From NCBI GenBank assembly GCA_030038115.1, contig JASHPM010000527.1:1-39023 (forward strand): a DNA stretch of 39,023 nt. Direction: 5' to 3'. The stretch comes from Acidobacteriaceae bacterium. Its GTDB lineage: Bacteria; Acidobacteriota; Terriglobia; Terriglobales; Acidobacteriaceae. Below are positions 1 to 39,023 of the stretch, piece by piece. Within the stretch, counting starts at the first letter, position 1; the number at the start of each line of letters is the position of its first letter. A program made the position numbers and the translations under genes. A model generated the notes under the pieces. That model made no database searches. It was not told the DNA's origin and saw only the letters and a program-made list of their open reading frames with translations.

Positions 1-2441
1 GTGCGAGGCGTGAAAATGGGAAAGCCGGAGGGCGGCGGGATCAGCGGCACAAAGGGGCTTTGCAGCGTGGCCGCCCCATTGGGATCGCCGGAGATGAACT
101 GCAGGGTCGAGAACGGCGGCTGCGTGATGGTCTGCTCGGCGAGGGTCGCGGAGTGCCGGTCGTAGTAAACGCCGTAACCGCCGCGCAGCACCAGCACCGG
201 CTTCTGCGTCATTTGCCAGACCAATCCGAGGCGCGGCGAAACGTCGCCGTGCGGCGTCTCATACAAACTCGGAAACGATGTCCGCGTATAACCCAATGGC
301 AGGGTCCCTTTGAAGTCCGACGGCAGCGTGAATCCGCTAAACGTTCCTGCCGCCGGGACCGGGCCCTGGGTCGCAATTTGTTCGTCGAAGTTCGCCAGCA
401 ACCCATTCGTTTCCGTTGGCGCGCCGAAGATTTCATAGCGCACGCCCTCATTCAGGGTCAGGCGCGGCGTCAGCTTCACGTCGTCCTGCTCAAAACCCGC
501 GAAATCCGTATAGCGTTCGTTTCTGCGGAAGTTGCCGCCCCCGGAAATGCTGGTGCCGATATTGCTCAGGCCGAAGGGGCTGCCGTTCTGCGTTGCGCTT
601 TCGCCCAGCAGGAAATCGTCGAAGGTGCCAATCTGCAGCAGGCCATCGACTTCTTCGGGAGCGTTGTCGTCCATCTCATGCCGCTTTACTTCGGCGCCCA
701 GGCGCACATTGTTGCGCCCGCGCGTGAGAGCCACCGTATCCTGCCAGATGAACGAATTCGTTACCTGCCAGAAAGCGGGGGTGCCCGCATCGCCGATCGT
801 GAATCCACCGACTGTCAGCCCGGGAGCATTCAGCGATGCTCCGACTGCCCCGGTCGGCGTGCCTTCGCCAATGGCGGCCGCGGTGAGCGGGTTTTCGATT
901 GTGGTGGTCCCGTCGAAGCGCATGTAGCCAAAGCGCGCAATATTGACCAGGTTCGCATTGAATACGTGGGTGTCCGCCAGCACAAACATCGTGTTGCGGC
1001 TCAGCTCGTTGGTTCCCCATCCGGGCACGTTTGCGGCATTCAGAGAAAATGGCTCGGTGGTGGGTGCGCGCGAATAGAAGAAGCGCCCCGACAGCGTGTT
1101 CTTCCCGGTCAGGTTCTGGTCGATGTTTACGGTGAACTGGTCTTCGCGATAATGCGCGGGGATGGCGTACGTCGACTCCCCGATGGGCAGTTCATCGGTA
1201 GGATCCGGCCCGCTGTTGGGAAGAGTGACCTGGGGGCTGGGCACAGCCAACTGCCCATTCGGCAGCTTCGCGTTCAGGATGGCCAGCGCTACAGGATTGA
1301 TGTTCGAACCGTCGCACGCCACCTGGGTTCCGCCTGCCTGCGTCAGGTAGCCGGTGGCAGGCTGCCCCTGTGCATCGAGATGTCCGGCCGGACAGAACTG
1401 CGCGCCCAGCGTCGCCGCGGATCGATCGGAAGTGAGCAACGGCAGGGTTGGATTCTGTTCGTCGCCGAGGCCATTGACCTCGGTCAGTCCCTGATACGCT
1501 GCGAAGAAGAAGGTCCGGTCGCGGCGAATCGGCCCTCCCACGGCTCCGCCAAACTGGTTCTGCTTCAGGTCGGGCCGTGGCTGCCCGTCCAGGTTGGAGA
1601 AAAAATCATTTGCGTTGAACACATTGTTGCGAAGAAACTCCCAAAGGTTCCCGTGGAAGCGGTTCGTTCCGCTCCTGCTGACCAGATCGACATTGGCGCC
1701 GCTGCCGCGCCCGTAGGCCGCGTCGAAGTTCGCTGTCTGTACACGAAACTCCTCGATGGTGTCGGGCGCGGGGATCGCGGTTCCCACAATGACGCCTTCC
1801 GCAACGGCGGCTGAGTTTTCGGCAATATTGTTGGCATCGATGCCATTGAACTGGATGTTGTTCGCCGTTGGCATCGCCCCATCCGAGGCCACGTTCTGTG
1901 TTCCCGATCCGAGATCGGCGGCGTCCGGCAGGTCCACAACCACGCCCGGCGACAGGCCCAGAATCTGTGTGTAGTTGCGGTTCGAGAGCGGCAGCGTAGT
2001 GATGGCCGCCTGATCGACGGTGCCCCCCAGCGTCGAGCTCTCAAGGTCCGCATCGGCTGTACGCCCCGACACGTGGATGGTCGTGTTGTCGCCTGCGACC
2101 GCCATTACTACGTTGACCGAGCTGGTTTCGCCCGCCATCACCTGCACGGCATGGGTCGTGTTCGCCACGAATCCGGGCGCCGTTGCAGTTACGGTGTAAA
2201 GCCCGGGCTCGAGCAGCGGAACGTGGAACACACCCTCCGAGGTCGTCGTCACGGAACGCGATACATGGGTTGCTTCGTTTTCGGCCAGCACTTCCGCGTG
2301 CGCCATGGGATGGTGGGCCGGATCCTCGATGCCGCCGGAGATCGCTCCCGTTCCCGGTGTCTGAGCAAGCGCGGCGCCAGCCAGCAGTGAAAGCGTGAAT
2401 GCGACAGCGATCGGCGTGGGTCTGATGCAAGCGGTCTTCAT
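1..2441 (-). CDS. TonB-dependent receptor / Oar-like outer membrane protein with N-terminal carboxypeptidase-regulatory-like domain (3' end truncated by window edge)
   Basis: My own translation from the ATG at 2441 on the minus strand: MKTACIRPTPIAVAFTLSLLAGAALAQTPGTGAISGGIEDPAHHPMAHAEV..., signal peptide, CarboxypepD_reg-like start, then plug-like FHGNLWEFLRNNVFNANDFF and 'RTFFFAAYQGL...'. The frame is open to position 1, so it is missing from the ORF track. Confidence 0.9.
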   Translation of the reverse strand, partial: MKTACIRPTPIAVAFTLSLLAGAALAQTPGTGAISGGIEDPAHHPMAHAEVLAENEATHVSRSVTTTSEGVFHVPLLEPGLYTVTATAPGFVANTTHAVQVMAGETSSVNVVMAVAGDNTTIHVSGRTADADLESSTLGGTVDQAAITTLPLSNRNYTQILGLSPGVVVDLPDAADLGSGTQNVASDGAMPTANNIQFNGIDANNIAENSAAVAEGVIVGTAIPAPDTIEEFRVQTANFDAAYGRGSGANVDLVSRSGTNRFHGNLWEFLRNNVFNANDFFSNLDGQPRPDLKQNQFGGAVGGPIRRDRTFFFAAYQGLTEVNGLGDEQNPTLPLLTSDRSAATLGAQFCPAGHLDAQGQPATGYLTQAGGTQVACDGSNINPVALAILNAKLPNGQLAVPSPQVTLPNSGPDPTDELPIGESTYAIPAHYREDQFTVNIDQNLTGKNTLSGRFFYSRAPTTEPFSLNAANVPGWGTNELSRNTMFVLADTHVFNANLVNIARFGYMRFDGTTTIENPLTAAAIGEGTPTGAVGASLNAPGLTVGGFTIGDAGTPAFWQVTNSFIWQDTVALTRGRNNVRLGAEVKRHEMDDNAPEEVDGLLQIGTFDDFLLGESATQNGSPFGLSNIGTSISGGGNFRRNERYTDFAGFEQDDVKLTPRLTLNEGVRYEIFGAPTETNGLLANFDEQIATQGPVPAAGTFSGFTLPSDFKGTLPLGYTRTSFPSLYETPHGDVSPRLGLVWQMTQKPVLVLRGGYGVYYDRHSATLAEQTITQPPFSTLQFISGDPNGAATLQSPFVPLIPPPSGFPIFTPR

Positions 2442-2528
2442 GCAGATGTCTCTCAAGGTCTTTCTCGCGGCACCATGCGTGCCTTGAGGCCGAGTATGAG
2501 GAGGTCAACTGCAGCACTTGTTAGCCAT

Positions 2529-2836
2529 TTGTCACTCTTTTGTAGGGATGTATGCGGAGCCCTGCGTATCACCGGTAAGGAAGGGTGCACGGCGCCTGTG
2601 TGCCAGCCGGAAGTTACACGGCCTCGACATTTCCATGACAACGCGTGCCGACGACACACCTATCCTGACGGACCCGGCCGTTCTTCCCGGTTCAATGGCG
2701 ATCTTTTTGCCGCAATCAGATGGCGTTTTGGGCCGGTCAGCCTCGTTCCGAAGTTCCGCAGAGGGCGCAGCGTTCTTTTCCCCAAAGCAATGACAAACAA
2801 GTGACAAGCCAGTGACAAAGTCTCCCTGGAGACTTC
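2529..2836. promoter_or_regulatory. Candidate Pho-box-like direct repeat region (TTGTCAC repeats at 11-bp period) plus adjacent 18-bp palindrome
   Basis: TGACAA at 2791, 2802 and 2813 (minus strand: TTGTCAC-TGGC-TTGTCAC-TTGT-TTGTCAT). Palindrome AAGTCTCC-CT-GGAGACTT at 2818-2835. A weaker plus-strand array TTGTTA/TTGTCA/TTGTAG at 2518/2529/2540. Confidence 0.45.
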
Positions 2837-2998
2837 TTTATCCTCCAAGGGCACTCAAATCTAAACCCTCCCCCGGATCTACTCCTCGCCTTACCGTCAT
2901 ATTTACGGGCCAATGAGCGCTTTTTGGTCTGCCGGATGCCTGCGTGAACGTGCCACGATGGGCATCCGGGTCTTTCCTTCGCTTGTGGGCAAGTGCGA

Positions 2999-3931
2999 TC
3001 ACATATTGGTGTGACCGGCGCGCATTTCCTCGTTGAAAGTGGGGCGGGTGACGGCAAGAGCGGCCTGGAGCTTCGCGTGGTAATCTCCGGCGCGTTCGAG
3101 CAGAGCGGGCGCGGACGAGGCGTATTCCCCATTCAGGGCGAGTAGCCCCTGGCCGGCAAGATCGGCGGCCATCCGGGAGAGCTCGCTTGCGGTGGTGTTC
3201 AGGTACTGCGCGTCGCGCGGGTCGGCGATCCAGACTGGCTGGTTGCCGCCGAGGACGCCGGAGAGCCAGTAAACCTTGAGGGCGAGAAAATCCATGCGGG
3301 CGCGGTCGTCCGTGTCGGTGAAGAAGAACTTCTTTTGCCAGCGGCTGTAATAGCGCGTGGTGACGGGGACGGGCTGGCGGTTGCCGCTTTTGAGCAATTC
3401 AAGCTGGCCACGGTCGAGGGTCTTGCGGACGGCATTGTAGATGAAGGTTTCCGCGTAGGGCTGTTCGGGTGCGGGGACGATTTCCGCGAAGGTGACGGTC
3501 ATGCTGGCGGAAACGAGGGCGTGGAGCGGCGATTGGGTTCCGTCCTCGAGATGCAGGGTACCGTGGACGATGTAGGTGTCGGCGCCGGAAGTGGAGCGAT
3601 GAAAAGGCCAGCCGAAGTGGCTGAAGCTGACCGGAAGGCCGGCGAGGGTGACGTAGGCGTCGGGGCGCGGGTTGCGCAAACGGCCGGCGGCCTCGCGCAG
3701 GTGGGTGGTCATTTCCGGCAGCAGATTGGGCTTGTTGAAATCGAAGGCCTCGCTGAGCTCAAGCAGGAGGGTACGTTCCGCGGGAGCATCGGGCGCAGCG
3801 GCGAGGCGAAAGCGCGTGGTGGGATGGCCATTGACGTCGGATCCTGCGTCGACGGAGAGAATGGCGAGGCCCGCCTGCTGAGCGGCGGTGTGGAGATTGG
3901 CAGTGAGGGTCGATGCGAGGTGCGCGGTCAT
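2999..3931 (-). CDS. Conserved hypothetical protein (310 aa)
   Basis: Long ORF with coherent protein composition and no competing frame of comparable quality; no family recognised. Confidence 0.75.
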   Translation of the reverse strand: MTAHLASTLTANLHTAAQQAGLAILSVDAGSDVNGHPTTRFRLAAAPDAPAERTLLLELSEAFDFNKPNLLPEMTTHLREAAGRLRNPRPDAYVTLAGLPVSFSHFGWPFHRSTSGADTYIVHGTLHLEDGTQSPLHALVSASMTVTFAEIVPAPEQPYAETFIYNAVRKTLDRGQLELLKSGNRQPVPVTTRYYSRWQKKFFFTDTDDRARMDFLALKVYWLSGVLGGNQPVWIADPRDAQYLNTTASELSRMAADLAGQGLLALNGEYASSAPALLERAGDYHAKLQAALAVTRPTFNEEMRAGHTNM

Positions 3932-4017
3932 GTAAAGTTGGTATCAGGCCTGATTGTAGCGGCTGAGCGGCGGCAAGCGAAACCGGTTGTCTCCCAGCTT
4001 ACGGAGCAGGCACGAGT

Positions 4018-4054
4018 TACGGGATATGCCACGAGAGTGGTAGCTCATCCCGTA
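4018..4054 (+). other. Predicted RNA hairpin / inverted repeat upstream of the envelope cassette
   Basis: TACGGGAT ... ATCCCGTA (8-bp perfect arms) enclosing AT-GCCAC-GAGA-GTGGT-AGCTC: a second 5-bp stem with a GNRA-type GAGA loop. Confidence 0.45.
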
Positions 4055-4185
4055 TCAAGGCTTATATCATTTTCAGATTGGCGGTGTTTGGGGTGTATGC
4101 CTCGACGGGCTCAACCGCAACTTTTTGGGCAGCCAGCCGTCTACGTAAGATTAGGCACATTTGTGACAAGGGAGGCAGGGTTTCT

Positions 4186-4440
4186 GTGCAAATTGTTCGC
4201 CGCACCGCCCTCGTGGCACTCGCATCGGTCGAATTGGTGGTACTGCTGGCGGCATTAGCCAAACCCGCATATGGCTATGTGGATCCAGGATCGGGTCTGC
4301 TGGCCATACAGGTGGGAGGGTCGATGTTGGCCGGAGGGTTGTTCATCCTGCGCTCCAAAATCCGGCGTCTGTTCCGCATGTCTTCGCCCGAAGAACGAAT
4401 CGAAGCAGAAGAAGCCACCCAACCCGAACCGGGTAAGTAA
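4186..4440 (+). CDS. Small membrane protein with DPGSG motif (84 aa)
   Basis: GTG start at 4186 preceded by GGAGG (4171-4175), in frame with the track ORF 4078-4440. Protein: VQIVRRTALVALASVELVVLLAALAKPAYGYVDPGSGLLAIQVGGSMLAGGLFILRSKIRRLFRMSS...; signal/TM segment, YVDPGSG, second TM. The stop overlaps the next start (TAATG). Confidence 0.8.
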   Translation: MQIVRRTALVALASVELVVLLAALAKPAYGYVDPGSGLLAIQVGGSMLAGGLFILRSKIRRLFRMSSPEERIEAEEATQPEPGK

Positions 4441-5828
4441 TGGCAACAGCCGAGCTCGCGCGCGAAACCTTTCGCGATCCCGCCGGTTCTGTCCGCATCG
4501 AGGGGGACCGGGTTCTGCGCGAGGTTCATCCTGAGCACGCTCGAGCAGCGCTCAAATTCCTGCAGTCGCAGACAGCGCAGGAGTGGGTAGCGCAGGGGCG
4601 GCTCATTGAAACCCACTTCATCACCAGGGAAAACGGCGAGTTGACGCTCGAACACCCGCGCGTGTTCTTCCCTTCCTATCCGTGGGAGTGGACGCCGAGC
4701 GCGTGGATCGCGGCTGCGGATCTGACCCTCGATTTGTGTGAGGGCCTGCTGGAGCAGGGGCTGATCCTGAAAGATGCGACGCCGCTGAATGTGCTGTTCC
4801 GCGGAGCGCGGCCGGTTTTTGTCGACGTGCTGTCGGTGGAGGAGCGCGATCCGGCCAGCCCGTTGTGGCTGGCATACGCACAGTTTGTGCGTACCTTCAT
4901 GCTGCCACTGCTGGCTTATCAACACCTGGGATGGCCGCTGGCCACTTCGATGCAGAGGCGTGACGGGTACGAGCCAGCCGACCTTGCTCCGTATCTGAGC
5001 CGCTGGCAGCGCTGGCGGGAGCCGTTTCGGTCGCTGGTTACGCTGCCGCTGATGCTGGAGAAAAGCGGCGGAACGAGCGCACAGAATACGAAGGCGCGAC
5101 AGAGCCCGGAAGCGGCGCTGTCGGTCCTGCGGCGCAACCTTGGTGCACTGCGGCAACATTTGCGGCAGATTGAGCGGCGCATGGGACTGGACAAGCGCGC
5201 GTCGCGCTGGAGCGGCTATGCCCATTCAGCCGATCATTACAGCGCCGACGATCAGAAGCTGAAACGCCAGTTTGTGCGGGATGCTCTGGCCGCCGCGCAT
5301 CCAAAGCACGTTCTCGATCTGGGAGCTAACATCGGGATATATTCGCGGATCGCGGCGGAGTGCGGCGCGATGGTGGTGGCCTGGGATACGGATTTGCAGG
5401 CGACGGAACAGAACTGGCGCGAAGGGCAGCGGCTGAATCTGGACATTGCGCCGCTGATCGCGAATCCGGCGCGGCCCACACCCGCGGCCGGCTGGCGCAA
5501 CGCGGAAAACCTGGCACTGCTGGACCGGACGCGGGGACGGTTCGACTGCGTGATGATGCTGGGGCTGATTCATCACCTGCTGCTGTCGGAACAGATTCCG
5601 CTGGAGGAAATTGCCGCGCTGCTGCGCGAGATGACCACGAGCTGGGCGATTGTGGAGTGGGTGCCGGCAACGGATCCGCGGTTTGTGGATTTGCTGCGTG
5701 GCCGCGAGGATCTGTACGGACATCTGGACGAAGCGGGCTTTACGCGGGCCGCGGAAACCCACTTCACGGTGGTGCTGCGCGAAGCGCTGCCGAATGCCCG
5801 TATCCTGTTCCTGCTGCAGGCAAGGTAA
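4440..5828 (+). CDS. Fusion protein: N-terminal APH/kinase-like domain and C-terminal class I SAM-dependent methyltransferase
   Basis: C-terminal motif I HVLDLGANIGIYSRIA and the LGLIHHLLLSEQIPLEEIAALLREM region. N-terminal LILKDATPLNVLFRGARPVFVDVLS resembles the kinase/APH D-x-x-P-x-N-(I/V)-L ... (I/V)D pattern. Confidence 0.85.
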   Translation: MATAELARETFRDPAGSVRIEGDRVLREVHPEHARAALKFLQSQTAQEWVAQGRLIETHFITRENGELTLEHPRVFFPSYPWEWTPSAWIAAADLTLDLCEGLLEQGLILKDATPLNVLFRGARPVFVDVLSVEERDPASPLWLAYAQFVRTFMLPLLAYQHLGWPLATSMQRRDGYEPADLAPYLSRWQRWREPFRSLVTLPLMLEKSGGTSAQNTKARQSPEAALSVLRRNLGALRQHLRQIERRMGLDKRASRWSGYAHSADHYSADDQKLKRQFVRDALAAAHPKHVLDLGANIGIYSRIAAECGAMVVAWDTDLQATEQNWREGQRLNLDIAPLIANPARPTPAAGWRNAENLALLDRTRGRFDCVMMLGLIHHLLLSEQIPLEEIAALLREMTTSWAIVEWVPATDPRFVDLLRGREDLYGHLDEAGFTRAAETHFTVVLREALPNARILFLLQAR

Positions 5829-5839
5829 CGGCGGAGCGG

Positions 5840-7435
5840 GTGCAGGCAAATCCGAGACATGCAGGCCGGAGTTCGTGGGCGCGCTGCTCCATCGAGGGCG
5901 CCGGCGCGGCGCTGCTGCTGGCGCCGGGCCTGATCTGGACCGAGCTCTCCCAAACGCACATCGATCAATATCACCGGCTGTTGCCGATGACCACGGTGGC
6001 GCGGGCGCTGGCCATCGATGTGGCGCTGCTGTGGCTGACGGCGACGCTGGCCGTGCGAGTGCTGGAGGCTGCGACCGGGCAGCTGGGTGGGCCGTTGCCG
6101 TCGGAGCGCCGGTATCCCGGGGTTCTTTTCTGGGCGTTGTGGTTCGGGCTGCTGGCAGCGCGCTCGGTTTCAGGGTTGATCGTCTCGCAGGTGCTGTGGT
6201 GGCAGCAGATCACGACGGGCAGAGCCTTCCTGCTGATCGCGGGAGTGCTGGTTGTTGTCTGGCTGGCATCGCCGCGATCGTACGGCACGACGGTGAGTGC
6301 GCTGCGCATGGGCGTTCTGCTGGTGGGCTTCTGCATGCTTTGGGCGCTGCCCACCCTGGTGGCGGCGGGATTTGTGCATCAGCCCTGGGATCGGGTGGAG
6401 TTTCGCAAGCCGGTGCCGGTCGCGACCGCTCCGCACCGGCGGATCGTATGGCTGCTCTTCGACGAGATGTCCTACGACCAGGTTTTTGTTCATCGCTGGC
6501 CGGGACTGCAACTGCCCAATCTGGATCGCCTGCGCGAGCAGAGCGTGACTCTGTCCGAGGTGCGGCCGGATGGGTATTTCACCGAGGACGTGATCCCTTC
6601 GCTGCTCCTCGGCAAGCCGATCGATGAGGTGCGCGGAACGTGGTCGGGGTGGATGCTGTACCGCTCCGGCAAACATGCTCCATGGCAACGGTTCGACGGC
6701 GGCCAGACATTGTTTGCGGATGCGGAACGGGAGGGATGGACGAGAGGCGCCATGGGCGCCTACAACCCGTACTGCCGAATACTGCAGGACCAGCTCGATT
6801 TCTGCTGGATGGATCTGCCGCCGCTGCCCGATCATTTCTCGCGGGACAAAGGCACACTGGAAAACGTCGTCGCGCCGTTAGCGGCGAACTGGAAAAGGGT
6901 GTTTCAGCCCGGAGCTGCGCGCAATGCGTCGACGGGGCCTTCGCCGCTCGAGGAGCTGGGCGCGGTGCGTGAGGGCGACGCGTTGATCGGGGACGCAGCG
7001 ATCGACCTGTGCTTCGTCCATCTGCCGTTGCCGCATCCGCCCGGACATTACAACCGCGCGACGGGACGGATTGTCGAGGGCGGCAGCTACATCGATAATC
7101 TTGCGCTCTCGGACAGGATTCTGGGCCGGATGCTGGCGGATATTACCGCGAGCGGCGCGGCCGAGCGGACGACGGTGATCCTGTCTTCAGACCACAGCTG
7201 GCGCGTGGGCCTTTGGCGCCACAGTTTTGGATGGACCCGGGAAGATGAGCTGGCGTCGGGGCACGGACATTTCGATCCGCGGCCGATGTTGATGATGCGC
7301 TTTCCGGGAGAAACGGCGCCGCTGGAGATCGGGACGCCGGTTCCGCTGCTGGGAACGCACAACCTGATCGAGCAGATGCTGGCGGGGGGGATCGTCGATC
7401 CGCAACAACTGGAGGCCTGGGCGGCGAAGCAGTAG
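5840..7435 (+). CDS. Membrane-anchored sulfatase-like hydrolase/transferase (alkaline phosphatase superfamily)
   Basis: Hydrophobic N-terminal TM segments followed by RIVWLLFDEMSYDQVF, YFTEDVIPSLLLGKPI, TTVILSSDHSWR, SGHGHFDPRPMLMMRFPGE. GTG start at 5840 preceded by GGCGGAGCGG; the track start at 5360 lies inside the upstream gene. Confidence 0.85.
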   Translation: MQANPRHAGRSSWARCSIEGAGAALLLAPGLIWTELSQTHIDQYHRLLPMTTVARALAIDVALLWLTATLAVRVLEAATGQLGGPLPSERRYPGVLFWALWFGLLAARSVSGLIVSQVLWWQQITTGRAFLLIAGVLVVVWLASPRSYGTTVSALRMGVLLVGFCMLWALPTLVAAGFVHQPWDRVEFRKPVPVATAPHRRIVWLLFDEMSYDQVFVHRWPGLQLPNLDRLREQSVTLSEVRPDGYFTEDVIPSLLLGKPIDEVRGTWSGWMLYRSGKHAPWQRFDGGQTLFADAEREGWTRGAMGAYNPYCRILQDQLDFCWMDLPPLPDHFSRDKGTLENVVAPLAANWKRVFQPGAARNASTGPSPLEELGAVREGDALIGDAAIDLCFVHLPLPHPPGHYNRATGRIVEGGSYIDNLALSDRILGRMLADITASGAAERTTVILSSDHSWRVGLWRHSFGWTREDELASGHGHFDPRPMLMMRFPGETAPLEIGTPVPLLGTHNLIEQMLAGGIVDPQQLEAWAAKQ

Positions 7436-7864
7436 TTAAGAGGGTCGTTCGAAGTACGCTCTCACGTCGGGGCGCAGGAGAAGAAAGAGGAAAACTCCGG
7501 CAATCAGGACGCCCGATCCGCCGCGGAGCCAATCGCGAAGGATGAGCAGGGTGAACAGGTCGCCGATTCCATTGACGGTGAAAGTTGCCAGAGCCAGGAG
7601 CCAGGCCCAGCGACGGCGTCGCAGCAGGCCGATGGCTGTGGTTGCCGCAACGAGGGCGACGATGAGCAGGAGAGCTCCGAAGGGTTTTGCGTGTGCGGAG
7701 AAGATGACGTGAGCGCGGGGATTGAGGTTCCAGACAGGATCAGGGAGCGTTCCGGACATCAACAGCGATGATCCGATCAGGAGGGCGAGGGCGGTCGCCA
7801 ACCAGGAGAACGCTGCGACGACCGAGACGATTGCGGGTCTGCCTGATTGGGAATTCGTTGCCAC
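7436..7864 (-). CDS. Small integral membrane protein (142 aa, about 4 TM segments)
   Basis: Strongly hydrophobic segments separated by basic loops; its stop abuts the convergent upstream gene with zero spacing. Confidence 0.75.
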   Translation of the reverse strand: MATNSQSGRPAIVSVVAAFSWLATALALLIGSSLLMSGTLPDPVWNLNPRAHVIFSAHAKPFGALLLIVALVAATTAIGLLRRRRWAWLLALATFTVNGIGDLFTLLILRDWLRGGSGVLIAGVFLFLLLRPDVRAYFERPS

Positions 7865-7882
7865 TCGCGTTTCGCTCCCGGG

Positions 7883-9478
7883 CTACGGATGCAGGATCGG
7901 GGATTCTCCCGCGGGCAAAGCCCAGTGCGCCGAAGGACGGGCGACCGCGTACATCTGCGCGGCGATCTCGTCCATCATGGCCATGCGGTCGCCATTTTCT
8001 TCATACAGGTCGAAGTGGGTGCGATTGTCGCGGTAGGTGAAGTGCGGATCGGCGTGGAGGCGGTTCAGAACGGCTTCGAACTTGTGCGCCGCTCCGTCGA
8101 GGTAGAACGTGTCCGCGGTGCCGACGATCAGGTGAATCTTACCTTTCAGCGCGGGTCCGCGGGCGGCCCAGTTGGCTTCGACGAGGTGCGCGAGATCGTA
8201 GTGGTCGCGCCAGTAGGCGACAACTTCAGGGTGAACATCGCCGGTTTGGCGGTCGAACATCTGAAGGGGGCGGCCGTCGGCGCCGCGCGGAGAGAAGACC
8301 CACTCGAAGGAGGCGACCTGGCCGCCATAGGCTCCGAGCACGGCCTCCTGACGGCTCAACTCTTCGAAGGTGGCGACGACCTTTTGGTGGTCCCGGATGA
8401 TGGGGTAAAGTGAGCCGTCGGGGCGGTGGTAGGCGTTGGCGTGGGGTGCGTAGAGGTCGATACCCGTGAAGTCGTGGAAGTCGCTGGGATCGGGCGAGGT
8501 GGACCACGTGCCGCCGAAAATATTTGGGTAGTTGACCTGGAGCTGGAGCGTGGCCCATCCACCGGAGGAGTGGCCCTCAAGGAAGCGGCCGGTGGAACGC
8601 GCATCCATGCGGCATTTCGCTTCGATCCACGGGATGAATTCAGCGGTGAGCGCGTGGCCCCAGGGACCGTTGTTCACCGAGTCGGCAAACTCGTGCGTGC
8701 CCGTGGGAAGAGATTCGTCGAGAAAGATCCAGATCATGGGCGGCATTTTGCCTGCAGCCATGCGGCTGGCAATCATGAGGGCGGTTGGGTGGATACGATC
8801 GAGATTGGCGCCGAAGCCATGGGTCCAGTAGACGGTGGGGTAGTGCTCGCGCGGGTGCTCCGCATAGCCGGGGGGCAGAACCACCCAGCCGCGGATGTGG
8901 GTCTCACGGCCGGAGAAGGCGGTAAGGGCGGGGCTAACGAAATCGACCAGAGTGGTTGCTTTTTCCGCTGCGGCAAGGGCGTCGGGGCTCAGAGACAGCG
9001 GGCGCGGGGCTGGCGCCTGCGTGACGTGGTTGAGCACGAAAGTGGGCTCGGCGCCGGAACCTGGGGTCCAGTCGGACAGTGAAACAACGGCGCTTTCGAG
9101 GTCGCCTGCGTCCGGGCCAAGGTAGGGATAGGTGTGGCCGACGTCAAGGATGGCATTCGCCTGGTAGGTTCCGGGCTGGAGCGAAGAAAACGGCGCGGGA
9201 AAAGCGAGGTCATCGACGTCGACGTCCACGGAAGCGCCGGGAGCGAGAGCAGAAATTTCCTTTGCAGCGACCGAGGTTGCCGAGGGTCTGAACTCGTTTA
9301 CACCAACGTGGGTTGCGCCAGTGCCCGGTTGGAGGAAGATGAGCAGGCGTCCCGACGCGGGCTGCATGCCGGGGTCAAGGGTGATACGGAAGAAGAGATG
9401 CTGCTGAGCGGTTTGGGCGCAGGCGAGGGAAACCAGGAAGGGAAGGAGAAAGAGGCGGGCGGCTTTCCTGAGGATCAT
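7883..9478 (-). CDS. Secreted esterase family protein (enterochelin-esterase/esterase D-like, alpha/beta hydrolase)
   Basis: Signal peptide MILRKAARLFLLPFLVSLACAQ; YPTVYWTHGFGANLDRIHPT and the nucleophile elbow LEGHSSGGWATLQLQ. Start moved from 9649 to 9478 because the signal peptide begins there. Confidence 0.85.
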   Translation of the reverse strand: MILRKAARLFLLPFLVSLACAQTAQQHLFFRITLDPGMQPASGRLLIFLQPGTGATHVGVNEFRPSATSVAAKEISALAPGASVDVDVDDLAFPAPFSSLQPGTYQANAILDVGHTYPYLGPDAGDLESAVVSLSDWTPGSGAEPTFVLNHVTQAPAPRPLSLSPDALAAAEKATTLVDFVSPALTAFSGRETHIRGWVVLPPGYAEHPREHYPTVYWTHGFGANLDRIHPTALMIASRMAAGKMPPMIWIFLDESLPTGTHEFADSVNNGPWGHALTAEFIPWIEAKCRMDARSTGRFLEGHSSGGWATLQLQVNYPNIFGGTWSTSPDPSDFHDFTGIDLYAPHANAYHRPDGSLYPIIRDHQKVVATFEELSRQEAVLGAYGGQVASFEWVFSPRGADGRPLQMFDRQTGDVHPEVVAYWRDHYDLAHLVEANWAARGPALKGKIHLIVGTADTFYLDGAAHKFEAVLNRLHADPHFTYRDNRTHFDLYEENGDRMAMMDEIAAQMYAVARPSAHWALPAGESPILHP

Positions 9479-9531
9479 TCCCGCGAGTCTACCAGCGGAC
9501 CCTCGGAAGATGGAACCAGGCAAAGGTCGAA

Positions 9532-10422
9532 TTATGGATGAAGGATGCGCGCCGGACCGCCGGTGGCGTTCTGCACCTTGATGCGTTTCGCCAGGCCCAG
9601 AAAGCCAAGGAGACGAATGCCCCAGTAGTTGAAATCGAGTTCGTACCACGCCATGCCGTGGCTGGCAGAGACCGGGTGCGCATGATGGTTGTTATGCCAG
9701 CCTTCACCGCCGGTGATCAGCGCTACCCACCAGTTGTTGCGCGAGTCGTCGCGCGTGGCAAAGCGGCGCGCGCCCCACATATGCGTGGCGGAGTTGACGA
9801 GCCAGGTGGCGTGAAGGCCGAGGGTGATGCGCAGGAAGACGCCCCACAGGAGCCAGGACCATCCACCGAGCAGGAACAGGCCGACGCCGACCACGGTGAT
9901 GGGCACCCAGTGCCACCGGCTGAGCCACACGTAGAAGGGGTCGGAGGCGAGGTCAGGAACGTAGCGGGCGAGGAGCGGGTTGCGATTGCGCAGAGAGCCG
10001 TGGAGGATCCAGCCCATGTGCGACCACCATGCGCCGTCGCGGGGGGAGTGCGGATCGCCGGGGCGATCGGTGATCTGGTGATGCATGCGATGCACGGCGA
10101 CCCAGTAGATGGGTCCACCCTGCAGGGCCAGTGTGGCGCACAACGCCATCGCGTATTCAACCCATTTCGGCGTAGTGTAGCCGCGATGCGTGAGCAGGCG
10201 ATGGTAGCTCATGGCGATGCCGACGTTTTGGCCGAGCACCCAGAGGACGAGGAAGACGGCGACCGCGCTCCAGCTGAAGAAAAACAGCGCAGCGATGGCG
10301 CCCGCGTGGAAGATAGTGAGCGTAATGGCGAAGATGAGGTTCAGCTTTGCGGAGCGCGTTTGAGCGAGCGACTCGGAATCGGCGCGAACGGTTTCGGCGG
10401 AGATCTCGGCGATGGTGGACAT
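9532..10422 (-). CDS. Acyl-CoA (delta-9) fatty acid desaturase
   Basis: Three histidine boxes: HRLLTHR, HRMHH, HNNHH, with hydrophobic segments. Confidence 0.92.
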   Translation of the reverse strand: MSTIAEISAETVRADSESLAQTRSAKLNLIFAITLTIFHAGAIAALFFFSWSAVAVFLVLWVLGQNVGIAMSYHRLLTHRGYTTPKWVEYAMALCATLALQGGPIYWVAVHRMHHQITDRPGDPHSPRDGAWWSHMGWILHGSLRNRNPLLARYVPDLASDPFYVWLSRWHWVPITVVGVGLFLLGGWSWLLWGVFLRITLGLHATWLVNSATHMWGARRFATRDDSRNNWWVALITGGEGWHNNHHAHPVSASHGMAWYELDFNYWGIRLLGFLGLAKRIKVQNATGGPARILHP

Positions 10423-10514
10423 CCAGAAACAGTCCTCCAGACTACACCTTAAAGGGATTGGGGCCCGCAGAATGTAAGAGTTGCGTAATCGTGGCGGGTT
10501 GTTTCCGGGGCAGC

Positions 10515-11546
10515 TTACGAATTCGAGACCTCAACGGAAGCACGCACTGCTTCAGGCCGCGATGTTTCGTCGAGTTTGCCGAAGATCATTTTGCCGGAAG
10601 CGGTCTGCAGGACCGAGGTCACGCAAATCTCAACCGAGCGGCCGATCAGCCGGCGGGCGTGATCGACAACGACCATGGTGCCGTCGTCGAGGTAGCCAAC
10701 GCCCTGGTCGAATTCCTTGCCTTCTTTCATGATGACGACGCGCATTTTCTCGCCGGGGAGCACGACGGGGCGAAGGGAGTTGGCGAGGTCGTTGATGTTG
10801 AGCACCGCGACGCCACGCACCTGCGCAACCTTGTTGAGGTTGAAATCGTTGGTGACGATTTTGGCCTCGAGATGTTTGGCCAGCTCGATGAGCTTCAGAT
10901 CGACTTCGCGAATGTGTGGGTAGTCTTCTTCGATGATCTGCACGACGATCTGCGCATTGCCGCGCATACGCTGCAGGACGTCGAGACCGCGGCGGCCGCG
11001 CTGGCGCTTCGAGGAATCGGAGGAGTCGGCGACCATCTGCAACTCGCGCAGGACGAATTCCGGAATGATAAGGACGCCTTCGAGGAAGCCGGTTTCGGCG
11101 ATATCGGCGATACGTCCATCGATGACAGCGCTGGTGTCAATCACTTTGGTGTTGCGCCTGCCGGCACGTTCGCCAGTAAAGAGTCCGCCGAGCGCGGCCA
11201 GATTGAGGAGATCGCCTTTACTGGCCCCGACCACAAGGCCAATGTAGGTCATCAGCAGCAGGACGCCGATCTGAAGGAGACTGCGCGTGCGCCCATCGGG
11301 CAGGCTGTTGCGCAGCACCAGCGAGAAGAGGAATGCCCCGGTAATGCCGAGAAGGCTGCCGATCACGGCTCCGAAGAGTCGTTTGAGGCTGAGGGCGCGA
11401 ACGCGCAGCTCAAAGAGGATGATGAGCGCGGAAACAATCGCGCCGCAGCCGGCAGCGGTCCACTGATTGATGCCGAATGGGCGGAAGAACCAGCAGGCAA
11501 CCGTAAAAATAAGTACGAAAAGCAAACGCAGAGCAAACAAATCCAT
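10515..11546 (-). CDS. PIN/TRAM domain membrane protein (YacL-like)
   Basis: N-terminal TM segments; KVIDTSAVIDGRIADIAETGFLEG (PIN) and a C-terminal TRAM-like region (QGVGYLDDGTMVVVDHARRLIGRSVEICVTSVLQTASGKMIFGKL). Confidence 0.9.
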   Translation of the reverse strand: MDLFALRLLFVLIFTVACWFFRPFGINQWTAAGCGAIVSALIILFELRVRALSLKRLFGAVIGSLLGITGAFLFSLVLRNSLPDGRTRSLLQIGVLLLMTYIGLVVGASKGDLLNLAALGGLFTGERAGRRNTKVIDTSAVIDGRIADIAETGFLEGVLIIPEFVLRELQMVADSSDSSKRQRGRRGLDVLQRMRGNAQIVVQIIEEDYPHIREVDLKLIELAKHLEAKIVTNDFNLNKVAQVRGVAVLNINDLANSLRPVVLPGEKMRVVIMKEGKEFDQGVGYLDDGTMVVVDHARRLIGRSVEICVTSVLQTASGKMIFGKLDETSRPEAVRASVEVSNS

Positions 11547-11787
11547 AAAGGCCCCCCGACGGGTCACGCCGGCGACGCAGGAAATCCTGGTGGGGGAATC
11601 AAAAACTCGTCAGCATTGCCAGGCAACCGGAGTATACGCAGCCATCCGGGGCAGGCCAAGCCCACGATTTTCACAGGCAGAGGGACCAAAAGAGTATTGA
11701 CAGACGGGTCGGTGTGAGGACATTGCGCCGGCCGGGTGAGCGGATTGCGAAACCACGAACACCGACAGGACGGCTCCCGCTGCGTTC

Positions 11788-12963
11788 CTAATACTTCGGG
11801 ACTGTGGGGTCGATTTCGTTCGACCACGCCGTGATGCCGCCGGCGAGGTTGTGCAGCTTTTTGAAACCGTTCTTCGCCAGGAATTCTGCGGCGCGCTGAC
11901 TGCGCCCGCCGGACTTGCACTGGACGACGATTTCCTGCGCGGTGTTGAGTTCGTTCATGCGCTTCGGCAAGTCGTTGAGCGGGATGAGATGGCCGCCGAT
12001 CTGCGCAATCTGGTACTCGAAAGGCTCGCGAACGTCGAGGATGAAGAGGTCGTCGCCCTGGTCGAGGCGCCGCTTGAGTTCCTTCACGCTCATCTGCGGG
12101 ATGCCATTCTGCATGGTGGCCGCTTTCTGTTCCGGGACGATGCCGCAGAACTGTTGGTAGTCAATGAGCTGGGTCACGGTGGGGTGCGTGCCGCAAACAG
12201 GGCAGTCGGGGTTTTTCCGCAGCTTCAGCTCGCGGAAACGCATGTCGAGCGCGTTGACGAGCAAGAGCCGGCCGATGAGGGGCTCACCCTTGCCGAGGAT
12301 GAGCTTGATGACCTCCGTTGCCTGGATGATGCCGACCAGGCCGGGCAGGATGCCGAGGACGCCGCCCTCCGCGCAGGAGGGAACCAGCCCCGGTGGCGGC
12401 GGTTCGGGATAGAGGCAGCGGTAGCAGGGGCCTTGCTGGGTGGCGAAGACGCTGGCCTGGCCCTCGAAGCGGAAGATGGAGCCGTAGGCGTTGGGCTTGC
12501 CGGTGAGCACACAGGCGTCGTTCACCAGGTAGCGGGTGGGGAAGTTGTCGGTGCCGTCAGCGACGATGTCGTAGTCGCGGATGATCTCCAGCGCGTTCTG
12601 GCTGGTGAGCATGGTTTCATGTTTGACGACGTTGAGGAAGGGGTTGAGCGCCTGGAGTTTTTCGGTGGCGGAGTCAAGCTTGGGGCGGCCGACATCCTTC
12701 GTGCTGTGGATGATCTGACGCTGCAGGTTGCTGGAGTCGACAACGTCGAAGTCGACCAGGCCGAGGGTGCCGATGCCGGCTGCGGCGAGATAAAAGGCGA
12801 GAGGCGATCCGAGTCCGCCGGTACCGACGCAGAGAACTTTGGCCGCCTTGAGCTTCTGCTGGCCCTCCATGCCCACTTCGGGCAGGATGAGGTGGCGGGA
12901 GTAGCGAGCCAGCTCGTCGTTGGAAAGCTGGGGCAGGGTAACGGGTTCGGTGATGGTGGCCAT
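11788..12963 (-). CDS. moeZ: Molybdopterin-synthase adenylyltransferase MoeB/MoeZ-type: E1-like ThiF domain plus C-terminal rhodanese domain
   Basis: YSRHLILPEVGMEGQQKLKAAKVLCVGTGGLGSPLAFYLAAAGIGTLGLVDFDVVDSSNLQRQIIH; CPVCG zinc motif; rhodanese active-site loop VVQCKSGGRSQRAAEFL. Confidence 0.93.
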   Translation of the reverse strand: MATITEPVTLPQLSNDELARYSRHLILPEVGMEGQQKLKAAKVLCVGTGGLGSPLAFYLAAAGIGTLGLVDFDVVDSSNLQRQIIHSTKDVGRPKLDSATEKLQALNPFLNVVKHETMLTSQNALEIIRDYDIVADGTDNFPTRYLVNDACVLTGKPNAYGSIFRFEGQASVFATQQGPCYRCLYPEPPPPGLVPSCAEGGVLGILPGLVGIIQATEVIKLILGKGEPLIGRLLLVNALDMRFRELKLRKNPDCPVCGTHPTVTQLIDYQQFCGIVPEQKAATMQNGIPQMSVKELKRRLDQGDDLFILDVREPFEYQIAQIGGHLIPLNDLPKRMNELNTAQEIVVQCKSGGRSQRAAEFLAKNGFKKLHNLAGGITAWSNEIDPTVPKY

Positions 12964-12973
12964 GGATGCTCCT

Positions 12974-14173
12974 CTAAGGATGCGGTGCGGGGGCGGCTGG
13001 GTGCAAGGGCGGTGCGAGTCGGACGCTGGAGACAACGGTCACGAGCTGTTGCGTAGCATCGGCTTCTTCCGATTCCGTCATCGCTCGGGGGTTTTTGGAA
13101 TCCGCGCTGCTGAAATCGACAGAATGCACTGCGAGATCGAAAACCACGCACACGCCGCCTGCCCTGCTAGTCCAGGTCGTGAAAATATCTTCATCAATGC
13201 CATGACCGGCACTGCCTTCTCCGCCATGCCCATGATCCCATTGAATGCCGCGCAGTGTGCGCCGATCAATGGCAGAGTTGTCTCCGCGGGAAGCAAGCAA
13301 CGACAGGTTTCTGCACGCCTCCGGGAACGCGGCCGGTTTGGCCGCATATCCAAGCTCAAGCCCCTCAAATTGCGTTGCAGGCCACGACGGCACACCGGCG
13401 ATTCGCTTTGTGAAGATCACGGCACGCACAGGCAACCGGTTTCCGAAAACCGAAAGAGGTGAGTAGAAGTTACTGGTCTTGTCGAGGGTCCAGTCCACCG
13501 GATAGCGGAAGGTGACGCCGTATTCCGGATCGCTGAACTGCGTGGTGGAAGGGGTATCGATGCGTACCGTGGAGAAGACTTCCTGCAGCTCTGCCTTTGC
13601 CGCCGCCAGTTCATCGCTGGTTAGAAAGCGCGGAGGACTGTTTCCGGGCCTGCCGTTCAGATAGTGGACCGTCAGACGGAAGAGCAGACATGCGCCGCCG
13701 GAATGCTTCGTGTAGGCTGTGTAATCGTTCTGGAGAGCTTCGTGGCCGGCGGAACCGGTGTCCGATGCATCGTGATTCCAAACCATTCCGCCAATGGTTT
13801 TTGAATCGACACCACCCTGGACGTCAGTTGGGCTCAAGGCCAGCTTCGCGCACATCTCTGGCGATGTGACTGGCTGCACGGCGTACTCCAGCTCGTCTCC
13901 GGCGAAACTGGTCGCGGGCCATCCGGCGATTTCCGAAATTCTCGTCTCAAAAACCACGGCCCTGAGGATCTGACCTTCGACGGGAATGGAACCGAGAACG
14001 GGGCCCTCGCCGAATGTCCACGAAGCTGGAAAATCAAAGGTCACGCCGTACTCGCGGTCGTGGAACTGCATGGTGCCGGGATGAACAAGCTGGATAGTTT
14101 GGGCTCCCAATGGGCACGCCAGACAGATTATGGCGGCACGGCCTGCGACCCGAATTGGGGCACCTAATCGCAA
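12974..14173 (-). CDS. Secreted hypothetical protein made of two tandem homologous domains
   Basis: Signal-like N-terminus; repeat 1 (about aa 36-205) and repeat 2 (about aa 212-386) share EYGVTF.(F/Y)P..W, RAV.F..RI....WPAT.F.G.EL.YA, GSAGH and GG.C..F.L.VH. Confidence 0.8.
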   Translation of the reverse strand: MRLGAPIRVAGRAAIICLACPLGAQTIQLVHPGTMQFHDREYGVTFDFPASWTFGEGPVLGSIPVEGQILRAVVFETRISEIAGWPATSFAGDELEYAVQPVTSPEMCAKLALSPTDVQGGVDSKTIGGMVWNHDASDTGSAGHEALQNDYTAYTKHSGGACLLFRLTVHYLNGRPGNSPPRFLTSDELAAAKAELQEVFSTVRIDTPSTTQFSDPEYGVTFRYPVDWTLDKTSNFYSPLSVFGNRLPVRAVIFTKRIAGVPSWPATQFEGLELGYAAKPAAFPEACRNLSLLASRGDNSAIDRRTLRGIQWDHGHGGEGSAGHGIDEDIFTTWTSRAGGVCVVFDLAVHSVDFSSADSKNPRAMTESEEADATQQLVTVVSSVRLAPPLHPAAPAPHP

Positions 14174-14511
14174 GGATTATCGTCCGGCACCATTTCTAAC
14201 ATGCCGTTGCGCCCAAGGCGTGCCGGTCTGGATGGCCCGGCGCCTCCGGCGATCGACGGGATGATGGACAGCGTGTCGGAGTGCTGTACCGCGGTTTCCT
14301 CCCCCCCGGGAAGATACCGAATGTCTTCGTCGTTGAGGTACAGGTTGACGAAGGAGCGGAGTTTACCGTCGGGGGTGTAGAGGTGCTTCCGGAACTCCGG
14401 ATAGCGGTCGAGGAGCGCGGAGACAGCGTCCGAGATGGTCGCGGCATCCACGGCGACGGCGGACTGGTTGGCGGCATAGACACGCAAAGGTGTGGGAATT
14501 TCGATGGTCAT
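14164..14511 (-). CDS. cysO: ThiS/MoaD/CysO-like sulfur carrier protein with 25-aa C-terminal extension after GG
   Basis: MTIEIPTPLRVYAANQSAVAVDAATISDAVSALLDRYPEFRKHLYTPDGKLRSFVNLYLNDEDIRYLPGGEETAVQHSDTLSIIPSIAGG then AGPSRPARLGRNGMLEMVPDDNPCD. Beta-grasp carrier pattern; position between JAMM, cysM and moeZ. Confidence 0.88.
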   Translation of the reverse strand: MTIEIPTPLRVYAANQSAVAVDAATISDAVSALLDRYPEFRKHLYTPDGKLRSFVNLYLNDEDIRYLPGGEETAVQHSDTLSIIPSIAGGAGPSRPARLGRNGMLEMVPDDNPCD

Positions 14512-14566
14512 TTTGAGTTCCTTGAGCTGGCTGCAGGGACGGTTGGGGAGACAGGGCGGCGCTAGC

Positions 14567-14586
14567 GGCACGACGGGCGTCGTGCC
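14567..14586 (-). other. Hairpin (8-bp stem) in the leader of the cysO-like gene
   Basis: GGCACGAC-GGGC-GTCGTGCC perfect inverted repeat in the 147-nt mec-cysO intergenic region. Confidence 0.5.
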
Positions 14587-14658
14587 ATGGTACAGAGCGC
14601 GCATTGCAGGGCAGCCGACGAGGGGTTGACCATGTCTATCTCTATTGTGCCTTAAAAC

Positions 14659-15150
14659 TTAGGCAATGTCTGCCCGCAGCTCCGGTTCGAGGCCAGGATC
14701 GAGCTGGCCGGTGACGTCGATGGGCTCATTCTGAAAGGCCTTGTCGTCTTCGGTGGTACCCGTGAGCAGGAAGGAATTGGTCTGGCGGGCCGCGCCTTTT
14801 TGGACAGCGGTGATGACGTAACTGCAGCCCAGCCAGTGGGCTTCGGCGAAGTCGGTGGGCGACCACTGGGCGGGATGGTCGGGATGGGAGTGGTAGAAGC
14901 CGACGATGTCGAGGCTGCGTTCGCGGCCCAGGCGCTGGATCTTCACGAGCTCCTGAGGGGCGATGTGGTAGCGGTTGTGCGCGGAGTCGGTGCGGGTGTT
15001 GCCGGCGCGGACGGCATCCTCAACTTCGTTGACGGATCCGCCGTTTTCTGAGGTGAAGTGACCGAGAAGCACACCGCAACACTCATGGGGATACGTCTGC
15101 TCGCCGTGCTCGCGGAGCGCGTCATACATCTGCTGGCTGAGGCGGAGCAC
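14659..15150 (-). CDS. mec: JAMM/M67 family metallopeptidase (Mec-like)
   Basis: ECCGVLLG and GFYHSHPDHPAQWSPTDFAEA, i.e. the JAMM signature HxHP-x7-S-x2-D. GTG start 1 bp after the cysM-like stop. Confidence 0.92.
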   Translation of the reverse strand: MLRLSQQMYDALREHGEQTYPHECCGVLLGHFTSENGGSVNEVEDAVRAGNTRTDSAHNRYHIAPQELVKIQRLGRERSLDIVGFYHSHPDHPAQWSPTDFAEAHWLGCSYVITAVQKGAARQTNSFLLTGTTEDDKAFQNEPIDVTGQLDPGLEPELRADIA

Positions 15151-15151
15151 G

Positions 15152-16090
15152 CTATTCCTCCCAGAACCGCTCGCTGAGATATTTGTCGGCGGCGTCGGGC
15201 AAAATTGTCACAATCACAGCTTCTTTTCCGAGGGCAGCTTGTTCTTCGGCGATGCGCAGCGATGCGACGACGGCGGCTGCGGCAGAAATGCCGACCAGCA
15301 GGCCTTCGGTACGAGCCAGACGTTTGGCCATGGTGTAGGCCGCTTCGGTCTCGACATCGATGTTGCGGTCGGCGAGGCCTGGGTCATAGATAGCCGGAAC
15401 GATGGCGGTGGCCATGTGCTTCAGGCCCTCGAGGCCGTGGAAGGGCGAGTCGGGCTGCATGGAGATACATTCGATCCCTGGGTTCACTTCCTTCAGCCGG
15501 CGCGTGACGCCCATGAAGGTCCCGGTAGTGCCCAGTCCGGCGACAAAGTGGGTGACGCGGCCGCCGGTCTGCTCGAGGATTTCGTTCGCAGTGCCGGTGT
15601 AATGGGCGCGCCAGTTGGCTGGGTTGCTGTACTGGTCGGCGTAGAAATACCGGGGGTCGCCAGCCAGTTCGCGTGCTTTGCGAATGGCACCGTCGGAGCT
15701 TTCCGCGGGATCGGTCCAGAGGACTTCGGCGCCGTAAGCGCGAAGGATGCGCTTACGTTCAGGCGAGACGTTGGAGGGCATGCAAAGCGTGACGGGGAAG
15801 GCCAGAGCCGCGCCGAGCATGGCATAGGCGATGCCGGTGTTGCCGCTGGTCGCGTCGAGGAGGCGCATGCCGGGGCAAAGCTGCTCGCGCCTGAGGGCAT
15901 CGAGAACGATAGCCGCCGCGGCGCGATCCTTCACGGAGCCGCCCGGGTTAATCCACTCGGCTTTGCCGAGGAGCTGAACTCCGGGCAGGTCAGCCGTTAG
16001 GCGCTCCAGACGTACGAGCGGCGTATTGCCGATGCGGTCGAGAAGCGTGGAGCCGGGCAAGCCGGTTTTAGCTACGGCGAGTGTGGCCAT
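15152..16090 (-). CDS. cysM: PLP-dependent cysteine synthase family protein (CysM-like)
   Basis: WINPGGSVKDRAAAAIVLDAL (PLP lysine), LLDATSGNTGIAYAMLG, VAGLGTTGTFMGVTRRLKE. Confidence 0.92.
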   Translation of the reverse strand: MATLAVAKTGLPGSTLLDRIGNTPLVRLERLTADLPGVQLLGKAEWINPGGSVKDRAAAAIVLDALRREQLCPGMRLLDATSGNTGIAYAMLGAALAFPVTLCMPSNVSPERKRILRAYGAEVLWTDPAESSDGAIRKARELAGDPRYFYADQYSNPANWRAHYTGTANEILEQTGGRVTHFVAGLGTTGTFMGVTRRLKEVNPGIECISMQPDSPFHGLEGLKHMATAIVPAIYDPGLADRNIDVETEAAYTMAKRLARTEGLLVGISAAAAVVASLRIAEEQAALGKEAVIVTILPDAADKYLSERFWEE

Positions 16091-16216
16091 GCGTAAAGCT
16101 CAGTCCGTTACCAACGGTACCGACAGCCAAATTGCAGCCGCCGGGTGGTTGTGCGACCCTTGAAACAAGGGCTGGGGCTACTCTCCAGTGTAGCGGCTGG
16201 CCTCAATTCCGGGAAA

Positions 16217-16672
16217 ATGGTGGCCATGCTGAGGAAGCCAAAGCGACGCACCTGGGACGAAGTGATCAGCGAACTTCGCCGTCACCAGGTCGATGTTCAC
16301 GATGTTGCCAGAGACAGAAATCAGCGGTGGGTCGGCAAATACGGTTGCGCGATTGTGCTCGAAAAGGCGCAAAACGAGGCAGGTTACCGGGTGGTTGTGC
16401 GTCCGGGTGTGATGATAGGCAGGGAAATCGCCCAGCTGGTGGATCGCGGCTTCCAGAAGTTCTTTCGGACGAGCAAGGCGGAGTTTCCAGCGACGGCGGA
16501 TCGGTTGCAGACGCTGCATCGGTTTGAGGAGGAGTTGAAGGAGATCACCGGGTCGGTGACGCTCTATAACGAGGCGCTGGGGACGGTCAGCGATGAGTAC
16601 CTGTACGACCGACTGAAGGGGCGCGATCTGCCGGAGAGCCAGCGCCCGGTCCCGGCGTGGGATCGGCAGTAG
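16217..16672 (+). CDS. Conserved hypothetical protein (about 151 aa)
   Basis: Charged soluble protein MVAMLRKPKRRTWDEVISELRRHQVDV...; start chosen at 16217, downstream of the track start at 16145. Confidence 0.7.
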   Translation: MVAMLRKPKRRTWDEVISELRRHQVDVHDVARDRNQRWVGKYGCAIVLEKAQNEAGYRVVVRPGVMIGREIAQLVDRGFQKFFRTSKAEFPATADRLQTLHRFEEELKEITGSVTLYNEALGTVSDEYLYDRLKGRDLPESQRPVPAWDRQ

Positions 16673-16731
16673 GAGCACCCGGTAGCCGGTAGCTGGCTCA
16701 TTTCAGAGGAAATGCGAACGCGGATACGCCC

Positions 16732-17382
16732 ATGCGCGTCTATGCAGACATGCGATTTACGGTGGCGAGAGGGGTGGGTGCGTTTGCGGCCGCGCTGGCG
16801 GCGGTGTGCGGGCCGGGATTCGGGCAGACCGGCGCTGGGCAGCCAGGGCAACAACATACGCAGCCGCATCAGGCGCGGGGCGCGATCATTCCAATGCCCG
16901 AGGATCGAGCCGAGGATTCGTACGCGATTTATTCGTTGTTGATGCCGGGGCCGACGCTTGCCAGTTTGCCGGCAGAGCAGGGCTCGCCGTGGGCGATCGT
17001 TGAGGTAACGGTGAACGACGCCGAACGCAGCCCCCGGATTCCGCCCCAGGGGCAGTTGAAGCCGCCAACGGATAACCCAAAGGGGTTTGAGGAGGCGGTC
17101 GGCGATTACGAATCGAACCGGTACACACGAGTCCAGCTCAACAAGGACGGCTTTCACCTGACCCATCCGTTTGCGCTGGTGAACCCCGAGGGAGCGAAGA
17201 ACAGCGGCTATCCCGGCGTGACGTACTTCAGCGAAGTGTTCTTCGATGAGAAGCACGATGCGGCGCTGGTGTACCAGAGCGAGTGGTGCGCGAACCTGTG
17301 CTCGTCCGGAACGTGGATTTATCTGGAGAAGCACGGCGGTCAGTGGGTGCGGCGGTCGGGGATCGTGGTGCCGGGGGCATAG
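16732..17382 (+). CDS. Secreted hypothetical protein (216 aa)
   Basis: Signal-like N-terminus (GVGAFAAALAAVCGPGFGQ), coherent ORF; no family recognised. An internal start (MRFTVARG, 16750) is also possible. Confidence 0.7.
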   Translation: MRVYADMRFTVARGVGAFAAALAAVCGPGFGQTGAGQPGQQHTQPHQARGAIIPMPEDRAEDSYAIYSLLMPGPTLASLPAEQGSPWAIVEVTVNDAERSPRIPPQGQLKPPTDNPKGFEEAVGDYESNRYTRVQLNKDGFHLTHPFALVNPEGAKNSGYPGVTYFSEVFFDEKHDAALVYQSEWCANLCSSGTWIYLEKHGGQWVRRSGIVVPGA

Positions 17383-17390
17383 GGTGGGAG

Positions 17391-18266
17391 CTATTTGACT
17401 CGCGAGCGTTCACGCTGCAGTTCGCGCCAGAGTTCACTTTTGGAAACGCCGCGCTCGCGGGCGAGGCGCTTGAGGGCGTCCTTTTCGGCCAGACCCTCGG
17501 ATTTTTCCAGTTCCACGAGACGAGCTTGCAGGCTGGTTGCGGCCATCGCGGAATGGGCTGTGAGTGGTTGCGCGTCGATCAGCAGGACCATTTCGCCGCG
17601 AATGCCTTCGCGGGAATTGAGCTGTTTGTGAACGTCGCGGACCGTGCCGCGAAGGAATTCTTCATGCACTTTAGTCAGTTCGCGCGCGAGGACAACGCGG
17701 CAGGCCGGTCCCCAGACGGTCTCCATGTCGGATAGCGTATCGACGATGCGGTGCGGGGCTTCGTAGAGGATCAGCGTGGTCGGACGCGACAGTCCAGCCG
17801 CCAGGTCTTCGAGCGTGGTGCGGCGGGCACCGGATTTGGGCGGCAGAAACCCGATAAAGGAAAACTGTTCGGTGTTGAGGCCGGAGGCGACAAGAGCCGC
17901 GAGAACAGCGCTGGCTCCGGGGATGGGGTAGACGGGGATCCCGGCGGCGATGGCGGCCCCGGTGAGAAACATGCCTGGATCGGAGATGCCTGGAGTTCCC
18001 GCATCGGAGACGACGGCGATACGAGCGCCGATCTTCAGTTCTTCGATGATCTGGCGGCTGCGTTCCGCTTCATTGTGCTCGTGGCTGCTGATAACAGGAG
18101 TGGCGATACCGTAACGGTCGAGCAGCTTGCGGGTCTGGCGCGTGTCCTCGCAGGCGATGCGGTCGGCGGAACGCAGGACGCGCAGCGCGCGCAGGGTGAC
18201 GTCTTCGAGGTTTCCGATGGGCGTGGCGACGAGGTAGAGGCCGGGGGCGAGAGGCGAGTCATTCAC
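17391..18266 (-). CDS. rsmI: 16S rRNA (cytidine(1402)-2'-O)-methyltransferase
   Basis: GLYLVATPIGNLEDVTLRALRVLRSADRIACEDTRQTRKLLDRYGI and AVVSDAGTPGISDPG; GTG start. Confidence 0.96.
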   Translation of the reverse strand: MNDSPLAPGLYLVATPIGNLEDVTLRALRVLRSADRIACEDTRQTRKLLDRYGIATPVISSHEHNEAERSRQIIEELKIGARIAVVSDAGTPGISDPGMFLTGAAIAAGIPVYPIPGASAVLAALVASGLNTEQFSFIGFLPPKSGARRTTLEDLAAGLSRPTTLILYEAPHRIVDTLSDMETVWGPACRVVLARELTKVHEEFLRGTVRDVHKQLNSREGIRGEMVLLIDAQPLTAHSAMAATSLQARLVELEKSEGLAEKDALKRLARERGVSKSELWRELQRERSRVK

Positions 18267-18305
18267 GTTCGTTGTCGCTGCGCATCATTCACGTTCGTTG
18301 TCGCT
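18259..18305. repeat. Tandem 21-bp perfect repeat (period 26 bp) at a gene-gene junction
   Basis: tcattcacgttcgttgtcgct at 18259-18279 and again at 18285-18305. Confidence 0.95.
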
Positions 18306-19433
18306 CCGCTCGATGCGGCGATACTCCGCGAGCAGGCCCATGCTGCTGCTCAGGTTCTGCCAGGTCACGATGCCGACGATGCGGCCACTCTCGGCGACGG
18401 GAATCAGGGACAGGCGCCCGCTGCCGATGCGCCGAATCAGCGCGCCGAGCGAGTCGTCGGGCTGCGCGACCTGAAAGGCGCGCGACATGATGGCCTGGAT
18501 GTATCCGTTGCCGCCATGGCGGAGGGCCTGGATGATGCCCTGGCGGGAGACGACGCCGACCAGGGCCGCGCCGCGCACCACGGGGAAGTCATCCTGGAGG
18601 CTGTGGATGGCCTTGTAGAGGGCGTCGGAGAGCGTGTCCGACGGCGAGAGCGTATCGAAATCGGTGAGCATGACGTCGCGCATGCGGACGGTTTCGACGA
18701 CGGACTGAAAGAGCACGCCCTGGTCTTCGAGCTGGGCGCCGATGAAGACGAAGAATCCACCCATGATGAGCCACGGGCTGATGGCGGCGGCGAGATGGGT
18801 GTTGGGGATGGCCAGCAACGCGAGGCCGGCGACGACGGCGCCGATGCCGAGCATCTGGCCGAGGCCGGAAGCGGCGCGGGTGGCCTGGGCCACGCCCCTC
18901 GTCCGGGAGAATCCACTGCGCATCAGCCGTCCGGCATCGAGCGGATACGCCGGAATGAAGTTGATGAGCGCGAGCGCCACGTTGAGCCACACTGTAGAAC
19001 GCATCAGATGCGCCGACGTGACCACGGGTAACCGAAGAAGCGGGACCTGAGACGTGGCTCCTTTGATCAGGGCGGCCATGAGGAGGGCGAAGGCAAGGTT
19101 GGAGATTGGTCCGGCGACCGTCAGAGCCCACTGCGTGGAACCCTCGACGGCGCGCTCGGCCATTTCCGGGCTGGAATACGAGAACAGGCCTCCGATGGGA
19201 AGCAAAAGGATGCTGCGAACCGCGAGCCCATGCCAGGCCGCGGTGATGGCGCGCGCGGCTTCGCGCCCCAGCACGGCGCCGAAGAGCAGGAACCACAGCA
19301 GGACACCGCGCCAGGCGGAGATACCGGAGAAATCCGTGGTGAGAACGCAGAAGAGAAGCAGCAGGAGGAAGAAATAGTGGATGCGGATGTGCACTCCGAA
19401 CCAGCGTCCAAGCGGCAATGACCAGGCGCGCAT
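18285..19433 (-). CDS. Site-2-protease (M50)-like membrane protein with CBS domain pair; catalytic HExxH replaced
   Basis: WFGVHIRIHYFFLLLLLF, GAVLGREAARAITAAWHGLAVRSILLLPIGGLF, LALINFIPAYPLDAGRLMR, then two CBS-like units (MRDVMLTDFDTLSPSDTLSDAL..., MSRAFQVAQPDDSLGALIRRI...). Start at 19433 rather than 19538. Confidence 0.88.
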   Translation of the reverse strand: MRAWSLPLGRWFGVHIRIHYFFLLLLLFCVLTTDFSGISAWRGVLLWFLLFGAVLGREAARAITAAWHGLAVRSILLLPIGGLFSYSSPEMAERAVEGSTQWALTVAGPISNLAFALLMAALIKGATSQVPLLRLPVVTSAHLMRSTVWLNVALALINFIPAYPLDAGRLMRSGFSRTRGVAQATRAASGLGQMLGIGAVVAGLALLAIPNTHLAAAISPWLIMGGFFVFIGAQLEDQGVLFQSVVETVRMRDVMLTDFDTLSPSDTLSDALYKAIHSLQDDFPVVRGAALVGVVSRQGIIQALRHGGNGYIQAIMSRAFQVAQPDDSLGALIRRIGSGRLSLIPVAESGRIVGIVTWQNLSSSMGLLAEYRRIERSDNERE

Positions 19434-19496
19434 CTCGTTCTCCCGCTTCCTTGCCGTTATTGTAGAGGGTCGGCGGTTTTTTCCAGGGAGAAACCG

Positions 19497-20063
19497 ATGC
19501 GGGTGATTGCCGGGGAGTATCGGTCGCGGGTTTTGCACGCACCGCGGGGCCTCGATACGCGTCCCACCAGCGATCGCCTGCGGGAAACGCTGTTCAACGT
19601 GCTGGCGCCGCGGGTTAAGGGGGCAGTATTCCTGGATCTTTATGCCGGATCGGGGGCCGTGGGCATTGAGGCACTCAGTCGCGGCGCGCGTGAGGCAATT
19701 TTTGTCGAGCAGGCAGAAACGGCAAACCGCGCTATTCGGGGCAACCTGGCTTCACTCGGCATCAGGGGGAATTACGCGCTGGAACCGCGCAGCGTAACGG
19801 CCGGGCTGAGGCGGCTGGCAGAGGCGGGCCGCCAGGCGGACCTGGTGTTTCTGGATCCGCCGTATACGCAGGCTGACGAGTATGCGGCCGCGCTCAATTT
19901 GCTGGGAGGCGAGTGCAGCAGCGTTTTGGCGCCGGGGGCCCTGGTGATCGCCGAGCACGAGAAGCGGCGCGAGCTGGACGAGCGATATGGAAGGCTGGCG
20001 CGCTATCGGGTTTTGAAGCAGGGCGACGCGGCGATCAGTTTTTACCGGACAGAGCCGGATTGA
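19497..20063 (+). CDS. rsmD: 16S rRNA (guanine(966)-N2)-methyltransferase
   Basis: MRVIAGEYRSRVLHAPRGLDTRPTSDRLRETLFNVL, FLDLYAGSGAVGIEALSRGA, LVFLDPPYTQ. Confidence 0.96.
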   Translation: MRVIAGEYRSRVLHAPRGLDTRPTSDRLRETLFNVLAPRVKGAVFLDLYAGSGAVGIEALSRGAREAIFVEQAETANRAIRGNLASLGIRGNYALEPRSVTAGLRRLAEAGRQADLVFLDPPYTQADEYAAALNLLGGECSSVLAPGALVIAEHEKRRELDERYGRLARYRVLKQGDAAISFYRTEPD

Positions 20064-20644
20064 GGGCCGGAGCGCCGTCCCGTGCGCAGATCGACGGTGA
20101 AGGGGACTTCGCGGTCGGTGAGGAGGTCCCAGCCGACCCCAAACAGTTCATCGCCGCGGATCTCCATGATGCGCAGGCCCTCGGAGGAGAGGCGCGGCGT
20201 TTGCCACGCCTCCCCGGTTGGTCCCCACGCCATCAATGCATGATGACTGGCGAAGAGCAGCAGATTGTGATCGAGCAGCGGGTGGACTCCCAGGAGCGGA
20301 CGAAAGGCGATATGGGTGTACTGCGTTGGATCCAGGGTGTTCACCATGTAGGCATAGCCGCCGGCGACGGCGCAGAGTTCTTCGGGAGCGGGGCAACTCC
20401 ATAAGCCCGTCGGCGCGGCTGGATCGGCGAAGCCCAGGGCAAATGTCGCGAGAAATTTCTCGGACTTCCCCGCGGGTTGGACCATGATTTCGAGGGCGCC
20501 GCGCTCCACTTCCTCCGCTTCGCGAGGATAGGTGTAGCAGCGCGAAGGCTTGATAAGCGGCCTCCTGGGCAGGATGTCGGCTTCCCAGGAATGGAGGAAG
20601 GCAAAGTCGACGGTCACTGATCGGGATGGAAATTCAGGATCCAT
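20042..20644 (-). CDS. Conserved hypothetical protein (about 200 aa)
   Basis: Coherent ORF; start placed at 20644 (MDPEFPSRSVTVDF) because the track's upstream extension overlaps the phosphatase gene. Confidence 0.65.
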   Translation of the reverse strand: MDPEFPSRSVTVDFAFLHSWEADILPRRPLIKPSRCYTYPREAEEVERGALEIMVQPAGKSEKFLATFALGFADPAAPTGLWSCPAPEELCAVAGGYAYMVNTLDPTQYTHIAFRPLLGVHPLLDHNLLLFASHHALMAWGPTGEAWQTPRLSSEGLRIMEIRGDELFGVGWDLLTDREVPFTVDLRTGRRSGPQSGSVR

Positions 20645-21102
20645 TCGAGCTGTTCGGGTGTATCCGGGACCGTGAAGCCACGAGCGCGTTCGATCAGTCG
20701 CAGCGCCTGGATTGCGTCCCAGCCGAGTGCGATCATCACCGAGGCGATCAGGACGGTGGACCGGCCGATGCAGCCGCGACAATGCGCGCCGACACTCCTG
20801 CCTGTTCGCACCTGATCCCGCAACTCAGCCACTAATCGCCGAAAGGAGGCGATGTCGGAAGGCGTACATCGGTCCGGAATCGGGTAGGAGAAGAACTTCA
20901 TTCCCAGCTGCGCGGCGGTTGTGCCTTCATCGGTGAGGCCCAGCTCTTCGTTGTCTTCCTGGGTGAGCAGCGACACGAGCGTATCGATGCCTGCGTCTCT
21001 GACCATTTCGAGATCGGCCTGCAGCCCATCGCTGCCGCGAGGACGCAGAACGATCGCCAGTCGCGAGGGGTCAGCCTCCCCGATCCAAAGAACAGTCTTC
21101 AT
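20614..21102 (-). CDS. Dual-specificity / tyrosine phosphatase family protein
   Basis: VGAHCRGCIGRSTVLIA: HC-x5-R-(S/T) P-loop signature. Confidence 0.85.
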   Translation of the reverse strand: MKTVLWIGEADPSRLAIVLRPRGSDGLQADLEMVRDAGIDTLVSLLTQEDNEELGLTDEGTTAAQLGMKFFSYPIPDRCTPSDIASFRRLVAELRDQVRTGRSVGAHCRGCIGRSTVLIASVMIALGWDAIQALRLIERARGFTVPDTPEQLEWILNFHPDQ

Positions 21103-22622
21103 TTGCCGCTGCTCATGAATTGTTCGATGCGCTCGCGGATACTCAGAACATGAACCGGAAGATCGAGGCGGCTGCCCTCTTCAACAACAGGGATAAACTT
21201 GTCGAACTCGGGGCCGGAGTGGGCGCCGGTGAGCGCGATGCGCACCGGATGGAAGAGATCTTTGCCGCTGGCGCCGGTTTCGGCCCTGATTTCGTTCATC
21301 CACGTCCTGAACTGCTCCGGGGCGACCGGGCCCGCGTGTGCGGCGACGCGCGCGGAAAAGGTGGCAAGGACCTTTTGCGATGTTTCGGTGGCCAGGATTG
21401 CGGCGTTCTCTTCGCTGGCGCGTGCAGCGGTGGGGCTGAAGCGAAAGACCAAAGCAGCTTTTACGGGTAACTCATCGAGCTGGTTGACCGCGGGCAGGAA
21501 AAGAGCCAGAAGCTTGCCGAACCACGCTTCGACCGCGGCTGTGGTGACCTGCCACTTGCCGTCGTGCGGCGGGAGCAGGCCCGCGCCGGCAAAGTGCGAC
21601 CAGGCGAGTTCGGCGACGCGCTCGGGGTCGGCGGCTTTGAGGTAATGGCGGTTGAGCCAGTGCAGCTTTTCCCAGTCGAAGACCGCAGGTGAAGCGGTGA
21701 CCCGCTCAATGCGGAATTCGCCGACCAGCTCCTCGAGCGAGAAAATCTCGCGCGTGCCGCCCTCCGCGCCCCAGCCCAGCAGCGCGAGGTAGTTGACCAG
21801 CGCTTCGGGCAGGATGCCCATGGCGCGAAAGCTGGCCACGGAGGTTGCGCCGTGGCGTTTGGAAAGCCGCTCGCGATCGCTGCCCAGAATCATGGACAAG
21901 TGCGCGAACTCCGGCGGCTTCCAGCCGAAGGCTTCATAAATCGCCACCTGTTTCGGCGTGTTGGAGATGTGATCGTCGCCGCGGATGACGTGCGTGATCT
22001 CCATGAGCGCGTCGTCGAGTGTGACGACGTAGTTGTAGACCGGCATGCCGGTGGAACGGACGAGGATCGGGTCGCTGACCGTTTCGTTGGGAAACTCGAC
22101 CGTGCCGCGGACCAGGTCGTGGAAGCGCAGCGGGTGATCGGGGATGCGCAGGCGCACGGCGAAAGGCTCCCCGCGGGCAGCGCGCGCGGCGGAGTCAGTG
22201 GCTGCGATATTGCGGCAGCGACCGGAATAGACCTGGGGTTTATGGGCCGCGGCGGCGACGCGACGCTCCCCCTCCAGTTCCTCCGCAGTGCAGAAACAAC
22301 GGTAAGCTTTGCCCTCGGCGAGCAGGCGATCGGTGTGCTCACGATAGATGCCGAGCCGCTCCGACTGCCGATACGGCGCGTGCGGACCCTCGACGCCAGG
22401 ACCCTCGTCCCAGTCGAGGCCCAGCCACAGCAGATCCTCCATCAGCTGGGTTTCGTGGCGCAACTCGCTGCGGTCGAGGTCGGTATCTTCGATGCGGAGC
22501 AGGAACGCTCCGCCGGTGTGGCGGGCGAAGAGCCAGTTGTAAAGAGCCGTGCGCGCATTCCCCACATGGAGGAATCCTGTGGGCGAAGGCGCGAAGCGGA
22601 CGCGGGGTGGGTCAGGAGGCAT
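21099..22622 (-). CDS. gltX: Glutamate--tRNA ligase
   Basis: VRFAPSPTGFLHVGNARTALYNWLFAR, LLRIEDTDLDRS, DRERLSKRHGATSV (KMSKS-like). Confidence 0.95.
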   Translation of the reverse strand: MPPDPPRVRFAPSPTGFLHVGNARTALYNWLFARHTGGAFLLRIEDTDLDRSELRHETQLMEDLLWLGLDWDEGPGVEGPHAPYRQSERLGIYREHTDRLLAEGKAYRCFCTAEELEGERRVAAAAHKPQVYSGRCRNIAATDSAARAARGEPFAVRLRIPDHPLRFHDLVRGTVEFPNETVSDPILVRSTGMPVYNYVVTLDDALMEITHVIRGDDHISNTPKQVAIYEAFGWKPPEFAHLSMILGSDRERLSKRHGATSVASFRAMGILPEALVNYLALLGWGAEGGTREIFSLEELVGEFRIERVTASPAVFDWEKLHWLNRHYLKAADPERVAELAWSHFAGAGLLPPHDGKWQVTTAAVEAWFGKLLALFLPAVNQLDELPVKAALVFRFSPTAARASEENAAILATETSQKVLATFSARVAAHAGPVAPEQFRTWMNEIRAETGASGKDLFHPVRIALTGAHSGPEFDKFIPVVEEGSRLDLPVHVLSIRERIEQFMSSGK

Positions 22623-22726
22623 GGCCGGAATCAACTTCGATCTTATGGAAGCAACGGGTGCGGGACAACTTTTCCTGCGAACAGGAACTAGAATGAGGGG
22701 TTCTTTAGAAGTTAACGGGAGGCTTT

Positions 22727-25000
22727 ATGTCTCTCCGCCAGGGTTTGCGATCAGGCTCTGTGCAGGTGTGTCAATCTTCTGTGAAGAAGGTATCGGCCTC
22801 GATCCTTCTTTCTTTGCCGTTGGCCGCAATTCTGGCCGCATGCGGCGGTTCCTCGACGCCCACGCAAACAACCACACCAGTTTCTCCTCCCACTTCGGGA
22901 ACTGCGGATGAGCGCGCCGATGCTGTGCTGGCGCAGATGACCCAGGCGCAGAAACTGCAAATGGTGGCCGGGGGCGTGGCCAGCGATCCCAACCTCAATT
23001 ACGCTTTTCCACGCGGCGCGGGTGGATGGATTCCGGGGATCGCGCAGCTCAGCATTCCTGCGTTGTATTTCGCCGATGGCAGCGTGGGCGTGGCATACAG
23101 CGTGGGGCCAGCGACCGCGTTGCCGTCTTCGATTGCGAGCGCCGCGGGATGGGATACGAATGCGGCTGTGCAATACGGCACGGTGATCGGAACGGAGCTG
23201 AGCGACTACGGAATCAACGTTAACCTTGGCGGCAACACGAATCTGATTGGACGCGAGCCGCGCGACGGCCGGACCTTCGAGACCAAGGGCGAGGACCCGA
23301 TTCTGGCCGGGAAGATTGCAGCCGCTCATCTGGAAGGCGTGCAGGCGCAGCATGTGATCGCCGACATGAAGCACTACGCGTATAACGACCAGGAAACGGG
23401 GCGCACCACGGCGAACGCGATCATCGACGAGCGCGGTGGGCGCGAGAGCGATTTGCTGGCTTTCGAAATTGGAGTGAAAGACTCGAACGTGCAGTCGGTG
23501 ATGTGCTCCTACAATCTGACCGGCGGCACGTACAACTGCGAGAACTCGCATCTGCTCACCGACGTTCTGAAGAACGGCTGGGGTTTTTCCGGTTTCGTGA
23601 TGTCGGACTGGCTTGCGACCCACAGCACGGTGAATGCCGCCAATGCAGGCCTGGATCAGGAACAGCCGGACCAGGAATATTTCGGATCGCTGGGAACGGT
23701 GATTCAGGACGGACTGGTGCCGCAGTCGCGGCTCGATAACATGGTGCACCGCATCCTGCGCGCCATGTTTCAGGTTGGCCTCTTCGATTATCCGCAGACG
23801 ATTCAGCCGATTCCCGCGGCGGCCGATGCGGCCATCGCGCAGCAGGTGGAAGAGAATGGCGCGGTGCTGCTGAAGAATGCCAACGGGCAGCTTCCGCTGA
23901 ACGCCGGAGTGCAGTCCATTGCCGTCATTGGATCGCATGCCGACGTGGCCGTCCTGTCTGGCGGAGGTTCCGCGCAGGTGCAACCCGTCGGCGGACCGGC
24001 GCTGCCCAGCGTCTATCCGTGTCCGCCGTGCTGGTCGCAGGTAGTGTGGGATCCGTCGTCGCCGCTGAAGGCGATCCAGGCAATGGCGCCGGGAGCGAAT
24101 GTGCAGTTTGCGGATGGGAGCAACCCGACGGCCGCGGCGTCGCTGGCCGCGTCGTCACAAGTGGCGATCGTCTTTGTGAGCCAGTGGGAGAGCGAAGGGA
24201 TGGATCTGCCCAGCCTCAATCTCACCGACCTCACGGATGCCACGCCCATCGATCAGGATGCGCTGGTGAGCGCAGTGGCGGCGGCCAATCCTCATACGAT
24301 TGTCGTGATCGAGAGCGGCGGAGCGGTGGTGATGCCGTGGCTCGGCCAGGTGAGCGCCGTGCTGGAAGCGTGGTACCCAGGGCAGAACGGGGGGCCGGCG
24401 ATCGCCGATCTGCTCTTTGGGAAGGCAAATCCCTCAGGCAAGCTGCCGATCACATTTCCGGCGAGCGTCGCGCAGCTGCCGCGGCCGACGATTCCGACGC
24501 CACCGGACAGCACCACACCCTTTGCGGTGAATTATTTCGAGGGCTTCAATGTGGGATACAAATGGTATGACTCGCAGGGTCTGACGCCGCTTTTCCCGTT
24601 CGGGTTCGGGCTGTCGTATACGACGTTTTCGCTGACGAATCCAGCGTTGGTGAACAATCTGTCCTCCACGAGCGACCCCAATATTCAGGTGACGGTTACG
24701 GTTGCAAATACGGGTGCTGTTGCCGGCGCCGAAGTCGCCCAGGTTTATCTGGGATTGCCTGCCAGCACCGATGAGCCTCCGCATCGCCTGGTGGGATGGC
24801 AAAAGGTTATGCTGCAACCCGGCGCTTCGCAGGCGATCACCATTGAAGTGGATGAGAATGACTCATCGCACCCGTTGTCGTACTGGGACGAAACGTCGGG
24901 CGCGTGGACGCTGGCGCCGGGTCAGTACACCGTGTATCTCGGCGATTCATCGAGCGCGGCGAGTCTGACTACTGTGGGTACGTTTACGGTCGGGTCCTGA
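22727..25000 (+). CDS. Glycoside hydrolase family 3 lipoprotein (beta-glucosidase-like)
   Basis: Lipobox LAAILAAC; NGWGFSGFVMSDW nucleophile region; PFGFGLSYTTFSL; C-terminal Fn3-like domain. Confidence 0.93.
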   Translation: MSLRQGLRSGSVQVCQSSVKKVSASILLSLPLAAILAACGGSSTPTQTTTPVSPPTSGTADERADAVLAQMTQAQKLQMVAGGVASDPNLNYAFPRGAGGWIPGIAQLSIPALYFADGSVGVAYSVGPATALPSSIASAAGWDTNAAVQYGTVIGTELSDYGINVNLGGNTNLIGREPRDGRTFETKGEDPILAGKIAAAHLEGVQAQHVIADMKHYAYNDQETGRTTANAIIDERGGRESDLLAFEIGVKDSNVQSVMCSYNLTGGTYNCENSHLLTDVLKNGWGFSGFVMSDWLATHSTVNAANAGLDQEQPDQEYFGSLGTVIQDGLVPQSRLDNMVHRILRAMFQVGLFDYPQTIQPIPAAADAAIAQQVEENGAVLLKNANGQLPLNAGVQSIAVIGSHADVAVLSGGGSAQVQPVGGPALPSVYPCPPCWSQVVWDPSSPLKAIQAMAPGANVQFADGSNPTAAASLAASSQVAIVFVSQWESEGMDLPSLNLTDLTDATPIDQDALVSAVAAANPHTIVVIESGGAVVMPWLGQVSAVLEAWYPGQNGGPAIADLLFGKANPSGKLPITFPASVAQLPRPTIPTPPDSTTPFAVNYFEGFNVGYKWYDSQGLTPLFPFGFGLSYTTFSLTNPALVNNLSSTSDPNIQVTVTVANTGAVAGAEVAQVYLGLPASTDEPPHRLVGWQKVMLQPGASQAITIEVDENDSSHPLSYWDETSGAWTLAPGQYTVYLGDSSSAASLTTVGTFTVGS

Positions 25001-25024
25001 TGTCACGGACGGGTGCGGCGATCC

Positions 25025-26059
25025 TCAGGAGGCCATGCCCAGCCCCACAAGATTTGCCGCGGCGATGATGACGAGCATCCCTGTCCACAGCAGGCGCACG
25101 GGCCGGCCACTCGCGCCACGCCACTCACCCAGAGCGAGCCCGACGATCCCGCCGAAGAGGACGTAGCCGCTCATGTGCAGCATCCAGTTGACGAAGCTCA
25201 GGTGCACGGGAATATTTGCCGCGCCCCAGGCGTAGAAGAAGAACTGGAGATACCACATGATTCCGCCCGAGGCCGCCATGCAGCTATTCAGCAACAGAGT
25301 CGGTTTCGTCTGCGACCAGTCGCGGCGCAGGGAGATGTCTTTGCGGTACGCGAGGCGTGTGAAGCAGTAGCCGAAATTCACGAGCGCTCCGCCGCCCATG
25401 ATGATGACGTAGCTGGGCAACGCCGCGTAGAGCGGTTTGACGCCGGCCTGCTGCGCGGCTGCGGCGATGGGCCGCGCGGCGTCGATGGCGAAGGACATGC
25501 CCGACGAGAAAATGCCGCACATAATGGCGAGCAGGAGACCTTTGCTGAGATTGAACTCCTCGGTTCGCACGCCGAGACGCTGCTCTTTCTGGTGGCCGGC
25601 CCAGGAGACAATCGCGATGCCGACAAGAGCCAGCAGAATGCCGGACATGGTGAAGAGGCCGCTGCGGCTGGTGAACAGATACACGAGCTGTCCATGCATG
25701 ATCGGCGGAACCAGGGTGCCGACCACCAGCGTGACGCCGATGGCCACGCCGATGCCGAGTGACATGCCGAGATAGCGCATGGTAAGGCCGTAGTTCACAT
25801 TGCCAATGCCCCACATGCAGCCGAAAAGGAAAGTTTTGGCCAGAACGCCGGTGGCGATGCCCCCGTAAAACCCATGAAAATCCGGAAGCAGAACGAGGCT
25901 GACGATGAACGGCAGCAAAACCCAGGAGAAGACGCCAGCCACAGCCCAGGTCGTTTCCCACGACCATTTCTTCACCTTTTCGATGGGCGCGTAAAAGGAC
26001 GCAGCGGAGGCGGCGCCGATCATGTGCCATCCGATTCCACCAAGAATGGCAGACGACAT
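25025..26059 (-). CDS. rhaT: L-rhamnose-proton symporter
   Basis: Multi-TM protein, [50 protein letters not shown], matching RhaT style; first of a contiguous rha set. Confidence 0.93.
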
Positions 26060-26078
26060 GCCAATTCCTTTCCGTGAC

Positions 26079-27524
26079 CTAAACGATCTGCACTGCGGCG
26101 AGCGTGGAGACTTTGTCAGCGATCGACTGGGGCTGAAGCGAGCCTGAGGGCTGCTCGATCCGCGCCCATTGTAGGGCGAAATTGCCGAGCGTGGAGCTTT
26201 CGACGGAGCAGCGCATCACCGGCAGACCCGTGGACTCGGCTGTTAACGCATTGAGGTATTTGTTCTGGCTGCCACCGCCGACCACGCAGATGTGGTGCGG
26301 CCGATACGCCGTCATCTGCTCGATCTCGTCGAATAACGTGCCGTAGCGATTCGCCAGGCTGCGAAAGATGAGGTTGGCGTAGTGGGGAGCGGCGTCGCAA
26401 CCGCCGGGCAACGGCGCAAATCCGTGCTGCCTGCGCTGTGCGTTTATGCGCGCCGGCATATCGCCAGGGGGCGGCAGAGCCGGGTCGTCCAGGTCCAGCA
26501 TGTGATCAGGCGCGGGCAGCCGCTGCGCTTCCTCGATCAGGTCCGCGAGGCTCCATCGTCGATCCCGATCCCAGGTGTTCATGCATTGCCGCAGCAGCCA
26601 CATGCCGGCGATGCCGCGATGAAACAGGATGCCGCCACCGGCAGCGCCGAGGTTAGTGAATCCGCGAGCAAAGGCTTCGTGGGTGCGCAGGCTTTTTGCC
26701 AGGGGCACGCCGACCAGGGACCACGTGCCGGAACTGATGTAGGCCCAGTTTCCGGGGCGCTCGGGAATGCCGGCGATGGCCGAAGCCGTATCGTGACAGG
26801 CCGGCGCGATGAGCTGCGTTGCCGCGAGAGCCGGCAGGCAGCGCAGATCGTCGCGTAGTGGCCCAAGTGACGTTCCAGGTGAGACCAGTTTCGGAGCCGC
26901 CGCGATGTCCAGACCCAGAGTCCTGAAGACCTCGCTCGACCACTGGCGGGTTTCGGCATCGATCAGTCCGGTGTGCGTGGCGTTGGTGTATTCCGCGACG
27001 CGCGTAGCGCCGAGCCAGTGCAGGATGTACTCCGGCAGGTTCACCCACGGCGCGGAGTCGGCGATGCCGCTGCGCCGATCCGCCCAGAGCTGATAAATCG
27101 TATTGATCGGCTGAATCTGCACGCCGGTGAGAGCATAAAGCTCCTCCGCGGGAAGGATGGCGTGCACTTCTTCCATCGCGGCCTGGGTGCGCTCGTCGCG
27201 ATAGCAGAATGGAAGCCCGAGGGCTTGACCGGAAGCGTCGAGGCGCACATAATCGACGGCCCAACCGGTCACGCCGATGCCGGCGATGCCATCGGGAGCG
27301 AGGTCCGCACAGGCGCGAAGACCGTGCACCAGTTCATTGCAAATGCGATCGAGATTCCAGCGGAGCCCGGCGGGCCCATGATCCTGGGGGCCGTTTGCGA
27401 AACGGTGAATCATGGAGATCTGTGGAGCAGGTTCGGACCAGCGCAACAAAGAAACCCGGCAGCTCTCCGCGCCGAGGTCAATCGCGACGAGCGTTGGTTT
27501 CTCCGGGTCGGAGCCACTGCTCAC
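26079..27524 (-). CDS. rhaB: Rhamnulokinase
   Basis: FGGY-type kinase: [60 protein letters not shown]. Confidence 0.94.
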
Positions 27525-29728
27525 CGCAGGAATGCCTCGGGCAGGCCACCGTCGACGGGAATCAGATGCCCTGTGGTGCAGCGCGTGTGCGGCCCAGCGA
27601 GGAAGAGGATGGCGCGGGCGCAGTCATCCGGTTCGATGGGCTGATGGGTGAGCGTGCGGTTCGCGTAGTAGCTCGCCAGCTGATCGCGCAGCTGGTCGTC
27701 GGTTGCCGATGCGTCGAAGGCGATCCCGTACTTCGTCAGCGACGCGATCACACGGTCGCGGGGAAACATGGTCGAGCCTTTCACAACCGTCGCGGGACTG
27801 ATGCCGTTAACACGCACGTGAGGAGCGAGCGAAACGGCCAGCTCCCGCACCAGATGGCTCAGCGCGGCCTTACTCACGTCGTAAGCTTCGCTGCCGCGCT
27901 TGGGAACCACCGCGTTGGCCGAACTGGTGAGAACCACACTTCCGTCCAGATTTTCGGCGGCGAACAGCTTTGCGGCTTCTTCCGCGAGCAGATAATTGGC
28001 GGTCACGTTGAGGTCGAGGGTCGTCGACCACATGGCATCGCCGATGGCTCCCTGGGGCGAGGAAGGAAAGATTGCCGCAGTGTTGATGAAAATGTCGAGT
28101 CCGCCAAAATGTGCGACCGTATCCCGCATAGCCGCCGCAATCGAGGCGCGATCGCGAATGTCGACAGCCGTGGCCGCGATGGCTTCTTTCCCGGCGCTTG
28201 CGCGCGCCTCCCGCGCCACGGATTCGGCGCCCGCCAGATCGCGGTCGGCGATCATCACATGGGCTCCGCGCTCCGCAGCCAGCAGAGCGGTCGCGCGTCC
28301 AATGCCGCTCGCTCCCCCAACGATCAGTGCGATCCTGCGGCTGAGTTCCTTCTCCGGCGGCTGGCGGCGAATCTTCGCGTCCTCGAGCAGCCAGTACTCG
28401 ATGCGAAACGCCTCCGCGGCGGGCAGCGCCACATAGTTGGTGTAAACCTCGAAGGCTTCGCAAGGCGCGGCGGCTCCAGCCTGCGGCACCGCGGTCACCG
28501 GCGTTTTTCCCGCCAGAGCGCTGGCTCCCTCCATCACGTGAATGGCGTTGGTGTAGAACTCGCCGACGACACGCGACTCGGTCCTGCTCTTGCCAAAGGA
28601 GAACATGCCGATGCCGGGGATGAGTACCACGGTCGGGTTTGGATCGCGCATGGCCGGAGAAGACGGCTCCCTGTGCTTCTGATAGTAGGCAGCGTATTCA
28701 GCACGATAAGTTTCGAGGGATGCCTCGACTTTCTGCTGAAGAGTCGCGGTATCGTCCGCGGCTCGAGCCGGAACAAACAGCGGCCGAATCTTGGTGCGAA
28801 TAAAGTGATCGGGGCAGCTGGTGCCGAGATGCGCGAGAGCCGCGCCATCCTTCGCGTTGACGAAGCGCAGCACATCCGCGGAATCTGTCCAGCTTCCAAT
28901 GAAGCGCTTCTGCTGCGAAACGCGTCCACGGACAAAAGGCAGCAGTTCCAGCGCAATGTTTTTGCGGTCTTCGCGCGGCTGCAGGGCCTGGCCACCGAAG
29001 ATACTCGAGCCCTTACGCTCCACGTGCTCCTGAACGAACTGCCCGAGATGATCGATCATGGTGAGGGTGTTCAGGTAGCATTCGCGCTGTGTTTCTCCCC
29101 ACGTGAAGAGGCCGTGGCCACCCAGCAGGATTCCATCACAGCGCGGATTCTCGCGTACGGCGCGGCGCATCATCATGGCCAGCTCAAAGCCCGGACGCTG
29201 CCACGGCACCCAGACGAGAGAGTGCTCGAAGGCGCGGTTGAACTCCTCCATCTTCTCCCTGCCGTTGCCGGCCGCGGCCATGGCGATAGCCCAGTCCGGG
29301 TGCAGATGATCCACGTGACGAAACGGCAAGAAGCCATGCAGCGGGGTGTCGATGGAGGCGACCGTGGGGTTCACGCCAAACGTGCATAGCGGATACAGGT
29401 CAACGACGGCGTCTTCCTGGGCTACGCCCCTATATTGAGACTCGATCGCCAGCAGCTTGTCGAGGTAGAGCGTGGCAAAGCCGGCGCGCTTGATGCTGCC
29501 CAGATCGCCGCCGCTGCCCTTTACCCACAGCACCTCGGTGGCCTGCCCGGTGAGCGGATCCGGCTGCACGACCTTGGAACTAGTGTTGCCGCCTCCGAAA
29601 TTGGTGATACGCAGGTCGGCTCCAAACAAATTGGAGCGATACCGCAGCAACTCGGGCTCGTCGAGTGTCGCGGCTGCTTTCTCATCCCACAAATCCTGCA
29701 GATAGCGCAGCGCCGTTAGCGTCTTCAT
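27521..29728 (-). CDS. rhaEW: Bifunctional rhamnulose-1-phosphate aldolase / short-chain (lactaldehyde) dehydrogenase
   Basis: N-terminal class II aldolase region (FGGGNTSSK, FRHVDHLHPDWAIAMA, GGHGLFTWGET); C-terminal SDR (LIVGGASGIGRATALLAAERG, YDVSKAAL). Confidence 0.92.
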   Translation of the reverse strand: MKTLTALRYLQDLWDEKAAATLDEPELLRYRSNLFGADLRITNFGGGNTSSKVVQPDPLTGQATEVLWVKGSGGDLGSIKRAGFATLYLDKLLAIESQYRGVAQEDAVVDLYPLCTFGVNPTVASIDTPLHGFLPFRHVDHLHPDWAIAMAAAGNGREKMEEFNRAFEHSLVWVPWQRPGFELAMMMRRAVRENPRCDGILLGGHGLFTWGETQRECYLNTLTMIDHLGQFVQEHVERKGSSIFGGQALQPREDRKNIALELLPFVRGRVSQQKRFIGSWTDSADVLRFVNAKDGAALAHLGTSCPDHFIRTKIRPLFVPARAADDTATLQQKVEASLETYRAEYAAYYQKHREPSSPAMRDPNPTVVLIPGIGMFSFGKSRTESRVVGEFYTNAIHVMEGASALAGKTPVTAVPQAGAAAPCEAFEVYTNYVALPAAEAFRIEYWLLEDAKIRRQPPEKELSRRIALIVGGASGIGRATALLAAERGAHVMIADRDLAGAESVAREARASAGKEAIAATAVDIRDRASIAAAMRDTVAHFGGLDIFINTAAIFPSSPQGAIGDAMWSTTLDLNVTANYLLAEEAAKLFAAENLDGSVVLTSSANAVVPKRGSEAYDVSKAALSHLVRELAVSLAPHVRVNGISPATVVKGSTMFPRDRVIASLTKYGIAFDASATDDQLRDQLASYYANRTLTHQPIEPDDCARAILFLAGPHTRCTTGHLIPVDGGLPEAFLR

Positions 29729-29889
29729 CGATTCACCGTCCCAAATCATGGCATAGCGAGTATCAATAGGGCGACAGTTTCAGAATATTGCATCCGCGAT
29801 CCGGATCACTCCCATTCGCGTTGGGAATCGAATCATCGGGCGGCTGCGACTTGTTTCAATCCGGAAACCCGTGATGCGACTTTGAAACC

Positions 29890-31068
29890 TCAGGCGTAGG
29901 TGGCCACCGAGCGCGCATTCCGCTCCCGGCGCTCGCTCCGGATGCGCTCCACATAGCCGCTGGAGCGCAAAGCAGCGAGTGGGTCCTGCGGAAGCCCCCG
30001 GGAGGCCCGCCAGGCCTGCACCAGGGGCCGCACGTCGAACCAGAACGCATCCCGCAGGCACTCCTCTGCTTCCACCAGGCGGCATTCGTCCTGCAGGGTC
30101 GCCAAACGTTTGCGGTCAACCAGCGCGGCTTTCGCAAAAATCTCCTGTGCCGTGCAGACGGTCTGCACCATGGCTTCCACCTTGCCCTTCAGATTGTGGC
30201 TCTGGTCAATCATGAAGGCCGTACTGGCCATGGCGGAGTTGTCGGAAAGGATTTCGTGAAAAATTCGGAAGATCTGATATGGATCGATGGAGCCCAGGGT
30301 CAGGTCATCGTCGGCATAGCGGCGATCATTGAAGTGAAATCCGCCCAGCATTCTCTCCCGCAGCAGCCACGCGACGATCTGCTCGATATTCTGGCCCTGA
30401 TAATGGTGGCCGGTGTCCACCAGCACGCAGGCTTTGGGTCCCGCCTGCCGCGCCATCAGCAGGGACATGCCCCAGTCCGCAAGGTCAGTATGGTAAAACG
30501 CCGGCTCGAAGGGCTTGTACTCCACCAGCAGGCGCTGATCGTCAGCCAGCTTGCTGTGCACCTCGGCGAGCGCCTCGGCCATCCATTCGATGCGGCGTCG
30601 AATGCTCTGCGTGCCGGGGTAATTGGAACCGTCGGCCAGCCACAGCGACACGTCGCGCGAACGCAGCAACTTCGCGATTGCCACTGACTCCAGCACATGC
30701 TCGATTGCCACTCTGCGCACTGCGGGATCGGGATTGCAGATCGATCCAAATTTGTAGGCCCGATTCTCGAAGAGATTGGGATTGATCGAACCGGCGCGGA
30801 TACCATGCTGCGTTTCCAGGTCCTGAATTTTCTGCGTGTCGCGAAGTCCCCCAGGCAAATCCCAGGCAACGTGCAGGGCGAGGGTCGGTGCGGCGCCCGT
30901 TAATGCGTGGACCTGCGCCGCGTCGGCAAACTTCTCCTCGATGGTGGCCGCAGCCTCGGGCTGCAGGAACTTGCCGAAGCGCGTTCCGGTATTGGCGAAT
31001 CCCCAGGAGGGCAGCTCAATCCGCAGCGAATTCAGCGCCAGATCGACCTGGTTTTGGTGCGCGCTCAA
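29890..31068 (-). CDS. rhaI: L-rhamnose isomerase
   Basis: ELPSWGFANTGTRFGKF..., CVLVDTGHHYQGQNIEQIVAWLLRERMLGGFHFNDRRYADDDLT; position in the rha cluster. Confidence 0.92.
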   Translation of the reverse strand: MSAHQNQVDLALNSLRIELPSWGFANTGTRFGKFLQPEAAATIEEKFADAAQVHALTGAAPTLALHVAWDLPGGLRDTQKIQDLETQHGIRAGSINPNLFENRAYKFGSICNPDPAVRRVAIEHVLESVAIAKLLRSRDVSLWLADGSNYPGTQSIRRRIEWMAEALAEVHSKLADDQRLLVEYKPFEPAFYHTDLADWGMSLLMARQAGPKACVLVDTGHHYQGQNIEQIVAWLLRERMLGGFHFNDRRYADDDLTLGSIDPYQIFRIFHEILSDNSAMASTAFMIDQSHNLKGKVEAMVQTVCTAQEIFAKAALVDRKRLATLQDECRLVEAEECLRDAFWFDVRPLVQAWRASRGLPQDPLAALRSSGYVERIRSERRERNARSVATYA

Positions 31069-31227
31069 CGCCGAATTCTCCCCATTAAAAAAAGCTCCCA
31101 GCTAGAATTTCGAGGAAGTGCCATCCTACTGCCCGGAAAATGGACGCGTCAAAGGAGAATTGCGTGATTGTCGAAGCGTATCTCGCCGGGGCCGGGATGG
31201 CGGGAAGAAGGCGAGGAGTTATCAAAC

Positions 31228-31548
31228 ATGACGCGTGTGTGCTTTCTGCTGAAAGTCCGCGCTGAGAGGATCGAGGAGTACAAGCGCCGTCACCACCAGG
31301 TCTGGCCGGAGATGCTGGATGCACTGCGGGCGGCCGGCTGGCATAACTACTCGCTCTTCCTGCGTCCCGACGGTCTTCTTGTCGGCTACCTGGAGACGCC
31401 GAACTTCGAGCAGGCGCGCGCCCGCATGAAGGAGCATCCGGTGAATGCGCGATGGCAGGCGGAGATGGCGCCATTCTTCGAGTCGCTGGAACAGGGAGCC
31501 GCTGACGCAAGCATGGCGCCGCTCGAAGAAGTGTTTCATCTCGACTGA
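31228..31548 (+). CDS. rhaM: L-rhamnose mutarotase
   Basis: MTRVCFLLKVRAERIEEYKRRHHQVWPEMLDALRAAGWHNYSLFLRPDGLLVGYLETP; RBS-like GAGGAG before ATG at 31228. Confidence 0.93.
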   Translation: MTRVCFLLKVRAERIEEYKRRHHQVWPEMLDALRAAGWHNYSLFLRPDGLLVGYLETPNFEQARARMKEHPVNARWQAEMAPFFESLEQGAADASMAPLEEVFHLD

Positions 31549-31588
31549 TGCCTGGCGCAGCCCATTCCTCGTTCGAGTATCCGAGTGT

Positions 31589-32866
31589 TCATTCCGAACC
31601 GGCCTCTCCTGCGGTTTTCCGCGCATGCGCGGGGTGGTGGGAAAGCTCCTGGACCTGTGCTCCGGCCAGCAGAAACGCGCCGACGCCGTAGGTGTAGCTC
31701 GACGACGGCAGATAATGCGCGGGCGCCGCGCCGGTCTGCTGAATGTTTCCTAGCCGTCCATCCGCATAGATCTGTTCAACAAGCCCGCGCCATGCTTTCG
31801 CGATCACCGGCATATACGTCGCGCGATCGAGCACGCCGCGATTCACACCCCATGCCAGCGCGAAGGCGATCAGCGCGGATCCCGAGGTCTCGGGTTGTGG
31901 ATAGTCGGTTGGGTCGAGCAGGTCCGAGTGCCAAAGGCCGCTCCGCGCATCCTGGAGAGCAAGGACGGCTGTGGCCATTTCCCGTAGCTGCGCCACATAT
32001 CTTTCGCGACTCGGATAGTCCCTCGGCAAGTACTCAAGCGTGCGCGCGATGCCGCCCATGACCCATCCATTGCCGCGGGACCAAAAGATCGGATTGCCGC
32101 GCTCGTCGGTCTTATGCGGGAAAGTGATGTCGCGGAAATAGAGATGACGCTGCGGGTCATAGAGCAGGTCCGATGTCTCCCACCAGTGCTTGTCGACGTA
32201 ATCCAGATACTTCGCATCGTGCGTCGCCGCATACATCCGCGACCACACCGGAGGCGCCATAAACAGCGCGTCGCACCACCACCAGGGAATCTGCGCCTGC
32301 CCCGGCGGAATCGGGGCAGTGCCGCCGGAGAGCAGGTCGTCGAGTGCCGCACGGGTCGGCGCAATCTTCTCCGGCGCCGGCTGCAGCAAATACAGCTCGA
32401 GGAAGGTCTGTCCGACGCTCTGATCGTCAGCGTTTGGATGTTCGGAACGGAGCTGCCACTGAAACTTCTCCGCCATCGCCTCCATCGCATCGCGATACCG
32501 GGGATCATCAAGTCCGGGAGACGCAGCCATGAAGCCGGTGTACAGAACACTCCACGTCCAGATGCGATCGAAATAAGGCTGCGACCAGCTCAGTTCCCAG
32601 TCCGCGACTTTGCGCATGGCGGCGCGAACGTCGGCGGGACGCAGGGATCCCGACAGCTTCGCCTTCGGCCCGGGATTCGCGGGAGCATCGCCGAAATGCC
32701 GGGCGATATCGCCATCGATGCCCTTCTGGTCCTGTGGCGAGATGGCTTGCGTGCCGGACGGCGGAGCGGTTGTCGATGTTTGCGCGAGCAGCGGAAAAGC
32801 AGCGATCAGGAGGCACGGGGCGAATTTCAGGAGGCGCGGGGCGAATTTGCGAATCACAGTTCTCAT
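31589..32866 (-). CDS. Glycoside hydrolase family 105 (unsaturated rhamnogalacturonyl hydrolase-like), secreted
   Basis: FWSRGNGWVMGGIARTLEYLP, SGLWHSDLLDPTDYPQPETSGSALIAFALAWGVNRGVL; signal peptide from 32866. Confidence 0.92.
   Translation of the reverse strand: MRTVIRKFAPRLLKFAPCLLIAAFPLLAQTSTTAPPSGTQAISPQDQKGIDGDIARHFGDAPANPGPKAKLSGSLRPADVRAAMRKVADWELSWSQPYFDRIWTWSVLYTGFMAASPGLDDPRYRDAMEAMAEKFQWQLRSEHPNADDQSVGQTFLELYLLQPAPEKIAPTRAALDDLLSGGTAPIPPGQAQIPWWWCDALFMAPPVWSRMYAATHDAKYLDYVDKHWWETSDLLYDPQRHLYFRDITFPHKTDERGNPIFWSRGNGWVMGGIARTLEYLPRDYPSRERYVAQLREMATAVLALQDARSGLWHSDLLDPTDYPQPETSGSALIAFALAWGVNRGVLDRATYMPVIAKAWRGLVEQIYADGRLGNIQQTGAAPAHYLPSSSYTYGVGAFLLAGAQVQELSHHPAHARKTAGEAGSE
32807..32848. 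repeat. Tandem 21-bp in-frame duplication inside the GH105 signal peptide
   Basis: caggaggcRcggggcgaattt at 32807-32827 and 32828-32848 (20/21 identical), encoding KFAPRLL-KFAPCLL. Confidence 0.9.
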
Positions 32867-32880
32867 CCTTCGGTGGAATT

Positions 32881-35670
32881 TCACTGATGCGGTCTTGCTT
32901 CCTCGCCAGAGTTCCCGGCCGGCGCGATGCGCAGCGGGCCCAGGATCCCCGAGGGCAGCGGAACGAGGTGATCCATATCCTGCGGCGTGAAACGCTGGCC
33001 ATAACGTAGCCAGAGCAGCCGGTAGTCCTTCGGCGCGCGCCCCGCCAGCTCGTTGATGGCAGTGTTGGCGACGACAATCTTCAGTTCGTTGGGGCCTGTG
33101 TGCAGAAACTGCCCGATGTCCAGAGTGAAGGGCGGATGCCACACCGATCCCGCCCGTGTCCCGTTGACGTAGACGATCGCCGCATCGCGCAGCGGTGCGT
33201 CAAGCCAGGTGCGCATGCCGGGCAGATTGAGCTTTGTGCGCTGAACCGGCGCACCGACGCCGAAATCGAGGATCGCCGCACCGGCGTGCGCGACAGCCTC
33301 CGGAATCTCCACGATCCGGGTATAGGTCACGGTGCCGGAGTAGTACAAAGTGGGCTGGTCATCGCTCCAGGAATGCAGCGTCCGCATGGTTTCGCTGAAA
33401 CCTGTCTTGTCAAAGGTAACTTTCCAGTTGTGGGCGAGATCTATGGGCGCGAAATGTGTAGCTGTGTCCGTTACTGTATCCGCTGCCAGAACGCTGTCGG
33501 AGAAAACCACCACGCGCGATTCATAGGGAGCAAGGTCCAGGTTGAGCACCGGTCTGTTGCCGGCGCTGGAAACTTTTCCGCTGAATGGGTCCCACCACCC
33601 GGCCTCGCGTTTCGATGTGCGGAATGTGGCATTGAATCGATGGGGGCGATTGTCCGTGTTCGCGATGAAATAGATGTCCGCGTCCGCAAGCCGCCGATGG
33701 ATGAAGCTCACCTCCGGAGTGACTGGATCCAGAGCAACATCCGGTTGCAGAAAGCTGGCTATGACTGCGCCGAGTTCGGAAGTCTTCTCGACCAGCTTTG
33801 TATTCTTCGCGTCGGGTGCAAACAATGCGCGGGAAATTTGCTGGACGTGCGCACTGTCGCGCGGCGACTCCAGAAATCCTGGCGCGCGGGAGGGCAGACT
33901 TTTTGTCGCGAGAACCACCCCTCCGTTGCGCGCATAATCCTCGATCTTTCGATACGTGGCCAGCGGCAGGCGCTCGATATTGGGGATTACTAACACCGGG
34001 TAGTGAATGCCTACGCGGTCGATCGCTGCCGAGTCGATGAAGTCGAAGTTATACCCCGAATCGAGAATCGCGGGGACGAGGTCCGGCCCCAGCAGGTTCG
34101 GCATCTGATCGCTTACGGTTGCCTCACCCAGTCTGAAGCGTGCCTGGGCGTCCTCCTCCGGCAGAAGCACGGCAATGTCATTGGCGGGCTTGCCCTGACG
34201 CAGCAGCCAGCTCATCCTTGTCATATACTCTGTCACGTCAGGCATCACCACCCACCAGGGATTGTGGCTGTTGAAGACCGCCGCGGCATAAAACGACCAG
34301 CCCGGTTCGCCTGCGGAAGGCGGCGAGTAAGGCCATCCGTGGCCCATCAGCTGGTTGATGCCCTGCAGAAAAAAGGTGTCCGCCTCGGCTTTCATGTCGA
34401 GCGGCGTCGCGCGAAAGGGCGGCGAATGTAGCCAGGTCCAGGTTTCCGACGAGGTCACCGGCCGCCCATAGACGTGGCTCGCCGACGTGGCCCAGCGCGT
34501 GTAGGAGAATGGCCCGTGCCACTGCGAGCCTTCACCCTCGGGCAGATCGACGCGCGCGTTGCTGGAGAGCGTGACCGCGGGGATGCCGTAGCTCTGCGAG
34601 CGAAACAGGGTGTGGTGCGTGCGCGCCCACGCATTGATCGCCGCCAAATAGTTCTCGTCGATCAGCTCAGCCAGCGTGCGTCCCCAGTCGTAGCGCAGGT
34701 CCGCGGCTTCCGGCGTGGTCCCGGCAATCAGTTCCGGAAGATGCGGTGTTAAATCGTAACCGCGGCGGTTGCGAAACTCGCTGAGAAAGGCCGGCGTCCA
34801 GTCCGATTCGTACACCTCAAGGCTGTCGCTGAAGACCGAGTAGGGCGGATGATCGCCAAAGGCCCGGACCAGAGGTTCAGCCACATTCTTCAGGTGGTCC
34901 TGAGCCGCGGATGCGCTGAAGTGGTCGATAACGAACCCTTCGGCGCCGTTGGCGGAGCGTTTCACCTGCTGCCCGGTGCGGCTCGAGATAAAGAACAATG
35001 CGACCTGTGGTCCGGTGAGCCCCGAAGGCAACTCCAGGCGGCCTTCCCTTATGTTCTCGACGGGCCGTGCGTGCTCGGCGTCGTAGTGGTCGGTTGTTCC
35101 GGTCGTGACGAACGCTGCCAACACGGTTTCGCCGTTCTCGGTCGATGGCATAGCGACTGAGGTTTCATCCGAGGAGACAGGAATGGCCACGACGCGCAAG
35201 CGTCCAGCCGACTCCGTTACAGGAACCCACGCTCCGCCGTATGGCCATCCGCTGCCAAGCGTGATGCTCACGCGCATGCCGAGATCGTGGCCGGTATTGG
35301 CAGCGAAGCTGACCATGCTCAGAAACTCCGGAGACAGGAATTTCATATTCCGAAACCCTGTCTGCGGATCGTCGAGCGCCAGAGGGTAAACAGGCTGAAT
35401 CTCCACACCGCCGATGCCCCCTGCTTTCATTGTCCGCATCTCGCGGGCGAGTTCGTCTCGCTCGACCGCCGGGCCAAACCACCACCAGCGCATCATCGGG
35501 CGAGCGTCCGGAGGGGGCGATGCGAAAGTGCGGCGCAGCGCAGCGAGCGAGCCAGGCGGCGATGAAACAGGAGAAGACGCCGGTGCAGGCGGCTTTTGTG
35601 CCGGGGCACCGGGAGCAAGCGCGAGGCCGAGCGCCATCACGCCAGGCAGCGACCTGGACAAGCGAATCAT
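32881..35670 (-). CDS. Glycoside hydrolase family 106-like (alpha-L-rhamnosidase), secreted
   Basis: RPMMRWWWFGPAVERDELAREMRTMKAGGIGGVEIQPVYPLALDD..., C-terminal jelly-roll-like region; signal peptide from M at 35670. Confidence 0.9.
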   Translation of the reverse strand: MIRLSRSLPGVMALGLALAPGAPAQKPPAPASSPVSSPPGSLAALRRTFASPPPDARPMMRWWWFGPAVERDELAREMRTMKAGGIGGVEIQPVYPLALDDPQTGFRNMKFLSPEFLSMVSFAANTGHDLGMRVSITLGSGWPYGGAWVPVTESAGRLRVVAIPVSSDETSVAMPSTENGETVLAAFVTTGTTDHYDAEHARPVENIREGRLELPSGLTGPQVALFFISSRTGQQVKRSANGAEGFVIDHFSASAAQDHLKNVAEPLVRAFGDHPPYSVFSDSLEVYESDWTPAFLSEFRNRRGYDLTPHLPELIAGTTPEAADLRYDWGRTLAELIDENYLAAINAWARTHHTLFRSQSYGIPAVTLSSNARVDLPEGEGSQWHGPFSYTRWATSASHVYGRPVTSSETWTWLHSPPFRATPLDMKAEADTFFLQGINQLMGHGWPYSPPSAGEPGWSFYAAAVFNSHNPWWVVMPDVTEYMTRMSWLLRQGKPANDIAVLLPEEDAQARFRLGEATVSDQMPNLLGPDLVPAILDSGYNFDFIDSAAIDRVGIHYPVLVIPNIERLPLATYRKIEDYARNGGVVLATKSLPSRAPGFLESPRDSAHVQQISRALFAPDAKNTKLVEKTSELGAVIASFLQPDVALDPVTPEVSFIHRRLADADIYFIANTDNRPHRFNATFRTSKREAGWWDPFSGKVSSAGNRPVLNLDLAPYESRVVVFSDSVLAADTVTDTATHFAPIDLAHNWKVTFDKTGFSETMRTLHSWSDDQPTLYYSGTVTYTRIVEIPEAVAHAGAAILDFGVGAPVQRTKLNLPGMRTWLDAPLRDAAIVYVNGTRAGSVWHPPFTLDIGQFLHTGPNELKIVVANTAINELAGRAPKDYRLLWLRYGQRFTPQDMDHLVPLPSGILGPLRIAPAGNSGEEARPHQ

Positions 35671-35790
35671 GGATGCGGCAATGCTCCGACAGGGGACCAT
35701 CCTACGCTGGGCGCGGTCGCGGATTCACCTGGAGCCCGCAAGCAACGACGTGCGGCGTTCGCTGCCGGTGCTGAGACAATTTGCGGCCGA

Positions 35791-37080
35791 TCAGTGCAGG
35801 GTGAGAATCCCGCCTTCACCTTTCGTAATTGCCGTCCCGTCGACGGCCCGAACTGTGACCTTTTCTCCCGAGACGTCGGCGTTGCTGATCAGCAGCCCAT
35901 GCTGCGCGTCGATGGTGACATTCTCCAAAACGACGTTGCGGATGGGCGCCTCCGGCAATCCGGCAATCGTCCCTGCCGAAACGATGTCCGTGGCTGTTAC
36001 GTTTTCCAGTGTAATGTCGTGAAAATGAGGCGTCAGCCGGGTGACGGGCTGCGGCGGATCCGGATCGGGCGGCAGGATTCTCGGATAGTACTCACTGATG
36101 ACCAGCGCGTTCTTCACGTTTTTCATGTCGATATCGCGGAAAAAGAGCGGTCCGACATCGTTGCCGCGATCGCGATTAGCCTTGATGCGGATGCCGTTGT
36201 CGGTCCCATCGAAGTGAATCCGCTCAGCACGAATGTTCTGCGCACCGCCTGCGATCTCGCTGCCGACAGAAAGACCGTGTCCGTGAAGAAACGTGCAATC
36301 GGTAATCGTGATATCGCGGCTTGGGTCGTCCGGGCCGGGCGAGTTGGCTTTCCCCGACTTGATGGCAACATCGTCATCGCCAGTGTCGGCGAAGACATGA
36401 TCGATACGGACGTTGGACGAGGAGAAGGGATCGATGGCGTCGGTGTTGGGCGAATGTTGAGGCGCCAGGACCTTAATGTTCCGAATCGTCACATCATCCG
36501 AGTAGTAAGGAACCAGCTGCCACATCGGTGAGTTCTGGATGGTCACGCCCTCGACCAGCACGTGATGGCAGTGGTCGAAAACGACCAGGCGGGGCCGAGT
36601 GTGGTCAGACCCCATGACACCGTGGTCGCCGATCGCACGGGCCTCCTGCCACCAGCTTTCTCCGGCTCCGTCGATCACGCCCTCACCTGTGATGGACACA
36701 TTCGTCGCATTGGTGGCGCTCACCAGAGACTGCAAACCAGGCGCGCGAAATTCCGTCTTCGGTGGGTAATCCTGATGATCGGAGGAACCGAGCAGCGTTG
36801 CGCCCTTGTCGAGTTCGAGAGTGATGTTGCTCTTCAGCACGATGGGTGCGCTCAGCCAGGTGCCGGCGCTGAGCCGCACAATGCCGCCACCACGCTGCTC
36901 GCAGGCGTCGATGGCTGCCTGAATCGCGGCGGTGTCTTTCGAGGTTCCATCCACTTTGGCGCCGTAGGTGTGCGGATCGCAGGTTGTGGACGAAGCCAGC
37001 GCGCTCGCGGGAGACGCCACGCAAACAGCGACCAGGACAAATCCTGAGAGCAGGCAGAAGCGAAGCGGTTTCGTTTGCAT
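35791..37080 (-). CDS. Glycoside hydrolase family 28 (polygalacturonase-like), Sec signal peptide
   Basis: YGAKVDGTSKDTAAIQAAIDACEQRGGGIVRLSAGTWLSAPIVLKSNITLELDKGATLLGS; NTDAIDPFSSSNVRIDHVFADTGDDDVAIKSG; beta-helix. Confidence 0.93.
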   Translation of the reverse strand: MQTKPLRFCLLSGFVLVAVCVASPASALASSTTCDPHTYGAKVDGTSKDTAAIQAAIDACEQRGGGIVRLSAGTWLSAPIVLKSNITLELDKGATLLGSSDHQDYPPKTEFRAPGLQSLVSATNATNVSITGEGVIDGAGESWWQEARAIGDHGVMGSDHTRPRLVVFDHCHHVLVEGVTIQNSPMWQLVPYYSDDVTIRNIKVLAPQHSPNTDAIDPFSSSNVRIDHVFADTGDDDVAIKSGKANSPGPDDPSRDITITDCTFLHGHGLSVGSEIAGGAQNIRAERIHFDGTDNGIRIKANRDRGNDVGPLFFRDIDMKNVKNALVISEYYPRILPPDPDPPQPVTRLTPHFHDITLENVTATDIVSAGTIAGLPEAPIRNVVLENVTIDAQHGLLISNADVSGEKVTVRAVDGTAITKGEGGILTLH

Positions 37081-37145
37081 TATGAGAGTCTCCTGAGGAG
37101 CAGACAGGCCAAATCGCGAAACCAATGATACGCTGGTAGGGCTTC

Positions 37146-37160
37146 AGTGGTCATACCACT
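37146..37160. promoter_or_regulatory. Candidate GntR-family operator, AGTGGT-CAT-ACCACT, between divergent GH28 genes
   Basis: Perfect 6-bp-arm palindrome with TGGT-N3-ACCA core in the divergent intergenic region. Confidence 0.5.
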
Positions 37161-37215
37161 CAGGCCGTTTCCCGGGTTGCAAGAGGGACATTGTTTCTGC
37201 CAGGATCGTGCCGCT

Positions 37216-38862
37216 ATGAATCCTTTCCGCTCCGATCGTCGCGAAATCCTGCGCATCAGCGCACTCGGTTTGGGAGCCGTCGTTGGCTCCGCGCTGCCTG
37301 AAGCGCACGCCACTCCTCATTCCACGACCCCGGCTGTGGGGCATGGCCTTTTCGATGTTCGCGCCTATGGCGCCGTGGGCGATGGCAAGGCCGTGGACTC
37401 GCCGGCCATCAACAAGGCGATCGAAGCGGCCGCGGCCGCGGGCGGGGGAACGGTAGTATTCCCCGCGGGCACGTGGCTGAGCTTTTCCATCCGGCTCAAG
37501 AGCCATGTTGGGCTTTATCTTTCCCAAGGTGCGACGATCGTCGCCGCGGACTCGCCGCTGCCGGGGTCGACGACCGGCTACAACGGAGGGACCTACGATG
37601 CAGCCGAGTCCAACACGCCCTGGGAGGATTACCAGGATTATGGTCACAATCACTGGCACAATTCCCTGATCTGGGGCGAGGGCATCACTGATATCAGCAT
37701 TACCGGGCCCGGCACCATCTACGGCAAGGGCCTCAGCTTCGGCGCGAACCGCGCTGCGCGGGGAAACTACCCCATTTATGTCGCAGAGCAGGCGGGCGTG
37801 GGCAACAAGAGTATCGCCCTGAAGAATTGTCACAACGTCCTGTTGCGCGACTTCTCCATTCTGAAGGGCGGCCACTTCGGGCTGCTGCTGACGGGCGTCG
37901 ACAATCTGACGATCGACAACCTCACCATCGACACCGATCGCGACGGCATGGACATCGATTGTTGCCGCAACGTCCACGTCTCCAACTGCACCGTCAATTC
38001 GCCCTGGGACGACGGCATTTGCCCGAAGAGCAGCTATGCCCTGGGCTATGCAAGAGCAACGGAAAACGTGACGATCACGAACTGCTACGTCACGGGTACC
38101 TACGAACTGGGCAGTGTGCTCGATGGCACCTTCAAAAAATTTGCGCCGGACTCGCGCGGCGTCGGGCGCACAGGCCGCATCAAGTGCGGGACCGAATCGA
38201 ACGGCGGATTTAAGAACATCGCGATTTCAAACTGCGTTTTCGACACCTGCAACGGTCTCGCTCTGGAAAGTGAAGACGGAGCGCTCTGCGAAGATATCGC
38301 TGTCTCGAACATCACCATGCGCGACATCGTTTCCGCGCCCATCTTTGTGCGTCTCGGAGCGCGCCTGCGCGGCCCGAAGGAAACCACCAAAGTTGGAACG
38401 ATGCGGCGCATCCTGATCAGCAATCTGACGAGCTATAACTGCGCATCCAGGCTTTGTTCCATCCTCAGCGGCATCCCCGATTACGCGATCGAGGACGTCA
38501 AGCTCGACAACATTTACCAACATTCTGTCGGCGGCGCATCGCAGGATTCGCTCGCTATCCGTCCCCCCGAAGACGAAAGCAAGTATCCGGATCCCGGCAT
38601 GTTCGGGGCGATGCCGTCTCAGGGTTTCTTCCTGCGCCATATCCGCAACCTCGAGTTCAGCCATGTAGAGGTCGCAGCGGCGTCACCCGATCCGCGCCCC
38701 AGCTTTTATCTGACCGCCGTGAATCGCGCCGACTTCATCGCCGTCACTGCGCCTAAGGGGGTTGCTGCGTTTCATCTGGACAACGTGACGGACCTGCGCA
38801 TTCTGCTGAGCCGGGCGGCAAAAGACACGCAGCTGGACAGTGCAGACAATCAAACCCTGTAG
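37216..38862 (+). CDS. Glycoside hydrolase family 28-like (polygalacturonase/rhamnogalacturonan hydrolase-like), Tat-like signal
   Basis: MNPFRSDRREILRISALGLGAVVGSALPEAHA; FDVRAYGAVGDGKAVDSPAINKAIEAAAAAGGGTVVFPAGTW; TDRDGMDIDCCRNVHVSNCTVNSPWDDGICPKSS. Confidence 0.92.
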   Translation: MNPFRSDRREILRISALGLGAVVGSALPEAHATPHSTTPAVGHGLFDVRAYGAVGDGKAVDSPAINKAIEAAAAAGGGTVVFPAGTWLSFSIRLKSHVGLYLSQGATIVAADSPLPGSTTGYNGGTYDAAESNTPWEDYQDYGHNHWHNSLIWGEGITDISITGPGTIYGKGLSFGANRAARGNYPIYVAEQAGVGNKSIALKNCHNVLLRDFSILKGGHFGLLLTGVDNLTIDNLTIDTDRDGMDIDCCRNVHVSNCTVNSPWDDGICPKSSYALGYARATENVTITNCYVTGTYELGSVLDGTFKKFAPDSRGVGRTGRIKCGTESNGGFKNIAISNCVFDTCNGLALESEDGALCEDIAVSNITMRDIVSAPIFVRLGARLRGPKETTKVGTMRRILISNLTSYNCASRLCSILSGIPDYAIEDVKLDNIYQHSVGGASQDSLAIRPPEDESKYPDPGMFGAMPSQGFFLRHIRNLEFSHVEVAAASPDPRPSFYLTAVNRADFIAVTAPKGVAAFHLDNVTDLRILLSRAAKDTQLDSADNQTL

Positions 38863-38931
38863 CACCCGGCGCAGAATGCTGGCCATCGTGCGTGCAAAAC
38901 TGTTGCCAGGGTGGCCAAACGTGTCCGTGCG

Positions 38932-38942
38932 TGGTCTGACCA
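38932..38942. promoter_or_regulatory. Second TGGT-N3-ACCA candidate operator (TGGTCTGACCA)
   Basis: Palindromic arms TGGT/ACCA spaced by 3 nt in the intergenic region at the right edge; same architecture as 37148-37158. Confidence 0.45.
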
Positions 38943-39023
38943 AACAGCCGCACGTCCGGCTCTTCGACGAAGATCGGTTGATTCAAAGGCGAAGTGGTTT
39001 TTGGGTCTGGACCAACAGTAAGA

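Follow-up and report, generated by a model that had tools for sequence, protein, structure and literature searches.

The genes noeA and noeB have been listed as rhizobial host-range genes since 1995 (Ardourel et al., 1995, as cited in PMC9048898 and PMC9758233). Their products have been hypothesized to modify the Nod factor (PMC9048898) and, in the papers found here, the target of NoeA and NoeB is still no more than a hypothesis. A paper from 2022 places NoeA and the Legionella protein Lani_1194 in one family of kinase and methyltransferase fusions with approx. 2,000 homologs, 94% of which have both domains (PMC9758233). In the kinase half of Lani_1194, an Arg is assigned to the position of Lys72, and D166, N171 and D184 are kept. 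Conserved neighbors were reported in 65% and 38% of the gene neighborhoods, the latter being a relative of NoeB with the alkaline phosphatase (AP) fold (PMC9758233). WbdD, the chain terminator of the O9a polysaccharide, phosphorylates the end of its glycan and methylates the phosphate (PMC3482155); together with related kinase-methyltransferases, it is treated as separate from the NoeA/Lani_1194 family (PMC9758233).

In the window (the whole stretch of 39,023 nucleotides of acidobacterial DNA analyzed here), three ORFs are packed tightly on the plus strand (Table 1). The stop codon of the small gene and the ATG of the fusion gene share one nucleotide within the junction TAATG, and a gap of 11 nt separates the stop of the fusion gene from the GTG of the third gene. 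The coordinates and the tight packing with its overlap, as described in an earlier sequence-only reading of this DNA, are therefore borne out by the sequence. The ORFs flanking the trio (2999–3931 and 7436–7864, minus strand) are without a Pfam family; beyond them, a putative esterase, a fatty acid desaturase and a PIN/TRAM protein are encoded, all on the minus strand. No glycan genes were found around the trio in the window, and a neighbor scan of a few acidobacterial loci for such genes gave nothing consistent.

Table 1. Features of the three-gene locus (positions in the window).
Feature	Position	Strand	Remarks
Probable ribosome-binding site of the small gene, GGGAGG	4170–4175	+	read from the sequence
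Small membrane protein gene	4186–4440	+	84 aa; GTG start at 4186, stop at 4438–4440
NoeA-like kinase/methyltransferase fusion gene	4440–5828	+	462 aa; ATG at 4440
Kinase-like domain	4467–5063	+	approx. residues 10–208; motif residues R27, D112-x4-N117, D129
Class I SAM-dependent methyltransferase domain	5244–5825	+	approx. residues 269–462; motif I DLGANIG
Membrane AP-superfamily enzyme gene, NoeB position	5840–7435	+	531 aa; GTG start at 5840
Predicted nucleophile T248 of the AP-superfamily enzyme	6581–6583	+	Thr where sulfatases have a Cys/Ser precursor

The fusion protein matches NoeA of S. medicae over essentially its full length, both domains included (137 of 464 alignment columns identical, i.e., 30%; E = 1e-52). 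Using it as a tblastn query against plasmid records, 65 records were hit, nearly all from Sinorhizobium and Rhizobium, and the named copies are noeA. Judged by its sequence, the window fusion is a member of the NoeA family. R27 (Lys72-like), D112 and N117 of the catalytic loop, D129 (the Asp of DFG) and the SAM-site residues D293, G295 and G299 are invariant in all 46 NoeA homologs, which agrees with the earlier description of a kinase-like domain fused to a methyltransferase. The published kinase assignment of Lani_1194, given in PKA numbering, agrees with R27, D112, N117 and D129 of the window fusion, in which the spacing from D to N is the same and that from N to D is one residue shorter. 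Pfam detected methyltransferase matches in the fusion; for 30 kinase domains of the family, no kinase family reached a meaningful score. Sequence searches of PDB with the whole fusion or with the kinase domain alone returned no match, WbdD included. The structural model of the fusion, which is of modest quality (pLDDT 70, pTM 0.49), displays a kinase-like order of strands and helices up to D129, followed by a class I methyltransferase. Methyltransferases make up its listed Foldseek matches, and WbdD (4azs) reaches rank 8 via the methyltransferase fold. Motif spacing, predicted secondary structure and the published model of a relative are the basis of the kinase assignment; both the kinase and the methyltransferase activity of the fusion are putative. 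The Lani_1194 family has the same fusion, the same catalytic assignment and an AP-fold neighbor (PMC9758233).

In S. medicae pSymA and in Rhizobium T136, nodL is followed by a gene for a 71-aa “hypothetical protein” and by noeA. An annotated “sulfatase-like hydrolase/transferase” comes after noeA in T136; in S. medicae, the gene at the NoeB position is absent from the gene table, but a matching ORF is present. The 71-aa DPGTG protein (...AHAYLDPGTGSMLVQ...) matches the small protein of the window (...AYGYVDPGSGLLAIQ...) in design. Its gene was detected in 61 plasmid records, with genus counts equal to those of the rhizobial NoeA records. An AP-superfamily membrane protein is encoded directly downstream of the window fusion, as the cassette predicts. 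Based on the NoeA homology, the shared gene order and the similar design of the small proteins, we conclude that the trio corresponds to the noeA-noeB cassette plus an unnamed third gene and is almost certainly an acidobacterial copy of a “small DPGSG protein – NoeA – NoeB” cassette. Like the nodL-noeA-noeB operon of Sinorhizobium and Rhizobium, it has a full-length NoeA homolog in the middle, preceded by the small gene (DPGTG in the operon) and followed by an AP protein. However, the window has no adjoining nodL, its genome has no nodA, and the protein in the NoeB slot, although of the same superfamily, is very divergent. The earlier statement that no named system has this composition is thus not supported, since the nodL operon of rhizobia carries noeA and noeB together with an overlooked small gene. 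The same reading had counted a trio already characterized under another name as a refutation. Half of this applies: names and a link to a nodulation phenotype exist for two of the genes, but the chemistry is unsolved. While the enzyme family is already known (PMC9758233, 2022), our search of the open-license literature found no paper on a DPGTG/DPGSG-motif protein, and the co-inherited mini-protein is the part not found described there. The 65% neighbor of the 2022 paper, Lani_1193, may correspond to the small DPGSG protein.

The small protein of the window has hydrophobic stretches at residues 3–29 and 37–55, on either side of YVDPGSG. A transmembrane or signal-peptide-like segment is followed by this motif, a second transmembrane segment and a basic C-terminal tail; no Pfam match was obtained for it. 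Among the small proteins, the consensus is Y-x-D-P-x-x-G with a downstream Gln (Asp in 50 of 51, Gln in 50 of 51, Pro in 48 of 51). The Ser/Thr position of DPG[ST]G varies (e.g., DPGAG or DPGFG, and DAASAS in Novosphingobium) and was, therefore, rejected as a phospho-acceptor. Since an A-x-A-like stretch precedes the motif in most members, the sequences suggest that the motif may lie at the N-terminus of the mature protein or in a short periplasmic loop that joins two helices. On another contig, the genome of the window encodes a second small DPGSG copy (G000:C38:9102-9236); a second AP enzyme is encoded beside it, but no second NoeA accompanies the pair.

The third protein has several hydrophobic stretches in its N-terminal third, with transmembrane helices up to approx. 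residue 177 and a globular AP-type domain thereafter. Its structural model (pLDDT 74, pTM 0.73) likewise comprises N-terminal helices and an AP-superfamily domain, and Foldseek hits were sulfatases, a phosphonate monoester hydrolase and PbgA. The Pfam family Sulfatase scored 24.6 bits, below its cut-off of 25; no curated family reached its cut-off for this protein, and no NCBIfam model did so for any protein of the trio. The active-site residues are D208, T248, H394, H399, D451 and H452. The Asp, the Thr, the HxxxPH motif and the Asp of the DH pair are conserved over 22 aligned rows, NoeB included. Direct pairwise comparison with NoeB gave no significant similarity; the link runs via intermediates sharing the D, T, HxxxPH, DH pattern. 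At the nucleophile position, nearly all aligned members have Thr, and one close relative has Ser. As the formylglycine-precursor position is occupied by Thr248 instead of Cys, a function as sulfatase is unlikely and was rejected. Of the earlier designation as a membrane sulfatase-like enzyme, the membrane AP-superfamily part is retained and the sulfatase part is not. A Thr nucleophile would fit phospho-transfer or hydrolysis better than sulfatase chemistry; Thr is presumably also the residue at this position in LtaS and EptA. Proteins of the LtaS, EptA and PbgA types share the arrangement of N-terminal transmembrane helices and AP-fold domain with the window enzyme, which in contrast to them represents its own subfamily with an HxxxPHxP motif. 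In some cassette AP enzymes (loci L055 and L058, and P0005 from Novosphingobium), DEG replaces DHG/DHS at the pair of metal-site residues, which may alter metal binding or activity in these enzymes.

The gene order is the same in all nine related MAG loci long enough for three genes, with fusions 66–85% identical; a tenth related locus (L035), which ends inside the fusion gene, was left out of this count. The arrangement is thus more than a chance one. With up to 85% identity, the nearest loci belong to Acidobacterium MAGs, in line with the acidobacterial nature of the window. Furthermore, 199 Acidobacteriota genomes spread over the phylum were searched, using a 14-row profile for the small protein. 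A NoeA-like protein was detected in 38 genomes and the small protein in exactly those 38. The naive hypergeometric value is 1e-41, or 2e-32 without the 12 profile-source genomes; both figures are inflated by shared ancestry, although the genomes belong to 24 genera. In five genomes (G094, G103, G155, G163 and G028), both genes are present yet unlinked, and in two of these (G103 and G028) the unlinked small gene adjoins an AP enzyme. At the other three sites (L066, L067 and L069 in G094, G155 and G163), a lone small gene lies far from noeA and the AP gene, which adjoins the small gene in the related G103 (L068), is missing; each of these genomes has a strong AP match elsewhere. Strong AP matches (E < 1e-30) were obtained in 25 genomes, 23 of which are NoeA-positive (23/38 compared to 2/161 of the others). 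This co-occurrence is biased, since most sequences in the AP profile came from the cassette itself; nevertheless, when only genomes outside the profile are considered, 10 of 12 with strong AP matches are NoeA-positive (naive p of approx. 1e-8). In the other 15 of the 38 NoeA-positive genomes, AP matches are weaker or absent at E ≤ 1e-10 (e.g., in G037). Within genus g4, all three families are present in five genomes and missing altogether from five others. Because they are so strictly inherited together, the three genes very likely work as one unit. The small protein appears to be an obligate partner of the NoeA-like protein; such near-obligate co-inheritance was not found in the open-license papers searched.

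It could be argued that only NoeA and the small protein form the functional unit, the AP enzyme being a helper that is loosely associated with them and comes in several alternative types. The AP association is indeed weaker than the 38/38 co-occurrence of the small protein; the adjacent AP enzymes are diverse (13–67% identity to that of the window), AP and NoeA genes are unlinked in several genomes of genus g4, and the two published neighbors differ in frequency (65% and 38%; PMC9758233). However, strong AP matches occur almost solely in NoeA-positive genomes, and the second small-protein copy in the genome of the window has an AP enzyme as its partner. We therefore regard a mere helper as unlikely, albeit as the strongest of the alternatives.

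The three families also occur together in distant acidobacteria, Alphaproteobacteria, Planctomycetota, Gemmatimonadota and one deltaproteobacterium, with phyla beyond Acidobacteriota sampled via plasmid records only; phage records yielded no homolog. The co-conservation to be expected of a coherent set is thus found both within Acidobacteriota and in distant phyla. On a plasmid of Novosphingobium PP1Y, the trio has the same 1-nt overlap and lies beside GDP-mannose genes and genes for glycosyltransferases, for an ABC transporter and for an export protein; the small protein of this trio has diverged (YLDAASAS). A polysaccharide cluster of Deltaproteobacterium Smac51 includes the fusion and the small gene, with an AP enzyme just upstream. 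These two clusters lend support to the earlier proposal that envelope or glycan modification is likely.

Because of these clusters, and as there is no role for the Nod factor outside rhizobia, we favor a glycan modification of the WbdD kind. The cytoplasmic NoeA-like enzyme would phosphorylate a sugar on a polyprenyl- or lipid-linked glycan and would then methylate the phosphorylated product, in the way WbdD acts on O9a mannan. With its two helices, the small protein may anchor NoeA at the membrane and couple it to the third protein, whose Thr-nucleophile AP domain would transfer or remove a phospho-group on the same glycan at the outer side of the membrane. We consider the chances of this scheme to be about even, and the glycan substrate, the adaptor role and the order of steps are our inference. 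The lack of glycan genes around the trio in the window and in the acidobacterial loci scanned speaks against it. Like the window fusion, WbdD combines kinase and methyltransferase in one protein, but its order is methyltransferase, kinase and coiled coil instead of kinase and methyltransferase, and a sequence relation is undetectable. We know of no small partner or AP enzyme of WbdD.

A substrate outside the cell's own envelope polysaccharide, i.e., a secreted signaling molecule such as a Nod-factor-like lipo-chitooligosaccharide or a small lipoglycan, is suggested by the rhizobial cassette, which lies behind nodL in a flavonoid-inducible operon and whose NoeA and NoeB are the hypothesized Nod-factor modifiers (PMC9048898). 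A search for NodA (PF02474) in the 199 acidobacterial genomes gave one match above cut-off, partial, and none in the genome of the window, which rules out the Nod factor as the general substrate. Further, a noeA ortholog exists in a non-symbiont as well (PMC3899959), and the Novosphingobium copy belongs to an exported-polysaccharide cluster. A secreted signal is, therefore, distinctly unlikely. The sole NodA-family match is located at G049:C2:735642-735869, in a NoeA-positive genome.

Alternatively, the small DPGSG protein could itself be the substrate, an exported mini-protein phosphorylated and/or methylated by NoeA and acted on outside by the AP enzyme. Its co-occurrence with NoeA per genome, even when unlinked, and its resemblance to a signal peptide with a conserved motif would agree with this. 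On the other hand, the Ser/Thr of DPG[ST]G varies while the Asp and the downstream Gln are kept, and translocation of the segment would put the motif out of reach of a cytoplasmic kinase, so we assign little probability to this explanation. For Legionella, where Lani_1194 is listed as a putative effector kinase (PMC9758233), a role as secreted effectors has been suggested. Such a role here, with a protein kinase in the kinase half and secretion of the cassette in whole or in part, is highly improbable, as the family occurs widely in free-living bacteria, has a membrane partner there and shares clusters with polysaccharide genes.

With the glycan reading favored above, it is conceivable, though doubtful, that the three proteins constitute a widespread bacterial system which marks exported glycans with a methylated phosphate or a similar group, with the DPGSG mini-protein as an undescribed obligate subunit, and which rhizobia recruited for host recognition. 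A third, unnamed and strictly co-inherited component in a cassette of bacteria without Nod factors provides a testable route to the chemistry outside symbiosis, and the Novosphingobium cassette in its exported-glycan cluster is one place for such a test.

A minor observation concerns pSymA of S. medicae ml29 (L061:8375-10032), where the noeB region consists of two overlapping ORFs in different frames (8375–8737 and 8671–10032); a frameshift may have disrupted noeB in this strain.
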